Positions 1 to 64,000 of a DNA stretch of 64,000 bases are shown piece by piece. This DNA comes from Halopseudomonas xinjiangensis (GTDB lineage Bacteria > Pseudomonadota > Gammaproteobacteria > Pseudomonadales > Pseudomonadaceae). Position 1 is the stretch's first letter. Every line of letters begins with the position of its first letter. The notes under the pieces are model-generated. The model did not search any database and was not told where the DNA came from. It saw nothing but the letters and a program-made list of their open reading frames with translations. A program made the translations under genes and the position numbers. Location of the stretch: the NCBI GenBank assembly GCA_011050525.1, contig DRFO01000030.1, forward strand, positions 186,001 through 250,000, written 5' to 3'.

Positions 1-1167
<1,167 letters not shown>

Positions 1168-1193
1168 CACACGGCCGCCAACTGCCGGATGAT

Positions 1194-1928
1194 TTAAGTC
1201 CTGGCGATTAGATTGCCGGCGTGCAGGCCGCATTCCTTCTGAGTCGCTTCTTCCCACCACCAGCGCCCTTCACGCTCGTGCTGGTTAGGCAGAACGGCGC
1301 GGGTGCAAGGCTCGCAGCCGATGCTCACGAACCCTCGCTCATGCAAATTGTTGTAAGGGATTTCCAGCATGCGGATGTAGTTCCAGACCTCTTCGCTACT
1401 GTAGTTGGCCAATGGATTGAACTTGACCAGAGCCTTCCCTGGTCCGCTGAAACTGGCGTCTGCTTCGATAACCGGCACGCTGCTGCGGGTGCCGGGGCTT
1501 TGATCGCGCCGCTGACCGGTAATCCAGGCGTCCACGCTAGCCAACTTTCGACGTAGCGGTTCGATCTTCCGAATTCCGCAGCACTCGCCATGGCCGCTTG
1601 TGTAGAAATCAAACAGACCTTTTTTCTTCACGTAGGCGTCAAGCACATCGCGATCGGGGGAGAGCACCTCCAACTCAATGTTGTAGTGTTTACGCACCTG
1701 TTCCAGAAAGCGGTAGGTTTCAGCATGCAGGCGACCAGTGTCCAGGGTAAACACCTTGATGGCAGGGTTTATCTTCCAGGCCATGTCGAGCACCACGATG
1801 TCATCGGCACCGCTAAAGGACAGCCAAAGGTCATCAAAATGATCCATGGCGAGCTTCAGAATCTGCTGCGGCGATTTGCCGGCGTATTCCTCCGCCAGGG
1901 TTGTGATATCAAGGTCTTCGAGTGGCAT
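1194..1928 (-). CDS. cysH: CysH, assimilatory adenylylsulfate (APS) reductase
   Basis: Reduces activated sulfate to sulfite with thioredoxin as electron donor, in the cytoplasm. The 244-residue protein has the PP-loop-like segment SFSGADD near residue 38 and both cysteine pairs of the 4Fe-4S type (GECCGIRK and GCEPCTR). These distinguish APS reductases from the cluster-free PAPS reductases. The start at 1928 begins MPLEDLDI and follows an AGGAG site; the longer reading from 1991 has an unlikely basic N-terminus. The gene converges on cysB and is a likely CysB target, with AT-rich upstream DNA around 2010-2035. Confidence 0.94.
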
Positions 1929-2014
1929 CCGGCTTCTCCTTTCTGCGAGCTGGCGCTTTTTTGGGCGGCCAGTTTCGCGAAAGTCTAACAAAGCCGCTTT
2001 AGTCCATCCTCTTT

Positions 2015-2027
2015 TATTTATTCATAT
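2015..2027 (-). promoter_or_regulatory. AT-rich motif upstream of cysH
   Basis: Read on the minus strand this is ATATGAATAAATA, about 87 nt before the cysH start codon. A related 13-mer (ATATAGATAAACA, 10 of 13 identical) lies about 115 nt before the sulfite reductase gene. A shared CysB-dependent promoter element is possible, but two AT-rich matches are weak evidence. Confidence 0.3.
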
Positions 2028-2140
2028 TCTTATGCCTTTGGGTGCTTACTCGGCGCATCCGATAGGCTTGGCATTGCGCGGACGCAGCGATGCCGGTAGA
2101 TTGTCGCGCAAACTTACATGAGCCTTATCAGGAGTACGCT

Positions 2141-2758
2141 GTGGAAATCGCCTGCCTTGACCTTGAGGGAGTTCTCGTTCCGGAAATCTGGATCGCCTTT
2201 GCCGAAGCAACCGGCATCGCTGAGCTACGGGCAACCACCCGAGACGTTCCCGACTACGACGTGCTGATGAAGCAGCGTTTACGCATCTTGGATGAGCACG
2301 GGTTAAAGCTCTCCGATATTCAGGAAACCATCGGCACGCTCAAACCGCTCGACGGAGCGCCGGAGTTTGTTGACTGGCTTCGTGAACGTTTTCAGGTCGT
2401 CATTCTGTCCGATACGTTCTACGAGTTTTCACAGCCGTTGATGCGTCAGCTCGGTTTCCCGACGCTGTTGTGCCATCGCTTGATCACTGACGAAACGGGG
2501 CGTGTAGCCGACTACCAACTGCGTCAGAAAGATCCCAAGCGTCAGTCGGTTCTGGCTTTCAAGAGCCTGTATTATCGCGTCATTGCCGCTGGCGATTCCT
2601 ACAATGACACCACCATGCTGTCAGAAGCGCATGCGGGAATTTTATTCCACGCACCGGACAACGTGATTGCAGAGTTCCCGCAGTTTCCCGCGGTGCATAC
2701 CTTCGAGGAGCTGAAGCAGGAATTCATCAAGGCGTCGAACCGTCCTTTGGTGCTTTGA
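2141..2758 (+). CDS. thrH: ThrH, bifunctional phosphoserine phosphatase / homoserine phosphotransferase
   Basis: A HAD-superfamily enzyme of 205 residues. In Pseudomonas ThrH dephosphorylates phosphoserine and can pass the phosphate to homoserine, linking serine and threonine synthesis. Visible HAD motifs are motif I CLDLEGVLVPE (nucleophile Asp7), motif II VVILSDTF, the lysine of KDPKRQ and motif IV AAGDSYNDTTML. The start is a GTG at 2141, preceded by AGGAG at 2131-2135; the resulting N-terminus VEIACLDLEG matches the family, and the longer ORF adds an implausible leader. A copy of the 110-bp repeat begins 15 nt after its stop codon. Confidence 0.93.
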   Translation: MEIACLDLEGVLVPEIWIAFAEATGIAELRATTRDVPDYDVLMKQRLRILDEHGLKLSDIQETIGTLKPLDGAPEFVDWLRERFQVVILSDTFYEFSQPLMRQLGFPTLLCHRLITDETGRVADYQLRQKDPKRQSVLAFKSLYYRVIAAGDSYNDTTMLSEAHAGILFHAPDNVIAEFPQFPAVHTFEELKQEFIKASNRPLVL

Positions 2759-2772
2759 TAGCTGCGAGGGCG

Positions 2773-2882
2773 GTGGTGGCAGGTAATACGTAGCCAGGAC
2801 ACGCTGCGAGTACGTCCCTGTAAGCTCGGCGATGCCCATCCCTGGGCATCGACGGTCCTGTCTACGCATCACCTGCCAGCAC
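2773..2882 (+). repeat. 110-bp structured intergenic element, copy 1
   Basis: The conserved 62-bp core runs from GGAC at 2797 to GTCC at 2858. It contains a small hairpin (TACG-TCCC-TGTA, 2811-2822) and a larger one (CGATGCCCA-TCCC-TGGGCATCG, 2830-2851). Flanking arms of 24 nt (2773-2796 and 2859-2882) pair with each other at most positions, for example TGGCAGGT with ACCTGCCA. The copy sits in sense orientation 15 nt after the thrH stop codon. Confidence 0.88.
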
Positions 2883-2949
2883 CTGCGTACCTTCGAGCCG
2901 CCGACGCAAAAATCCACTTGGCTTGTATCCTTTGCGCACAACTGCGACC

Positions 2950-3059
2950 GCGACGCCGGGATTCAGCCTGGCTGGACCGTCTGCGCCCCGGGGATGGGCG
3001 CAGTGAGCCTACATGGATGTATTCACGGCGTGTCCAGACAGGTTGAGTGCCGGCGGCGC
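2950..3059 (-). repeat. 110-bp structured intergenic element, copy 2 (inverted, diverged)
   Basis: The core lies between GGAC at 2974 and GTCC at 3035 and reads in the consensus direction on the minus strand. It is the most diverged copy. Its main hairpin stem is CTGCGCCC/GGGCGCAG instead of CGATGCCC/GGGCATCG, so several positions changed on both sides together. The 24-nt arms again pair with each other at about 18 of 24 positions. It is sense with respect to pabB and starts 11 nt beyond the pabB stop codon. Together with copy 1 it fills most of the 312-bp thrH-pabB gap. Confidence 0.85.
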
Positions 3060-3070
3060 CACTCCCAAGA

Positions 3071-4399
3071 TTATTCAAGCGCCTCCATCAACACCCTGAC
3101 CTTGGTCAGGGTCTCCTGATATTCGGACTCCGACTCCGAGTCCGCTACGATACCGCCGCCGCCCCAGAGATACAGATTGTCGTCCTGATGCACCAGGGTG
3201 CGTATCGCTATATTCAGGTCCATCTGACCTTCACAGCCTATGTAGCCAAGGCTTCCGCAATACATGCTACGACGCACCGGCTCCAGCTCTTCAATGATCT
3301 GCATGGCGCGAATCTTAGGGGCACCTGTTATCGAACCGCCAGGAAAGGCGCTTGCCAGCAGATCCAGGGCATCGCGGCCGTGCGCCAGTTCGCCCGTCAC
3401 GCTGCTCACCAGGTGATGAACATTGGGGTAGCTTTCCAGCTTGAACAGCTCCGGCACCTGCACGCTGCCAATAGCGCAGGTGCGCCCAAGGTCGTTACGC
3501 AGCAGGTCTACGATCATCACATTCTCCGCACGGTCCTTGAGGCAGTCCTGCAAGTCCTCGGCCAGCGCCATATCCTGCTCACACGTAGCGCCGCGCGCCC
3601 TGGTACCCTTGATCGGACGCGTCTCGACCTTGCCGCCGATGACGCTCAGGAAACGCTCAGGGGAATGGCACAGCAAGCTGAAGTCAACATCCTCAATGTA
3701 GGCAGAGAAGGGAGTAGGGCATGCATTGCGCAGAAGCCGGTAAGCCTCCAGCGGATCGCCGCTGCAGCGGGCGCGAAAACGCTGCGCCAGGTTTATTTGA
3801 TAAGCGTCTCCGGCCAATATATAAGCCTGAATACGCTCGAAAGCAGCCTGGTACTCTTGACGGCTCTGCTCCGGTTCGAAGGAGCCATTCAGGCAAAAGG
3901 AGGAATCAAAGTCCCGTTGCCCCTGAACCAATTCGTACAGCTTGTTGCGCTCGGCTTCATCGATACCAGGATGGCAAACCAGCCACGAGCGTTGCAGCAC
4001 GTGGTCCGTTACCAGGCTCCAGGTATATAGGCCAAATTGCAGGGCAGGAAGCCGAACGTCGGTTTTGGCGCAGGCGGGTAACGGTTCAAGGTGTCGAGCA
4101 AAATCGTAGCTGATAAAACCCAGCGCGCCCGCACCAAAGGGCAGGGCAATTCCGTCCGGCCAGGCCGCAGGTCCAAGGTCTTTCAGAGCGTCTCGCAGCC
4201 GCTGCAGAGTTTCTGGTCCGGATTCTCCGGGCGCAGGTGTCAATACGGCCTGGGGGCCGGCGGACATTATACTGAATCGGCCGAACGGTTCGCCGGTCGC
4301 TGCTGAATCCAGCAGCACCGGGTTGCCGAGCTCACGAAGCCCGGCGAGCAGCGGCGCCGGCTCGGCAATATAGGGTAATGCTGTCAGGGAGTAGAGCAT
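3071..4399 (-). CDS. pabB: PabB, aminodeoxychorismate synthase component I
   Basis: Catalyses amination of chorismate to 4-amino-4-deoxychorismate, the first step of 4-aminobenzoate and folate synthesis, with ammonia from a PabA-type glutaminase. The 442-residue protein has the anthranilate synthase component I N-terminal region and the chorismate-binding domain with PIKGTRARG, DLLRNDLGR and AFPGGSITGAPK. The PIKGT lysine is the feature that separates PabB from anthranilate synthase. No pabA is in the window. It lies 16 nt downstream of the RimK-like gene on the same strand, so it may be co-transcribed with that unit. Confidence 0.92.
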   Translation of the reverse strand: MLYSLTALPYIAEPAPLLAGLRELGNPVLLDSAATGEPFGRFSIMSAGPQAVLTPAPGESGPETLQRLRDALKDLGPAAWPDGIALPFGAGALGFISYDFARHLEPLPACAKTDVRLPALQFGLYTWSLVTDHVLQRSWLVCHPGIDEAERNKLYELVQGQRDFDSSFCLNGSFEPEQSRQEYQAAFERIQAYILAGDAYQINLAQRFRARCSGDPLEAYRLLRNACPTPFSAYIEDVDFSLLCHSPERFLSVIGGKVETRPIKGTRARGATCEQDMALAEDLQDCLKDRAENVMIVDLLRNDLGRTCAIGSVQVPELFKLESYPNVHHLVSSVTGELAHGRDALDLLASAFPGGSITGAPKIRAMQIIEELEPVRRSMYCGSLGYIGCEGQMDLNIAIRTLVHQDDNLYLWGGGGIVADSESESEYQETLTKVRVLMEALE

Positions 4400-4415
4400 T
4401 GGCGGTTTGGCCTGA

Positions 4416-5426
4416 TCATGCCGGCTCGCTGGGCTCCGAGGGAGTTGTCGCCGCAGGGACGGGTTGACCGAAATGCCTCTGCGAGAATGCCATTCTTTCT
4501 TCCACAGTCTCGAGCCTGCCTTCCTTCTTCAAGGCAGCAATATGGTGCTCGACCTTATGACAGCGGTGTGTCAGACCTGCATCGTTGGCAATCTGTATAT
4601 TCAGCCCTGGGCGCGCATTGAGTTCCAGAATGAGCGGGCCCTTTTCTTCGTCCAGCACCAGATCTACGCCGATATACCCTAGCCCTGACAGCTCATAGCA
4701 AGACGTTGCCAAACGCATGAAACCGTCCCAATCCGGCAATTGCACGCCATCCACCGGGTTGGTGGTATCTGGATGCTTGGTGATCTTGCTGTTCAGCCAG
4801 GTGCCCTTGAGCGTGACGCCGGTTGTGAGATCTACGCCCACTCCGATAGCGCCCTGATGCAGGTTGGCCTTGCCGCCAGACTGGCGAGTAGGCAGGCGCA
4901 GCATGGCCATGACCGGGTAGCCCATCAGCACTATGATCCGGATATCCGGTACGCCTTCATAACTGATGCTTTTGAAAATGGGATCTGGCGTGACGCGGTA
5001 TTCGATGAGCACGCGGTCCCGATGGCCGCCCAGCGAATAAAGACCTGACAGGATGCTGGAAATCTGGTGTTCGATCTCTTCGTAGCTGATGATCTTGCCT
5101 GACACTGTCCTGTAGCGGCCCTCGAAGCGGTCGGCGATAACCAGGATGCCGTCCCCGCCAGCTCCCTGGGCTGGCTTAACTACGAAGTCACGGTAAGGTG
5201 CGACAATCTTCTGGAATCGATCGATATCCTTTTCGGTTTCGATTATTCCATAAAGCTCGGGTACATTGATCCCTGCCGCAATGGCACGTTCCTTGGTCAG
5301 GATCTTGTCGTCTACGACCGGATACAAATGGCGCTTGTTGTATTTCAGCACATAGTCGGCATTTCGCCGATTAATGCCCATGACCCCGTTGGCCTTGAGC
5401 GCTTTCCAAGTGTTCCACAGTAACAT
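4416..5426 (-). CDS. RimK-related alpha-L-glutamate ligase-like ATP-grasp protein
   Basis: A 336-residue ATP-grasp enzyme of the RimK-related family. The ATP-grasp elements are visible as FVVKPAQGAGGDGILVI (about 98-114) and the metal-binding LILELNARPGLNIQIAN near residue 280. Family members are predicted to join an amino acid to a peptide or protein with ATP, but the substrate of this branch is not known to me. It is 10 nt downstream of the 7TM transglutaminase-like gene and 16 nt upstream of pabB. The pairing with the 7TM protein is a recurrent genomic association, which suggests they work together at the inner membrane. Confidence 0.85.
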   Translation of the reverse strand: MLLWNTWKALKANGVMGINRRNADYVLKYNKRHLYPVVDDKILTKERAIAAGINVPELYGIIETEKDIDRFQKIVAPYRDFVVKPAQGAGGDGILVIADRFEGRYRTVSGKIISYEEIEHQISSILSGLYSLGGHRDRVLIEYRVTPDPIFKSISYEGVPDIRIIVLMGYPVMAMLRLPTRQSGGKANLHQGAIGVGVDLTTGVTLKGTWLNSKITKHPDTTNPVDGVQLPDWDGFMRLATSCYELSGLGYIGVDLVLDEEKGPLILELNARPGLNIQIANDAGLTHRCHKVEHHIAALKKEGRLETVEERMAFSQRHFGQPVPAATTPSEPSEPA

Positions 5427-5436
5427 CGCAGTCTCC

Positions 5437-6966
5437 TCAGCCCTGTTTGGTCAGCGCTTTGAAACGCATGAGTTCGGTCAGGCGGTAGCCGCGATAGCGA
5501 CCCATGGCCAGCATGAAGCCAACCAGTACCAGCAAGATGGCCGGGAAGGTGAAGAAGAAATAGGCAAGCACCGGGACGGACATCAGTAGATGCGCCAGGG
5601 TCGCGGCAATGATGGTACCCACGGCTACCTTGAACGAATGTCCGCCACCACGTTCTTCCCAGTTGATGGAAAGGCGTTCGATGGTCATGGTCAGGATCAC
5701 CATGGGGAACAGCGATACAGACAGGGCGCGCTCAATTCCCAGTTTGTGACTGAACAAGCTGATCGCCGCAATGACGATGACCACGAAGGTCAGCACGATC
5801 GACAGGCGAGGCAACATCTGCAGCTTCAAATGCTCGAGGTAGGAGCGTAATGACAAGCCCAGGGCCGTGATCAGTGTGAACAGGGCAATACCCCAGCCTA
5901 CCTGGGTTTCACGAAAGGCCAGCGAGATCAGGACCGGCGTGAAGGTACCTAGTGTCTGAATGCCGATCAGGTTACGCAGAACCAGAATTACCAGAACACC
6001 CACCGGAATCATGATCATTACCCGGTAGACCTGCTGCGCATGCAGTGGCAGGCCATACAGGGAATACTCCAGCAGTGCTGACGAGCCGTTATCGGTACTC
6101 ATCTTGGCCAATCGCAGAGCATTCATCTCGCTATTGTTGATGGTCACGTTGACACGACCCTGGCGACCGCCCTCCAGGCTGTACATTGGATTATCGCCAA
6201 TCCACCACACCATCCGGTTTTCTGGTATGCCCTGCTGCCCCGTTTCGGGGTGGAAATACAGCCACCGCTCGCCGTTATGGCTGCGCAGCCACAGTTCCGG
6301 CTCCTGGTTGGCAGTGGCCTCCAAGCGCACAGTGTGGACCAGCTCCAGAGGAATGCGGGCCTGGGACAGTAGAATGTCGATGACTCGAGCTTTGTCCAGT
6401 GGTGATGTCTGGCCGCCGAGCAACAACTGAACGTTATCGTCAGTGATATCGTTCACCCGTCGAATGGCTTCGGTAATAAAGGTTTCGATATCAGCAGAGT
6501 GTTGTCTGATAGGGTTGATCAGCGCATCTGCGGCAATCTGCTCTGGCCCCTCGAGGACAATCGGAACGCGTGGAGCTGGCGGCGGGACTGCAGCGGTCTC
6601 GTCGCTATATCGTTTGGTCAGAACCAGTCGATAGTAAAGCGTCTGAGGTCCGCTGGCTCGTCTTGCAGACCAGGTGACCCGGCGATTCCCGTCAACCTGA
6701 TTGATACTGACGCCATAATTGTTGGAAATGAAACTCTCATTCAGGCTGATGTAATCCTGATTCAGCTGCGGAATAAACATCTGCGCTTTTATTGGCACCC
6801 CGGCCGTCGCTTGAAACTCGAAGCGGGCATCCAGACTCCAGATGTCGTCGGTTTCATCTTCTTTTAATGGAATTTCCAGGACGTATATCTGGTAACCAGT
6901 AATCAGCAGACCCAGGCTGACCAGAATGGCAATCAGAATTTTAAGATGCAGGTTGATCGATTGCAT
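5437..6966 (-). CDS. Inactive transglutaminase domain fused to seven transmembrane helices
   Basis: A 509-residue membrane protein. Residues about 8-30 form an N-terminal transmembrane helix, then a soluble, probably periplasmic transglutaminase-like domain runs to about residue 285. The C-terminal part has several hydrophobic helices beginning at VYRVMIMIPVGVLVILVL and ending near residue 490. No clear Cys-His-Asp triad is evident, in line with the family name. The start at 6966 (MQSINLHLKILIAI) places the first helix at the N-terminus; the longer ORF adds 54 unlikely residues. It is the first gene of a minus-strand unit with the ATP-grasp ligase and is divergent from prpR. Confidence 0.83.
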   Translation of the reverse strand: MQSINLHLKILIAILVSLGLLITGYQIYVLEIPLKEDETDDIWSLDARFEFQATAGVPIKAQMFIPQLNQDYISLNESFISNNYGVSINQVDGNRRVTWSARRASGPQTLYYRLVLTKRYSDETAAVPPPAPRVPIVLEGPEQIAADALINPIRQHSADIETFITEAIRRVNDITDDNVQLLLGGQTSPLDKARVIDILLSQARIPLELVHTVRLEATANQEPELWLRSHNGERWLYFHPETGQQGIPENRMVWWIGDNPMYSLEGGRQGRVNVTINNSEMNALRLAKMSTDNGSSALLEYSLYGLPLHAQQVYRVMIMIPVGVLVILVLRNLIGIQTLGTFTPVLISLAFRETQVGWGIALFTLITALGLSLRSYLEHLKLQMLPRLSIVLTFVVIVIAAISLFSHKLGIERALSVSLFPMVILTMTIERLSINWEERGGGHSFKVAVGTIIAATLAHLLMSVPVLAYFFFTFPAILLVLVGFMLAMGRYRGYRLTELMRFKALTKQG

Positions 6967-7116
6967 TAGGGTTCTCGGCAACAGTTTAAGGCGACGACAC
7001 GCTGACTCGAGGCAGTAGCGTGGCAGCGAACTGGCCAGCATCTTAGCACGCCAGTTCTCGGCGACGTAGTGGGGTTGATGGTGGCACGGTAAATTCTCTC
7101 CACACAGTGCCTGATG

Positions 7117-7150
7117 GATTGTTGACAATCGAGTGGCGCGGCTTCATTAT
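7117..7150 (+). promoter_or_regulatory. Predicted prpR promoter with overlapping GntR-type palindrome
   Basis: GATTGT-TG-ACAATC at 7117-7130 is a perfect 6+2+6 palindrome containing TTGT..ACAA, which resembles FadR/VanR-class GntR operators. It overlaps a -35 box TTGACA (7122-7127). A -10-like CATTAT (7145-7150) follows after 17 bp. A repressor bound here would block RNA polymerase, which fits autoregulation of the prp operon by PrpR. Confidence 0.55.
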
Positions 7151-7201
7151 TCGAGCCGTTATCTGGAAATAATATTCATATTCAAGGCGGGTTGTTTACA
7201 A

Positions 7202-7915
7202 TTGGACGCTTCTGTAGATATTTCTCCTGTATTGACGCTCTCTGACGGTGCTTTTCAGCGCCTTCAGACGGCGATCGTGAAGGGAGAGATCGCTCCCGGA
7301 ACTCGCATCAGCGAGCAGTACCTGTCCACCACCTTCGGTATTAGTCGGGGACCGCTGCGCGAAGCTATCCGGCGGCTGGAAGGCCGGCGATTGGTCATGC
7401 GCGTGCCGCATGCCGGCGTTCGGGTGGTGTCGCTCAGCTACGAAGAGCTGATTGAGCTGTACCACGTGCGTGAAGCATTGGAAGGAATGGCTTGCAGACT
7501 GGCCGCCCAGAATATGACGGAGGATGAAATTCTCGGACTTCGCGAAGTATTGGCCACCCATGAAAAGCACAGCGGTCTCCAGGCCAACCAGTCCTATTAT
7601 CAACAGGAAGGCGATCTGGATATCCATTACGTGATTATTCAGGGGAGCAAAAACCGCGCCCTGAGCGACATGCTGCTCGGTGATCTGTATCACCTGGTAC
7701 GCATGTATCGCTACAAATTCTCCACCACGCCGAAGCGCCCTCAGCAAGCCTTTGCCGAACACCATCGAATCATAGAAGCCATCGCTGATCGTGATGGCGA
7801 GCTCGCGGAAATGTTGATGCGCCGCCATATCAGCGCCTCACGCCGCAACATCGAGCGTCGCATGCAAGAGCAGAGCGACGTTTCACTTCCTCAGGAGGGA
7901 AAAACTGATGTCTAA
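7202..7915 (+). CDS. prpR: GntR-family regulator of the methylcitrate operon (PrpR-like)
   Basis: A FadR-subfamily GntR regulator. An N-terminal winged helix-turn-helix contains [20 protein letters not shown]. An all-helical ligand-binding FCD domain follows, with RxxxE-type and histidine metal-binding positions ([39 protein letters not shown]). The gene overlaps prpB by 8 nt. The start is uncertain: no in-frame ATG exists before the DNA-binding domain. The upstream GTG at 7133 would lie within the predicted promoter, so I chose the TTG at 7202, giving 237 residues. The nearest candidate Shine-Dalgarno, AAGGCGGG near 7180, is rather distant. Confidence 0.8.
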
Positions 7916-8792
7916 AACCCCAGGTCAACGCTTCCGCGATGCCGTTGCAGAAGAGCATCCACTGCAGGTAGTAGGCGCAATCAATGCCAACCACGCGCTA
8001 CTGGCCAAGCGCGCCGGTTTCAAGGCGATTTACCTTTCGGGGGGTGGCGTGGCAGCCGGCTCGCTGGGCCTGCCGGACCTGGGTATCACCGGTCTGGATG
8101 ACGTTCTGACCGACGTGCGCCGTATCACTGATGTGTGCGATCTGCCCCTTCTTGTCGATGTGGACACCGGCTTCGGCTCCAGCGCCTTCAATGTAGCGCG
8201 CACCGTGAAGTCGATGATCAAGTTCGGCGCTGCGGCGATGCACATCGAAGATCAGGTCGGCGCCAAGCGTTGCGGCCACCGCCCTAACAAGGAAATCGTT
8301 TCGCAGCAGGAAATGGTTGATCGGATCAAGGCCGCGGTCGATGCACGTACCGATGACAGCTTCGTAATCATGGCGCGTACCGATGCGCTGGCAGTGGAAG
8401 GTCTGGAGTCTGCGCTGGACAGGGCGGCGGCTTGTATTGAAGCCGGCGCCGATATGGTGTTTCCTGAGGCTATCACCGAGCTGGATATGTACAAGCTGTT
8501 CGCCTCGAAGGTGAAGGCGCCGATTCTGGCTAATATCACCGAATTTGGTTCCACACCTTTATATACAACCGATGAGCTGGCTTCGGCCGACGTGTCGCTG
8601 GTGCTTTACCCGCTGTCTGCCTTCCGCGCCATGAACAAGGCCGCAGAAAACGTCTATACCGCCATTCGTCGCGACGGCTCGCAAAAGAACGTGGTCGACA
8701 CCATGCAGACCCGCATGGAGCTGTACGATCGTATCGATTACCACATTTTCGAACAGAAGCTCGACGCGCTATTCGCGCAGAAAAAATCCTGA
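7908..8792 (+). CDS. prpB: PrpB, 2-methylisocitrate lyase
   Basis: Splits 2-methylisocitrate into pyruvate and succinate, the last step of the methylcitrate cycle for propionyl-CoA. The 294-residue protein belongs to the isocitrate lyase/PEP mutase superfamily. It shows the catalytic KRCGH motif (residues 120-124, Cys122), the magnesium-binding LVDVDTGFG (Asp84, Asp86) and the [10 protein letters not shown] segment. The ATG overlaps the prpR 3' end and has a strong AGGAGGG ribosome-binding site, so translation is probably coupled. Confidence 0.95.
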
Positions 8793-8836
8793 ACCGGTCC
8801 GATCACGAATCGGCCTAAATAAGAAGGAGAATACTG

Positions 8837-9964
8837 ATGGCTGAAGCAAAAGTTTTAAGTGGAGCCGGCCTGCGCGGCCAAGTCGCGGGCAAGACGGCGC
8901 TGTCTACCGTGGGGCAAACAGGCTCTGGCCTCACCTATCGTGGATACGATGTTAAGGATCTGGCTGCTAACTGCCAGTTCGAGGAAGTTGCACACCTGAT
9001 CCTGAAAGGTCAGTTGCCTACCCAGGCGGAGCTGGAGGCTTACAAGGCCAAGCTGAAATCACTGCGCAGCCTGCCGCAGGCGTTGAAAGAAGTGCTGGAG
9101 CGCATTCCCAAGGACGCCCATCCGATGGATGTGATGCGCACCGGTTGCTCCATGCTCGGCAACCTGGAGACAGAAGCTGACTTCAACCAGCAGCAGGATG
9201 CCACCGACCGCCTGCTCGCCGTGTTCCCGTCGATCATTTGCTACTGGTATCGCTTCAGCCACGACGGTGTACGTATCGATGAGAATACGAATGACGACTC
9301 CATCGGCGCCCACTTTCTGCATATGCTGCGCGGCGAAAAACCCAACGAGCTGCACGAGCAGGTGATGAACGTGTCGCTGATTCTCTATGCGGAGCACGAG
9401 TTCAACGCGTCAACCTTCACTGCCCGTGTTTGCGCTTCGACCCTGTCGGACATGCACAGCTGCGTCACCGGTGCCATCGGCTCGCTACGTGGCCCGTTGC
9501 ATGGTGGCGCGAATGAAGCGGCGATGGATATGATCGAGCAGTTCAAGAATCCAGAGCACGCCGAGCAGGAAATCATGGGCATGCTGCAGCGCAAGGACAA
9601 GATCATGGGCTTCGGTCACGCCATTTATCGTGATTCCGATCCACGAAACGCAATCATCAAGGAATGGTCCGAGAAGCTGGCCGCCGACGTCGGCGATACT
9701 GTGTTGTATCCAGTATCCGAACGCGTCGAAGCCGTAATGTGGCGCGAGAAGAAGCTGTTTTGTAACGCCGACTTCTTCCACGCCTCGGCGTACCACTTCA
9801 TGGGTATCCCGACCAAGCTGTTCACGCCGATTTTTGTAATGAGCCGTTTGACTGGGTGGGCTGCGCACGTAATGGAGCAGCGGGCGGACAACCGGATTAT
9901 TCGCCCGAGTGCCGAGTACGTGGGTGAAGAGCCGCGGACTGTTAAGCCAATTGCTGAGCGCTGA
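8837..9964 (+). CDS. prpC: PrpC, 2-methylcitrate synthase
   Basis: Condenses propionyl-CoA with oxaloacetate to 2-methylcitrate. The 375-residue length and a start of the type KVLSGAGLRGQVAGKTALST are typical of PrpC rather than housekeeping citrate synthase, which is longer. Citrate synthase signatures are GPLHGGANEAAM (catalytic His), GFGHAIYRDSDPRN (catalytic His) and CNADFFHASAYHFMGIP (catalytic Asp). It follows prpB by 44 nt with an AGAAGGAG ribosome-binding site. A copy of the 110-bp element begins 27 nt past its stop codon. Confidence 0.95.
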   Translation: MAEAKVLSGAGLRGQVAGKTALSTVGQTGSGLTYRGYDVKDLAANCQFEEVAHLILKGQLPTQAELEAYKAKLKSLRSLPQALKEVLERIPKDAHPMDVMRTGCSMLGNLETEADFNQQQDATDRLLAVFPSIICYWYRFSHDGVRIDENTNDDSIGAHFLHMLRGEKPNELHEQVMNVSLILYAEHEFNASTFTARVCASTLSDMHSCVTGAIGSLRGPLHGGANEAAMDMIEQFKNPEHAEQEIMGMLQRKDKIMGFGHAIYRDSDPRNAIIKEWSEKLAADVGDTVLYPVSERVEAVMWREKKLFCNADFFHASAYHFMGIPTKLFTPIFVMSRLTGWAAHVMEQRADNRIIRPSAEYVGEEPRTVKPIAER

Positions 9965-9991
9965 AAAACGGTGATTTAGGACTTTGCACTG

Positions 9992-10101
9992 GCGGCGTTG
10001 TCGACCACCTGTTCTGGACACGCTGTAAATACATCCCTGTACGCTCGGCGATGCCCATCCATGGGCATCGCCGGTCCAGAACAGGCGATCGCCAACGTCG
10101 C
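9992..10101 (+). repeat. 110-bp structured intergenic element, copy 3 (prpC-acnD)
   Basis: The core runs from GGAC at 10016 to GTCC at 10077 and is nearly identical to copy 4. It contains the hairpins TACA-TCCC-TGTA and CGATGCCCAT-CC-ATGGGCATCG. The arms at 9992-10015 and 10078-10101 pair at about 20 of 24 positions, including CCTGTTCT with AGAACAGG. It is sense to the operon and separates prpC from acnD, so it would be part of a polycistronic transcript. Confidence 0.9.
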
Positions 10102-10203
10102 TTACAGCAATGTGCAACGGTCAGCTTCGATAATTCAAGGCAGGGGATGCGCAGCACTGCGCTTCAATGCTTCTGCCACTGATTCCTGATGAGTGTGATC
10201 TCA

Positions 10204-12798
10204 ATGAACACTGAATACCGCAAATCCCTGCCGGGCACTCAGCTCGATTATTTCGACACCCGTGCGGCGGTCGATGCCATCCAGCCCGGTGCCTACGACA
10301 AACTGCCCTACACCTCGCGCGTGCTGGCTGAAAACCTGGTGCGTCGCTGTGAGCCAGCGATGCTGACCGATTCGCTCAAGCAGCTCATAGAGCGCAAGCG
10401 TGATCTGGATTTCCCCTGGTTCCCGGCCCGTGTCGTGTGCCACGATATTCTCGGCCAAACTGCACTGGTCGATCTGGCTGGCTTGCGTGACGCTATCGCC
10501 GAAAAAGGCGGTGACCCGGCCAAGGTCAATCCGGTCGTGCCCACCCAGCTGATTGTCGACCATTCCCTGGCCGTTGAGCATGCCGGCTTCGAGGCGGATG
10601 CCTTCGAGAAGAACCGCGCCATTGAAGACCGTCGCAATGACGACCGTTTCCACTTCATCAACTGGACCAAAACGGCGTTCGAGAACGTCGACGTGATTCC
10701 GCCGGGTAATGGCATCATGCACCAGATCAATCTGGAAAAGATGTCTCCAGTGGTTCAGGTACGTGACGGGGTAGCCTTTCCAGATACCTGTGTGGGTACC
10801 GATAGCCATACGCCGATGGTCGACGCTCTGGGCGTGATTTCCGTCGGTGTCGGCGGGCTGGAAGCTGAAAGCGTGATGCTTGGTCGTGCTTCCTGGATGC
10901 GCCTGCCTGATATCATCGGCGTCGAGCTCACCGGCAAACTGCAGCCGGGAATCACCAGCACCGATCTTGTGCTGGCGTTGACCGCGTTTCTGCGCAAGGA
11001 GCGTGTAGTTGGGGCTTATCTCGAATTCTATGGCGAGGGTGCGAACAACCTGACCATCGGCGACCGGGCTACCATCTCCAATATGACGCCCGAATACGGC
11101 GCCACCGCGGCTATGTTCTATATCGACGAGCAGACCACGGACTACCTGACACTGACCGGCCGTGAAGCCGATCAAGTCAAGCTGGTTGAGCAGTACGCCA
11201 AGGCAACCGGGCTGTGGGCTGATACCCTGACCAACGTGGAATACGAGCGGGTACTGACCTTTGACCTGTCGAGCGTCGCACGTACGTTGGCCGGTCCATC
11301 CAACCCGCATGCGTTGCTGCCTACCTCCGAACTGGCCTCTCGTGGCATTAGTGGTGTGGTAGAAAACGAAGAAGGCAAAATGCCCGACGGCGCGGTAATC
11401 ATTGCCGCCATCACCAGCTGCACCAACACCAGCAACCCGCGCAATATGATTGCTGCTGGTTTGATTGCCCGTAACGCAAACAAGCTCGGATTGACGCGCA
11501 AGCCCTGGGTGAAAACCTCCCTGGCGCCGGGTTCCAAGACCGTGAAAATGTATCTGGAAGAGGCCAACCTGCTGGGTGAATTGGAAAACCTGGGATTTGG
11601 TGTGGTCGCCTTTGCCTGCACCACCTGTAATGGTATGAGCGGCGCCCTGGATCCGGTGATCCAGAAGGAAGTAGTAGAGCGCGATCTGTACGCTACCGCC
11701 GTGCTGTCGGGTAACCGCAACTTCGATGGCCGGATTCACCCCTACGCCAAGCAGGCCTTCCTGGCTTCGCCGCCGCTAGTGGTGGCCTACGCGATTGCCG
11801 GTACCATCCGTTTTGATATCGAGAAGGATGTACTGGGGATCGACAAGGACGGCAATCCGGTCACCCTGAAGGACATCTGGCCGAGCGATGAAGAGATCAA
11901 CGCTATCGTCAAGCAGAGCGTGAAGCCCGAGCAGTATCGGGAGGTTTATATCCCGATGTTCGACATCACCCGTGATGCCCAGGCGCAGACCAATCCGCTG
12001 TACGAGTGGCGTCCGCAGAGCACCTATATCCGCCGTCCGCCATACTGGGAAGGCGCACTGGCAGGCGAACGTAGCTTGAAGGGCATGCGGGCCTTGGCGG
12101 TGTTGGGGGACAACATCACCACCGATCACCTGTCGCCGTCCAACGCCATCATGATGGACAGCGCCGCCGGGGCTTACCTACACAAAATGGGTGTGCCGGA
12201 GGTCGATTTCAACTCCTACGCCACCCACCGTGGCGACCATCTGACCGCCCAGCGCGCTACCTTCGCCAACCCCAAGCTGCTGAACGAGATGGTGCAGGAA
12301 AACGGCAAGGTCAAGCAGGGCTCACTGGCGCGTATCGAGCCGGAAGGCAAGGTAACGCGCATGTGGGAGGCCATCGAAACCTACATGGAGCGTAAGCAGC
12401 CGCTGATCATCATCGCCGGTGCCGATTACGGTCAGGGTTCGTCCCGTGACTGGGCGGCAAAGGGCGTGCGCCTGGCTGGTGTCGAAGCCATTGCTGCCGA
12501 AGGTTTCGAGCGTATTCACCGTACCAACCTGCTCGGCATGGGCGTGTTGCCGCTGGAATTCCAGCCCGGCACTACGCGTCACACGCTGAACATCGATGGT
12601 ACCGAAACCTATGATGTGACCGGTGACATCACGCCGCGCAGTACCATGACTCTCGTCATTAACCGCAAGAGCGGTGAGCGCGTCGAGGTGCCGGTGATCT
12701 GTCGCCTCGATACGCAGGAAGAGGTGTCGGTCTTTGATGCAGGCGGGATATTGCAACGTTTCGCCCAGGATTTCCTGGAAGCGGAAGCGGTTATCTGA
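10204..12798 (+). CDS. acnD: AcnD, Fe/S-dependent 2-methylcitrate dehydratase
   Basis: An aconitase-family enzyme that dehydrates 2-methylcitrate; with PrpF it replaces PrpD. About 864 residues. The three cluster cysteines are visible in ITSCTNTSNPRNM and FACTTCNGMSG. The C-terminal swivel domain carries LGDNITTDHLSPSNAI and DYGQGSSRDWAAKG. I chose ATG 10204 because MNTEYRKSLPG begins like other AcnD proteins; the in-frame ATG at 10189 is also possible, and neither has a strong ribosome-binding site. The 239-bp gap from prpC holds one repeat copy and little else. Confidence 0.93.
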   Translation: MNTEYRKSLPGTQLDYFDTRAAVDAIQPGAYDKLPYTSRVLAENLVRRCEPAMLTDSLKQLIERKRDLDFPWFPARVVCHDILGQTALVDLAGLRDAIAEKGGDPAKVNPVVPTQLIVDHSLAVEHAGFEADAFEKNRAIEDRRNDDRFHFINWTKTAFENVDVIPPGNGIMHQINLEKMSPVVQVRDGVAFPDTCVGTDSHTPMVDALGVISVGVGGLEAESVMLGRASWMRLPDIIGVELTGKLQPGITSTDLVLALTAFLRKERVVGAYLEFYGEGANNLTIGDRATISNMTPEYGATAAMFYIDEQTTDYLTLTGREADQVKLVEQYAKATGLWADTLTNVEYERVLTFDLSSVARTLAGPSNPHALLPTSELASRGISGVVENEEGKMPDGAVIIAAITSCTNTSNPRNMIAAGLIARNANKLGLTRKPWVKTSLAPGSKTVKMYLEEANLLGELENLGFGVVAFACTTCNGMSGALDPVIQKEVVERDLYATAVLSGNRNFDGRIHPYAKQAFLASPPLVVAYAIAGTIRFDIEKDVLGIDKDGNPVTLKDIWPSDEEINAIVKQSVKPEQYREVYIPMFDITRDAQAQTNPLYEWRPQSTYIRRPPYWEGALAGERSLKGMRALAVLGDNITTDHLSPSNAIMMDSAAGAYLHKMGVPEVDFNSYATHRGDHLTAQRATFANPKLLNEMVQENGKVKQGSLARIEPEGKVTRMWEAIETYMERKQPLIIIAGADYGQGSSRDWAAKGVRLAGVEAIAAEGFERIHRTNLLGMGVLPLEFQPGTTRHTLNIDGTETYDVTGDITPRSTMTLVINRKSGERVEVPVICRLDTQEEVSVFDAGGILQRFAQDFLEAEAVI

Positions 12799-12875
12799 GG
12801 CTGGGCAGGGCGGTGTTGTTGCACCGTCGGCTTGCAATTTCGTAGAAGGCGCCGGTTAAACGGAGCTGCGAGTCG

Positions 12876-12984
12876 GCGATATTACCAACAGGTGTTCCGG
12901 ACACGCTGTAAATACATCCCTGTACGCTCGGCGATGCCCATCCCTGGGCATCGACGGTCCAGAACACTCTGCTGCCAATATCGC
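12876..12984 (+). repeat. 109-bp structured intergenic element, copy 4 (acnD-prpF)
   Basis: The core (12899-12960) differs from copy 3 at only two positions, yet its arms are different. The outer pairing here is GCGATATT (12876-12883) with AATATCGC (12977-12984), and the inner pairing is GTGTTC with GAACAC. It lies 78 nt after the acnD stop codon in the sense direction and about 90 nt before prpF. Confidence 0.9.
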
Positions 12985-13073
12985 ACCTGAATCCTTTCGT
13001 TATCAGCAATAGCTAAGGTCGACGCCGCATGTTTGTGCTCGATCAGAACAGAGGCTTTATACGGAGCATCAGA

Positions 13074-14264
13074 ATGACACACGTACCCCAGATCAAGATT
13101 CCCGCCACTTACATGCGTGGCGGTACCAGCAAAGGCGTTTTCTTCAGCCTGCGGGATTTACCCGAGCGCGCGCAGGTTCCAGGCGCGGCGCGTGATGCGT
13201 TGCTGCTGCGTGTTATCGGCAGCCCAGACCTGTACGGCAAACACACCGACGGTATGGGCGGCGCTACCTCTAGCACCAGCAAGACGGTGATCGTCGCCAA
13301 AAGCGCTCAGCCGGACCACGATGTCGATTACCTGTTTGGCCAGGTAGCCATCGACAAGCCCTATGTGGACTGGAGCGGAAACTGCGGTAACCTTTCCGCC
13401 GCTGTCGGCTCGTTTGCCATCAGCGCAGGCCTGGTCGATGCCAGTCGTATTCCGCAGAACGGCGTGGTGACGGTACGCATTTGGCAGGCCAACATCAGTA
13501 AGACTATCATCGCGCACGTGCCGATCACCGATGGCGCTGTGCAGGAAACCGGCGACTTTGAACTCGACGGCGTGACCTTCCCGGCTGCGGAAGTGCAGAT
13601 CGAATTCATGAACCCGGCTGCGGAGGAGGAAGGCGCAGCCGGCTCAATGTTTCCCACTGGCAATCTGGTGGATGATCTTGAGGTGCCGGGCGTAGGAACC
13701 TTCAAGGCGACCATGATCAATGCCGGTATTCCGACCATCTTCATTAACGCTCAGGAAATCGGTTACAACGGCACCGAGCTGCAGGACGCAATCAACGGCG
13801 ACGCCGATGCGCTGTTGAAGTTTGAGACGATTCGTACGCACGGAGCAGTGCGCATGGGGCTGGTCAAAAACATTCAGGAAGCTGTCCAGCGCCAGCACAC
13901 GCCAAAGGTGGCCTTTGTGTCCGGGCCTGCTGACTACATCTCCTCCAGCGGCAAACAGGTGAAGGCCGGCGACGCAGATCTGTTGGTGCGGGCATTATCC
14001 ATGGGGAAGCTGCACCACGCGATGATGGGCACCGCTGCCGTGGCTATCGGCACCGCCGCGGCCATTCCCGGCACGTTGGTGAATCTGGCCGCCGGCGGAG
14101 GCGACCGCGAGGCGGTGATTTTCGGTCATCCCTCCGGCACGCTGCGGGTCGGTGCAGAAGCTACCCAAGTAGACGGCGAGTGGACGGTCGACAAGGCGAT
14201 CATGAGCCGCAGTGCACGCGTGCTGATGGAAGGCTGGGTCCGGGTTCCGGGCGATGCTTTCTAG
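13074..14264 (+). CDS. prpF: PrpF, methylaconitate isomerase
   Basis: Isomerises the methylaconitate made by AcnD to the cis form that can be rehydrated to 2-methylisocitrate. The 396-residue protein begins with IPATYMRGGTSKGVFF, the family hallmark, and carries GNLSAAVGSFAI and GSMFPTGN within its two diaminopimelate epimerase-like folds. ATG 13074 was chosen over an upstream ATG at 13029 because GGAG lies 7 nt before it and the N-terminus then matches the family. An intrinsic terminator follows, making prpF the likely last gene of the operon. Confidence 0.93.
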   Translation: MTHVPQIKIPATYMRGGTSKGVFFSLRDLPERAQVPGAARDALLLRVIGSPDLYGKHTDGMGGATSSTSKTVIVAKSAQPDHDVDYLFGQVAIDKPYVDWSGNCGNLSAAVGSFAISAGLVDASRIPQNGVVTVRIWQANISKTIIAHVPITDGAVQETGDFELDGVTFPAAEVQIEFMNPAAEEEGAAGSMFPTGNLVDDLEVPGVGTFKATMINAGIPTIFINAQEIGYNGTELQDAINGDADALLKFETIRTHGAVRMGLVKNIQEAVQRQHTPKVAFVSGPADYISSSGKQVKAGDADLLVRALSMGKLHHAMMGTAAVAIGTAAAIPGTLVNLAAGGGDREAVIFGHPSGTLRVGAEATQVDGEWTVDKAIMSRSARVLMEGWVRVPGDAF

Positions 14265-14288
14265 GCGACGGTAGCGCAATTCATACCA

Positions 14289-14320
14289 AAATCCACCCAT
14301 TGCCCGCGGGTGGATTTTTC
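14289..14320 (+). terminator. Intrinsic terminator after prpF
   Basis: A 10-bp stem AAATCCACCC (14289-14298) / GGGTGGATTT (14308-14317), with the T-run partly inside the right arm. It ends the prp operon before the downstream SDR gene. Confidence 0.8.
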
Positions 14321-14417
14321 ATTCCGTCTCACTTTTGTCAGAGCCCGTGGGAGCTCTCGTTCGCTCAAGTAGTGCTATTCTTCGGGTAAACCTAAACCAA
14401 CCGGAACGGGATATCCC

Positions 14418-15206
14418 ATGAATCTAGATTTATCAGGCAAACGCGCTCTGGTTTGCGGAGCCAGCCAGGGTCTGGGCGAAGCTTGTGCGCGGCAACTGGC
14501 AGAGCAGGGCGCTGAAGTGGTGATACTGGCGCGCTCCCAGGACAAGCTTGAGCGGGTCTGCCAAAGCCTGGCGAGTAAAGTCGGCCAGTCGCATGGCTTT
14601 ATCGCGGTGGATGCAAGCGATACTGCTGCGTTGGTCGGGGCGGTCAGCACTGAACTGAGCCGTAACGGACCCGTTCAGATCTGGATCAATAACACCGGGG
14701 GGCCGGCCCCAGGCCCGGCTCATCTTGCTGAACCGGCAGCTTACGCAGCTGCGTTCAGTCAACATCTGGTCAGCGCGCAGTCTTTGCTGCAGCTGCTTTT
14801 GCCGGGTATGCGAGAGGCAAGCTATGGACGAATTCTGAACATATTGTCCACTTCGGTAAAACAGCCGATTGCCAATCTCGGTGTATCCAACAGTATCCGG
14901 GCGGCCATGGCCAACTGGGCCAAGACGTTGGCGGCCGAGCTGGGGTCCGATGGCATTACAGTGAACAATGTTTTACCTGGCTTGACTCGCACGGCGCGCC
15001 TGGACGGGCTTATTGCGCACATAGCGCAGACCGGCGGGCGTTCAACTGAACAGGTGACTCAGGGAATGTTGGCGGCGATTCCAGCCAGGCGCTTCGCTGA
15101 ACCGGAAGAGTTTGCCAATGCGGTGGGTTTTCTTGCATCGCCAGCTGCCGCCTATATCAATGGCATCAACGTGCCGGTGGATGGCGGCAGTACGGGCAAC
15201 CTTTAA
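14418..15206 (+). CDS. SDR-family protein with a degenerate catalytic site (BKR-like)
   Basis: A 262-residue Rossmann-fold protein of the short-chain dehydrogenase family with cofactor motif GASQGLGEA (about 15-23) and INNTGGPAPGP in place of NNAG. The expected active-site YxxxK is absent: the aligned segment reads GVSNSIRAAM, so Tyr becomes Ser and Lys becomes Arg. This matches an atypical subgroup resembling 3-oxoacyl-ACP reductases that lacks the canonical tetrad. Its activity is unknown. It stands alone between the prpF terminator and convergent folD. Confidence 0.8.
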   Translation: MNLDLSGKRALVCGASQGLGEACARQLAEQGAEVVILARSQDKLERVCQSLASKVGQSHGFIAVDASDTAALVGAVSTELSRNGPVQIWINNTGGPAPGPAHLAEPAAYAAAFSQHLVSAQSLLQLLLPGMREASYGRILNILSTSVKQPIANLGVSNSIRAAMANWAKTLAAELGSDGITVNNVLPGLTRTARLDGLIAHIAQTGGRSTEQVTQGMLAAIPARRFAEPEEFANAVGFLASPAAAYINGINVPVDGGSTGNL

Positions 15207-15321
15207 CGGTTCGCCGAGAAGGGGGCGCTACAGGCTGCGCCATTGCCAGATCTGTCAGGATTCGGTTCTGGCGAAAACACGTAGCCTTGGGGTCTTGTGC
15301 GGACCTTTTTTCAGTTGTGGT

Positions 15322-16176
15322 TCAATCGTGCAGATGTTCACAGGCATGCACTGTGTTCTCTAGCAGGCAGGCCCGGGTCATCGGACCCACGCCGCCGGGC
15401 ACCGGGGTAATCCAGGCTGCACGTTGCGCTGCGACTTCAAATTCGACATCGCCACACAGACGCCCATCTTCCATCCGATTGATGCCTACATCGATAACGA
15501 TCGCGCCGGGTTTGATCCATTCACCTTTGACCAGTCCGGGTTTTCCAGCAGCCACGACCACCAGGTCAGAGCGGCTGACGTGTTCAGCGAGATTTCGGGT
15601 AAATCGGTGCGTAATGGTCGTGGTGCAGCCCGCCAGCAATAACTCCAGCGCCATGGGGCGGCCGACGATATTGGAGGCTCCAACCACGGTGGCGTCCAGT
15701 CCGTACAGGTCTACGCCAGTGCTTTTGAGCAATCGTATGATACCCAGTGGAGTGCAGGGCCTCAGGAGCGGCATACGCTGGGCCAGGCGGCCAATATTGT
15801 AAGGATGGAAGCCGTCCACATCCTTGTCCGGACGAATGCGCTCAAGCAGCAACGAGGCATCAAGGTGGGCAGGCAAGGGCAACTGCACAAGAATGCCATC
15901 CATCTCGGGATCTTCGTTGAGCTGGTCGATCAGGCTGACCAGTTCCTCCTGTGTGGTCCTGGCAGGCAAATCATAGGACCGGGAAATAAACCCTACTTCT
16001 TCGCAGTCCTTGCGCTTGTGTGATACGTACACCTGCGATGCGGGGTCCTGACCGACCAGAATAACGGCCAGGCCGGGTATTCTGAGTCCTTTCTCTCGAC
16101 GAGCGGCGACCTGAATGGCGATTTCGCGGCGGAGATTGGCAGCGATCTGCTTGCCATCAATTAGTTGGGCGTTCAT
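15322..16176 (-). CDS. folD: FolD, methylenetetrahydrofolate dehydrogenase / cyclohydrolase
   Basis: Bifunctional one-carbon enzyme converting 5,10-methylene-THF to 10-formyl-THF with NADP. The 284-residue protein shows [13 protein letters not shown] (catalytic Lys), [27 protein letters not shown] and the C-terminal [10 protein letters not shown]. The start at 16176 gives the usual MNAQLIDGK beginning and follows an AGGAA site; the longer ORF adds 31 unlikely residues. It is divergent from the tRNA cluster. The one-carbon role complements MetH further along the window. Confidence 0.95.
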
Positions 16177-16295
16177 TGGGTTCCTGAAGCGGACAAATAA
16201 TACGATGATTGTCGCACGCTGCGGGGCTTGGCAAAAGAGTACGCGGGGTGCCAGGCTTAACTTACTCAAATATCTGAAAAAAAATCGCGGCGGCG

Positions 16296-16324
16296 TTGAC
16301 GTGGCGGGAGTGGCTGAGTATTAT
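16296..16324 (+). promoter_or_regulatory. Predicted sigma-70 promoter of the tRNA cluster
   Basis: TTGACG (16296-16301), a 17-bp spacer and TATTAT (16319-16324) form a near-consensus promoter about 125 nt before tRNA-Arg. No other candidate this good is visible between folD and the tRNAs. Confidence 0.65.
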
Positions 16325-16451
16325 TCGCCCCGCTTCACAAACACAGCGAGATCGGTTTGGAAGGCGATAAGGCTCCACCGTTTTTACCGGCTCAGGCTTG
16401 TAACGCGGGCATTATCAGATACCCTTTCGATGGGTGGTCAATGTGCAAAAG

Positions 16452-16528
16452 GCGCCCGTAGCTCAGCTGGATAGAGCACCCGCCTTCTAAGCGGGTGGTC
16501 GCAGGTTCGAGTCCTGCCGGGCGTACCA
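16452..16528 (+). tRNA. tRNA-Arg (anticodon UCU)
   Basis: A 77-nt cloverleaf with encoded CCA. Acceptor GCGCCCG pairs with CGGGCGT. The anticodon loop CTTCTAA lies between CCCGC and GCGGG, giving UCU, which reads AGA/AGG. The T-loop GGTTCGAGTCC is intact. Confidence 0.96.
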
Positions 16529-16567
16529 ACGCACACTGGTAAGGATGTCTGAAGCGATAGTTGTAAT

Positions 16568-16644
16568 GGTGGGCGTAGCTCAGTTGGTAGAGCACAGGAT
16601 TGTGACTCCTGGTGTCGTGGGTTCGAAACCCATCGTCCACCCCA
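16568..16644 (+). tRNA. tRNA-His (anticodon GUG)
   Basis: A 77-nt tRNA including the extra 5' G(-1) that is characteristic of tRNA-His and pairs opposite C73. The anticodon loop ATTGTGA gives GUG. The T-arm GTGGGTTCGAAACCCAT is intact and CCA is encoded. It lies 39 nt after tRNA-Arg. Confidence 0.96.
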
Positions 16645-16651
16645 TTTTTCG

Positions 16652-16680
16652 AAACGCCGGACGGTAGTCTGGCGTTTTTG
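16652..16680 (+). terminator. Hairpin with T-run between tRNA-His and tRNA-Leu
   Basis: AAACGCC (16652-16658) pairs with GGCGTTT (16671-16677), extended by GAC/GTC, and a run of T follows. It could end the Arg-His transcript, in which case tRNA-Leu needs read-through or its own promoter. Confidence 0.65.
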
Positions 16681-16696
16681 TTTCAAGCCCTGTTTT

Positions 16697-16781
16697 GCGG
16701 ATGTGGTGGAATTGGTAGACACACCAGATTTAGGTTCTGGCGCCGCAAGGTGTGGGAGTTCGAGTCTCCCCATCCGCACCA
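16697..16781 (+). tRNA. tRNA-Leu (anticodon UAG)
   Basis: An 85-nt class II tRNA with a long variable arm (GGCGCCGCAAGGTGT region) and encoded CCA. Acceptor GCGGATG pairs with CATCCGC. The anticodon loop TTTAGGT gives UAG, which reads CUA/CUG. Confidence 0.96.
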
Positions 16782-16987
16782 TTGTTTTTTCAATTCAGCT
16801 AATACTCCCGCAAGTGATCTCTTGCGTGCCTCTTTCTGCTCCCGCAACCTTTTCTGAATGTCCTTCGGCCAGCTGGATGCGGTGTTTCCTTGTTTTGTCG
16901 AAAGGATGACTTATCTCTTGCAAGCGACTAGAATGTCGTCCCTTTACAATTCGTCCAATCACACTGTCTGTTCAACGAGGACTATCC

Positions 16988-18331
16988 ATGCAAGTTTCGG
17001 TTGAAACCATCTCCGGCCTTGAGCGCCGCATGACTGTTGGCATTCCTGCCGAGCGCATCGAAAACGAAGTCAATAAGCGTCTGCAGCAGACCGCCAGCCG
17101 TGCCCGCGTCGATGGTTTCCGTCCCGGCAAAGTACCAATGAGCGTGATTCGCAAGCGTTTCGGTGGTTCCGCTCGTCAGGAAGTCGTCGGTGAAGTGATC
17201 CAGTCCTCTTTTTACGAAGCGATCATGCAGGAAAAGCTCAATCCGGCTGGCGCACCCAGCGTTGAGCCGAAGGAGCTTGAGCAAGGCAAGGATCTGGAAT
17301 ACGTCGCCACCTTTGAGGTTTATCCAGAGATCGCGCTGGGTGATTTTTCCCAGATCAATGTGGAGCGTATCGACTCCGAAGTAACCGAAGCCGATCTCGA
17401 AAAAATGCTCGAGATTCTGCGTAAGCAGAATACCCGTTATGAAAATGTAGAGCGGGCCGCAGAGAATGAAGACCAGTTGACCGTTGATTTTGTCGGTCGT
17501 GTGGATGGTGAGACCTTTCAGGGCGGCACGGCTAACAATACCCAGGTGGTACTCGGGTCGGGTCGCATGATTCCTGGTTTCGAAGATGGGCTGGTTGGTG
17601 CCAAGGCGGGGGATTCGGTGACACTGAACCTGACCTTCCCTGAGCAGTATCAGAATCTTGAGCTGGCAGGCAAAGCAGCCGAATTCGACGTAGTAGTTCA
17701 CTCTGTCGCGGCGCCGGTGTTACCTGAACTGAACGACGAGTTTTTTGCGAAATTCGGCGTGGACGAGGGTGGAATTGAAGGTTTCCAGTCTGAAGTTCGC
17801 AAAAATATGGATCGCGAATTGCGTCAGGCTATCAAAGGCAAGACCAAGACTCAGGTGATGGATGGTCTTCTGGCCACCAATAATATCGATGTACCCAAGG
17901 CGCTGGTTAGCAGCGAAATTGACCGTCTGCGCGTTCAGGCGGTACAGCAGTTCGGCGGTGCCAATATCCAGCCTGAGCAGCTGCCTGCTGAACTGTTCGA
18001 AGAGCAGGCCAAGCGTCGCGTCAGCCTTGGCCTGATCGTCGCCGAAATCGTCAAGCAGAACGAGATCAAGCCTGATAATGACCGGGTTCGGAGCATGGTA
18101 GAGGAACTGGCCTCCGCTTATCAGGAGCCCGAGCAAGTGGTTAGTTGGTATTACCAGAATGAACAGCAACTGGCTGAAATTCAGTCGGTTGTGCTCGAAG
18201 AGCAAGTGGTGGATACTGTGCTCCAGAAGGCTAAGGTGACCGACAAAAAGGTCAGCTACGAAGACGCCGTCAAGCCAGCCCAGGCCGTTGCGGCTGAAAG
18301 TGGCGAGGCGGAGAGCAGCGCAGACGAGTAA
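16988..18331 (+). CDS. tig: Trigger factor, ribosome-associated chaperone and prolyl isomerase
   Basis: Binds nascent chains at the ribosome exit tunnel. The 447-residue protein has the ribosome-binding domain with the signature GFRPGKVP (about 43-50), a central FKBP-type isomerase domain (about 160-245, with [14 protein letters not shown] and [13 protein letters not shown]) and a long helical C-terminal domain ending in an acidic tail. It is followed by a TTCG-capped hairpin and then clpP, the usual tig-clpP-clpX-lon order. A possible promoter, ATGACT-N17-TAGAAT, lies at 16906-16934. Confidence 0.96.
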
Positions 18332-18355
18332 TCTCGTCGCCAATCTACGCGAATT

Positions 18356-18381
18356 ATGAGCCAGCCTTCGGGCTGGCTCAT
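18356..18381 (+). terminator. TTCG-loop hairpin between tig and clpP
   Basis: A perfect 11-bp stem ATGAGCCAGCC/GGCTGGCTCAT closed by TTCG. Only a weak T-run follows (GTGTTTATG), so it may attenuate rather than fully stop transcription, or it may stabilise the tig mRNA end. Confidence 0.6.
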
Positions 18382-18420
18382 GTGTTTATGCGACAGGCTA
18401 AATCGGAGTGACAGCAATCC

Positions 18421-19062
18421 ATGACCCACAATATCTTTAATCAGTACCCGCCTGATGTTCAGGCTGCTGGCGGCCTGGTTCCCATGGTTGTAGAACAGTC
18501 CGCTCGCGGTGAGCGTTCGTACGACATCTACTCGCGTCTGTTGAAGGAGCGAGTGATTTTTCTGGTGGGCCAGGTAGAAGATTACATGGCTAATCTGGTG
18601 GTGGCTCAGTTGCTGTTCCTTGAGTCGGAAAACCCCGACAAGGACATTCACCTGTACATCAACTCACCGGGTGGCTCTGTAACGGCCGGCATGGCCATCT
18701 ACGACACCATGCAGTTCATCAAGCCAAATGTCAGCACCTTGTGCATCGGCCAGGCGGCCAGCATGGGCGCATTTCTGTTGGCTGGTGGTGAAGCGGGTAA
18801 GCGTTTCTGCCTACCCCATGCTCGATTGATGATTCACCAGCCGCTGGGCGGGTTCCAGGGCCAGGCGTCTGACATCGAGATCCACGCCCGTGAAATTCTT
18901 TTCATTCGTGAGCGTCTAAACAAGATCATGGCGCACCATACTGGTCAGCCGTTGGACGTTATTGCCCGCGATACTGATCGGGACCGCTTTATGAGCGGGG
19001 CTGAAGCTGCAGAATACGGTCTGATTGATCGTGTGCTGGAAAGCCGAGAGCTTGTCGGCTGA
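18421..19062 (+). CDS. clpP: ClpP, ATP-dependent protease proteolytic subunit
   Basis: Serine peptidase of family S14 that forms a double heptameric chamber with ClpX or ClpA. The protein has 213 residues. The catalytic triad is visible as Ser114 (GQAASMGA), His139 (LMIHQPLGG) and Asp188 (DTDRDRF). The N-terminal propeptide region is slightly longer than in E. coli. It lies 172 nt upstream of clpX and is probably partly co-transcribed with it. Confidence 0.97.
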
Positions 19063-19234
19063 TTCGAGTCGCGATGAACTGAATTGACATTATGGCCCTG
19101 ACGGTTTCGGATGGGCCTTTATAGTTCCGCTTTCCTTACCGGATTGCCGGTGTGCGTTGACAGGGTCGCGCTTGCAAAGTGGCGCAGATGCCTTCATCTT
19201 TGTGTTTAGAGCGGACCGTAAGTAGAGGTTATCG

Positions 19235-20518
19235 ATGACAGATATAACTGGGAAGGGTGACGACAACGGCAAGTTGCTGTATTGCTCCTTCTGCGGCAAA
19301 AGCCAGCATGAAGTTCGTAAGCTGATTGCCGGCCCCTCCGTGTTTATTTGTGATGAGTGCGTTGATCTGTGTAACGACATCATCCGTGAGGAAGTGCAGG
19401 AAAATCAGACTGAAAGCAGTAGTCACAAGCTTCCTTCTCCGAAAGAAATCAGCGGCATCCTTGACCAGTATGTGATTGGGCAGTTACGTGCCAAGAAGAT
19501 TTTGTCCGTTGCTGTTTACAACCACTACAAGCGCCTTAATCAGCGTGAAGGAAAAGACGACGTCGAGCTGGGCAAAAGCAATATCCTGGTAATCGGTCCG
19601 ACTGGATCGGGCAAAACGTTGCTGGCCGAGACGCTGGCTCGCCTGCTCAACGTGCCGTTTACTATTGCTGACGCCACGACTCTGACCGAGGCAGGTTATG
19701 TGGGTGAAGATGTTGAAAACATCATCCAGAAGCTGCTGCAGAAGTGTGACTACGATGTAGAGAAGGCCCAGATGGGTATTGTCTATATCGACGAAATCGA
19801 CAAGATTTCACGCAAATCGGACAATCCCTCCATTACTCGGGATGTGTCGGGCGAAGGCGTTCAACAGGCGTTATTGAAGCTCATCGAAGGTACCGTTGCG
19901 TCGGTCCCACCCCAGGGCGGGCGTAAGCACCCGCAGCAGGAATTCCTGCAGGTTGATACGCGCAATATTTTGTTCATATGCGGCGGCGCTTTTGCTGGGC
20001 TTGAGAAAGTCATCCGTGATAGGTCTGAGAAGAGCGGTATCGGTTTTAACGCTTCAGTGCGAAGCAAGGACGAAGGCAAGAAAATTGGCGAAGCCTTGAA
20101 GGATGTCGAGCCGGAGGACCTGGTTCGTTTCGGCTTGATTCCTGAATTCGTCGGCCGCTTGCCTGTTATCGCTACGCTGGACGAGCTGGACGAAGAGGCG
20201 CTGATTCAGATCCTGACTGAGCCGAAAAATTCGCTGACCAAGCAATACGGCAGACTTTTCGAGATGGAAGGTGTTGAACTGGAGTTTCGTACCGATGCAC
20301 TCAAGTCGATTGCCAAGCGTGCCCTTGAGAGGAAAACCGGCGCTCGTGGTTTGCGATCAATACTGGAAAACGTGCTGCTCGACACCATGTACGATATTCC
20401 GTCCGCCGAGCATGTCAGCAAGGTCGTGATCGACGAGAATGTCATCAGCGGGGATGCCAAACCTCTGTTGATCTACGAGTCGATGGACAAGCCGCCGAAG
20501 GCGATGCCCGAAGACTGA
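19235..20518 (+). CDS. clpX: ClpX, AAA+ unfoldase of the ClpXP protease
   Basis: Recognises tagged substrates, unfolds them with ATP and feeds ClpP. The 427-residue protein begins with the four-cysteine zinc domain (CSFCGKSQ and CDECVDLC). It then has Walker A GPTGSGKT, Walker [11 protein letters not shown], the GYVGEDVE loop, the pore and ClpP-contacting IGF-type region ([11 protein letters not shown]) and the sensor-2 arginine in GARGLRSI. A strong intrinsic terminator follows its stop codon. Confidence 0.97.
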
Positions 20519-20536
20519 GGTCTGGTGTTAACCAAG

Positions 20537-20576
20537 ACCGCCGCGCCGTCTCCCCGACGTCGCGGCGGTTTTTTTT
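20537..20576 (+). terminator. Strong intrinsic terminator after clpX
   Basis: ACCGCCGCG-C-CGTC pairs with GACG-T-CGCGGCGGT around a CCCC-containing loop and is followed by a run of eight or more T. It separates clpX from lon, which has its own promoter. Confidence 0.9.
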
Positions 20577-20625
20577 CATCCATTCCCTTCGCCTGAATCC
20601 TTTTTTACTGCAGTCTGTGAAGCAG

Positions 20626-20654
20626 CTTGTTTTTTTCCGGTAGTGCCCCCATCT
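20626..20654 (+). promoter_or_regulatory. Predicted sigma-32 heat-shock promoter of lon
   Basis: CTTGTTT (20626-20632), a 14-bp gap and CCCCATCT (20647-20654) fit the heat-shock pattern CTTGAAA-N13-15-CCCCATNT. The -10 half matches perfectly and the -35 half partly. It lies 67 nt before the lon ATG. Confidence 0.65.
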
Positions 20655-20720
20655 TAGAATCATGGACATTTCATATACGGGTGAACTCATGGTTCATCCC
20701 TCTGCGAGCGAGCCTCTCAT

Positions 20721-23126
20721 ATGACGACTCTCAGCGACTTCCCCTTACTGCCACTGCGTGATGTGGTGGTGTATCCCCATATGGTCATTCCGCTGTTCGT
20801 TGGCCGCAACAAGTCCATTGAAGCACTGGAAGCGGCCATGTCCGGCGACAAGCAGGTGCTGCTGGTCGCTCAACGAGACCCGGCTGACGATGATCCCTCG
20901 AAGGATCAGCTTTATTCTCTGGGTACCGTAGCGACTATCCTTCAGTTGTTGAAACTTCCTGATGGAACGGTAAAAGTGCTCGTGGAAGGTGAGCAGCGCG
21001 CACGGATCGAGGAGGTGGAAGAGCTCGAGGGCTATCAGCAAGCCGCAGCGGAGCTGCTCGCCGAAGCGCCGATGGATTCGCGTGAATCCGAAGTGCTGAT
21101 CAGAAGCCTGATGAGCCAGTTCGAACAGTTCGTTCAGCTAGGCAAGAAAGTCCCCTCTGAAGTCGTCTCGTCGCTTTCCAGCATAGAGGAGCCCAGTCGT
21201 CTGGTTGACACCATGGCCGCACACTTGACCCTCAAGCTTGAGCAGAAACAGGGGATTCTCGAGATCCTGCCGCTGCGTGAGCGTGTCGAGCATGTGCTCG
21301 GGGTGCTCGATGCAGAAATCGACTTGCTGCAGGTAGAGAAGCGTATTCGCGGCCGCGTCAAGAAGCAGATGGAACGAAGCCAGCGCGAGTATTACCTCAA
21401 TGAGCAGATGAAGGCCATCCAGAAGGAAATGGGCGGGCTGGAAGAAGGCCATAGTGAGCTGGAGGGTATCCAGAAAAAGATCGATGAAGCGGGTATGAGC
21501 AAGGAAGCCCACGCCAAAGCGATGGCCGAATTCAACAAGTTGAAGATGATGTCACCTATGTCCGCCGAGGCGACGGTGGTGCGTTCCTATATCGACTGGC
21601 TGACCAATGTCCCCTGGAAAAAGACCAGCAAGGTCCGCCACGACCTCAAGCGGGCACAGGAGGTGCTTGAGAACGACCATTACGGTCTGGAGGAGGTCAA
21701 GGAGCGCATTCTCGAGTATCTGGCGGTTCAGGTACGGGTGAAAAAGCTGAAGGGGCCTGTGCTCTGTCTGGTAGGGCCTCCGGGCGTGGGCAAGACATCC
21801 CTGGGCGAGTCTCTGGCGCGGGCGACCAATCGTGAATTCGTGCGTATGGCTCTCGGTGGCGTGCGGGACGAGTCGGAGATTCGTGGGCATCGCCGCACTT
21901 ACATAGGATCATTGCCCGGAAAGCTGATTCAGAAAATGGCCAAGGCGGGCGTAAAAAACCCTCTGTTCCTGCTCGATGAAGTCGACAAGATGGGGCAGGA
22001 CATGCGAGGCGATCCGTCGTCCGCGTTGCTCGAAGTGCTTGATCCTGAGCAGAATCATGCATTTAACGACCATTATCTGGAAGTCGATTACGATTTGTCG
22101 GACGTGATGTTCATCTGTACTGCCAATTCCATGAATATTCCGGCGCCGTTGCTGGATCGTATGGAAGTTATTCGGATCCCGGGCTACACGGAAGTTGAAA
22201 AAATCAACATTGCTCAGCGCTATCTGGTTCCAAAGCAAGTGAAAAACAATGGCTTGAAGGAAGCGGAGTTGACCTTCACTGAGGATTCACTGCGTGACAT
22301 CATCCGCTATTACACGCGCGAGGCCGGTGTTCGGGGTCTGGAGCGACAAATTGCCAAAGTTTGTCGCAAGGTAGTTCGCGAGCAGGTGGGCAAAGGCAGG
22401 AAAAAAGCGGGTCAGGTGGTGCTTGAGGGTGAGCTCGTCGAACATTTTCTGGGCGTGCGCAAGTTCAAGTACGGGTTGGCGGAAGAAGCTGACCAGGTGG
22501 GGCAGGTTACCGGCCTGGCATGGACTCAGGTCGGCGGAGAGCTGCTTAGCCTGGAAGCGGTTGTGGTGCCCGGTAAGGGGCGCCAGATCAAGACCGGGTC
22601 GTTGGGCGATGTGATGCAGGAATCCATCAGCGCGGCGCTTACGGTTGTTCGTAGTAGAGCTGCAAGTCTCGGTATTCCCTCGGATTTTCATGAAAAGCAT
22701 GATATTCATATTCACGTTCCGGAAGGCGCTACACCGAAGGATGGACCTAGTGCAGGGGTGGGCATGTGCACCGCTCTGGTATCCGCTCTGAGCAAAATTC
22801 CCGTGCGAGCGGACGTGGCAATGACCGGCGAAATTACCCTGCGTGGACAGGTTCTGCCTATCGGTGGGCTCAAGGAAAAGCTGCTGGCGGCGCACCGTGG
22901 CGGTATAAAAACCGTGGTGATTCCCCACGACAATATTCGTGACTTGAAGGAAATTCCAGACAACATCAAACAGGATCTCGATGTCAAGCCGGTGAAATGG
23001 ATTGACGAAGTGCTGCAGATTGCGCTGCAATATATGCCGGAGCCCTTGAAAGAAGGGGTTGAAGAGATGGTTGCAAAGGATGACAATCGTGAGGCCGACG
23101 CCAAGGAACGCATCAGTACTCATTGA
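20721..23126 (+). CDS. lon: Lon, ATP-dependent serine protease
   Basis: Degrades misfolded and regulatory proteins in the cytoplasm. The 801-residue protein has the N-terminal substrate-binding domain (LPLLPLRDVVVYPHMVIPLFVGR at the start), a coiled-coil segment near 190-260, and an AAA+ domain with GPPGVGKTSLGES and LFLLDEVDKM. The C-terminal protease domain has catalytic Ser in PKDGPSAG and Lys in GGLKEKLLAA. A sigma-32-like promoter precedes it, and hupB follows with its own promoter. Confidence 0.97.
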   Translation: MTTLSDFPLLPLRDVVVYPHMVIPLFVGRNKSIEALEAAMSGDKQVLLVAQRDPADDDPSKDQLYSLGTVATILQLLKLPDGTVKVLVEGEQRARIEEVEELEGYQQAAAELLAEAPMDSRESEVLIRSLMSQFEQFVQLGKKVPSEVVSSLSSIEEPSRLVDTMAAHLTLKLEQKQGILEILPLRERVEHVLGVLDAEIDLLQVEKRIRGRVKKQMERSQREYYLNEQMKAIQKEMGGLEEGHSELEGIQKKIDEAGMSKEAHAKAMAEFNKLKMMSPMSAEATVVRSYIDWLTNVPWKKTSKVRHDLKRAQEVLENDHYGLEEVKERILEYLAVQVRVKKLKGPVLCLVGPPGVGKTSLGESLARATNREFVRMALGGVRDESEIRGHRRTYIGSLPGKLIQKMAKAGVKNPLFLLDEVDKMGQDMRGDPSSALLEVLDPEQNHAFNDHYLEVDYDLSDVMFICTANSMNIPAPLLDRMEVIRIPGYTEVEKINIAQRYLVPKQVKNNGLKEAELTFTEDSLRDIIRYYTREAGVRGLERQIAKVCRKVVREQVGKGRKKAGQVVLEGELVEHFLGVRKFKYGLAEEADQVGQVTGLAWTQVGGELLSLEAVVVPGKGRQIKTGSLGDVMQESISAALTVVRSRAASLGIPSDFHEKHDIHIHVPEGATPKDGPSAGVGMCTALVSALSKIPVRADVAMTGEITLRGQVLPIGGLKEKLLAAHRGGIKTVVIPHDNIRDLKEIPDNIKQDLDVKPVKWIDEVLQIALQYMPEPLKEGVEEMVAKDDNREADAKERISTH

Positions 23127-23204
23127 GGTGTAAGCGATCTGCCAGGACGGTATCTTTCCCCGGAAAGAATCGCTGCTGGCAGACCGCGATATCACAAGCA
23201 TTCC

Positions 23205-23234
23205 TTGACACGGTTTTTGACCGCTTGATATAAA
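23205..23234 (+). promoter_or_regulatory. Predicted sigma-70 promoter of hupB
   Basis: Perfect TTGACA (23205-23210), an 18-bp spacer and TATAAA (23229-23234), about 105 nt before the hupB start. This is one of the most consensus-like promoters in the window and fits an abundant protein. Confidence 0.8.
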
Positions 23235-23338
23235 GCGTGCTTCGACCTAAGCAGGTATGCTGACTGGCTACAGCTTTGCTAAAACCACAAGCTTACATAA
23301 CGACTAACAACTCATTGAAATTTATAAGGGGACTTAGA

Positions 23339-23611
23339 GTGAACAAGTCTGAACTGATTGATGCCATTGCTGCATCCGCCGATATTCCTAAAGCTGCTGC
23401 CGGTCGTGCTCTGGACGCCGTCATCGAGTCAGTCACCGGTGCTCTGAAAGACGGTGACTCTGTTGTTCTGGTTGGTTTTGGCACCTTCGCTGTCAAGGAG
23501 CGCGCTGCACGCACCGGCCGCAACCCGCAGACTGGTCAGCCTATCGAAATCAGCGCTGCCAAGATTCCTGGCTTCAAAGCAGGTAAAGCACTGAAGGACG
23601 CAGTTAATTAA
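23339..23611 (+). CDS. hupB: HU-beta, nucleoid-associated DNA-binding protein
   Basis: A 90-residue HU-family histone-like protein. The sequence from [20 protein letters not shown] through [21 protein letters not shown] to [14 protein letters not shown] is close to Pseudomonas HU-beta, including the Arg-Asn-Pro DNA-intercalating tip. The start is a GTG at 23339 preceded by AAGGGGA. The longer ORF from 23276 is not supported. It is transcribed from its own promoter and sits in the standard lon-hupB-ppiD order. Confidence 0.96.
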
Positions 23612-23737
23612 TCGCGTCCTGTAACTGATAGGGCGTGCCGCTAGCGCAAGCGACGGCATGCGTACGGGACCATAGCCGGTCAGGACGCTTTTCAAGGACC
23701 TGATCATTACAGGCTGCGGTTCCGTCAGTTTCCAAGA

Positions 23738-23765
23738 AGGCGCATCATCGACGATGCGCCTTTTT
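23738..23765 (+). terminator. Intrinsic terminator between hupB and ppiD
   Basis: AGGCGCATC (23738-23746) pairs with GATGCGCCT (23753-23761), followed by TTTTTCG. It lies 127 nt past the hupB stop codon, leaving a long structured 3' region. Confidence 0.85.
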
Positions 23766-23847
23766 CGTTTTCGGGTCAGTTTGCAATTGATTGCACGTAG
23801 GGCATCGGCAGTCAGATGGCTGTCAACAATAAGATCTTGGGGGCAAG

Positions 23848-25740
23848 ATGCTGCAAAAGATGAGGGACAATGCGCAGAGCTGGGTCGCGAAAGTGATCGT
23901 TGGCGTCATTGTGCTGATATTCGCTCTAACCGGCTGGGAATCCATTAGTCGCTTCACTAGCGACGAAGCTAAGGCGGCGGAAGTGAATGGGACTGTTATC
24001 AGCAAAGTAGAGCTTGAACAAGCCGTGGCATTGCAGCGCCGCCAATTGATCCAGCAGCTGCGCCAGATGGGTAACGACAATTTTGACCCAAGCATGATCG
24101 ATGACAACTTGCTGCGGACCTCGGTTCTGGACAGCTTGGTCGAGCGGGCCGTGCTGCTGCAGGGTGCCGAAGAGGCAAATATCCGAATATCCGAACAGAT
24201 GATTGATCAACTGATCCTGGGAACGCCTGATTTTCAGGTGGACGGTCAGTTCGATGCCAATCGTTTTGACATAGTCATCCGCAATATGGGCCTCGCATCG
24301 CGTATGGCGTTTCGCGATCTGGTACGCCAGGAGCTTAAAATTGCCCAGCTGCGTAACGCGTTCGAGGCGACTGCGTTTGCTACGCCTACCGAACTGACCA
24401 CGCTGGCTCGCCTGGAGAGCCAGACTCGTGACTTCGCTGTTATCGAAGTGAAGGCCGAGCATGAAGATATAACCATTAGCGAGGACGAGATCCAGGAATA
24501 CTACGCCGCCAATCAGGAGCAGTTCATGACGACTGAAAAGGTTGTCCTGGAAACCCTGACGTTATCGCGCAATGATTTCTTCGACCAGATCGAAGTCGAT
24601 GAAGCGGCTGTTCAGAGCTTGTACGAACGTGAGGTAGGCAACCTCGCTGAGCAACGCCGAGCTGCTCATATTCTGGTTGAGGTTGGCGAAGATGAGAATG
24701 ATGCCCAGGCTCTTGAGCGAGCCAGGGAGATCCACGATCGCATCGAAGCGGGCGCGAACTTTGCTGATCTGGCCGAAGAGTTCTCTGGTGATACCGGTAC
24801 GGCCAATCGTGGCGGTGATCTTGGATTCACTGTGCGCGGCAGTTTTGACCCCGAGTTCGAAGATGCACTTTTCGCCTTGGAGGAGGGTGAGGTATCCGAT
24901 CCGGTTCGCACCAGTTTTGGTTACCATCTGATCAAGTTGACCGACTTGCAGGCCCCAGATGTGCCGGCGCTGGACGACATGCGGGAAAGCCTTGAAGAAG
25001 AGCTGAAAGCTGAAGTCGTGGAGCGACGCTTCGTTGAAGCGACCCAGGAGTTGGCAAATTTGGCGTATGAAGCGCCTGATCTCCAGGGGCCAGCGCAAGC
25101 CCTGGGTGTCGAGCTGGAAACGACCGACCCCGTAGAGCGGTCAGGGGGCGAAGGATTGACGGCGAACCCGCGTGTGATGATGGCCGCTTTCGAGGAAGAC
25201 GTTCTGGTTGATGGGCTCAACAGTCCCCTTATCGAACTTGACGCTGACACTGTGGTGGTTGTAAGAGTGAAGGAGCATCAGCGCCCGACACAGTTAACTG
25301 TGGAAGAGGCATCAGCCGAGATCACCGACCTGCTGCAATATCGTAAGGCTACCGAAAAGGCAGAGGCGACCGCAGCGCAGGCTGTAGAGCAGATGCGCGC
25401 CGATGAGGTGCAGCCGCAAGCAGTTGCCGAGTCGCTTGGTCAGTCCTGGCAGAAGCACGAGGCGGTCAGCCGGTCGAGCAGTGATTTGACTCCGGCATTA
25501 CTGCGCAATGTTTTCTCCATGCCTCGGCCAGACTCTGACGGGATGACCTATGGGCATTTTCGTCAGCCTGATGGCGGACGCTGGATCGTGCAGTTGGGCG
25601 GCGTGGCGACACCAGAGGAAGCGTTGAGTGAAGCCAACTCGCCAATGTTCCAGCGTTTTATCGCCGGTCAGACAGGCGAGCAGGATTTCTCAGCCGTACA
25701 GCAGACCTTACAGGCTGATGCTGAGATCGAGCTGTTTTGA
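23848..25740 (+). CDS. ppiD: PpiD, membrane-anchored periplasmic chaperone / prolyl isomerase
   Basis: Assists proteins leaving the Sec translocon at the inner membrane. The 630-residue protein has an N-terminal signal-anchor helix (about residues 15-32, VAKVIVGVIVLIFALTGW), SurA-like N-terminal helices and one parvulin-type rotamase domain (about 270-365, AAHILVEVGEDEND to FGYHLIKL). The remaining C-terminal half is a helical chaperone region. The rotamase domain has GGDLGF and the FGYH motif typical of parvulins. A perfect bidirectional terminator separates it from convergent fabI. Confidence 0.94.
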   Translation: MLQKMRDNAQSWVAKVIVGVIVLIFALTGWESISRFTSDEAKAAEVNGTVISKVELEQAVALQRRQLIQQLRQMGNDNFDPSMIDDNLLRTSVLDSLVERAVLLQGAEEANIRISEQMIDQLILGTPDFQVDGQFDANRFDIVIRNMGLASRMAFRDLVRQELKIAQLRNAFEATAFATPTELTTLARLESQTRDFAVIEVKAEHEDITISEDEIQEYYAANQEQFMTTEKVVLETLTLSRNDFFDQIEVDEAAVQSLYEREVGNLAEQRRAAHILVEVGEDENDAQALERAREIHDRIEAGANFADLAEEFSGDTGTANRGGDLGFTVRGSFDPEFEDALFALEEGEVSDPVRTSFGYHLIKLTDLQAPDVPALDDMRESLEEELKAEVVERRFVEATQELANLAYEAPDLQGPAQALGVELETTDPVERSGGEGLTANPRVMMAAFEEDVLVDGLNSPLIELDADTVVVVRVKEHQRPTQLTVEEASAEITDLLQYRKATEKAEATAAQAVEQMRADEVQPQAVAESLGQSWQKHEAVSRSSSDLTPALLRNVFSMPRPDSDGMTYGHFRQPDGGRWIVQLGGVATPEEALSEANSPMFQRFIAGQTGEQDFSAVQQTLQADAEIELF

Positions 25741-25760
25741 TCTTGTAGAAAGCGAGACAT

Positions 25761-25790
25761 AAAAAAGCCGCATGAAAATGCGGCTTTTTT
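25761..25790. terminator. Bidirectional terminator between ppiD and fabI
   Basis: A perfect 13-bp stem AAAAAAGCCGCAT/ATGCGGCTTTTTT with a GAAA loop. The A-run and T-run on either side let it work in both directions for these convergent genes. Confidence 0.93.
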
Positions 25791-25813
25791 AGTTTGGAAA
25801 TCCTTGCTGGATG

Positions 25814-26608
25814 CTACTCCTCAAGGTTGCCCATGGCGGTAATGTTGAAGCCGCCATCGACATACATGATTTCGCCCGATACGCCTGAGGCAAGATCAGA
25901 GCACAGAAATGCTCCGGCATTCCCGACTTCTTCGATGGTAACGTTACGACGCATAGGTGTCTGGAGTTCGTTGTGCGCCAGCATCTTGCGGAAGCTCTTG
26001 ATGCCAGAAGCCGCCAGAGTGCGTATGGGGCCAGCAGAGATAGCGTTTACCCGGGTGCCTTCAGGGCCCAGGCTGGTGGCCAGATAACGTACGCCAGCCT
26101 CAAGGCTGGCTTTGGCCATACCCATGACGTTGTAGTTCGGCATGGTCCGTTCAGCGCCGAGATAGGAGAGGGTAAGAAGGCTGCCGTTGCGACCCTTCAT
26201 CATCCCACGACCTGCTCTGGCCAACGCGACGAAACTGTAGGCGCTGATGTCATGCGCAATGCGAAAACCGTCACGCGTCGTCACGTCGGTGAAGTCTCCG
26301 TCCAGTTGGTCGCCAGGGGCAAAACCTACCGAGTGAACGATGCAATCGAGGCCGTCCCATTTTTTCGCCAGCTCGGCAAATGCCTGCTCAATCTGCGCAT
26401 CGTCAGCCACGTCGCACGGAAAGCACAAGTCCGGCCCTGAGCCCCATTCCGCAGCGAAACCTTCGACCCGCGCCTTGAGCTTCTCGTTCTGGTAGGTAAA
26501 GGCCAGTTCGGCACCTTCACGATGCATGGCGGCGGCGATGCCTGATGCGATGGACAGTTTGCTGGCTACGCCAACGATGAGTACGCGCTTTCCGGTTAGA
26601 AATCCCAT
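25814..26608 (-). CDS. fabI: FabI, NADH-dependent enoyl-ACP reductase
   Basis: Catalyses the last step of each fatty acid elongation cycle. The 264-residue protein is an atypical SDR with N-terminal [19 protein letters not shown] and the FabI active-site spacing Tyr149 ... Tyr159-x6-Lys166 ([12 protein letters not shown]). This YxxxxxxK pattern is the hallmark of FabI as opposed to FabV or FabL. It converges on ppiD and lies 32 nt downstream of the ABC importer ATPase gene on the same strand, so some read-through is possible. Confidence 0.96.
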
Positions 26609-26640
26609 GCTTGGTTCCTGTTGTTTTAATGCCTGTTTGA

Positions 26641-28260
26641 TCAGGCCATATTAACGGATATCGGTTTGGCAAAGGCGGCTTCAAGCAACTGACTAGTATA
26701 GTCATGTTGTGGTGAAGCAAAAATCTGCCGGGCCGGTCCCTGTTCGACAATTTCGCCCTGACGTATGACCATCAGCTGATGACTGAGGGCTCTTACAACA
26801 GCCAGGTCGTGACTAATGAACAAATAGCTCAGGTTATGTTTGCGCTGGAGTTCACGTAGCAGCTCTACGACCTGGCTCTGCACCGTACGATCGAGGGCGG
26901 ACGTGGGTTCGTCCAGCAATATAAGCGATGGCTTGAGCACTAGTGCTCTGGCAATCGCGACGCGCTGTCGCTGGCCGCCGGAAAACTCATGCGGGTAGCG
27001 ATGGCGACTTTGGGGATCCAGGCCGACTTCTTCGAGTACCTGAATTACCATTTGCTCGCGTTCCTTTACCGTGCCGATCCGGTGGATATCGAGACCCTCA
27101 CTGATAATCTGAGCGATCGACATGCGCGGACTCAAACTGCCGAACGGATCCTGAAAAACCACCTGGAACTGCCTGCGCATCGGCCTGACTTGTTCCTGGC
27201 TGAGACCATCCATACGTTGGCCGTTGCATTCGATCAATCCTTTGCTGTCTATCAAACGCAAAAGCGCCATGCCCAGCGTCGTCTTGCCGGACCCACTTTC
27301 ACCGACGATCCCGAGCGTCTGGCCGCTCTGCAGGGTAAAACTTGCGTCGGTGACCGCTTTGATATGGTCAACCGTTCGCTTGAATACGCCCTGCTTTATC
27401 GGAAACCATACCCGCAGGTTCTCCGCACGCATAATGACCTTCGCCTGCGGATCCAGCTCGACCGGGTCACCAGACGGATCCGCAGCAAGCAATTGCCGGG
27501 TATATTCATGCTGCGGTTCGCTGAAAAGGGTGGCGCAGTCATTTTCTTCGACGACGCGACCTTGATACATGACACATACGCGGTGGGCAATTTTACGCAC
27601 CAGGTTCAAGTCATGGCTTATTAGCAGCAGTGCCATGCCGAGTTGTTCCTGCAGAGACTTGAGCAGTTCCAGGATCTTCAGCTGTACCGTAACGTCCAGA
27701 GCCGTGGTTGGCTCGTCGGCGATGAGCAGCTCAGGCTCGTTAGCCAGGGCCATGGCAATCATCACTCTCTGCCGTTGGCCTCCAGACAGTTCATGGGGAT
27801 AGGCGCTCAGACGTTTGGCCGGCTCCGGGATGCCGACTAAATCCAGTAACTCCAGCGTCCGGGCTCTGGCTGCGGCTTTGCCCAGACCCTTATGCAGCGA
27901 CAGGACTTCGTTGATCTGGCGCTCCACCGTATGCAGTGGATTCAGCGACGACATGGGCTCCTGAAAGATCATCGAGATGCGGTTGCCGCGAACCTGCCGT
28001 AGCCGCTTGACGTCTGCCTTCAGCAGATCCTCCCCCTGGTAAAAAATCTCTCCAGTGGGGTGCCGCGCCATGGGATAGGGCAGCAGGCGCAGGATGGAGT
28101 GTGCGGTAACGGACTTTCCGGATCCGCTTTCACCGACCAGCGCCACGGTCTGACCCGGAAAGATATCCAGGTTCATCTGGCGGACCGCCATGATCTCTTC
28201 CTTTTCGCTGGTAAAGGCCACGCTGAGGTCGTTGATGCGGATCAAGGGTTGCTCGGACAT
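26641..28260 (-). CDS. nppD: Peptide-type ABC importer, double ATPase (NppD/YejF)
   Basis: Powers the importer encoded by the next four genes. The 539-residue protein fuses two OppD/OppF-type nucleotide-binding domains, each with Walker A (GESGSGKS and GESGSGKT), signature (LSGGQRQR and FSGGQRQR) and Walker B ([12 protein letters not shown] and [12 protein letters not shown]). The end of each half has the oligopeptide-type C-terminal extension. In P. aeruginosa the equivalent NppA1A2BCD system takes up peptidyl nucleoside antibiotics, and in E. coli YejABEF imports microcin C-like peptides. Confidence 0.93.
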
Positions 28261-28261
28261 C

Positions 28262-29299
28262 TTATTTCCTCGGATCGAAGGCGTCGCGAAGCGCCTCGCC
28301 TATGAATACCAGCAGGGTCAGCATCAGCGATAGCACGACGAAGGCAGTGATGCCCAGCCAAGGGGCCTGCAGGTTGGCCTTACCTTGCGCTATGAGCTCC
28401 CCCAGAGAAGGGGAGCCAGGGGGCAAGCCGAAGCCGAGAAAATCCAGCGAGGTGAGGGTAATCACACCGCCAGTGAGTATGAACGGGAAGAACGTCAGCG
28501 TCGCCACCATGGCGTTGGGCAGAATGTGCCTGAACATGATGACGCGGTTGCTCGCACCCAGCGCCCGCGCTGCACGGACATACTCCAGGTTTCGCCCGCG
28601 CAGGAATTCGGCGCGCACAACGTCGACCAGGGACATCCAGGAAAATAGCAGCATGATCCCTAGCAGCCACCAGAAATTCGGCTGCACGAAACTGGCAAGA
28701 ATGATCAGCAGATAAAGTACCGGCAGGCCAGACCACACCTCTATGAAGCGCTGCCCGAAGAGATCGATCCTGCCGCCGTAAAACCCCTGCACAGCGCCGG
28801 CGATCACGCCAATGATGGAACTCACTATCGTCAGTGTCAGAGCAAACAGCACGGAAATCCGAAAGCCATAGATCACCCGGGCGGAGACGTCGCGGGCCTG
28901 ATCATCGGTACCTAACCAGTTATCTGCCGAAGGCGGGGCCGGAGCGGGCACCTCCAGATCGTAGTTGATGGTGGAATAGTTGTAGGGGATGGGCGGCCAT
29001 ATCATCCAGCCGTCGGCTTTTTCCTCGATCAGGTCACGGACATAGGGGCTGCGGTAATCGGCCTCAATCGGAAACTCTCCGCCAAATTCAGTCTCTGCGT
29101 AACGCTGGAATACGGGGAAATACAGGTCTCCCTGATAGCTGACCACTAGTGGTTTGTCGTTGGAAATAACTTCAGCGCCAAGACTCAGCACAAACAGCAC
29201 CATGAAAATGTGCAACGACCACCAGCCACGCCGGTTGGCTTTGAACCGGGCAAAGCGCCGACGGTTCATGGGGGATAGCTGAAAACGATCTGCTCCCAT
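28262..29299 (-). CDS. nppC: Peptide-type ABC importer permease (NppC/YejE)
   Basis: Inner-membrane permease of 345 residues. An N-terminal helix (about 25-45) is followed by a periplasmic loop and five further helices with the binding-protein-dependent transport EAA-type loop (RAARALGASNRVIMFRHILPNA). The start at 29299 lies one base past the stop codon of the upstream permease gene (TGAcATG) and uses GAGGG within it, so translation is probably coupled. The longer ORF would add 21 residues from the overlapping frame. An internal Met at residue 11 is an alternative start. Confidence 0.92.
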   Translation of the reverse strand: MGADRFQLSPMNRRRFARFKANRRGWWSLHIFMVLFVLSLGAEVISNDKPLVVSYQGDLYFPVFQRYAETEFGGEFPIEADYRSPYVRDLIEEKADGWMIWPPIPYNYSTINYDLEVPAPAPPSADNWLGTDDQARDVSARVIYGFRISVLFALTLTIVSSIIGVIAGAVQGFYGGRIDLFGQRFIEVWSGLPVLYLLIILASFVQPNFWWLLGIMLLFSWMSLVDVVRAEFLRGRNLEYVRAARALGASNRVIMFRHILPNAMVATLTFFPFILTGGVITLTSLDFLGFGLPPGSPSLGELIAQGKANLQAPWLGITAFVVLSLMLTLLVFIGEALRDAFDPRK

Positions 29300-29300
29300 G

Positions 29301-30374
29301 TCAGCCCTCCCGGCTTTCGAAGTCGATGCGCGGGTCCACCAGGGTGTAGGCAATGTCGCCAATCAGTTTCACTACCAGTCCCAGCAAGGTGAAGATATAC
29401 AGCGTGCCGAACATCACCGGATAGTCGCGATTGATGGCCGCCTCGAAGCCCAGCAGTCCCAACCCGTCCAGGGAAAAGATGACCTCAATAAGCAGCGCGC
29501 CGGTAAAGAACACGCTGATCAGGGCAGAAGGAAAACCGGCGATAATCAAGAGCATGGCGTTACGGAACACATGGCCGTAAAGCACTCTGTGCTCGGCCAG
29601 ACCCTTGGCTCTGGCGGTGGTCACGTACTGCTTGCCTATCTCGTCAAGAAAGCAATTCTTGGTCAACATCGTCAGGGTCGCGAAGCTGCCGATAACCATG
29701 GCTGTGATCGGCAGGATCAGGTGCCACATGTAGTCCTTGAATTTGCCCCAGGCGTCCAGATCTTCCCAGTTGTTGGACGTCAGCCCACGCAGCGGAAACC
29801 AGTCGAAATAGCTGCCGCCAGCGAAGACCACGATCAGCAGGATCGCCAGAAGAAATCCCGGGATGGCGTAACCGACGATGATCAGCGAGCTGGTCCACAC
29901 ATCGAATGCCGAGCCATGGGTGATTGCCTTGCGTATTCCCAGGGGGATCGAGATGAGATAGGTAAGCAGGGTCGTCCAAAGGCCAAGGGAAATGGACACC
30001 GGCATCTTTTCCAGTATGAGATCGATCACGCTGGCGTCACGGAAGAAGCTGTCGCCGAAATCAAAGGTCATGTAGCCCTTGATCATCAACCAGAAACGTT
30101 CATGGGCCGGTTTGTCGAAACCATACATGCGCTTTATTTCTTCGATGATTTCAGGATCAAGCCCCTGGGCACCTCGATAAGTGCTACCGCTGGCGACCTC
30201 ACCCTGAGCGCTCCCGGAAATCCGACTGGTAGCGCCCTCGAACCCCTCCAGGTTGGCAATGGTCTGTTCTACAGGCCCGCCGGGTGCGGCCTGTATGATC
30301 AAAAAATTGACGAGTAATATGCCGAAGAGGGTAGGGATGATCAGTAGCAGGCGACGGACGATGTAGGCAAGCAT
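29301..30374 (-). CDS. nppB: Peptide-type ABC importer permease (NppB/YejB)
   Basis: Inner-membrane permease of 357 residues with the DppB-like N-terminus [19 protein letters not shown], a periplasmic segment (about 40-125) and the transport loop [23 protein letters not shown]. It ends with the characteristic [12 protein letters not shown]. It sits 4 nt downstream of the second binding-protein gene and abuts the partner permease gene, consistent with one operon encoding a heterodimeric channel. Confidence 0.93.
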
Positions 30375-30378
30375 CAGC

Positions 30379-32406
30379 TCAACGTCTCCGCGGGCGCATG
30401 AGCATGGAAAGACCTAATGCCACGGCGGTCAGGAGGGTCCAGAACTGCCATGGCTGCAATGTGCTTGTTTCCGGTTGGCTGAGGACCAGGTTGGCCGAAG
30501 GCCGACCATCCGCTTCTTCGACGGCCTTGGTGCCGGCAGTCTCTTCTGGCTGGCCTTGCTCTGCGGTGTTGATTTGTTGTTCCGACTCGGCGACAGGGAG
30601 CGGCACCACTGGCGCGTCCGGTTTGCTCTGGTCCACCCACCAGGTAAACAGGCCCAGATCATAGCGGGGAGAAATCTCCGGGTGCTCGAACTTGTCCCAG
30701 TAGGCCACTCGATACACATCAGTATAGAAGTTGGGTACCAGGTAGTGCCCGGCGCGCAGGACTCGATCCAGCGCACGGGTGTGGGTGATGAGTGACTCGC
30801 GCGTTTCGGCCTGGATCAACCCATCAACCAATGTATCCACGGCTGGATCCATCAACCCCATGATATTGCGACTACCTGGATTGTCAGCGCTGGATGAATG
30901 CCAGTATTCGCGCTGTTCGTTTCCGGGAGAGTTCGACTGCCCGAACCCGCTGACGACCATGTCGAAGTCCCGCGAGCGCAGGCGATTGATGTATTGGGAT
31001 ACGTCGATCCGCCGAAGATCCATATTGATACCGAGTGAGGCGAGATTGCGCTTGAAGGGCAGCAGTACACGTTCAAAGTCGGCTTGCACCAATAGAAACT
31101 CGAAACTCAGGGGCTCGCCTTTTTCATTGATCAACTGGTCGTCTTCAATGTGCCAGCCAGCTTCTTGAAGCAACGCATAAGCTTGCCGCATCTGTTCTCG
31201 GATGTTTCCCGTGCCGTCGGTCTCAGGCGGAATATAAGCGGGCCCGAAGACTGCTTCCGGTAGCTGGTCACGCAATGGCTCCAGCAGCTGCAACTCCTCT
31301 TTCCCAGGGGAGCCTTCGGCGGCCAGCTCGGAATTGGCAAAAAAACTTGCGCTGCGGGTATAGGCATCGTGAAACAGTCTGCCGTTGGCCCATTCGAAAT
31401 CGAACAGTAGACTGATTGCCTGGCGAACGCGCCGGTCCTGGAAGTGCGGGTTTCTGAGATTGAAGACGAATCCCTGCATTCCCTGGGTATTGAGGTTAGG
31501 AATCTCTTCCTTGACGATTCGCCCTTCCTGCAGGGCTGGGCTGTCATAACCCGTAGCCCAGTTTCTTGCGCTGACTTCCTGATTGAAATCGAACTGCCCA
31601 GCCTTGAAGGCTTCCAACGCGACACCGGTGTCACGGTAGTAATCCACTACCACGCGATCAAAATTGAAAAAACCCCGGCGTACCGGAAGATCGACAGCCC
31701 AGTAGTCAGGCACCCGTTCATAGGTGATGGAGCGGCCGGGACGTACATCGCTTATGCGATAGGGCCCATTGCCTAGCGGATGCTCCAGGCCCGAGCTGTT
31801 GAAGTCCCGATCTGCCCAGTAGTGTTCCGGCAGTACCGGCAACTGACCGAGAACGAGGGGCAGTTCGCGGTTATGCCCATGATGAAAATGAAAGGTGACA
31901 CTGGTGTCACTATCTGCCACCACTTCTTTTACGTCAGCATAATAGGCGCGGTAAAAGGGCGCGCCATGTTCTATTAAGGTATTGAAAGTAAATACCACAT
32001 CGGCCGCCGTGACCTGCTCGCCATCATGAAAACGGGCCTGCGGTCGCAAATGAAAGCGAACCCAGGTGTTGTCGTCGGCGCGCTCGATCCGCTCCGCAAG
32101 GAGGCCGTATTCAGTGAAGGGCTCGTCCAGCGAGTGGAAGGTCAGGGTGTCATACAGCAGATCGAGCCGGTCAGCAGCGGCGCCCTTGCTGATAAAACCA
32201 TTGAGCGAGTCGAAGCTGCCAAAGCCTGACAATCTGAGCACTCCGCCTTTGGGTGCCTGCGGATTCACGTACTCGAAGTGGTCAAAATTCGCCGGGTACT
32301 TTGGTGGCTCCCCGTAAAGGGTCAAAGCATGACTGCCGGATGACGGGTCGGCCTGGGCCGCCACAGCAAGTAATAGAGCACAGCATCCGATTAATGTTTT
32401 CAGCAT
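30379..32406 (-). CDS. nppA2: Importer substrate-binding protein with C-terminal membrane anchor (NppA2/YejA-like)
   Basis: A family 5 extracellular solute-binding protein of 675 residues. It has a signal peptide ([19 protein letters not shown]) and the YejA-type start [20 protein letters not shown]. The body matches the neighbouring paralogue through [12 protein letters not shown] near residue 604. About 70 extra residues follow: an acidic, Ala/Glu-rich linker and then a hydrophobic helix (about 653-670, [15 protein letters not shown]) ending in RPRRR. That topology would tether the protein to the inner membrane, which is unusual for this family. Confidence 0.9.
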
Positions 32407-32430
32407 AGGGGCATCATTCGACCTTGGCGT

Positions 32431-34266
32431 CTATTCAGCAGATTTATCGATCCACCAGCTACGGATGGACAACGAATAGGGTGGTAGTTCCTTACTTTGC
32501 AGCCATGAACGGTGAGCTATGCGGTGGTAGTTTATATACCAGTTCGGGATTGTATAGTGCTCCCACAGCATAACCCTATCCAGCGCCTTTGCAGCAGCTA
32601 CCTGCTGGGGGCGGGTAGATGCCGACAGCAGATGTTCGATCATCTGATCAACAATGGGATTGTCGATTCCCGCATAGTTCCTGCCTCCTCGCACATTCCT
32701 CTGGCTGGAATGAAAATAGCCATATTGCTCCATGCCCGGCGAAAGGCCCTGTGGGAGAGTGGCGAGAATCATGTCGTAGTCGAACTGGTCGAGCCGGGAT
32801 CTATACTGTGCCCGGTCAACCGTACGAATGTGCATATCGATTCCCAGACGCGCGAGGTTGGTGCGGTAGGGTTGCAGGATTCGCTCCAGGCTGGAATTGA
32901 CCAGGAGTACTTCAAACACCAGCGGATCGCCATCGGCGTCCCGAAGGCGCCCTTGACGAAGTGTCCAGCCGGCCTCTGCGAATAGGTCAACTGCCTCTCT
33001 CAGGGTTGACCGCGGTATGCCGCGTCCATCAGTGATGGGCAGGGTGAAAGGTTCGCGGAACAGCTCGGGGTCCAGCTGCTCCCTGAACGGTTCCAGATAT
33101 AGAAATTCCTGGCCGGACGGGACATTAGCCGCAGCAAAGGGGCTGTTGGGATAATAACTCAGCGACCTTTCATAGGCGTTGTAGAACAGCACCCGGTTCG
33201 ACCATTCGAAGTCGAACAGCATCCCCAGGGCGCGGCGTATCTTGCGCTCATCGAAGGGCGAGCGCCGGGTATTGAAGAACAGTCCCTGAGTCGAGCTGGG
33301 GATGTCATGCGCGATCGCCCTCTGTTCGATTTTACCCTCATGCACCGCCGGAAAATCATAGGCATTGGCCCAGTTGCTGGCCTTGTGATCAAAATAGATG
33401 TCGAATTCGCCTGCCTTAAAGGCCTCGAACGCTACGCTGTTGTCACGGTAGAATTCTGCCTCCAGGCGGTCCACATTGTACTTGCCCTGATTGATAGGCA
33501 GATCTTTGCCCCAGTAATCTTCAACCCGTTCGAAAACCAGTCTACGCCCGGGTCGTACATGGGTAATACGGTAAGGCCCGCTGTTGAGTCCGGGCTCGAA
33601 TGTCGTCTCGCTGAACTCACGATCCTGCCAATAGTGTTCGGGCAAGACTGGCAACTCGCCCAGGCGCAATATGAGCAGCGGATTGTTGGTGCGATTGAAA
33701 ACGAACCGGATTCGGTGGCTCCCCAGGATGTCCACGCGCTGTATTTCCTGGAGCAGCGAGCGATAGTTCGGGTGGCCCTGTTCCTTAAGGGTTTCATAGG
33801 AAAACGCCACGTCCTGCGCCGTTATAGCAGTGCCGTCGTGAAAGCGGGCTTCAGGTCTCAAATTGAAAACCACCCAGCTCCTGTCGTCGGAGAATTCCAG
33901 CGTTTCGGCGATCAACCCGTAGGCGGAGTAGGGCTCGTCACCGGAGGGGTCGTACAGGCCGCTGCCTACCATCAACGGCTCATTGAGCTCGGTGACACCG
34001 TACTGGGCAAAGTTGCCGGTATTGACCGGGCTCGTTCCTTTCAACGTATAGGGATTGAGCGTGTTGAAGGTGCCGGAGCCCATCACTCGCAATGTGCCCC
34101 GCTTGGGCGCATCCGGGTTGACGTAATCAAGATGGGTGAAATCGGCAGGGTACTTGGGTAGGCCGTACAACGCATACCCGTGCTGCTTGTAAACCGTTGC
34201 GCTTGCAGTCGCCCACGGCAGGAACATCAATAACGAAACCAGAATGGATTTGCAGTAAAGCGTCAT
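32431..34266 (-). CDS. nppA1: Importer substrate-binding protein (NppA1/YejA-like)
   Basis: A periplasmic family 5 solute-binding protein of 611 residues, close to the usual YejA length. The signal peptide is MTLYCKSILVSLLMFLPWATASA, and the mature part starts VYKQHGYALYGLPKYPADF, similar to its downstream paralogue. It carries the family motifs RFHDGTAITAQDVAFSYETL and LNSGPYRI. ATG 34266 was preferred over the TTG at 34284 because the signal peptide then begins normally. It lies 24 nt upstream of the anchored paralogue and appears to be the first gene of the operon. Confidence 0.91.
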   Translation of the reverse strand: MTLYCKSILVSLLMFLPWATASATVYKQHGYALYGLPKYPADFTHLDYVNPDAPKRGTLRVMGSGTFNTLNPYTLKGTSPVNTGNFAQYGVTELNEPLMVGSGLYDPSGDEPYSAYGLIAETLEFSDDRSWVVFNLRPEARFHDGTAITAQDVAFSYETLKEQGHPNYRSLLQEIQRVDILGSHRIRFVFNRTNNPLLILRLGELPVLPEHYWQDREFSETTFEPGLNSGPYRITHVRPGRRLVFERVEDYWGKDLPINQGKYNVDRLEAEFYRDNSVAFEAFKAGEFDIYFDHKASNWANAYDFPAVHEGKIEQRAIAHDIPSSTQGLFFNTRRSPFDERKIRRALGMLFDFEWSNRVLFYNAYERSLSYYPNSPFAAANVPSGQEFLYLEPFREQLDPELFREPFTLPITDGRGIPRSTLREAVDLFAEAGWTLRQGRLRDADGDPLVFEVLLVNSSLERILQPYRTNLARLGIDMHIRTVDRAQYRSRLDQFDYDMILATLPQGLSPGMEQYGYFHSSQRNVRGGRNYAGIDNPIVDQMIEHLLSASTRPQQVAAAKALDRVMLWEHYTIPNWYINYHRIAHRSWLQSKELPPYSLSIRSWWIDKSAE

Positions 34267-34337
34267 GTGCGGCCGTTCAATCAAGGTCTGTCGTCACGCT
34301 AACATTCTAGGGTGATCAACGGAAGGGCGAAGACGGC

Positions 34338-35897
34338 TCAGAGTACACGCAAGATCAACTGCTGCCCAGGGTGTAACACAGGCCCCAGTTGGTTCCATTC
34401 TTTTATGTTGTTGATCTGGACGTTGTAGCGCCGGGCGATGCTGTAAAGCGAGTCGCCAGCCTTGACGATATAGGTCAGTTTGCGTCCCTGGGTCGACGAC
34501 GACGACGACGAGCTGCTGCCAGCCTGGCCTGGAAGCACAAGCTTTTGCCCTACGCTAAGGTTGGGGCCGCTCAGACTATTGTGCTGTCTGAGAGCGCTGA
34601 CGCTTAGCCCGTGCCGCTTGGCAATAGTCCAGAGATTATCACCGGGTTTGACCTGATAGGTAAAGTCTGCTGCGGTCAGCGTTTCCACCGCCGCAGGCCC
34701 AGGCGCGCCGCCGGCCGAGTGGGGAAGCATCAGGGTCTGGCCGATTCGGATGGTGTGTCCGTCTATATTGTTCACTTCTCGCAGAGCCCCAAGAGTCACC
34801 TGGTAGCGCCTGGCGATTTGTGACAGCGTATCGCCGGATCTAACGTTGTAGCGTTGGTAGCTGACACGCTCTCCGGCCGGTAACAGCGCGAGCGCTGTGC
34901 TGAACTGCTCGGCGGTCGCTACGGGAACTAGTAATTGATAAGGGCCCTGCGGGGCGGTAACGCGTTGCTTGAAGGCAGGGTTGAGGCTGAGTATTTCTTC
35001 GGTGGAAATGGAGGCCAGCTCAGCCGCCTTATGCAGGTCCAACTGCTCGTCAATGGTAATCTCAACGAAGTAGGGCGCATCTTCCAGAGCCGGGAGTGCC
35101 ATGTTGTACGATGCTGGGCTTTCAATAATTTGCGCCATGGCCAATAGTTTTGGCACGTAGTTCATGGTCTCGCGCGGCAACTGAAGATTCCAGTAATCGG
35201 TCGGCAATCCCAGGCTTTCGTTGCGCTTGATAGCACGCCCGACGCAGCCTTCGCCGCAGTTATAGGCGGCCATGGCAAGAAGCCAGTCGCCATCGAACAG
35301 TTTGTTGAGCCGGGTAAGATAATCCAGCGCAGCCTGGGTTGATGCGGTGACGTCTCGTCGGCCGTCATACCACCAGTCCTGGCGCAAGGAATACACTTTT
35401 CCGGTGGACGGAATGAACTGCCAGAGGCCTGCGGCGTGGGAACTTGAATAGGCCATTGGATTGTAGGAACTTTCGACGAACGGCAGCAGAGCCAATTCCA
35501 GCGGCATCTCTCTTGCGTCAATTTGCTCGACAACATAGTGCAGATATCGCTGCGAGCGCGCTGAGGCCAGTTCGAAATATCTAGGCTGGCTGGCAAACAC
35601 CAGACGCTGCTGATCGATCCGCGGATTGTCGATTACCGCTGGATCCAGCATGAAGCCGTTACGGATACGTGCCCACAGTGTATAAGGCTCGTTGGACTCG
35701 ATGGTCTGCAGACGGGCCAGGGCCTTGGCCTTGCGAGCATCTGAGCTGGCTATCTGACCGGACTGTCCAATACCGTTCGGATCGTTTGCAGTCTGGTGAT
35801 CAGAGGTCGTCTGACAGCCAGCCAGCGTAAGCAGCCCTAGCGCCAACAGCCCGTTTTTAAATGCAGAGGTCGTCCTGCTGACGGCGGTGATAAACAT
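34338..35897 (-). CDS. mltD: MltD, membrane-bound lytic murein transglycosylase D
   Basis: Cleaves peptidoglycan glycan strands, leaving 1,6-anhydro ends. The 519-residue protein is a predicted lipoprotein (lipobox LTLAGC, Cys28). The SLT domain has catalytic Glu142 in LLPFVESSYNP and the SHAAGLWQFIPSTG motif. Three LysM peptidoglycan-binding repeats follow, at about 343-390, 405-450 and 472-518 (YNVRSGDTLSQIARRY; YQVKPGDNLWTIAKRH; YIVKAGDSLYSIARRY). A poly-serine linker before the last LysM is encoded by a triplet-repeat tract near 34494-34515. Confidence 0.94.
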   Translation of the reverse strand: MFITAVSRTTSAFKNGLLALGLLTLAGCQTTSDHQTANDPNGIGQSGQIASSDARKAKALARLQTIESNEPYTLWARIRNGFMLDPAVIDNPRIDQQRLVFASQPRYFELASARSQRYLHYVVEQIDAREMPLELALLPFVESSYNPMAYSSSHAAGLWQFIPSTGKVYSLRQDWWYDGRRDVTASTQAALDYLTRLNKLFDGDWLLAMAAYNCGEGCVGRAIKRNESLGLPTDYWNLQLPRETMNYVPKLLAMAQIIESPASYNMALPALEDAPYFVEITIDEQLDLHKAAELASISTEEILSLNPAFKQRVTAPQGPYQLLVPVATAEQFSTALALLPAGERVSYQRYNVRSGDTLSQIARRYQVTLGALREVNNIDGHTIRIGQTLMLPHSAGGAPGPAAVETLTAADFTYQVKPGDNLWTIAKRHGLSVSALRQHNSLSGPNLSVGQKLVLPGQAGSSSSSSSSTQGRKLTYIVKAGDSLYSIARRYNVQINNIKEWNQLGPVLHPGQQLILRVL

Positions 35898-36047
35898 GAG
35901 CTAGCCCGTGAAAATTTGCCCGATTCTAGGTAGTCACCCCTGGTGGGTCAAGGAACTGGGTCACGGTAGCGGCGCAGCTGGCTCTTCTTGCGGTCGGCCT
36001 GTTCGCTGAAACGACCGGGACAGAAGGGCTGAGGATCAAGGGCGCGG

Positions 36048-36827
36048 TCAGAAATTATCTTTCCAGGCGCGGATGTTTGCGAATGTCTGCTCCCCTGGCT
36101 CCACAGAATCTTGCACGCGACTCGTCGCTGCTTTGATCACATCGGGATGCTCGGAACGCAGGAAGGGGTTGGTCAGCTTTTCCAGTCCGATAGTCGAAGG
36201 GAGGGTCATGCGGCCTGCTGCGCGCAGGTCGTTTACTACCTCAAGACGCACCTTTATGTCCTGATTGTCGGGTTCTACGGCATGGGCAAAGCGTAGATTT
36301 GCCTGGGTATATTCATGGGCGCAGTACACGAGTGTGTTATCGGGAAGGGCGGCCAGGCGTTGTAGCGAGGAGTGCATCTGTTGCGCGGTGCCTTCGAACA
36401 GGCGCCCGCAGCCACCGGCAAACAAGGTGTCGCCGCACAGAAGCCAGGGGTCTTTTTCATCATCGCAGAAGAAGGCGATGTGGCCGCTGGTGTGGCCCGG
36501 TACTGATATTACCTTTACCTTTTCACCAAACAGCGACACCTCGTCGCCGTCGCTCAACAGCCGATCAAGACCCTGCACCGGTTCGTCGGCGGGACCAAAG
36601 ACCTTGCAGCCGGTTGCAGCCTTGATTGTGCTCAAGCCGCCAGTATGGTCGCGGTGATGGTGGGTGATCAGCATGGTCGAAAGGCTGTATTCGGGATGTC
36701 TGCCCAGCCACTTGATGACGGGTATGGCGTCTCCCGGGTCGACGACGGCTACCTGGCTGGTATTGTCGTCGATGATCAGCCATATATAGTTATCCTGAAA
36801 AGCTGGTAAAGCGATGAACTGTGGCAT
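36048..36827 (-). CDS. gloB: GloB, hydroxyacylglutathione hydrolase (glyoxalase II)
   Basis: Hydrolyses S-D-lactoylglutathione to lactate and glutathione in methylglyoxal detoxification. The 259-residue metallo-beta-lactamase-fold protein shows the dinuclear metal motif THHHRDHTGG, then VPGHTSGHIAFF, CGDTLFAGGCGR and YCAHEYTQANLRFA. The start at 36827 gives the normal MPQFIALPAFQDNYIW. The ORF continues 99 residues upstream into the divergent gene without support. It is divergent from the methyltransferase gene, with 75 bp between the two starts. Confidence 0.95.
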   Translation of the reverse strand: MPQFIALPAFQDNYIWLIIDDNTSQVAVVDPGDAIPVIKWLGRHPEYSLSTMLITHHHRDHTGGLSTIKAATGCKVFGPADEPVQGLDRLLSDGDEVSLFGEKVKVISVPGHTSGHIAFFCDDEKDPWLLCGDTLFAGGCGRLFEGTAQQMHSSLQRLAALPDNTLVYCAHEYTQANLRFAHAVEPDNQDIKVRLEVVNDLRAAGRMTLPSTIGLEKLTNPFLRSEHPDVIKAATSRVQDSVEPGEQTFANIRAWKDNF

Positions 36828-36902
36828 GTTGGACGCGCCTTCTGGGATATTGTGTTTTATCTTATAGGAGGTGGGGCGCATCAAGCCAACCCCGGAGGCG
36901 AT

Positions 36903-37676
36903 ATGGCAATTCCAGGTATTTCCAGATCGATCAGCCAGGACGATCTCATCCGGCTGTTGAAAGTGGCGCGCGTCTGGCTTGACAGTCCCCCTGGGCAAAT
37001 GCTCATGGACAGCGAACGAGAGCTGATGCGCACTCAGTTGCAGCGCTGTTTCGGGCAACATCTGGTGCAGTACGGTCTTTCTCCCGACCTGCTGGATGTG
37101 GGGCGAAGCGTACTGCGTAATCACTGGCAGCTGGACCTGCTTGCCGATCGGTCAGCGATTCCAGTGGAAGAAACCCAATGGCCCTTTGCGCCGCAATCGC
37201 TGGACGTGGTTGTTTTGCATCACGGGTTGGATTTCTGTCTGTCGCCGCGTAGCGTTTTGCGCGAAGCGAGTCAGTCCGTCCGGGCGGGCGGGCATCTATT
37301 GATTTTTGGTTTCAATCCATGGAGCAGTTGGGGCATGAACCACATCGCGGGCCGAGGCTGGTTCAGTGAGGCCGGTTTCGTCCGTCCTTCACGACTGGTG
37401 GATTGGCTTGAGTTACTGGGTTTTGCGGTAGAGAAACGCATAGATGGGTGCTATCGTCCGCCCCTTGCGTCCCAACGTTGGCTGGATCGTCTGGAAGGTC
37501 TTGAAGATTTCGGCAGGCGTCATCAGTTATCCAACGGTGGTTTTTATTTTCTGATGGCCCGCCGCCAGGTGCTCGGAGTCACGCCGAAGCGCGAACGTGG
37601 CAGGGTCTTCCCCGCATTGACGCTGCCGCCCCTGGTAGCAGGCAGTCGCCGAGCGCATAAACGGAACGATAAATGA
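36903..37676 (+). CDS. Class I SAM-dependent methyltransferase
   Basis: A 257-residue protein of the methyltransferase 11 type, placed between gloB and rnhA as commonly seen in Pseudomonas and related bacteria (YafS-like). The Rossmann part has LLDVGRS where the SAM-binding glycine motif is expected, [19 protein letters not shown] and [14 protein letters not shown]. The glycine-rich motif is degenerate, and I do not know the substrate. The start at 36903 follows GGAGGC and fits better than the upstream TTG at 36852. Its TGA overlaps the rnhA ATG, so the two are translationally coupled. Confidence 0.82.
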
Positions 37677-38134
37677 GTCATACAATCGAGATTTTTACCG
37701 ACGGAGCCTGCAAAGGAAACCCAGGCCCTGGCGGGTGGGGGGTGTTGTTGCGGCTTGGCGAGCATGAAAAGACTCTGTTTGGCGGCGAGCTGCAGACGAC
37801 CAACAACCGCATGGAGCTCACCGCCGCGATTCGTGGCCTCCAGGCGCTGAAGAAACAGGCGAACGTGTTGCTGACCACTGATTCGGAATATGTGATGAAG
37901 GGCATTCGCGAATGGATGCCGAATTGGAAGAAGCGTGGCTGGAAAACCGCGAGCAAGCAGCCGGTAAAAAACGTGGACCTGTGGAAGGAGCTCGATGAAC
38001 TGGTGAACCAGCATCAGGTCGAATGGCGCTGGGTCAAGGGGCATAGCGGCCATCCGGAAAACGAGCTGGCTGACGAACTGGCGAATCTGGGTGTGGAACA
38101 GGTGTTGGCAGGGCGGAGCACACAAAATGCGTGA
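37673..38134 (+). CDS. rnhA: RNase HI
   Basis: Degrades the RNA strand of RNA-DNA hybrids, for example R-loops and primers. The 153-residue protein has all four acidic catalytic residues at the E. coli positions: Asp10 ([14 protein letters not shown]), Glu48 (NNRMELTA), Asp70 (LTTDSEYV) and Asp134 (NELADELA). The ATG shares ATGA with the end of the methyltransferase gene, and its 3' end overlaps dnaQ by 8 nt on the same strand, so the three genes form a tight unit. Confidence 0.96.
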
Positions 38135-38852
38135 AGTGGTGCTGGATACCGAAACGACCGGTATTGAGGTGAGGGAAGGCCACCGGATCATCGAAATCGG
38201 CTGCGTGGAACTGCTCGACAGACGTCTTACTGGACGCCATTTTCATGTTTACATCAATCCGCAGCGGGAGGTCGACGAGGGCGCCTTCGCCGTGCATGGC
38301 ATCAGCGACGAATTTCTGACGGACAAGCCGCTCTTCGCTGACGTCGTCGACGACTTCATGCAGTTCGTCAACGGCGCTCGCCTGGTTATTCACAACGCCG
38401 CCTTCGACGTCGGCTTTCTGAACGCAGAACTATCGCGCTTGAATGCCGGTCACGGCGAGATGGCCGATTATTGCGGCGTTGTCGATACGCTGCTGATGGC
38501 GCGGGAGAAGCATCCTGGTCAGCGCAACAGTCTGGATGCTCTGTGCAAGCGGTACGGAGTAGACAACTCCCAGCGTGACCTGCACGGCGCCTTGCTGGAT
38601 GCCGAGATCCTGGCAGATGTCTATCTGATCATGACAGGTGGCCAGACAGCCCTGTCCCTGGCAGGCCAGGGCGCCGAGCAGGACAGCGACGGCGATGGTA
38701 TCGGTATTATTCGCCGGCTGGATCCTGAGACTCGCCCGCGACTGAAGATCATACAGGCCAGCGAAGAAGACCTCGTTGCCCATGCCGAACGGCTTGCCGC
38801 GATCGAGAAGACGGCCGGCTTCGCCTTGTGGAACGGAGCGCCCGCCGACTGA
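38127..38852 (+). CDS. dnaQ: DnaQ, DNA polymerase III epsilon (proofreading) subunit
   Basis: The 3'-5' exonuclease of the replicative polymerase core. The 241-residue protein shows Exo [10 protein letters not shown] (Asp7, Glu9), Exo [16 protein letters not shown] and Exo III-epsilon [19 protein letters not shown]-terminal tail, thought in this family to bind the alpha subunit, follows. The ATG at 38127 follows a GGAG site and lies within the rnhA 3' end. In many bacteria rnhA and dnaQ are instead divergent, so the co-directional overlap reflects the Pseudomonas arrangement. Confidence 0.95.
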
Positions 38853-39072
38853 CAGGCTGGGTTCAGCGATTCACGGCTATGTATAAGCTCCCCCTTCCTA
38901 AGCCCGGCAGAATTCATTGCTAAACTAGGTCGTGCACCTTTTTCAGGCATGCCTTTGGCTGCGGAGCTTGATATAGTCCGGTCAAGACTTACAAAAATAA
39001 GCGAACGGGCCGGTCGGCTGCGGTGATGTCACGCTCATGACGCTGCAATGCCCCTGAAGGAGTAGCCATTAA

Positions 39073-39885
39073 ATGCCTGAGTGTCAGACTTTGCTGGTAG
39101 AACAGCTCGGCAAGATAGTACACGTGCAAATCAATCGTCCAGACAAGGTCAACGCCATGAACGCGGCGTTCTGGGACGAGGTGATTGAGGTGTTTGACTG
39201 GATAGATCAGACCGACGCTGTACGAGTTGTGGTAATTTCCGGCGCGGGTAAACATTTTTCCGCCGGGATCGATCTGACGCTGCTAGCCCAGGCGGCCAAT
39301 CAGATGACCGCGGACATCGGACGTAATGCCGAGCTCATACGCAGAAATATTCTCCGTCTGCAGGCTTCCTTCAATGCGATCGACCACTGCCGAAAACCAG
39401 TCATCGCTGCGATCCATGGATACTGCATCGGCGGCGCAATCGATCTGGTTTCAGCATGCGACATGCGTTACGCCACGGAGGATGCGCATTTCTCCATCAA
39501 GGAGATCGACATGGGCATGGCTGCGGACGTGGGCACATTGCAACGATTGCCGCACCTGATCGGCGATGGCATGATGCGAGAGCTTGCTTATACAGGTCGG
39601 GCCTTTGACGGGGTCGAGGCTGCCAGAATCGGCTTGGTCAACAGGCTGTATGCTTCACCCGCAACACTCCTTGCAGGCGTAATGTCACTGGCTGGCGAGA
39701 TTGCCGCCAAATCGCCACTTGCCGTTCGCGGTACCAAGGAAATGATACGTTACGCCCGCGACCACAGTGTGGACGACGGGCTCAACTATATTGCCAGCTG
39801 GAATGCGGCTATGCTGCAGTCTGACGATCTGAAGATTGCGATGACTGCTCACATGACCAAGAAGACTGCTGACTTCGCGGACTGA
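39073..39885 (+). CDS. Crotonase, probable delta3,5-delta2,4-dienoyl-CoA isomerase
   Basis: A 270-residue enoyl-CoA hydratase/isomerase-superfamily enzyme. The CoA-binding and oxyanion-hole elements are GAGKHFSAGIDL and AAIHGYCIGGAIDLVSACD. The segment FSIKEIDMGMAADVGTLQRLP is strikingly like dienoyl-CoA isomerase (ECH1), keeping its acidic residues in place of the Glu pair of hydratases. This suggests a role in beta-oxidation of odd-position unsaturated acyl chains, but a hydratase cannot be excluded. The ATG follows GAAGGAG. The 220 bp upstream hold no gene and presumably carry the promoter. Confidence 0.85.
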   Translation: MPECQTLLVEQLGKIVHVQINRPDKVNAMNAAFWDEVIEVFDWIDQTDAVRVVVISGAGKHFSAGIDLTLLAQAANQMTADIGRNAELIRRNILRLQASFNAIDHCRKPVIAAIHGYCIGGAIDLVSACDMRYATEDAHFSIKEIDMGMAADVGTLQRLPHLIGDGMMRELAYTGRAFDGVEAARIGLVNRLYASPATLLAGVMSLAGEIAAKSPLAVRGTKEMIRYARDHSVDDGLNYIASWNAAMLQSDDLKIAMTAHMTKKTADFAD

Positions 39886-39927
39886 GACAACAGTCTGTTT
39901 GCAGGGACGATGGGGAGACGGAATGCG

Positions 39928-41592
39928 ATGTTAACGGGTGCCACATCACTTGATCTTGTCAGGGATGAACTCTTCGCCAGCATGGGTGAAGTGGAAGATC
40001 TGCTTCAGCAGTTCCTTGAAGACCGCCACAACGGTAGCCTTCTTCAGCAGGCTATTGAGGGTCTGCAACAACTGCGGGGCACATTCGAACTTATCGAACT
40101 GGAGGGTGCTGCCGTTCTGTTGGACGAGATGGTCGCGCTGGCCACTGATGTTCCAGAACACGATGGCACGGAGCGGAACGCGCCATTGTCATCCTTGTGC
40201 GACAGCCTTTTTCTACTTGAGCGATATCTGGAGCAATGTAGACATCAGGGGTGTGAGCGTCCCGAGTTGTTGTTGCCTGCCATCAATGATCTGCGCAAGC
40301 ATCGGGCTGAAGTTGGCCCCTTCGGCGAAAGTCATTTCTTCGCGCTTGATATAGGTACGTTGCCCGCCTCTGTACGTCCTGGCGCGGACGTGGTGATGGA
40401 GCAGCGTGCATTCAATCGTCTGCGTCAGATGTACCAGTTGGGCCTCCTTGCGCTGATTCGGGACGATGGCATCGCTGCCTCCACACCGTTACTCCAGCGG
40501 GCCTTGCAGCGCTGGGAAGCGCACCTGGAAAGCACCGCCGCGACCCTGTGCTGGGTAGCCTCAGCTGCGCTTGAAGCCATTGAAGAAACACCGTTGCATA
40601 TCACGGCTCCACGCAAGCGTCTGTTCGCCCAGGTTGACCGTGAGGTCAAGAAACGCAGTGGATTTGGCAAGGTACCAGTCGATGCGCCGCCAGTGCAGTT
40701 GTTGGGAGAGCTCCTTTATCTGGTCGCACTGGCCGGGCCCGACTGCCATCGATGTGCGGAGGTAAAAACCGCTTTCAGTCTGCCGCACCCCGGTTTCACC
40801 GAGCTTGAACTGTTGCAGGCGTTCGACCGCCTGCGCGGCCCTGGGGTCGATGTCATGCGTTCGGTCGCCGAAGCCCTGCGCGAGGAGCTGACGGCGATCA
40901 AGGATCTGCTGGATCTCCTGGCTCGTAACGCGAGTGACCCGGAACAGTCCTTCGAGACGCTCGGCCTGGCCTTGCAGCGTCTCTGGAAAACCCTGGGAAT
41001 GCTCGACCTGCAAACCGTCTCGGTGGCAATTCAGGCCGCCGCCGCCAAGCTGGAAAATTGGCAAGCTGTCGATAATTCTGTTCTTGAACAGGTGGCCGAC
41101 GCGGTGCTGCAGGCGGAAACGGCGGTCAACCGTCTGGACGGGCAGGGAGAAGCCGGCAAGTCCGGAGCCGGAGGAGATGACAGTGGTGAGCCTGTCGAAC
41201 TTAAAGAAGCGCGAATAGTGCTTATAGAGGAATCGCAGGCGGGACTGGCACTTGCCAAGCGCTCGATCACCGCTTACATGGAATCTGGTAATGACCCCAT
41301 GCATTTGATGAATGTGCCCGGCTCGCTCGAAACGGTACGTGGAGGGCTTATATTCCTCGGCATGACCAGGGCCGCATCGATCATCCACCTGGCGGCCCGC
41401 TTTATTCAGGAAAGCATGCTGGATCGCAAGGAAGTGCCACAACCACAACAGCTTGAAGTTCTGGCGGATGCTCTGACCGGCATCGAGTTCTACCTTGAAT
41501 CAGCCGAGCGCTCCACGGTCGCTACCGCAGACGTACTGACTCTGGCAGAGGACAGTCTGGCGGAACTTGGCTACAAGATCAGTGAGGCTTAG
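39928..41592 (+). CDS. fimL: FimL, twitching motility / Vfr-cAMP pathway protein
   Basis: Resembles the N-terminal part of the ChpA/PilL hybrid kinase and in P. aeruginosa is needed for type IV pilus function and cAMP-dependent virulence control. The roughly 554-residue protein is helical and has Hpt-like repeats without a phosphorylatable histidine: the expected HxxRG reads QQLRG near residues 47-51. The start MLTGATSLDLVRDEL at 39928 matches the family, and an ATG at 39910 is an alternative. It is 2 nt upstream of nudC, the same neighbour as in P. aeruginosa. Confidence 0.85.
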   Translation: MLTGATSLDLVRDELFASMGEVEDLLQQFLEDRHNGSLLQQAIEGLQQLRGTFELIELEGAAVLLDEMVALATDVPEHDGTERNAPLSSLCDSLFLLERYLEQCRHQGCERPELLLPAINDLRKHRAEVGPFGESHFFALDIGTLPASVRPGADVVMEQRAFNRLRQMYQLGLLALIRDDGIAASTPLLQRALQRWEAHLESTAATLCWVASAALEAIEETPLHITAPRKRLFAQVDREVKKRSGFGKVPVDAPPVQLLGELLYLVALAGPDCHRCAEVKTAFSLPHPGFTELELLQAFDRLRGPGVDVMRSVAEALREELTAIKDLLDLLARNASDPEQSFETLGLALQRLWKTLGMLDLQTVSVAIQAAAAKLENWQAVDNSVLEQVADAVLQAETAVNRLDGQGEAGKSGAGGDDSGEPVELKEARIVLIEESQAGLALAKRSITAYMESGNDPMHLMNVPGSLETVRGGLIFLGMTRAASIIHLAARFIQESMLDRKEVPQPQQLEVLADALTGIEFYLESAERSTVATADVLTLAEDSLAELGYKISEA

Positions 41593-41594
41593 TA

Positions 41595-42434
41595 ATGCGT
41601 CCACCTTCCGGTCGCTTCATTCCGGCTAGTAGCGGCGTTGAGCAAAACGCTGATGGCCTGGTGATTCTTTACCATCAACAAAGCTTCGCGATGTATGAAG
41701 GGCGACTGCTGCATGATCCCGACGTGGCACGTTATCTGGGTGATGTTGAATTTGCGCTTATGCTTGGCCACCTTGACGGTAAGCCGTGCCAGTTGGTGCG
41801 TCTCAGCCAGCCGGCCGATCTGCCGGGCGTAAGCTGGCATGGTTTGCGCGGGTTGATCGGCCAGATAGACGACGTCACGTTCAGAGTTCTGGGATTGGCT
41901 CAACAGTTGGACGCCTGGCACGACACCCATCGCTTCTGTGGGCGTTGCGGGCAGGGCATGCGGGCCCGTGTTGATGAGCGCGCAATGGAGTGCGAGGCCT
42001 GCAGTCTGCGGCAGTATCCGAAATTATCTCCCTGCATAATTGTACTCATCAGCCGCGGCGACGAGATTCTGCTTGCCCGGTCTCCGCATTTCCGGGCGGG
42101 CTTCTTCAGTACGCTGGCTGGATTCATCGAGCCAGGCGAATCGGTTGAAGAGTGCCTTCACCGTGAGGTCAAGGAAGAGGTCAATCTGGAGGTCGATCAG
42201 CTTGAATATCTAGGCAGCCAGAACTGGCCGTTTCCCAATTCATTGATGCTCGGCTTTCATGCCCGTTATGTCAGTGGCGACATAATCCCGCAGCCAGGTG
42301 AAATCGAAGAAGCCCATTGGTGGCCGGTGAGCCAACTGCCTGGTATTCCGCCGCGGGGCACCATTTCACGATGGCTGATCGACTGCCACCTCGCCCGTTT
42401 GGAGGGACAGCCCTTACCGCCGATTCCGGCTTGA
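41595..42434 (+). CDS. nudC: NudC, NAD(H) pyrophosphatase / RNA deNADding Nudix hydrolase
   Basis: Hydrolyses NADH to NMNH and AMP and, in the characterised E. coli enzyme, removes NAD caps from RNA. The 279-residue protein has an N-terminal domain, a four-cysteine zinc motif (CGRCGQGM and CEACSLRQYPKLSP) and a complete Nudix box, GFIEPGESVEECLHREVKEEV in outline (GX5EX7REVXEEXG-type). The family SQPWPFPxS signature is present as SQNWPFPNSLMLGF. Its start follows the fimL stop codon by 2 nt, indicating translational coupling. Confidence 0.94.
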   Translation: MRPPSGRFIPASSGVEQNADGLVILYHQQSFAMYEGRLLHDPDVARYLGDVEFALMLGHLDGKPCQLVRLSQPADLPGVSWHGLRGLIGQIDDVTFRVLGLAQQLDAWHDTHRFCGRCGQGMRARVDERAMECEACSLRQYPKLSPCIIVLISRGDEILLARSPHFRAGFFSTLAGFIEPGESVEECLHREVKEEVNLEVDQLEYLGSQNWPFPNSLMLGFHARYVSGDIIPQPGEIEEAHWWPVSQLPGIPPRGTISRWLIDCHLARLEGQPLPPIPA

Positions 42435-42452
42435 TCTGGCCCAAGGAGAAGT

Positions 42453-43103
42453 ATGCAATATTATGGATTGGCGGCCCTGATGGTAGGCCTTGCGTTGCTG
42501 TTGGTGGTTCTGGTTTTACGCTTTGGATGGCGGATGGACTGGCTGCTCGGCTGGCTTAAGGGCTGCTGTCTGATGCTGATGGTGGGTTTTGGTGTGGCGT
42601 TGATTTTTGCGGCCTGGGATCTCCAGCAGTTCAAATCCGTTGAGACCGCGTTGCCGGTCGCTATATTGGAGCTGGAGGAAATAGGACCGCAGCGATTCGA
42701 AGCGTCGCTCCTGGTTGATGGCGTCACCAGTCGAATCGAGCTTGAGGGCGATCTGTGGGAACTGAATGCTCAAGTTCTGCGCTGGAGCGGCTTCGCACAG
42801 GCCCTGGGATTGGCCGATGGCTACCGCCTGAACAAACTTGCAGGACGTTATCTGGCATTGGAACAACAGCGCGACAGGTCACTGACTGCCGTCAGTACGT
42901 TGCATGAGACTCCCAGGTGGCGGGATTTCTGGTGCTGGCTGGATCAGTTGAATAATCCGATGCTGGTGGAGGCCGATGCCTTTAGCCTGCGTTTCATGCC
43001 GATGGTCCAAGGAGCCCGGTTTGCCGTGGAGATTGGTTCTACCGGATTGACTCCTATCCCGCTGAATCCGGTTGCTGCGAAGGCGCTCAAGCGCTTCGAG
43101 TAG
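42453..43103 (+). CDS. Conserved hypothetical inner-membrane protein
   Basis: A 216-residue protein of unknown function. Two N-terminal hydrophobic helices are visible (about 4-23, YYGLAALMVGLALLLVVLVL, and 33-55, LKGCCLMLMVGFGVALIFAAW). They are followed by a soluble domain of about 160 residues with no motif that I recognise. Proteins at this position next to nudC in Pseudomonas are often loosely labelled as efflux-related, but nothing here supports transport. It has an AAGGAG ribosome-binding site, is 19 nt after nudC, and probably belongs to the fimL-nudC transcription unit. Confidence 0.8.
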   Translation: MQYYGLAALMVGLALLLVVLVLRFGWRMDWLLGWLKGCCLMLMVGFGVALIFAAWDLQQFKSVETALPVAILELEEIGPQRFEASLLVDGVTSRIELEGDLWELNAQVLRWSGFAQALGLADGYRLNKLAGRYLALEQQRDRSLTAVSTLHETPRWRDFWCWLDQLNNPMLVEADAFSLRFMPMVQGARFAVEIGSTGLTPIPLNPVAAKALKRFE

Positions 43104-43111
43104 AGCAATGC

Positions 43112-43135
43112 CCCCGGCCCGCTAGCGGACCGGGG
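43112..43135. terminator. Hairpin between convergent genes
   Basis: CCCCGG-c-CCGC / GCGG-a-CCGGGG makes a GC-rich stem in the 40-bp gap between two convergent genes. No long T-run follows on either side. Confidence 0.55.
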
Positions 43136-43143
43136 TCTACCCT

Positions 43144-43911
43144 TCAGGACAGCAGGCCGCCGTCGACGTTGATCGCCGCACCCGTAGTGTAGCTGGACGC
43201 TTCGCTTACAAGATAAAGGACAGTCCCCGCCATCTCGGTGGGATCAGCGGCACGACGCAGCGGAATGCGCTGCAGTGCATGCTTTAAAATCGAGTCATTG
43301 GTGGTCAGGGCAGACGCAAACTTGGTATCGGTCAGGCCTGGCAACAACGCGTTGCAGCGAATGCCGAACTGGGCGCATTCCTTGGCGAAGACTTTGGTCA
43401 TGTTAATGACCGCCGCTTTGGTAATGGAATAGATGCCCTGCATGTCGCCCGGCACCACGCCATTGACCGACGCGACGTTCAAAATAGCGCCGCCACCGTT
43501 TTCGCGCATAAGCTTGCCGGCTTCAACGGACATGTAGAAATACCCGCGGATATTGACGTCGACGGTCTTCTGAAAGGCGCTCAGGTCAGTATCGAGGACG
43601 TTCCCGAAGAAAGGGTTGGTCGCAGCATTGTTCACCAGAATATCCAGCTTGCCGAAATCGCTACGGATTTTGGACATGGCATCAGTGATCTGGCCCATCT
43701 CGCCGATATGACAGGCAATGGCCGACGCCTTGCCACCCGCTGCGACGATAGCGTCTGCCACCGCCTGGCATCCGTCGATTTTGCGACTGGAAACGATAAC
43801 GTGCGCGCCTTGCTGGGCCAACAGTTTGGCGATGGCTTCGCCGATGCCCCGGCTGGCACCAGTTACCAGCGCTACTTTGCCATCCAGATCGAACAATTGA
43901 GTCTTTTGCAT
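43144..43911 (-). CDS. SDR-family oxidoreductase
   Basis: A 255-residue short-chain dehydrogenase with intact motifs: GASRGIGEA (cofactor binding), LVNNAATNP, catalytic Ser in NVASVNG and YSITKAA (Tyr and Lys). The C-terminal GAAINVDGGLLS closes a typical dinucleotide-dependent SDR. The substrate is not evident. The gene sits 23 nt downstream of the phosphotransferase-like gene and upstream of the SCP2 gene group, an arrangement also found in other Pseudomonas. This suggests a role in acyl-CoA or lipid metabolism. Confidence 0.88.
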   Translation of the reverse strand: MQKTQLFDLDGKVALVTGASRGIGEAIAKLLAQQGAHVIVSSRKIDGCQAVADAIVAAGGKASAIACHIGEMGQITDAMSKIRSDFGKLDILVNNAATNPFFGNVLDTDLSAFQKTVDVNIRGYFYMSVEAGKLMRENGGGAILNVASVNGVVPGDMQGIYSITKAAVINMTKVFAKECAQFGIRCNALLPGLTDTKFASALTTNDSILKHALQRIPLRRAADPTEMAGTVLYLVSEASSYTTGAAINVDGGLLS

Positions 43912-43934
43912 GAAAAGGTCCTTGTATGGTGCGC

Positions 43935-45002
43935 TTACAGCGCTGATTTATTGATGACTGACAAGCTGACCTGTTCAAGCAGCTTGTTCATGTGAATGAA
44001 TTGCCCGAAACGCTTGTCCTGGGTCTGGCCATGATAAAAACGGTAATAGATCTGCTGAACAATGCCCGCCAGGCGGAACAAGCCGTAGGTGTAGTAGTAG
44101 TCCAGGTTGCTTATTTCTATCCCGGCTTTCTCCGCATAATAATCCGCGAATTCCTGACGGGTGAGCATTCCCGGCGCATGGCTCGGCTGACGGCGAATGA
44201 GCTGCAACGGTTGTGGATCGCCGGCTTCGATCCAATAGGCGAGGGTGTTGCCCAGGTCCATTAACGGATCGCCAATAGTGGTCATCTCCCAGTCCAGCAC
44301 ACCGATGATATCCATCGGGCTTTGCGGGTCGAGAATCACATTGTCGAAGCGATAGTCATTGTGAACAATGCCTGGCTTGTGGTGGTCAGCAGGCATCTTC
44401 TCTCGTAACCACGCCATGACCGGTTCCCAGGTTGGAGCGTCCGGCGTCGCGGCTTTCTGGTAACGGTCGATCCATCCTTCAATTTGGCGTTTGACGTAGC
44501 CTTCGGGTTTGCCCAGATCAGACAACCCGCAGGCTGCGTAGTCAACATTATGCAGATCCACGAATTTATCGATAAAGCTCTGGCAAAGCTCACGGGTTTT
44601 CTGTTCATCCAGCCCCAGTTCAGGGGGCAGCTCGGAGCGCAGAATGATGCCGTTTACCCGCTCCATCACGTAAAATTCGCAGCCCAGCACTGACTCGTCA
44701 GTGCAATGCGCATAGGCTTTGGGGCAATAGGGGAAGCCATCCTTCAACTGATTCAGAATGCGAAACTCGCGGCCCATGTCGTGGGCAGACTTTGCCTTCT
44801 TGCCGAAGGGAGGGCGGCGCAACACGAATTCCTTGTCCGGATAAGCGACCAGGTAGGTGAGGTTGGAAGCGCCCCCGGGGAACTGGCGGATCGCAGGTGT
44901 GCCTTCGAGGCCTTCAATCTGGCTCTTCAAATACGTGTCGACTGCCTGAACATCCAGCTCCTCGCCTTCGCGGATGGTGCTGGCCTGGTCTGTAAGGGTC
45001 AT
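43935..45002 (-). CDS. Aminoglycoside phosphotransferase-fold kinase (acyl-CoA dehydrogenase-associated type)
   Basis: A 355-residue protein kinase-like-fold phosphotransferase. Visible motifs are FPGGASNLTYLV and FVLRRPP (ATP lysine region), the Brenner-type HNDYRFDNVIL (catalytic Asp) and VLDWEMTTIGDPLMDLG (metal Asp). Similar domains form part of the eukaryotic ACAD10/ACAD11 proteins, where they phosphorylate 4-hydroxyacyl-CoAs, so such a role is plausible. Antibiotic resistance is unlikely. The start at 45002 follows AAGGA; the longer ORF adds 10 residues. Confidence 0.86.
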   Translation of the reverse strand: MTLTDQASTIREGEELDVQAVDTYLKSQIEGLEGTPAIRQFPGGASNLTYLVAYPDKEFVLRRPPFGKKAKSAHDMGREFRILNQLKDGFPYCPKAYAHCTDESVLGCEFYVMERVNGIILRSELPPELGLDEQKTRELCQSFIDKFVDLHNVDYAACGLSDLGKPEGYVKRQIEGWIDRYQKAATPDAPTWEPVMAWLREKMPADHHKPGIVHNDYRFDNVILDPQSPMDIIGVLDWEMTTIGDPLMDLGNTLAYWIEAGDPQPLQLIRRQPSHAPGMLTRQEFADYYAEKAGIEISNLDYYYTYGLFRLAGIVQQIYYRFYHGQTQDKRFGQFIHMNKLLEQVSLSVINKSAL

Positions 45003-45217
45003 GGCATTCCTTATGATGATGGACATGAACAATCAGCTAATCTAATGCAGGCTTGCTGCGGTCACAAGCTCAAACGAGTGTTTGAATCGTGTTATCAGGC
45101 TGGGTGTTGGGTATCGATTGGCTGGATCAATGGCTACAGGCGCAGGCCTGGGTTGAATCTGAATAGTGGTCCTGCACGCGTCTAGTTTGGCAGTGGCTGG
45201 TCTTGCCATCAGGACAC

Positions 45218-45247
45218 AAAAAACCGGAGCAGTGGCTCCGGTTTTTT
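45218..45247. terminator. Strong intrinsic terminator after the SCP2 gene
   Basis: A perfect 13-bp stem AAAAAACCGGAGC/GCTCCGGTTTTTT with loop AGTG, symmetrical enough to act in both directions. It lies 18 nt beyond the SCP2 stop codon. The remaining 215 bp up to the kinase gene presumably hold the kinase promoter. Confidence 0.92.
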
Positions 45248-45264
45248 GCTAGTACAGCCGCGAA

Positions 45265-45579
45265 TCAGGCTGGAAACAGTTCGCCCAGCTTGAGCGCCAG
45301 CATCATGTCGCCTTCGGCGCGCAGCTTGCCAGCCATGAAAGCCTGCATGCCGTCAGTCTCGCCGCTGATGACGCCGGACAGGGTTTCGCTGTCCATGATC
45401 AATGTGACGTTAGGGTTGGCGGCATCGCCTTTTTCCGCATTGCATGTGCCGTCTTTGACAGCAACATGGAAGTTGTCGTCGTCTTCGATGTTGAACTGGA
45501 AAACCAGATCCACGCCCTGAGCAGCGGCCGGATTGAACTTGGATTCCATGTTGTTGATGATCTCTGTAACAGTGGTCAT
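45265..45579 (-). CDS. SCP2 sterol-carrier-domain protein
   Basis: A small 104-residue stand-alone SCP2-fold protein that likely binds acyl-CoAs or other lipids in a hydrophobic tunnel. Features are VDLVFQFNIEDDDNFHVAVKDG, LIMDSETLSGVISGETDGMQAFMAGKLRAEGDMMLALKL-type helices and a C-terminal LGELFPA. The start at 45579 (MTTVTEIINNM) has AAGGA upstream; the longer ORF overlaps the upstream phosphatase gene. It follows that gene by 56 nt on the same strand. Confidence 0.88.
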   Translation of the reverse strand: MTTVTEIINNMESKFNPAAAQGVDLVFQFNIEDDDNFHVAVKDGTCNAEKGDAANPNVTLIMDSETLSGVISGETDGMQAFMAGKLRAEGDMMLALKLGELFPA

Positions 45580-45635
45580 ATGCCGGTCCTTATTGTGATG
45601 GTTCGTAGGGCAATGGTTAAGCCGTTGCCGGGTAA

Positions 45636-46340
45636 TTATCTGTAAGTCAGCCATTCCGCGCGCTTGTGCAGATCAAGATGAGCTTGGCCGTTGAACGAGG
45701 CCAGGCTGAGCTTGCCTTTACCGTATTGTAGACGGCTTACAGAAGTATTCACGATTTGCCAGTTCAGCTCGAAGGCGCTGGTAGCCGGCATGTGCGTGAT
45801 CAGTTGCAGGGCGGCGGTAATGGCTCCCCCTGACGTGAAGATGGCAATGTTCTGCCCGCGTCCGGCAGCCGCCAGAACCCTTTCAAGGCCCCCGCGGACG
45901 CGCTCGACGAAATCGGTCCACGGCTCACAGGTGTCGCAACGACTCTCGTCGGTGATCCAGTGGGTAATTACCTGGCTGAATATTCCCTGGAATTCCTTGC
46001 GGTGTTGACCTGCGTTCTCGATGTAATACCGCGCGTCCGGCTGGCTTTCAATAATGCGCGGCAGATAGGTCGCAATCACCTTGTCGGAGTGGTATTCATT
46101 GAAGGCCGGATCACTATCGATCGTCGTGGTGGGTGCGTGCGGCATCGCAGCCAATGCATGCTTGCCGGTATCGATCTGGCGCAGCATCTGTCCGGCAACG
46201 CAACGGTCAAATGTTACGCCCAACTGATCGAAATGCTGGCCGAGCAGCTTGGATTGTTCGATCCCGATGGGGGAAAGCACGTCGTAATCTGCTGCTCCGA
46301 GGGACGCTTGTCCATGCCTGATCAGATAAATACTACCCAC
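45636..46340 (-). CDS. Histidine phosphatase family protein
   Basis: A 234-residue phosphoglycerate mutase-like phosphatase. The catalytic RHG motif is in YLIRHGQASLGAADYD. The second active-site histidine is not the usual GH pair but part of the C-terminal core (IAIFTSGGAITAAL), where Thr-Ser-Gly-Gly replaces the common HGG. The substrate is unknown. It is divergent from sohB with 157 bp between the starts and heads the short phosphatase-SCP2 unit. Confidence 0.82.
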   Translation of the reverse strand: MGSIYLIRHGQASLGAADYDVLSPIGIEQSKLLGQHFDQLGVTFDRCVAGQMLRQIDTGKHALAAMPHAPTTTIDSDPAFNEYHSDKVIATYLPRIIESQPDARYYIENAGQHRKEFQGIFSQVITHWITDESRCDTCEPWTDFVERVRGGLERVLAAAGRGQNIAIFTSGGAITAALQLITHMPATSAFELNWQIVNTSVSRLQYGKGKLSLASFNGQAHLDLHKRAEWLTYR

Positions 46341-46497
46341 GTTGTTTACCCTTATTTGAATCAGTCATGAGGGTATGGGGAGGTATTGGCGCTGTCAACC
46401 AAAATCATACGCTCGTTTGAATCATCCCCGATCCGTATCCTGCCGGCTGACGGATTCATCCTGTATGCTGGAGGCCAATTATTTTGACCTTGGAGTG

Positions 46498-47523
46498 ATG
46501 TCTGTGGAATGGCTAGCAGAATATGGTTTGTTCTTGGCGAAAGCTGTGACGGTGCTGGTGGTTGTGCTGTTGATTATCGCGATGATTGCCTCATTGAAAG
46601 GCAAAAACAGGCGCGCGGAAGGCACCCTGACGGTGAATAAGTTGAACGCCCAACTGGCCCGCATGACAGAGCGGCTGGGCCAGGCCGTGCTGGATAAACC
46701 GGCCTTCAAGGCGATGCACAAAGCTCGCAAGCTGGCGGACAAGGCAAATTCCAAGGCTGGGTCGGAACGGTCCAGGGTGTTCGTGTTGAATTTCAATGGG
46801 GATATCAAGGCCAGTGCCCTTGAAAACCTTCGTCAGGAGGTAACGGCTGTTCTGGAACTGGCCACCCCGCAGGACGAAATAGTGGTCAAGCTGGAGAGCG
46901 GCGGCGGAATGGTTCACGCTTATGGGCTGGCTGCCTCCCAACTAACCCGTGTTCGGGATGCAGGAGTACCGCTTACCGTTTGCGTCGATAAGGTGGCAGC
47001 GAGCGGCGGATACATGATGGCCTGTATAGCTGATCGAATACTGGCAGCACCCTTCGCGATGCTTGGTTCGATAGGTGTGGTGGCGCAAATCCCCAACTTC
47101 AACCGCATACTACGAAAGCATGATATCGACTACGAGATGCTGACGGCAGGGGAGTACAAGCGTACGCTGACCTTGTTTGGAGAAAATAGCGAGAAAGGCC
47201 GGGAGAAATTCCAGGAAGATCTGGAAAATATTCATCGGCTTTTCAAGGGCTTCGTCGGACGCTATCGTCCGTCACTTGATGTTGAGGCAGTCGCCACGGG
47301 CGAGGTCTGGTTTGGTCTGGAGGCAGTGGATAATCAGCTCGCGGATGAAATCAAGACCAGCGATCAATACATCAGCCAGCGAGTCGGGCAGGCCGATGTG
47401 TTTGAAGTTCATTACGTGATTCGCAAGCGCATGCAGGACAAGTTGTCTTCCGGTTTGTCGGCCACCCTCGATCGGCTTCTGCTGACCTGGGCATCACGCT
47501 TTCACAATCAACGTTTCTGGTAG
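46498..47523 (+). CDS. sohB: SohB, S49-family membrane protease
   Basis: A predicted inner-membrane-anchored periplasmic serine peptidase of the signal peptide peptidase A family, 341 residues. An N-terminal helix (about 9-31) precedes a SohB-specific N-terminal domain and the S49 core. Catalytic Ser is in KVAASGGYMMA and Lys in AGEYKRTLTLFG. The start at 46498 (MSVEWLAEYGLF) follows TGGAG; the longer ORF adds 41 residues without a signal. It is 9 nt upstream of the acuI-like gene. Confidence 0.92.
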   Translation: MSVEWLAEYGLFLAKAVTVLVVVLLIIAMIASLKGKNRRAEGTLTVNKLNAQLARMTERLGQAVLDKPAFKAMHKARKLADKANSKAGSERSRVFVLNFNGDIKASALENLRQEVTAVLELATPQDEIVVKLESGGGMVHAYGLAASQLTRVRDAGVPLTVCVDKVAASGGYMMACIADRILAAPFAMLGSIGVVAQIPNFNRILRKHDIDYEMLTAGEYKRTLTLFGENSEKGREKFQEDLENIHRLFKGFVGRYRPSLDVEAVATGEVWFGLEAVDNQLADEIKTSDQYISQRVGQADVFEVHYVIRKRMQDKLSSGLSATLDRLLLTWASRFHNQRFW

Positions 47524-47532
47524 GAGCAAGGC

Positions 47533-48519
47533 ATGTCTGAATTCAAGGCTTTGGTAGTCAGCGAAAAAGAGGGTGGCTATATTTCCCAGGTGGCGCTGCG
47601 GCACATCGATGACTTGCCCGTTGGTGAAGTACTTATTCGGGTCAAGTATTCGTCGCTGAATTTCAAGGACGCTTTGTCTGCTACGGGAAACAAAGGGGTA
47701 ACCCGTCAGTATCCGCATACCCCTGGTATCGATGCCGCCGGTATCGTCGAAGCCAGTTCGGTATCCGAGCTCGCGGTGGGCGATGAGGTGATCGTGACCG
47801 GTTATGACCTGGGCATGAACACTGCGGGCGGCTACGGTCAGTATATTCGCGTGCCGGCCGGGTGGGTGTTGAAGCGCCCAGCAGGTCTGACGTTGCGTGA
47901 AAGCATGATGCTGGGCACGGCGGGATTGACTGCTGCCCTATGCATCGACAAGCTCGAGCAGGCTGGCCTGCAGCCAGGGCAGGGTCCGGTGCTTGTCACC
48001 GGAGCCACCGGTGGTGTTGGCAGTATCGCGGTCGCGATGCTTGCCGGCTTGGGCTACGAAGTAGCCGCCGTCACCGGTAAGGCTACCCAAACTGAGTTCC
48101 TGAAGAAACTCGGCGCTACACAGGTCATCGAAAGGTCAGCGCTTGAAGCGGGCAAGGAAAAGCCTATGCTCAAGGAGCAATGGGCTGGGGCGGTCGATAC
48201 CGTTGGCGGCGATATTCTGTTCAATATAGTGAAATCCCTGCGCTACGGCGCTGGCGTTGCCTGCTGCGGCCTTACCGCTGGCGTCCAGTTCCAGGCGAGC
48301 GTATTGCCCTTCATTTTGCGCAACGTGAACCTGATGGGCATCGATTCGGTTGAACAACCCCTCGTGGTAAAAGCCTCAATGTGGGACCGCTTGTCGGTGC
48401 AGTGGAAGACGGATCTGAGCAGCCTTTCCCGTGAGGTAGGGCTCGATGATCTACCTGGCGAGATTGAAAAGATAATCGCAGGGAAAATGGTTGGCAGGGT
48501 AGTTGTGAATTTGCAGTGA
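47533..48519 (+). CDS. acuI: AcuI/YhdH-type acrylyl-CoA reductase (MDR family)
   Basis: A 328-residue medium-chain dehydrogenase/reductase without structural zinc. The N-terminal catalytic part has YSSLNFKDALSATGNKGV and TPGIDAAGIV. The NADPH-binding motif VTGATGGVGSIAVAML is intact, and GAVDTVGGDIL is typical of AcuI/YhdH. Characterised relatives reduce acrylyl-CoA to propionyl-CoA, which could feed the methylcitrate operon in this window, though this may be coincidental. It follows sohB closely and ends at a perfect hairpin. Confidence 0.88.
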   Translation: MSEFKALVVSEKEGGYISQVALRHIDDLPVGEVLIRVKYSSLNFKDALSATGNKGVTRQYPHTPGIDAAGIVEASSVSELAVGDEVIVTGYDLGMNTAGGYGQYIRVPAGWVLKRPAGLTLRESMMLGTAGLTAALCIDKLEQAGLQPGQGPVLVTGATGGVGSIAVAMLAGLGYEVAAVTGKATQTEFLKKLGATQVIERSALEAGKEKPMLKEQWAGAVDTVGGDILFNIVKSLRYGAGVACCGLTAGVQFQASVLPFILRNVNLMGIDSVEQPLVVKASMWDRLSVQWKTDLSSLSREVGLDDLPGEIEKIIAGKMVGRVVVNLQ

Positions 48520-48565
48520 GGTAAAGGCTCGGCACTTGCAGTGGCGCAAGTGGCAGCTAAAGCCG

Positions 48566-48602
48566 CTGGGCTGAGTCCGTTACGGCTCGGAACTCAGCCC
48601 AG
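48566..48602. terminator. Perfect hairpin between acuI and the DUF934 gene
   Basis: CTGGGCTGAGT (48566-48576) and ACTCAGCCCAG (48592-48602) form an 11-bp perfect stem. The genes on both sides converge here. There is no clear T-run. Confidence 0.7.
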
Positions 48603-48627
48603 TTGGATTACGCTGTTGCAGGGATGA

Positions 48628-49134
48628 CTATCCCTGGGCCTGGCGTCTGCGGAACAGCGGAAGAGGCTGATCAGTCGCCGGCTGGTACACCTCGGAAAAA
48701 TCCTTGAGGCTTTCCAGTGCTTCATAGGGATCGCGGTCTTCGCGCACGGCAAATGCGTCGAACCCGCAGCGTTTCATGAAGAATAACTGGTCGCGAAGCA
48801 CGTCACCAATAGCGCGAATTTCTCCCTTGAAGCCATATCGGTCGCGCAAAAGACGAGCGCTGGAGTAATGCCGACCATCGCTGAACACCGGAAAGTTCAG
48901 CGCAATGACCTGAAAATGCTGCAAGTCATTCGCGATCAGTTCGACCTCCTCGTCGCTATCCAGCCAGACACCCAGCCCACCGTCGCGGGCCTTCAGGGCA
49001 TGGGCGTGATCAAGCCAGAGGGCCAGCGGGACGAGTAGATCATCGCAGTTGGACAGGCCGTCGAGCGTGGCATCCTTGGACAGCAGGTGCCAGGTTTCAT
49101 CGACGACCTGATCGTCCTTAATTATTCGTTGCAT
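48628..49134 (-). CDS. DUF934 family protein, sulfite reductase partner
   Basis: A 168-residue DUF934 protein without a proven biochemical role. Its central part DGRHYSSARLLRDRYGFKGEIRAIG and the C-terminal RCGFDAF are the conserved blocks. The family is regularly encoded beside sulfite reductase, where it is thought to be an accessory or electron-transfer-related factor. It overlaps the end of the sulfite reductase gene by 17 nt on the same strand, which indicates coupled expression with that enzyme. Confidence 0.86.
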   Translation of the reverse strand: MQRIIKDDQVVDETWHLLSKDATLDGLSNCDDLLVPLALWLDHAHALKARDGGLGVWLDSDEEVELIANDLQHFQVIALNFPVFSDGRHYSSARLLRDRYGFKGEIRAIGDVLRDQLFFMKRCGFDAFAVREDRDPYEALESLKDFSEVYQPATDQPLPLFRRRQAQG

Positions 49135-50776
49135 AAACGCGCTCCTTGAACGGGGCCATGCCGATACGCTGATAGGTATCGATAAACTGTTCCTCAGGCG
49201 TACGGCTGTTCAAGTAAACCCCGATAACATTCTGGATCACGGTAGGCATCTGTTCTGCAGCGAACGATGGCCCGAGAATCTGGCCAATCACGGCATTACG
49301 GCCGCTGTCGCCACCCAGAGAAACCTGATAGAACTCCGCGCCTTTCTTGTCCACCCCGAGCACGCCGATATGGCCTACGTGGTGATGGCCGCAGGCGTTC
49401 ATGCAGCCGGAGATATTCAGATCGAGCTCGCCGATGTCGTGCAGGTAGTCCAGATCATCGAAGGTACGCTGAATGGCTTCCGCGATCGGGATCGATTTGG
49501 CATTGGCCAGGGAGCAGAAATCACCGCCGGGGCAGCAGATGATGTCGGTCAGCAACCCGATATTGGGGGTGGCGAAGCCCAGCTCGCGACAAACTTGCCA
49601 TAGCTCGTATAAGTCACTCTGACGAATGTCTGCCAGCACCAGGTTCTGCTGATGTGTGACGCGAATCTCGCCAAAGCTGTAGCGGTCTGCGAGATCGGCC
49701 ACGGCGTCCATCTGTTGATCGGTAATATCGCCGGGTGCTACCGCCGTAGGCTTCAACGACAACGTGACGGCGGCGTAACCGGGCACCTTGTGCGGATGAA
49801 CATTGCGCATGGCCCAGTTATTAAAGCCTTTCTCGCTCTGCCGCTTGGCCAGATAGTCGTTATCGTCTCCTGCAAACGTCTCATAGGCGGGCGCGGTGAA
49901 ATGCGCGGCGACGCGCTCAACCTCTTCCGCGGTAAGCGTGCCCGGTCCATCCTTGGTGTGCTCCCACTCGGCCTCGACCTTTTCCCCGAATACGGCAGGG
50001 GTCAGGGCCTTGACCAGAATCTTGATGCGAGCCTTGAACTTGTTGTCTCGACGACCGTAGCGGTTGTATACACGCAGAACGGCGTCCAGGTAGGTGAGCA
50101 GATGCTCCCATGGCAGGAACTCACGTATCACCGAGCCGACGATCGGTGTGCGACCGAGGCCGCCGCCCACCAGTACGGTGAATCCTATCTCGCCGGCTTC
50201 GTTTTTCACGACGTGCAGTCCGATGTCGTGCACACCGGTAGCAGCGCGATCTTCCACGGCCCCATTAACCGCAATCTTGAATTTGCGTGGCAGGTAGGCG
50301 AATTCTGGGTGGAAGGTGGACCATTGACGGATGATTTCACACCATGGGCGCGGATCCACGAGTTCGTCGGCGGCCACGCCGGCGAACTCATCGGTGGTGG
50401 TGTTGCGGATGCAGTTGCCACTGGTTTGGATCGCATGCTTCTGGACTTCTGCCAGGTGGGCAAGAATATCCGGCACGTCTTCCAGGCTTGGCCAGTTGAA
50501 CTGAATATTCTGGCGCGTGCTGAAGTGCGCATAGCCCTTGTCATACTCACGCGCAATGAATGCCAGTTTGCGCATCTGTCTGGAGGACACCAGGCCATAA
50601 GGATTTGCGACACGCAGCATCGGCGCGTAACGCTGAACATACAAGCCGTTCTGCAGGCGCAGTGGCAAAAATTCCGGATCACTCAGCTCGCCGGCCAGGT
50701 AGCGGCGGGTCTGATCGCGGAACTGCTTGACGCGTTCCTCTACGATCCGTTGATCATACTCATCGTAAATATACAT
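49118..50776 (-). CDS. cysI: Siroheme/4Fe-4S sulfite reductase (CysI-type)
   Basis: Reduces sulfite to sulfide for cysteine synthesis. The 552-residue protein has two ferredoxin-like halves (RLQNGLYVQRYAPMLRVANPYG; YSFGEIRVTHQQNL) and the siroheme/cluster cysteines CCPGGDFCSLANAKS and ISGCMNACGHHHVGHIG. Nitrite reductase is the main alternative, but the DUF934 neighbour, the synteny and the CysB/CysH genes favour sulfite. The 242-bp upstream region carries a palindrome and an AT-rich motif shared with cysH. Confidence 0.9.
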   Translation of the reverse strand: MYIYDEYDQRIVEERVKQFRDQTRRYLAGELSDPEFLPLRLQNGLYVQRYAPMLRVANPYGLVSSRQMRKLAFIAREYDKGYAHFSTRQNIQFNWPSLEDVPDILAHLAEVQKHAIQTSGNCIRNTTTDEFAGVAADELVDPRPWCEIIRQWSTFHPEFAYLPRKFKIAVNGAVEDRAATGVHDIGLHVVKNEAGEIGFTVLVGGGLGRTPIVGSVIREFLPWEHLLTYLDAVLRVYNRYGRRDNKFKARIKILVKALTPAVFGEKVEAEWEHTKDGPGTLTAEEVERVAAHFTAPAYETFAGDDNDYLAKRQSEKGFNNWAMRNVHPHKVPGYAAVTLSLKPTAVAPGDITDQQMDAVADLADRYSFGEIRVTHQQNLVLADIRQSDLYELWQVCRELGFATPNIGLLTDIICCPGGDFCSLANAKSIPIAEAIQRTFDDLDYLHDIGELDLNISGCMNACGHHHVGHIGVLGVDKKGAEFYQVSLGGDSGRNAVIGQILGPSFAAEQMPTVIQNVIGVYLNSRTPEEQFIDTYQRIGMAPFKERVYATNN

Positions 50777-50891
50777 GCTGACAACCTGTTGTTGGGGTGT
50801 CGGAACGACCCCTTATCTAACAATGGCTTTTATCCTGCGGGGCTCAGGAAGCGCGCAGACAATAGCAGTTTTCCGTTATGCGCAAAAGGAA

Positions 50892-50936
50892 TGTTTATCT
50901 ATATGTTTAGATCAAAAGTAGTGGTAATCCACCACT
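50892..50936 (-). promoter_or_regulatory. AT-rich motif and palindrome upstream of cysI
   Basis: On the minus strand ATATAGATAAACA (50892-50904) resembles the motif before cysH. Next to it, AGTGGT-AATCC-ACCACT (50920-50936) is a perfect 6-bp inverted repeat. The pair is a candidate CysB or other regulator site; the binding protein is not determined by the sequence. Confidence 0.35.
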
Positions 50937-51018
50937 TGTACTTCAAAGCTGGATGGTCTTAACTAGCAGGGTAAGCAACGCACTGCTAGTGCGCAACAAC
51001 AAGAAGAGGATAGCACCC

Positions 51019-51138
51019 ATGAATGACCATGAAATTCAAAACCCCGAGCAGGGGGATAGCCATCTGGACGCCTTTGCTGCCGTTTCATTTATCCTTATCG
51101 CGGTGCTCACGGCCGTTTTTTGGGTAAGTACGCAATAA
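51019..51138 (+). CDS. 39-residue single-helix membrane protein
   Basis: A short ORF encoding 39 residues: a hydrophilic head (MNDHEIQNPEQGDSHLD) and one transmembrane helix (about 19-37, AFAAVSFILIAVLTAVFWV). It has a good ribosome-binding site (AAGAGGA, 8 nt before the ATG) and a leader with a perfect inverted repeat (ACTAGCAG 50962-50969 / CTGCTAGT 50983-50990). The position between the sulfite reductase promoter and a DUF2970 gene resembles small ORFs that I recall in other Pseudomonas, but no function is known to me. Confidence 0.68.
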   Translation: MNDHEIQNPEQGDSHLDAFAAVSFILIAVLTAVFWVSTQ

Positions 51139-51141
51139 TTA

Positions 51142-51378
51142 TCAGATTTCGGCCAGGTGCAGGACGAGGTTTACCACTCCCAATATCACCAGAATGAAAA
51201 CACCCGTAAAGGCAATGCCCAGCATAATGAAATGGCTTGGCTTGCCTTTAGTGAAATCCCGCTCCCTTGATTTGCTGCTTTGAACGCCTAGCGCCGCAAA
51301 TAAAACGCTTACCAGTGTGTCGCGAAAGCTCATCCCTTCAGTGTCTTTTTTGTGTGTGTCGTGCTTCTCGCCTGTCAT
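51142..51378 (-). CDS. DUF2970 family small membrane protein
   Basis: A 78-residue protein with the DUF2970 signature: SFRDTLVSVLFAALGVQSSKSRERDF, followed by GKPSHFIMLGIAFTGVFILVILGVVNLVLHL. The latter forms one C-terminal transmembrane helix (about 50-74). Its function is unknown. It is 35 nt downstream of the metH start-side? No: it lies just beyond the metH 3' end in the window but upstream of nothing on its own strand except metH's stop region, and it converges with the 39-residue ORF with a 3-bp gap. The ATG follows a weak GAGGT-type site. Confidence 0.8.
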   Translation of the reverse strand: MTGEKHDTHKKDTEGMSFRDTLVSVLFAALGVQSSKSRERDFTKGKPSHFIMLGIAFTGVFILVILGVVNLVLHLAEI

Positions 51379-51413
51379 GATTACCTCGTCGCTTGGTCGT
51401 CTCGAGCCATTAA

Positions 51414-54400
51414 TCAGGCGTCGTATCCGAGGTTAGGTGATAGCCAGCGCTCGCTCACAGCCACAGGCTGGCCCTTGCGCTGGCTGTAGGATTCGACCTG
51501 ATCCTTGTCTATCTTCCCCACCGCGAAATACTGGCTCTGCGGGTGCGCAAAATACCAGCCACTTACGGCCGCCGTCGGGAACATGGCGAAATGTTCCGTA
51601 AGCGTTACGCCGGAAATGTTGTCTGCATCAAGCAGTCGGAACAGGGTAGCTTTTTCCGTATGATCAGGGCAGGCCGGATAGCCAGGGGCAGGGCGAATAC
51701 CACGGTATTTTTCTCGGATCAGGTCGTCGCCATTCAGTTGTTCATCCCGATCATAACCCCAGTGCTCTTTACGTACCCGGGCGTGAAGCCATTCGGCGCA
51801 GGCCTCAGCCAAACGGTCCGCTAAGGCCTTCACCATGATCGCATTGTAGTCATCACCTTTGGCTTCGTAAGCCTTGGCCACCTCTTCGGCACCTATGCCG
51901 GCCGTGGTTATAAAGCCGCCGATGTAGTCCGTCTTGCCGCTGCCTTCAGGCGCGACGAAATCGGCCAGGCAGAGATTGGGCTTGGCGTCGGGTTTGACAA
52001 TCTGCTGGCGTAGCTGGTGTAGCGTAGCCAGTTGCTTCCCGCTTTCGCCATACACGGCGATGTCGTCTTCGTTTATCTGATTGGCGGGCCAGAAACCGAA
52101 AACCGCTCGGGCCTGAATCAGCTTTTCGTCAATGAGCTTGCGCAGTATCCCCTGTGCGTCAGCGAACAGTGAACGGGCCGCTTCGCCAACTACTTGGTCA
52201 TCCAGAATGCGCGGATACTTTCCTGCCAGATCCCAGGCAATGAAAAACGGCGTCCAGTCGATATACTCGACGAGCTCCTCCAGATCGATATTTTCCAGCA
52301 GCCTTGGGCCGGTGAACGTCGGGGCAGGGGGGGTGTAGCTCTCCCAATCCAGCTGCAGTTTGTTGCTGATCGCCTTGGCATAGGGCAGTCGTTCGGTGCG
52401 GGCGCTGCGGTTGGCGGTGCGCTCACGAACCACGGCGTAATCTTCTCGAATCTTGGCGACATAGTCAGGCTTGATTTCCTTGGACAGCAGGCTAGTTGCT
52501 ACACCCACGGCGCGGGAAGCATCGGTGACGTATATCACCGCGTCGTTCTTGTAGTGCGGGTCGATTTTGACTGCCGTATGCGCCTTGGAGGTCGTTGCGC
52601 CGCCAATCATGAGCGGCAGGGTGAAGCCCTGGCGCTGCATTTCCTTGGCGACATGGACCATCTCGTCCAGCGAAGGGGTAATCAGACCGGAGAGGCCGAT
52701 GATGTCGCACTTCTCGGCAATGGCCGTTTGCAGGATTTTCTCTGCGGGAACCATCACGCCCATGTCGACCACGTCATAGCCGTTGCAGCCAAGCACCACG
52801 CCAACGATGTTCTTGCCGATGTCATGTACGTCACCCTTAACCGTAGCCATGAGGATCTTGCCCTTGGCCTCGGGCTTGTCGCCCTTTTCCGCCTCGATAA
52901 ATGGAATCAGGTGAGCCACCGCCTGTTTCATCACTCGGGCGGATTTGACGACCTGGGGCAGGAACATCTTCCCGGACCCGAACAGGTCTCCGACGATATT
53001 CATGCCGGACATCAACGGACCTTCAATTACCTCAATGGGGCGCACACACTGCTGGCGAGCCTCTTCAGTATCCTCGACGATCCAGGCGGTTATGCCTTTC
53101 ACCAGGGAGTGCTCGAGCCGCTTGTTGACGTTCCAGCCGCGCCATTCCTCGGTCTCGGCTTCCTTGACGCTGCCGTCGCCCTTGTACTTGTCGGCTATCT
53201 CCAACAGTGCCTCTGTCCCGTTCGCGTTGCGGTTGCGAACCACGTCCTCCACGCAGTCACGGAGCTCCTTGGGAATCTCGTCGTAGATCTCCAACTGCCC
53301 GGCGTTGACGATACCCATGGTCAGGCCAGCTTTGATCGCATGGAACAGGAAGACCGAATGGATGGCTTCGCGTACCGGATTGTTGCCCCGGAACGAGAAC
53401 GATACGTTCGACACGCCGCCAGAGGTCAGCGCATAGGGAAGGTTGTCGCGAATATAGGCGCAGGCATTGATGAAATCGACCGCGTAATTGTTGTGCTCCT
53501 CGATACCGGTAGCGATGGCGAAGATGTTGGGGTCAAAAATGATGTCTTCTGGCGGAAAGCCGACCTCGTCGACCAGGATGTCGTAGGAGCGCTTGCAGAT
53601 TTCTTTCTTGCGCGTTTCCGTGTCTGCCTGGCCTTTCTCGTCAAAGGCCATGACCACCACCGCTGCGCCGTAGCGCTTGCACAGCCGCGCCTGCTGTTTG
53701 AACTGTTCGACGCCTTCCTTCATCGAGATCGAATTGACAATCCCCTTGCCCTGGATGCATTTCAGCCCAGCTTCGATCACTTCCCATTTAGAAGAATCGA
53801 TCATGATTGGTACGCGGGAAATGTCCGGCTCGCCAGCTATCAGGTTGAGGAAGGTGACCATCGCCGCCTTCGAGTCCAGCATGCCCTCATCCATATTGAT
53901 GTCGATGATCTGGGCGCCGGCCTCCACTTGCTGCAACGCTACGTCGAGGGCTTCGGTGTAATTGTCCTCGCGGATCAGCCTGGCGAATCTGGCTGAGCCA
54001 GTGATATTGGTGCGTTCTCCGACGTTGACGAATAGCGAGTTGCGGTCGATGGTAAAAGGCTCGAGACCAGACAAGCGGCAGGCTTTGGGAATATCCGGAA
54101 TGGCGCGGGGCGGATACTTGGCGACGACCTCGGCAATCGCCCGGATGTGATCGGGTGTAGTCCCGCAGCAACCGCCCACAATATTCAGAAAGCCAGCGGC
54201 GGCAAATTCTTCAACGACCTCTGCCATTTCGGTTGCGGTTTCGTCGTATTCGCCAAATTCGTTGGGCAGACCGGCGTTGGGGTGTGCAGAAATATGCGTC
54301 TCAGCTTTTTGTGAAAGCTCTTCCAGATAGGGGCGCAGCTCTTTGGCGCCCAGCGCGCAGTTCAGGCCTACGGAAACGGGCTTGGCATGACGCACCGAGT

Positions 54401-55106
54401 TCCAGAAAGCCTCGGTGGTCTGGCCGGATAGCGTGCGTCCGGAGGCATCGGTAATGGTGCCTGAGATCATGATCGGCAGTTCGATGCCGGTGTCTTCGAA
54501 GACTTGCTGGACAGCGAAGATCGCGGCTTTGGCGTTCAGGGTGTCAAAGATGGTTTCTATCAATATCAGGTCGGCGCCGCCCTCGATCAAGCCCCGGGTG
54601 GACTCCACATAATTCTCGACCAGCTCATCGAAGCTAACGTTGCGAAACCCCGGGTTGTTCACGTCAGGCGATATTGAGCAGGTACGGCTAGTCGGGCCTA
54701 GTACGCCGGCTACAAAGCGCGGGCGATCAGGGGTTTCGGCGGTTTTTTCATCGCAGATGCGACGAGCCAGACGTGCCCCTTCAAGGTTCAGCTCGTAGGA
54801 GATTTCCTGCATCCCGTAGTCAGCCTGGGATACACGGGTGGAATTGAAGGTGTTCGTCTCGATAATGTCGGCGCCAGCATCAAGATAGGCTTTTTCCATC
54901 GCGCCAATGGCATCGGGACGCGTGAGTACCAGAAGGTCATTGTTGCCTTTCAAGTCTGAAGGCCAGTCGGCGAAACGGTCACCGCGAAAATCGGCCTCTT
55001 CCAGCCGGTAGCTTTGAATCATCGTCCCCATGCCGCCATCAAGAATCAGGATGCGCTGGCGCAACGCCTCATGCAGGGCGGTCAGACGAGCGGTTAGATC
55101 AAGCAT
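51414..55106 (-). CDS. metH: MetH, cobalamin-dependent methionine synthase
   Basis: Transfers methyl from 5-methyl-THF to homocysteine. The 1230-residue protein contains all four modules. The homocysteine domain has the zinc cysteines in GLNCALGA and [11 protein letters not shown]. The pterin-binding domain follows ([18 protein letters not shown]). The B12 domain has the cobalamin-ligating DVHDIGKN (His near residue 761). The SAM-binding reactivation domain runs from about residue 900 to the end. ATG 55106 is preferred to a TTG one codon earlier. I saw no B12 riboswitch in the short upstream region. Confidence 0.97.
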
Positions 55107-55257
55107 CAATACTCCGGGGATTTCACGCTGAGAAGCCGGCTAGCTTAGCAGAAGCTGTCCCAACACTGAATGTCTGAGGGTCGCCGTACCCCTTGCAACT
55201 TGAACTTTCTTCCTGCGGCCGGTCGTAATCTGAACACGAACTGCGGTGGAGATTTAT

Positions 55258-55797
55258 ATGAGCAACTCTTTAAATGGCAAGCGGGTCGCACTATTGGTTA
55301 CCGACGGTTTTGAGCAGGTGGAGCTGACCGGCCCCAAGGACGCGCTGGAAAAGCTTGGCGCCGTCGCGGACATACTCTCTGCGGACAAGGGCGAGGTTAA
55401 GGGCTGGAATCACACCACTCCGGCCGACTCCTTTGCCGTCGCCCAGACCTTCGAAAACGCACATGTTGGCGATTACGACGCCATCGTTTTGCCCGGCGGA
55501 GTGGTGAATGGGGACAATATTCGCCTGGACAAGAATGCCCAGTCCTTGGTCAAAGACGCTGCCAAGGCGGGCAAACCCATCGCGGTGATTTGTCACGGCG
55601 GTTGGATTCTCGCTTCAACTGGAGTGGTGAAAGGGAAGCGGATGACCAGCTGGCCATCGCTTGCTGATGATTTGCGTAACGCCGGCGCCCAATGGGTTGA
55701 CGAAGAAGTGGTGACCGACGGCAATCTTATCAGCAGCCGCAAGCCTGACGATATTCCGGCCTTTAACCAGGCGCTCATTTCCGCTCTGGGGGGTTGA
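55258..55797 (+). CDS. DJ-1/PfpI family protein
   Basis: A 179-residue class I glutamine amidotransferase-like protein of the PfpI/YhbO type. The nucleophile cysteine lies in the elbow AVICHGGWIL, preceded by the conserved acidic residue in LVTDGFEQVEL. Relatives have been described as proteases, deglycases or stress chaperones; the activity here is undetermined. The start at 55258 (MSNSLNGKRVALL) follows GGTGGAG; the ORF extends four codons further to a GTG. It is divergent from metH. Confidence 0.9.
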   Translation: MSNSLNGKRVALLVTDGFEQVELTGPKDALEKLGAVADILSADKGEVKGWNHTTPADSFAVAQTFENAHVGDYDAIVLPGGVVNGDNIRLDKNAQSLVKDAAKAGKPIAVICHGGWILASTGVVKGKRMTSWPSLADDLRNAGAQWVDEEVVTDGNLISSRKPDDIPAFNQALISALGG

Positions 55798-55815
55798 GCG
55801 GATGAAAAATCGGGT

Positions 55816-55840
55816 AATACCCTACTAAAAAGGTATGTCT
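55816..55840 (+). promoter_or_regulatory. Possible IscR-type site upstream of nfuA
   Basis: AATACCCTACTAAAAA resembles the first half of type 1 IscR sites (ATACCCGACTA), and ATACC (55817-55821) pairs with GGTAT (55832-55836). The second half is poor. It lies about 65 nt before the nfuA ATG, and IscR control of an Fe-S carrier would make sense. Confidence 0.35.
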
Positions 55841-55901
55841 TTATCCGCTGGCCTCAATCCCGTACAATGGCGCCATAAAGTCACTGTGCAAGAGGCATTT
55901 C

Positions 55902-56486
55902 ATGGCAGGCATCCATCTTACCGAAGCAGCCGAAGTTTATCTGGCCGAGTTGTTGGCGAAACAGGAAACGCCCGGTATCGGCATTCGGGTTTTTATCACC
56001 CAGCCGGGTACGTCTTATGCGGAAACCTGCATCGCCTATTGCAAGCCGGGTGAAGAGAAACCGGAAGACCGGGTTATCAAGCTGAACTCCTTTGGAGTCT
56101 GGGTTGACGCTGTTAGCGAGCCGTTCCTGGAAGACGCAGTCGTTGACTATGCTACCGACCGTATGGGCGGGCAGCTTACGATCAAGGCGCCGAATGCCAA
56201 GGTGCCTATGGTCAACGACGACAGCCCGTTGAATGAGCGCATCAATTATCTGTTGCAGACCGAGATCAACCCTGGCCTTGCGAGTCATGGCGGTGAGGTC
56301 AAACTGATAGATGTAGTGGAAAACGGCATCGCCATTCTCCAGTTCGGTGGCGGCTGCCAGGGTTGCGGGATGGTTGACGTAACGCTGAAGGAGGGCATCG
56401 AGAAGACGTTGGTTGCGCGGATCCCCGAGCTTACCGGCGTACGCGATGTAACAGACCATACCGTGACCGAAAACGCCTTTTATTGA
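55902..56486 (+). CDS. nfuA: NfuA, Fe-S cluster carrier protein
   Basis: Delivers 4Fe-4S clusters to client enzymes, especially under stress or iron limitation. The 194-residue protein combines a degenerate A-type domain (about 1-95, lacking the usual cysteine triad) with a C-terminal Nfu domain carrying the CxxC in [11 protein letters not shown]. Client enzymes in this window may include AcnD, CysH and sulfite reductase. A GC-rich hairpin follows 14 nt past its stop codon. Confidence 0.95.
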
Positions 56487-56499
56487 TTCGCCGGCCAAG

Positions 56500-56525
56500 G
56501 GCGCGGGTGCTGTATTACCCGCGCC
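56500..56525 (+). terminator. GC-rich hairpin after nfuA
   Basis: GGCGCGGGT (56500-56508) pairs with ACCCGCGCC (56517-56525). There is no T-run, so termination efficiency is uncertain. Confidence 0.55.
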
Positions 56526-56588
56526 GAATGGGTACACTGCAAATAGGACAGGTGGCGACTCACCTGATGACAATTTGCGAGGCACACC

Positions 56589-57521
56589 ATGGCTGGAGTT
56601 CTGGATACCGTCAATCAGCGAACCCGTCTGGTAGGTGAAAACCGACTGGAAATCCTGCTGTTCAGACTCGCCGGGCAACAGCTGTTTGCCCTCAACGTGT
56701 TCAAGATCCGCGAAGTGCTGCAGTTGCCTCGGTTAACCGAGATGCCGCAGCGTCATCCGCACGTGGTCGGTGTCATCCATCTGCGCGGGCAAACCATCCC
56801 GGTTATTGATCTGTCCGGCGCCATTGGGCTGCGGCCGCAGGCAGTCAGTCCGCAAAGCACCATCATCGTGACGGAATACAATCGTTCCGTGCAGGCCTTT
56901 CTGGTTGGCAGTGTCGACCGCATCATGAACCTGAACTGGGATACCGTGCAGCCGCCGCCACGCGGTGCGGGTCGTTCACACTACCTGACCGCTATTACCA
57001 GGTTGGATGATCAACGGTTGGTCGAAATCATTGATGTTGAGAAGGTGCTGGCTGAAATCGTGCCGTTCAATACGCGAGTCAGCGAGGGCCTGCTGGACGA
57101 AGCGTTGTTGAACAAGGCGCGGGGCAGGGAAGTGCTGCTGGTGGATGATTCCCCTACCGGCATCAACCAATTGCGCGAGACGCTTTCGCAGCTGAACCTG
57201 ACCATGCACGTCGAGACCGATGGCCTGCGCGCCTTGAACACGCTACAGACCTGGGCAGATGAAGATGAAAATATTTCCGAACGACTGCTAATGGTCATCA
57301 CCGACGCTGAGATGCCGGAAATGGATGGCTATCGCTTGACGGCCGAAATCCGCAAGGACCCGCGTCTCAAGGATCTGTTTGTCGTGCTGCACACTTCGCT
57401 GTCCGGCAATTTCAACAAAGCGATGGTGGAAAAAGTGGGCTGCGATGGATTCCTGTCCAAATTTCAGCCCGATCAGTTGGTCGAAGTCGTGCGCGAGCGG
57501 CTCAAACTTCTGGCTGATTGA
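56589..57521 (+). CDS. cheV: CheV-type chemotaxis protein (CheW-REC fusion)
   Basis: A 310-residue coupling protein that links chemoreceptors to the CheA kinase. The CheW-like domain (about 17-155) has FALNVFKIREVL and HLRGQTIPVIDL. The receiver domain (about 180-305) has VLLVDDSP, the phospho-acceptor Asp in MVITDAEMPEMDGYRL, HTSLSGN and the conserved Lys in FLSKFQP. All receiver residues are intact. No other chemotaxis gene is near, so it is an orphan CheV, as is common in Pseudomonas. It converges on slt. Confidence 0.93.
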   Translation: MAGVLDTVNQRTRLVGENRLEILLFRLAGQQLFALNVFKIREVLQLPRLTEMPQRHPHVVGVIHLRGQTIPVIDLSGAIGLRPQAVSPQSTIIVTEYNRSVQAFLVGSVDRIMNLNWDTVQPPPRGAGRSHYLTAITRLDDQRLVEIIDVEKVLAEIVPFNTRVSEGLLDEALLNKARGREVLLVDDSPTGINQLRETLSQLNLTMHVETDGLRALNTLQTWADEDENISERLLMVITDAEMPEMDGYRLTAEIRKDPRLKDLFVVLHTSLSGNFNKAMVEKVGCDGFLSKFQPDQLVEVVRERLKLLAD

Positions 57522-57539
57522 CTCTTTCGCTACCCTTTG

Positions 57540-57559
57540 GCGCCCTGGTTTCAGGGCGC
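57540..57559. terminator. Hairpin at the cheV/slt convergence
   Basis: GCGCCCTG-GTTT-CAGGGCGC forms a perfect 8-bp stem. Its right half overlaps the slt stop codon, so the two convergent genes share one 3' hairpin. Confidence 0.7.
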
Positions 57560-59503
57560 TTCAAGATACTGCTCGTGTGGCTCCATCACGGGCTGTTTGA
57601 TTCCCAGCTTGTCTCCATATATTACGGCATAGGTCAGAACGCTCTGCACGTACTGCCGTGTCTCGTCGAAGGGTATGGCTTCTATCCAGACATCGGCCGG
57701 TATGCCGTCGATCTCTCTGGTCCATTGGCGGACCCGGCCGGGGCCGGCGTTATAAGCTGCGGACGCTAGAACCCGGTTGCCTTTGAACTGTTTATGTAGC
57801 TGTGAAAGATAGGCCGTTCCCAGTGCGATGTTGCGCTCCGGAATCAATACATCATTCGGATTGCCAAGGGGTATTCCATAACGCTTGGCTGTTTCCCGCG
57901 CGGTACCGGGCATCAGTTGCATCAGCCCTGTGGCTCCGGCGTGCGAGCGAACGTCAGCCATGAACGCGCTTTCCTGACGGGTGATGGCGTAGACCCATGG
58001 CGAATTCAACTGCCGGACTTTTGCCTGTTGAGTGATTGGCTCCTGGTAGGCCAGCGGAAAACGAATGTCCAGGTCATCCCAGTACTGCGCCAGGCTGATG
58101 CCCCGGATAGCCGGAAAATACCATTGCATCTCGTTCGCCATGATTGCCTGGGCAATCAGCTCATCGCGACTGAACTGTTGGCCCACGTGATACCACTCGC
58201 GGCGTGCGTCGACCACTTCTCCACGCGCCAGAAATTCCTTGGCGCGACGAATGCCACCGGTCTGAGCAACCTTGGCTTCTACTTCAGCGTCAACTTTGGC
58301 GGGCTGGTGATTCAGAGCATAGGGCTGACGGCTGCGTTCCGCAGCAATGAAGCCATAGAAATCCCGTTCCTCTGCAAGCTTGGCGTACTCGGATTTGAGT
58401 TCATCCTGCGGCGAGGCCAGTTGAGCGCTACGGATCTTCCAGTAGCGCCAGCGGCTTTGCTGCTGCATTGTTTCAGGCATTGCCTGGGTCAACCGTTGGG
58501 CGATATCCCACTGCTGGGTTCGTAGCGCGAGGCGGATGCGCCATTCACTGACCTGATCGTCTTCCATGTTGGGGTCGTTGGCCGCCATGAACGCCAATGC
58601 GTCTGGGTTGTGACGTTTCGCCATGCGCACCCCTATGTCGCGGGTGATTGCCAGGCGGTCGGTGCTGGCGAACGGCAGATCGCGATAGAGCGGCCACAGC
58701 GCCATGGCTGCGGCAGGGTCGTCGCGGCCCATGCGGCGCAACGCTACGGTCACTATATCGGCCAGCTTGATGGGTGGCTGGCTGCCGCTCGGCCGGTAGT
58801 TGGCCGTCTGGCTTAACCGGCTGGGCTTGGTGGCCGTATCCACGAATCGTTGTGCGAGGGTGGTTTGCTCCGGCATCTGTCGCACCAGGTAATGCGCCAG
58901 AGCATCCTGACGATACAGCAAAGCCAGCCTGATGCGCTGCCAGACGACCTCTGAAGTAAGCCCTCCGGCGTTCATCCAGCGCTCGAACAGCGGATCGCAT
59001 TCCTTCGGCTGTGAGCGACCGACGGTCCAGAGCTCGGTTGCTCGCTGCATGGCTTTGGTGACTTCACCTTCGCGCCACATTTGATTGGTCAGCAGGCAGT
59101 CCAGGCCGGCATCCTGGCTGGCCGCATCGTAGTTCTTGCGCAGCATGGACCACTGTTGTTCCCGTGCAAGGCGGCGCAGCCAGGTGTTCCTGAGTCCCTG
59201 TGCGGCAGGGAGATCGCCGTAGGTTAGCAAAAACTCCTCTACCCGACGATGTGATGGCTTGTCCTGCCGGTTCAGCTCTTCCAGTAACAAATAGGGATAG
59301 AGCGGATAATCCGCCAAGCCTTGTTTGAGGCTCTGGTAACGTTCAGTTTTCCCGGCCTTCAGCGCTGCCATGGCCTGATCAAAGCTTTGCCGCTGCGCCA
59401 GGAGTTTATTATCGGCGGCGAGGGAAGGCGTGGTTAGAAACAAGGAGATGAGAAATAGGAAAATGATCTTTTTGATGGAAATGGCAATTTGACGACGCAT
59501 CAT
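57551..59503 (-). CDS. slt: Slt, soluble lytic murein transglycosylase
   Basis: A periplasmic peptidoglycan-cleaving enzyme of about 650 residues (Slt70-like). It has a signal peptide (IKKIIFLFLISLFLTTPSLAA), a long alpha-helical U-shaped domain, a linker domain and the C-terminal lysozyme-like domain. Catalytic Glu is in AITRQESAFMADVRSHAGATGLMQLMPGTA, followed by NIALGTAYLSQL and SAAYNAGPGRVRQW. Two adjacent ATGs (59503 and 59500) are possible starts; AGGA is better spaced for the second. An upstream ORF extension to 59539 is unlikely. Confidence 0.94.
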   Translation of the reverse strand: MMRRQIAISIKKIIFLFLISLFLTTPSLAADNKLLAQRQSFDQAMAALKAGKTERYQSLKQGLADYPLYPYLLLEELNRQDKPSHRRVEEFLLTYGDLPAAQGLRNTWLRRLAREQQWSMLRKNYDAASQDAGLDCLLTNQMWREGEVTKAMQRATELWTVGRSQPKECDPLFERWMNAGGLTSEVVWQRIRLALLYRQDALAHYLVRQMPEQTTLAQRFVDTATKPSRLSQTANYRPSGSQPPIKLADIVTVALRRMGRDDPAAAMALWPLYRDLPFASTDRLAITRDIGVRMAKRHNPDALAFMAANDPNMEDDQVSEWRIRLALRTQQWDIAQRLTQAMPETMQQQSRWRYWKIRSAQLASPQDELKSEYAKLAEERDFYGFIAAERSRQPYALNHQPAKVDAEVEAKVAQTGGIRRAKEFLARGEVVDARREWYHVGQQFSRDELIAQAIMANEMQWYFPAIRGISLAQYWDDLDIRFPLAYQEPITQQAKVRQLNSPWVYAITRQESAFMADVRSHAGATGLMQLMPGTARETAKRYGIPLGNPNDVLIPERNIALGTAYLSQLHKQFKGNRVLASAAYNAGPGRVRQWTREIDGIPADVWIEAIPFDETRQYVQSVLTYAVIYGDKLGIKQPVMEPHEQYLEAP

Positions 59504-59669
59504 GAATCCTGCCCGGATGGGCGTTTGAAAATATCGCAAGAGGGAATAGAACAGGCTTCACGACAGCTTAGCGGTTTGCCGTCGGCGGGCAAAGGGGCTG
59601 GCCTGAATAAACATGCAGGACACTCCGGGGACAGGTAGAATGCCGGCCTGTATAAGTTAAAGGTGTGTT

Positions 59670-61595
59670 ATGGCTCTGCTCTCGTTTACTGATGTCTCTC
59701 TGGCCTATGGCTTGAATCCGTTGCTGCACAAGGTTGGCTTCGAGCTGGATCGGGGTGAGCGCGTCTGCCTTATCGGACGCAATGGCGCTGGCAAATCAAG
59801 TCTGTTCAAGTTGCTCAATGGCGATCAGTCGGCGGATGAAGGGGATATCTGGTATGCGCCGGGCCTGAAAATCGGACAGCTGCCCCAGGAGTTGCCTGAA
59901 GCAGGTGATCAGCTTGTGTATGACGTTGTTGCGGCTGGCCTGGCCGGAGTGGGCGAGCTGCTTGCCGAATACCATCATCTGATACATGGTGAAATGGGCG
60001 AAGCCGAACTGGATCGGCTGGAAAAGGTGCAGACCCGCCTTGAGGCCAAAGATGGCTGGCGGCTCAACCAACTGGTAGAAACTACCCTAACCCGTCTGGA
60101 GCTTCCGGCAGAGAAACGCATGTCGGAGCTCTCGGGCGGCTGGCGCAGGCGGGTACTGCTGGCCCAGGCTCTGGTGGCCGAGCCAGATGTGCTTCTCCTC
60201 GATGAGCCGACCAACCATCTCGATATCCATACCATTGCCTGGCTGGAACAGGTGCTGTTGGAGTTTCGTGGCGCTGTGCTGTTCATCACCCATGATCGTC
60301 AGTTCCTGCAAGCGCTGGCGACTCGCATTCTAGAGTTGGATCGCGGCAACCTGATCGACTGGAAGGGCAACTATTCAAGCTTTCTGGAGCACAAGGAACA
60401 GCAGTTGGCCGCCGAGGCAAGCGCCAACGCCTTGTTTGACAAGCGTCTGGCCCAGGAAGAGGTCTGGATCCGGCAGGGTATCAAGGCACGCAGGACCCGC
60501 AATGAAGGGCGGGTAAGGGCGCTTAAGGCGATGCGTGACGAACGGTCCCAGCGCCTTGAGCGCCAAGGTCGTGCCAGCTTTCAGCTGGAGACCGCCGACT
60601 CGTCGGGCAAACGGGTTATTGAGGTCGAGAACGTCAGCTTTGCCTGGCCGGGCCAAGCGCCGCTGATTCGCAACTTGACTACCCATGTGTTGCGCGGCGA
60701 CCGAATTGGACTGATCGGCAACAATGGGTCGGGCAAAAGTACGCTGCTCAAGCTGTTGCTTGGGCAACTGGAGCCCACAACCGGTGTTATCAAGCATGGC
60801 ACCAAGCTCGAGGTGGCCTACTTTGACCAGCTCCGGGGCCAGCTCGAACTCGAACGTTCGGTGATCGACAATATTTCGGAAGGCCGCGATTTCATCGAAA
60901 TCAACGGAGAACGCCGACATGTAATCAGCTATTTGGGCGACTTCCTGTTTTCGCCTGAGCGTGCGCGGACGCCGGTCAAAGCCCTGTCTGGTGGTGAGCG
61001 GGCTCGGCTTCTGCTGGCCAGGCTTTTCAGCAAGCCGGCCAACGTACTGGTCCTCGATGAGCCGACCAATGATCTTGATGTGGAAACGCTGGAACTGCTC
61101 GAAGACGTGCTAGCCGGCTTCGATGGCACTGTGTTGCTGGTAAGCCATGATCGGCTGTTCCTCGACAACGTGGTGACCAGTAGTCTGGTATTCGAGGGCA
61201 ACGGTTCCGTGCGCGAATACGTCGGCGGTTATGCCGACTGGCTACGTCAAGGCGGCAGGATCGAGTCGTTGGCGGAGTGGGGGGTAGAAAGCAAGGATGA
61301 ATCGGCTACCGCCGAGTCCAGCCAAGCTGTTCAGGTCCCGTCTCAAGTAGCCGAGCCTGCAGCCACCAAAGCCAAGCTCAGCTATAAATTGCAGCGTGAG
61401 CTGGATACGCTGCCTGCGCTGATGGAAAAACTTGAGACCGAGCTGGTGGCGCTACAACAGAAGGTCAATCAGCCCGGCTTTTATCAGCAGCCCCATGATG
61501 CGACCGCGCCAGTGATCGAAGCCATGGCTGTGAAGCAGGCGGAGCTGGACAAGGCTTTGGAGCGCTGGGCCGAACTCGACGACATGCAAAGCTGA
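59670..61595 (+). CDS. uup: Uup-type ABC-F ATPase
   Basis: A soluble duplicated ABC ATPase of 641 residues with no membrane domain. Walker A motifs GRNGAGKSS (about 36-44) and GNNGSGKST (about 350), signatures LSGGWRRR and LSGGERAR, and Walker B LLLDEPTNHLD and LVLDEPTNDLD are all present. The inter-domain linker has the basic KARRTRNEGRVRALK segment typical of Uup, and a C-terminal coiled coil (about 565-640) follows. ABC-F proteins act on the ribosome; Uup is also linked to DNA metabolism. It converges on the stress protein gene with a 10-bp gap. Confidence 0.93.
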   Translation: MALLSFTDVSLAYGLNPLLHKVGFELDRGERVCLIGRNGAGKSSLFKLLNGDQSADEGDIWYAPGLKIGQLPQELPEAGDQLVYDVVAAGLAGVGELLAEYHHLIHGEMGEAELDRLEKVQTRLEAKDGWRLNQLVETTLTRLELPAEKRMSELSGGWRRRVLLAQALVAEPDVLLLDEPTNHLDIHTIAWLEQVLLEFRGAVLFITHDRQFLQALATRILELDRGNLIDWKGNYSSFLEHKEQQLAAEASANALFDKRLAQEEVWIRQGIKARRTRNEGRVRALKAMRDERSQRLERQGRASFQLETADSSGKRVIEVENVSFAWPGQAPLIRNLTTHVLRGDRIGLIGNNGSGKSTLLKLLLGQLEPTTGVIKHGTKLEVAYFDQLRGQLELERSVIDNISEGRDFIEINGERRHVISYLGDFLFSPERARTPVKALSGGERARLLLARLFSKPANVLVLDEPTNDLDVETLELLEDVLAGFDGTVLLVSHDRLFLDNVVTSSLVFEGNGSVREYVGGYADWLRQGGRIESLAEWGVESKDESATAESSQAVQVPSQVAEPAATKAKLSYKLQRELDTLPALMEKLETELVALQQKVNQPGFYQQPHDATAPVIEAMAVKQAELDKALERWAELDDMQS

Positions 61596-61605
61596 AAAAG
61601 CCGTT

Positions 61606-62046
61606 CTACTTTTTCTTCTTCGCCAGGCGCACGGCGATGACGTCGCAGGGTGCACCATGCAATACATCGTTGGCAGTAGAGCCCAGCAGTAATGCCAACC
61701 CGTGGCGACCATGGCTGCCGACGACGATCAGGTCGCAAGCTTGTTCAGTGCTGACCCGGTGTATTTCCTGCCGGGGATGCCCGAAAGCTATCTGCAACTG
61801 GTCCTCCGGTAGGCCATAATCACCGGCGAAAGCTTGCATTCGCTCGCGGGCCTGTTCAAATTGCTGCTGTTGCAGCATTGAAAGGTCCATGGGCACGTCA
61901 CCACCATAGGCCATCGCCAGAGGCTCCACGACATGCAGCAAGGTGAGTTTGGCGTCGAGAGCCTTGGCCAGCGACACGGCATGGTCAGCAACCGAGCGGC
62001 ACTCATCAATCAGATCCACTGCCACTAGCACATGAGAGTAAAGCAT
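61606..62046 (-). CDS. Universal stress protein (UspA family)
   Basis: A 146-residue single-domain Usp protein, cytoplasmic. The N-terminal strand HVLVAVDLIDECRSVADHAV is followed by the nucleotide-binding end GSHGRHGLALLLGSTANDVL, fitting the ATP-binding G-2x-G-9x-G(S/T) pattern. The C-terminus PCDVIAVRLAKKKK is basic. Characterised relatives are induced by starvation or stress; nothing in the promoter identifies the signal here. It is convergent with uup and divergent from the next small gene, and it has an AGGAGG-like site before its ATG. Confidence 0.92.
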   Translation of the reverse strand: MLYSHVLVAVDLIDECRSVADHAVSLAKALDAKLTLLHVVEPLAMAYGGDVPMDLSMLQQQQFEQARERMQAFAGDYGLPEDQLQIAFGHPRQEIHRVSTEQACDLIVVGSHGRHGLALLLGSTANDVLHGAPCDVIAVRLAKKKK

Positions 62047-62154
62047 GCAGGTTCCTCCTGGCTTTTTCGCTGATACTAACAGTCTTTATAATCCAGTCCA
62101 CTGCCTAATAGATACAACGAGTGGTTTTCAAGGCGAATTCATCGGCCTGCCGCT

Positions 62155-62595
62155 ATGAGCTGGGTAATCGTGGGTCTGGTCGCGGCCGTGCTGATATCGA
62201 CACTGCAAAAGCTGCTACCTCGGGGCAGAGAGTTGCATCTGCATCGATTGCGAGAAGAAGCGCGCAAGTACGGTTTTATCGTGGAGCGCCAGGCGGCAAA
62301 TGAGAGGGACCCGGCGCTTGCTCGTTGCGTCGGTTATCGCCTGGCCCTGAACCGGTGCGCGCTGGAGCAGGAGTTCAGTTTTCGGCGGAACGAGCACGGA
62401 TGGGAGAAACGGCACGGGGCTGACGTGGATGAAGAGATCGAATCATTGCTGGTTCAGCTACCAACTTCCGTGGCCGGAATCGACAGGCAAAGCTTTTCGG
62501 TGCTGGTGCACTGGATCGAACCTGCCGATATCGGCGCAGTTGAGGTGCTGTACGCGTCGCTGAAACCTCTGCATCAAATGCCGGTCGGACTATAA
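62155..62595 (+). CDS. Conserved hypothetical protein with N-terminal membrane helix
   Basis: A 146-residue protein that I do not recognise. The first 17 or so residues (MSWVIVGLVAAVLISTLQ) form a short hydrophobic helix, possibly a signal anchor, followed by a basic segment (PRGRELHLHRLREEARKYGF) and a globular remainder without clear motifs. A similar small gene sits between the Usp gene and fadB in other Pseudomonas as far as I recall. The ATG lacks a strong ribosome-binding site. Confidence 0.7.
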   Translation: MSWVIVGLVAAVLISTLQKLLPRGRELHLHRLREEARKYGFIVERQAANERDPALARCVGYRLALNRCALEQEFSFRRNEHGWEKRHGADVDEEIESLLVQLPTSVAGIDRQSFSVLVHWIEPADIGAVEVLYASLKPLHQMPVGL

Positions 62596-62912
62596 GATGC
62601 AGTGAGTAAGATGCTAATATCGTTTCTGGATTGTATTAATATATTACTGTTTTAAAACAATATTTTATAGATTTAATCTGATATTTCCGATTTGCGTCGG
62701 CGCACCTGCTCGGTAGCGCATTGACAATCAAGTGGTTTTCCGAGAAGGTGTGCGCACCCGAATCAAACAAGCGTATGAATTTTCGTGCAGAGCCTGCACG
62801 TCTTCTGTCGCATCGGGAACGTTCATGACATCGTCCAGCAACGGCCTGCCTCGATTGGGGCTGGTATCTGGACGATGTTTCTCATGTGCTTTTATAGCGT
62901 GGAGATCAGTTG
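62596..62912 (+). promoter_or_regulatory. fadB upstream region with structured leader
   Basis: There is no gene in these 317 bp. The first part (about 62610-62695) is markedly AT-rich and includes the palindrome GTTTTAAAAC. TTGACA at 62721-62726 could be a -35 box, but no good -10 follows. Nearer fadB, ACATCGTCCAG (62828-62838) and CTGGACGATGT (62868-62878) form a perfect 11-bp inverted repeat, ending 34 nt before the fadB ATG. GGAG at about 62901 is the fadB ribosome-binding site. Confidence 0.6.
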
Positions 62913-64000
62913 ATGATTTACGAAGGTAAAGCCATCACGGTTCAAGCCCTTGAAGACGGCATCGTCGAACTCAAGTTCGATCTGCAGGGCGAGTCTGTCA
63001 ACAAGTTCAATCGTGCGACCCTGGCGGAGCTTCAAGCTGCCGTCGAGTCAATTCAGTCTGACGCCAGCGTCAAGGGCGTTATCGTCACCAGCGGCAAGGA
63101 CGTTTTCATCGTCGGCGCCGATATCAACGAGTTTGTCAACACGTTCCAGCTGCCAGAGGAAGATCTGGTCGCGGGCAACCTCGAAGCCAATCAGATTTTC
63201 AATGCCTTTGAAGATCTTAAAGTACCTACCGTCGCCGCCATCAACGGCCTGGCGCTGGGTGGCGGTTTCGAAATGTGTCTGGCTTGCGACTATCGCGTCA
63301 TGTCTTCCACTGCAAAGGTGGGTTTGCCTGAAGTCAAGCTGGGCATCTATCCCGGTTTTGGCGGTACCGTTCGCGCTCCTCGTATCATGGGCGTGGATAA
63401 CGCCATTGAATGGATTTGTGGCGGCAGCGAGCAGCGTGCAGACAAGGCGCTGGGCATGCGTGCTGTCGACGGCGTGGTTGAGCCCGGTAAATTGAAAGAA
63501 GCTGCCATTGATCTGGCCAAGCGCGCCATATCCGGTGAAATGGATTACATGGCCAAGCGTCAGCCCAAGCTGGAAAAGGTCAAGCTCAACACCATCGAGC
63601 AGATGATGGCGTTCGAGACGGCCAAGGGTTTCGTTGCCGGCCAGGCTGGTCCTAACTATCCGGCGCCGGTTGAAGCAATCAAGACCATTCAGAAAGCAGC
63701 CAACCACGGCCGTGACAAAGCGTTGGAAATCGAAGCGGCTGGTTTTGCCAAGCTTGCCAAGACCTCTGTTGCTGCCAGCCTGGTAGGTCTGTTTCTGAAT
63801 GATCAGGCGCTTAAGCAGAAAGCCAAGCAATATGACAAGCAGGCCGCCGATGTAAAACTGGCTGCCGTGCTGGGTGCGGGCATCATGGGTGGCGGCATCG
63901 CCTACCAGTCCGCGGTCAAGGGCACGCCGATCATGATGAAGGATATCCGCGAAGAGGGTATCCAGATGGGTCTGGAAGAAGCGTCCAAACTGCTCGGCAA
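62913..64000 (+). CDS. fadB: FadB, fatty acid oxidation complex alpha subunit (partial)
   Basis: The multifunctional beta-oxidation subunit (enoyl-CoA hydratase, isomerase and 3-hydroxyacyl-CoA dehydrogenase). The reading frame is open to the window end, giving the first 362 residues of roughly 715. The crotonase domain has [35 protein letters not shown] and the paired glutamates around [16 protein letters not shown]. The dehydrogenase domain has just begun with the NAD-binding [16 protein letters not shown]. The gene is truncated only by the window. A fadA partner is expected downstream. Confidence 0.95.

Follow-up and report, generated by a model that had tools for sequence, protein, structure and literature searches.

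A 62-bp core enclosed by pairing arms, present in four copies in 64,000 nucleotides of Halopseudomonas xinjiangensis DNA (the window), is likely part of a transposable repeat. With moderate confidence, we propose that its GGA strand, if transcribed, would fold into a predicted three-way junction with two CsrA/RsmA sites, capturing one CsrA dimer per RNA. What is known is a YPAL-like MITE; what is new is the variant and the CsrA functional hypothesis.

Four copies of the element and their fold

The four copies reported by the first-pass annotation are all present as placed, far beyond chance, and each contains the described 62-bp GGAC...GTCC core. The copies and their neighbouring genes are as follows (bits, covariance model; cores from the sequence; hairpins from a hairpin scan; genes from NCBIfam).

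2090..2758, + strand: thrH, left of the c1/c2 pair (TIGR02137)
2773..2882, functional (GGA-loop) strand −: copy c1, core and inner arms (91.5 bits)
2797..2858, − strand: c1 62-bp core
2811..2822, − strand: c1 hairpin A, loop C-AGGGAC-G (CANGGANG)
2830..2851, − strand: c1 hairpin B, loop C-AGGGAT-G (CANGGANG)
2950..3059, functional strand +: copy c2, core and inner arms, inverted and in a divergent pair with c1 (73.7 bits)
2974..3035, + strand: c2 62-bp core
2981..3003, + strand: c2 hairpin B, GGGGA in the loop, without the full CANGGANG
3010..3021, + strand: c2 hairpin A, loop C-ATGGAT-G (CANGGANG)
3071..4399, − strand: pabB-like gene, right-hand neighbour of c1/c2, oriented convergently to thrH (TIGR00553, above cut-off)
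8837..9964, + strand: prpC, 2-methylcitrate synthase (NF009006)
9992..10101, functional strand −: copy c3, in the prpC-acnD gap, antisense to the operon (96.8 bits)
10016..10077, − strand: c3 62-bp core
10030..10041, − strand: c3 hairpin A, with the neighbouring base GTACAGGGATGT, fitting the E. coli CsrA SELEX consensus
10049..10070, − strand: c3 hairpin B, loop C-ATGGAT-G
10189..12798, + strand: acnD (TIGR02333)
12876..12984, functional strand −: copy c4, in the acnD-prpF gap, antisense to the operon (88.1 bits)
12899..12960, − strand: c4 62-bp core
12913..12924, − strand: c4 hairpin A, with the neighbouring base GTACAGGGATGT, fitting the SELEX consensus
12932..12953, − strand: c4 hairpin B, loop C-AGGGAT-G
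13029..14264, + strand: prpF (TIGR02334)

The copies lie between genes, and c3 and c4 are inside a prp operon; the right neighbour is prpF (TIGR02334), not lysC. A covariance model applied to the 64-kb window at E ≤ 1 recovered just the four, bearing out the claim that the remaining 51 kb holds none; a weak match (23.2 bits) fell on the other strand of c3. Each core does contain two hairpins, but not with uniform letters (TACGTCCCTGTA in c1, TACATCCATGTA in c2), and arm length varies rather than being a constant 24 nt. In shuffle tests of 136-nt stretches around c1 to c4, folding z-scores were −4.99, −2.42, −8.89, and −3.83; among 200 shuffles each, 0, 2, 0, and 0 folded equally well.

The proposed three-way junction of two hairpins closed by the arms was supported in 31 copies from the genus, with both strands tested. 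On the strand originally read, junction pairs were kept in 90.2% of cells compared to a shuffled mean of 66.3%, in a pair set that erroneously included pair 20-72 (paired in 0 of 31 copies); on the opposite strand, with a slightly different pair set, the values were 95.6% and 69.2%. Selection for folding shows on this opposite strand, contrary to the earlier reading. Forward mismatches in 295 distinct copies comprised 164 A.C compared to 24 G.T, and 126 pyrimidine compared to 21 purine mismatches, a bias pointing to the opposite, GGA-loop strand as the one that folds. The bias was the same whether the strand was sense (21 vs. 2) or antisense (45 vs. 6) to both neighbours; it was strong in the genus (71 vs. 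2) and the named set (78 vs. 17), and weak in 79 class copies (15 vs. 5; p = 0.04).

Although the arms differ among copies, they still pair, with up to 48 paired positions and perfect complementarity over 30–48 bp in many copies. Young copies bring near-identical arms along, which rules out that arms are built afresh from the target at each insertion and indicates that they diverge afterwards with pairing retained. For the comparison of orthologous places we took the 88 genus copies that had 330 nt of sequence available to either side, and kept pairs whose cores had at least 45 aligned positions and differed by no more than 30%. Across 12 ortholog groups (75 pairs), divergence was 12.1% in the core, 30.2% in the arms, 46.1% in the outer parts, and 25.8% in the flanks, under a filter that favours conserved cores; a less filtered set of 139 pairs, including duplicates and non-orthologous repeats, gave 14.0, 27.9, 38.0, and 22.6%, respectively. 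Arm changes in the 75 pairs were double (Watson-Crick to Watson-Crick) in 326 cases compared to 168 single changes.

Paired GGA loops resembling CsrA/RsmA sites

On the GGA strand, both hairpins usually read C-ANGGAN-G, the motif of CsrA/RsmA sites, which are described as ANGGA in hairpin loops with a C-G closing pair (PMC6849547, PMC6692469), the E. coli SELEX consensus being quoted as RUACARGGAUGU (PMC6692469). Such paired ANGGA sites are what is expected of a CsrA/RsmA-binding RNA and mark the element as a candidate by sequence. A scripted rule found two GGA hairpins in 268 of the 295 distinct copies, the other 27 being set aside; CANGGANG occurred in hairpin B of 247 and hairpin A of 261 of these 268, and the hairpins were spaced 22–24 nt apart in 261. 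Since the copy finder requires TCC in hairpin A, hairpin B is the fair test of the motif. At loci chosen by the hairpin-A pattern alone, hairpin B kept CANGGANG in 81 of 112 copies, and the 90 two-hairpin copies among them contained 34 distinct 4-nt B-stem sequences. In the 64-kb window, five of six CANGGANG hairpins with a stem of at least 4 bp lay within the element, and the only two pairs 15–35 nt apart were in c3 and c4; 50 two-base-block shuffles gave a mean of 2.04 such hairpins and no pairs.

Several observations count against a CsrA role. The 27 copies set aside lack two GGA hairpins by the rule, hairpin B of c2 lacks the full motif, and four copies that have a 78-nt domain in hairpin A show CAGGGGTG at that place, with loss of GGA. 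In favour of such a role, 58 of the 59 class genomes that carry the element and are at least 90% complete had a CsrA (PF02599) hit, compared to 58 of 68 element-free genomes, a weak co-occurrence uncontrolled for genome size and kinship. Against it, one genome (G253; 98% complete, 270 contigs) has eight element matches and no CsrA hit, and the less complete G065, G126, G157, and G400 likewise lack a CsrA hit.

Probable mobility, spread, and related repeats

Young genus copies form 172–175-bp units ending in GGAAACACTGATTAA. Where flanks were identical, 4-bp YTAR repeats bordered three of 14 copies in one set and four of eight in another, and one clean empty site, with TTAG, was found at an orthologous place; the inverted ends, target duplication, and empty site are those of a MITE. 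We take YTAR to be the IS5-group target, although a literature search for this target found no paper. IS5-group MITEs have GGAA... ends and a YTAR duplication, as does the element; unlike them, it has a conserved structured core common to repeats with other ends. In genome G124, for example, the core lies within a larger repeat with TAACAGGCTGTTGAAAAA-type ends. A search of three genomes for an autonomous insertion sequence with the end pattern GRAACRYTGATYRA gave no inverted pair at the appropriate distance, the sole exception, in G018, being a pair of adjacent elements separated by 1.4 kb.

A wider genome search found many further copies across genus and class genomes. The family is as patchy as suggested, with 7–70 matches in 28 of 37 genus genomes and none in nine. 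It extends beyond Pseudomonas: the conserved core is shared with many further gammaproteobacteria, and 72 of 369 class genomes gave a match. A plasmid or phage origin was rejected, as a 91-bp c4 query, the sole copy used, had no match in plasmid and phage collections.

The first-pass annotation could name no described family, and no Rfam family reached its gathering score on the element. However, the core is homologous in sequence and fold to YPAL/RU-2, a 167–168-bp Yersinia palindromic repeat described as having tens of intergenic copies per genome (PMC2759123, PMC2229807, PMC2847712), and weakly resembles Ysr224, so a named family does cover it in part. YPAL as printed has the same two GGA hairpins, CAAGGATG and CATGGATG, 24 nt apart; the element model matched three Y. 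similis loci (50.3–53.8 bits), which were compared by model only as the pattern finder detected no copy in them, and RU-2 aligns locally to c2 and c4. In contrast to the element, whose arms vary from copy to copy, YPAL has its own ends; it is described with duplications of 3–26 bp, those seen here in a search for short ones being 4-bp YTAR, and the passages on YPAL make no mention of strand bias or CsrA sites. The Ysr224 model (Yersinia sRNA 224, RF02770) aligns full length to c1 and c2, but at 19.3 and 19.4 bits compared to a gathering score of 70, and models the complementary strand, which counts against the CsrA reading. TwoAYGGAY (RF01731) also has two hairpins with A-Y-GGA-Y loops and proposed CsrA binding (PMC4333381), but had no match in the window at gathering score, nor in 2700–3150 up to E = 10. 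The sponge RNAs CsrB, RsmX, RsmY, and RsmZ likewise contain GGA hairpins and titrate CsrA/RsmA; they are dedicated sRNA genes, whereas the element occurs in tens of dispersed, likely mobile copies. In open-licence papers we found no link between CsrA and MITEs, and the available part of the Rfam 12.0 paper covers each separately.

Alternative readings and implications

In the preferred reading, an IS5-group transposase would move the element in trans, the GGA strand would be transcribed, and its two hairpins, as predicted sites, would bind CsrA/RsmA; the element would act as a decoy titrating CsrA, with long arms that may hold the junction together whatever the flanking sequence. The GGA strand has no sense bias relative to neighbouring crude ORFs (it was sense to both neighbours in 41 copies and antisense to both in 63), which argues against a simple UTR role and led us to reject a host UTR element. 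Plain terminators were rejected because a T run was noticed beside the arms in none of the flanks inspected by eye. Adjacent pairs within 600 bp were divergent in 38 of 45 cases, convergent in one, and in the same direction in six, an excess that Csr titration leaves unexplained.

The missing sense bias would also suit an element acting as DNA, in which the GGA strand folds when single-stranded into a transposase or recombinase substrate like REP/RAYT or attC, with the loops and junction as recognition marks and divergent pairs as the mobile unit. Folded single-stranded DNA also tolerates G.T and G.A mismatches. The divergent pairs resemble the predominant head-head REP dimers (PMC3733652), and YPAL targets are described as spanning or adjoining dyad symmetry (PMC2229807). 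Yet this reading gives no reason to expect CANGGANG in both loops, and the mobile ends are outside the core, with GGAAACACTGATTAA termini and some 4-bp repeats as in a DDE-type MITE and, in G124, ends of another type. We consider the DNA-level reading rather unlikely. GTAG/CGTC REPs with their RAYTs are likewise short dispersed palindromes with head-head pairs; the element is much larger and has a three-way junction, long arms, 4-bp insertion repeats, and a shared core without the GTAG tag.

The long arms would also suit a conventional structured MITE similar to ERIC, NEMIS, and YPAL, its hairpin alone affecting neighbouring mRNAs through RNase III/E processing or stability with no CsrA role, and YPAL is reported to be co-expressed with the genes upstream of it (the term used is "co-translated"), perhaps altering the stability of their transcripts (PMC2229807). 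Generic hairpins need neither conserved ANGGA loops at fixed spacing nor a core outliving its surroundings, and we regard this explanation as improbable. Template switching in a neutral inverted repeat, with a core conserved merely through youth or gene conversion, would account for perfect arms and the excess of double changes by hairpin-templated repair; it predicts no strand-specific mismatch bias and leaves unexplained the unpaired loop and junction letters conserved between families of the class, making it very doubtful.

An extension of the decoy reading, which we offer as speculation, is that one two-site module rides class-wide on MITEs with unrelated ends, up to 70 copies resetting free CsrA/RsmA genome-wide, and that divergent pairs would yield one CsrA-binding strand from either direction of transcription.

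These findings join a Yersinia repeat to a family spread over Gammaproteobacteria and give its conserved core a concrete, quickly testable proposed function. The element may also be an example, in bacteria, of MITEs with differing ends maintaining one structured RNA module. If the decoy reading is true, transposition could retune the Csr/Rsm system, on which biofilm, motility, and metabolism depend.

Copies in the window and their named relative

The first-pass annotation had reported four copies of a structured element, confined to the first 13 kb of the window. We found the same element at all four places, and scored each copy with R1, a covariance model built from 31 genus copies.

Element cores in the window, each 62 bp from GGAC to GTCC, with the strand carrying GGA and the R1 score of the copy
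2797-2858, minus strand, core of copy c1, 91.5 bits
2974-3035, plus strand, core of copy c2 (inverted), 73.7 bits
10016-10077, minus strand, core of copy c3, 96.8 bits
12899-12960, minus strand, core of copy c4, 88.1 bits

Beyond these copies, R1 returned from the 64-kb window only a match to the other strand of c3 (23.2 bits). The inverted pair c1 and c2 is flanked by thrH and a pabB-like gene, which converge on it; c3 lies in the prpC/acnD gap, and c4 in the acnD/prpF gap. At gathering scores, Rfam matched three tRNAs in the window (consecutive genes at 16452-16778) and no family on the element. The core aligns with the printed sequence of the named repeat RU-2/YPAL (excerpt of PMC2759123, Table 1b), which likewise carries two CANGGANG sites 24 nt apart. 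YPAL is a known mobile repeat: 10 of 11 Yersinia genomes carry 37-144 copies each, and Y. ruckeri carries two (Table 3 in the excerpt of PMC2847712); R1 detected three loci at 50-54 bits in Y. similis.

Fold, strand and constraint

Hairpins A and B of the core are closed by pairing inner arms, mostly 20-30 bp and at most 48 bp long, whose letters vary by copy yet keep their pairing; both-sided changes were present in 24 of 35 pairs of the 31-copy alignment. In a set of 295 distinct copies, the strand read in the first pass showed 164 A.C versus 24 G.T mismatches and 126 pyrimidine versus 21 purine mismatches at arm positions 3-18. The opposite strand turns the A.C and pyrimidine mismatches into G.U and purine pairs, and paired cells in the 31-copy alignment reached 95.6% on that strand versus 90.2% on the other, in slightly different pair sets of which the latter includes one wrong pair. 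The bias was observed both in copies sense to their two neighbours (21 versus 2) and in antisense copies (45 versus 6), and therefore belongs to the element. These mismatches fit selection on the fold of the opposite, functional strand; a strand-bound mutation bias is another possible source.

Across 75 filtered pairs from 12 groups of orthologously placed genus copies, divergence was 12.1% in the core, 30.2% in the arms, 46.1% in the outer DNA adjoining the arms and 25.8% in the farther, partly coding flanks; pairs within a group are non-independent and the filters favour conserved cores, and a less filtered set gave the same trend less sharply. Arm pairs showed 326 double changes from Watson-Crick to Watson-Crick versus 168 single changes, 90 of the latter by way of G.U, as read on the functional strand, and 18 by way of the opposite type. 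The ortholog of c3 in genome G001 diverges by 7% in the core and 49% in the outer DNA, and one divergent pair of elements is retained at a single place across up to nine loci. Copies at a shared place may also stem from separate insertions or from gene conversion: between loci L015 and L137 the flank differs by 3% but the arm positions by 41%.

Paired GGA loops and predicted CsrA capture

On the functional strand, hairpins A and B, usually both, present C-ANGGAN-G loops equal to the Rsm site, CANGGANG (excerpt of PMC6849547). In c3 and c4, hairpin A includes GTACAGGGATGT, in agreement with the SELEX consensus for CsrA of E. coli, RUACARGGAUGU (as given in the excerpt of PMC6692469); an exact fit to this consensus was found in 24 of 295 copies. 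By the rule of our script, 268 of 295 copies have two GGA hairpins, and among these CANGGANG occurs in hairpin A of 261 and hairpin B of 247, with a GGA-to-GGA spacing of 22-24 nt in 261. The copy finder demands TCC in hairpin A, so hairpin B of loci picked by hairpin A is the fair test: here CANGGANG was present in 81 of 112 copies, and two hairpins in 90. Within the window, paired hairpins of this kind occur at c3 and c4 only; 50 shuffled windows contained none.

The folding strand thus bears a pair of similar loop motifs at fixed spacing, for which predicted capture of CsrA/RsmA, a global RNA-binding regulator, would be the best explanation. Another family with two GGA hairpins, TwoAYGGAY, has been proposed to bind CsrA (excerpt of PMC4333381). 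A search of open-licence literature found no link of CsrA to YPAL or any MITE, and the searched text of two YPAL papers makes no mention of CsrA. The CsrA family PF02599 was present in 74 of 79 genomes searched (71 class positives, seven genus positives including the own genome, and one genus negative). With the eight genus genomes set aside, it was present in 58 of 59 genomes at least 90% complete, G253 (98% complete) being the sole exception; for element-free class genomes, of which 79 of 297 were searched, the figure was 58 of 68.

A role at the DNA level is alive as an alternative to CsrA capture: the element has no sense bias toward genes, and its copies pair divergently. Among 45 adjacent pairs within 600 bp, the GGA strands point apart in 38, together in one and alike in six, versus about 11 of 45 expected apart under random orientation; orthologous pairs in different species were counted separately, and 25 of the 45 come from the genus. 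The nearest parallel is the head-head dimer of REP elements (excerpt of PMC3733652). It follows from the geometry that transcription through a divergent pair, whichever its direction, yields an RNA with just one GGA strand, always that of the distal copy.

Mobility and spread of the family

One element in G029 is missing from its near relative G018 and has TTAG on both flanks; at a second site in G018 the sequence has the look of an imprecise deletion, not of an empty site. Both ends lie within three mismatches of GGAAACACTGATTAA in 14 of 101 genus copies, 172-175 nt long, three of which have identical 4-bp flanks (TTAG, CTAA, TTAA), as do four of eight further both-ended copies (TTAA, CTAG, CTAG, TTAA). 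We take duplication of YTAR flanks to be the target pattern of the IS5 group; a literature search for this target found no paper. Ends are lost or different in the other 87 genus copies, c1-c4 included. A search of three genomes revealed no autonomous partner. In G124 the core is embedded in a larger repeat whose ends are of the TAACAGGCTGTTGAAAAA type, and is therefore not tied to a single set of ends.

Variant forms were also observed. Four loci (L341-L344; G029, G018 and G027) hold a form of about 250 bp in which hairpin A has an additional domain of 78 nt; this domain includes its own hairpin, self-complementary though varying, and the loop of hairpin A, CAGGGGTG, is without GGA. L345 (G029:C1:1510000-1510400) is a shortened derivative, about 79 bp long, in which both ends are present and the core is gone; its flanks are those of L343 in G018. 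Between L223 and L042, in two species, a segment of about 284 bp with a divergent pair is inverted relative to its flanks. L323 in G018 is a single hybrid, composed of one half of each partner in the divergent pair that G029 has at that place (L312), and L022 in G027 resembles a fused half-core.

The family is patchy, as had been suspected at first reading. The own genome has 16 R1 matches at E<=0.01. R1 matched 72 of 369 class genomes (own genome counted) and 17 of 299 phylum genomes, both at E<=1e-4; the phylum set includes class members, and all 17 belong to the same class. A pattern scan of named genomes gave at least 119 stretches; among the 80 listed are stretches from Rheinheimera, Microbulbifer, Marinobacter, Alishewanella, Stenotrophomonas, Luteimonas, Methylomicrobium, Yersinia similis, Pantoea and Halopseudomonas. 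P. saudimassiliensis loci share up to 87% identity with loci of the genus, and H. laoshanensis loci 77%, which makes Halopseudomonas the probable genus of the window. Within the same order, one genome (G599:C1:94426-95646) carries six matches in direct tandem at about 228-bp spacing.

We regard five features of the element as shown or nearly so: its structure, its family, the strand that folds, the motif in the loops and its mobility. Within the genus, R1 found 7-70 matches each in 28 of 37 genomes and none in nine (G002, G006, G010, G013, G017, G022, G032, G033 and G034), a contrast that can be used to seek a trans-acting gene.
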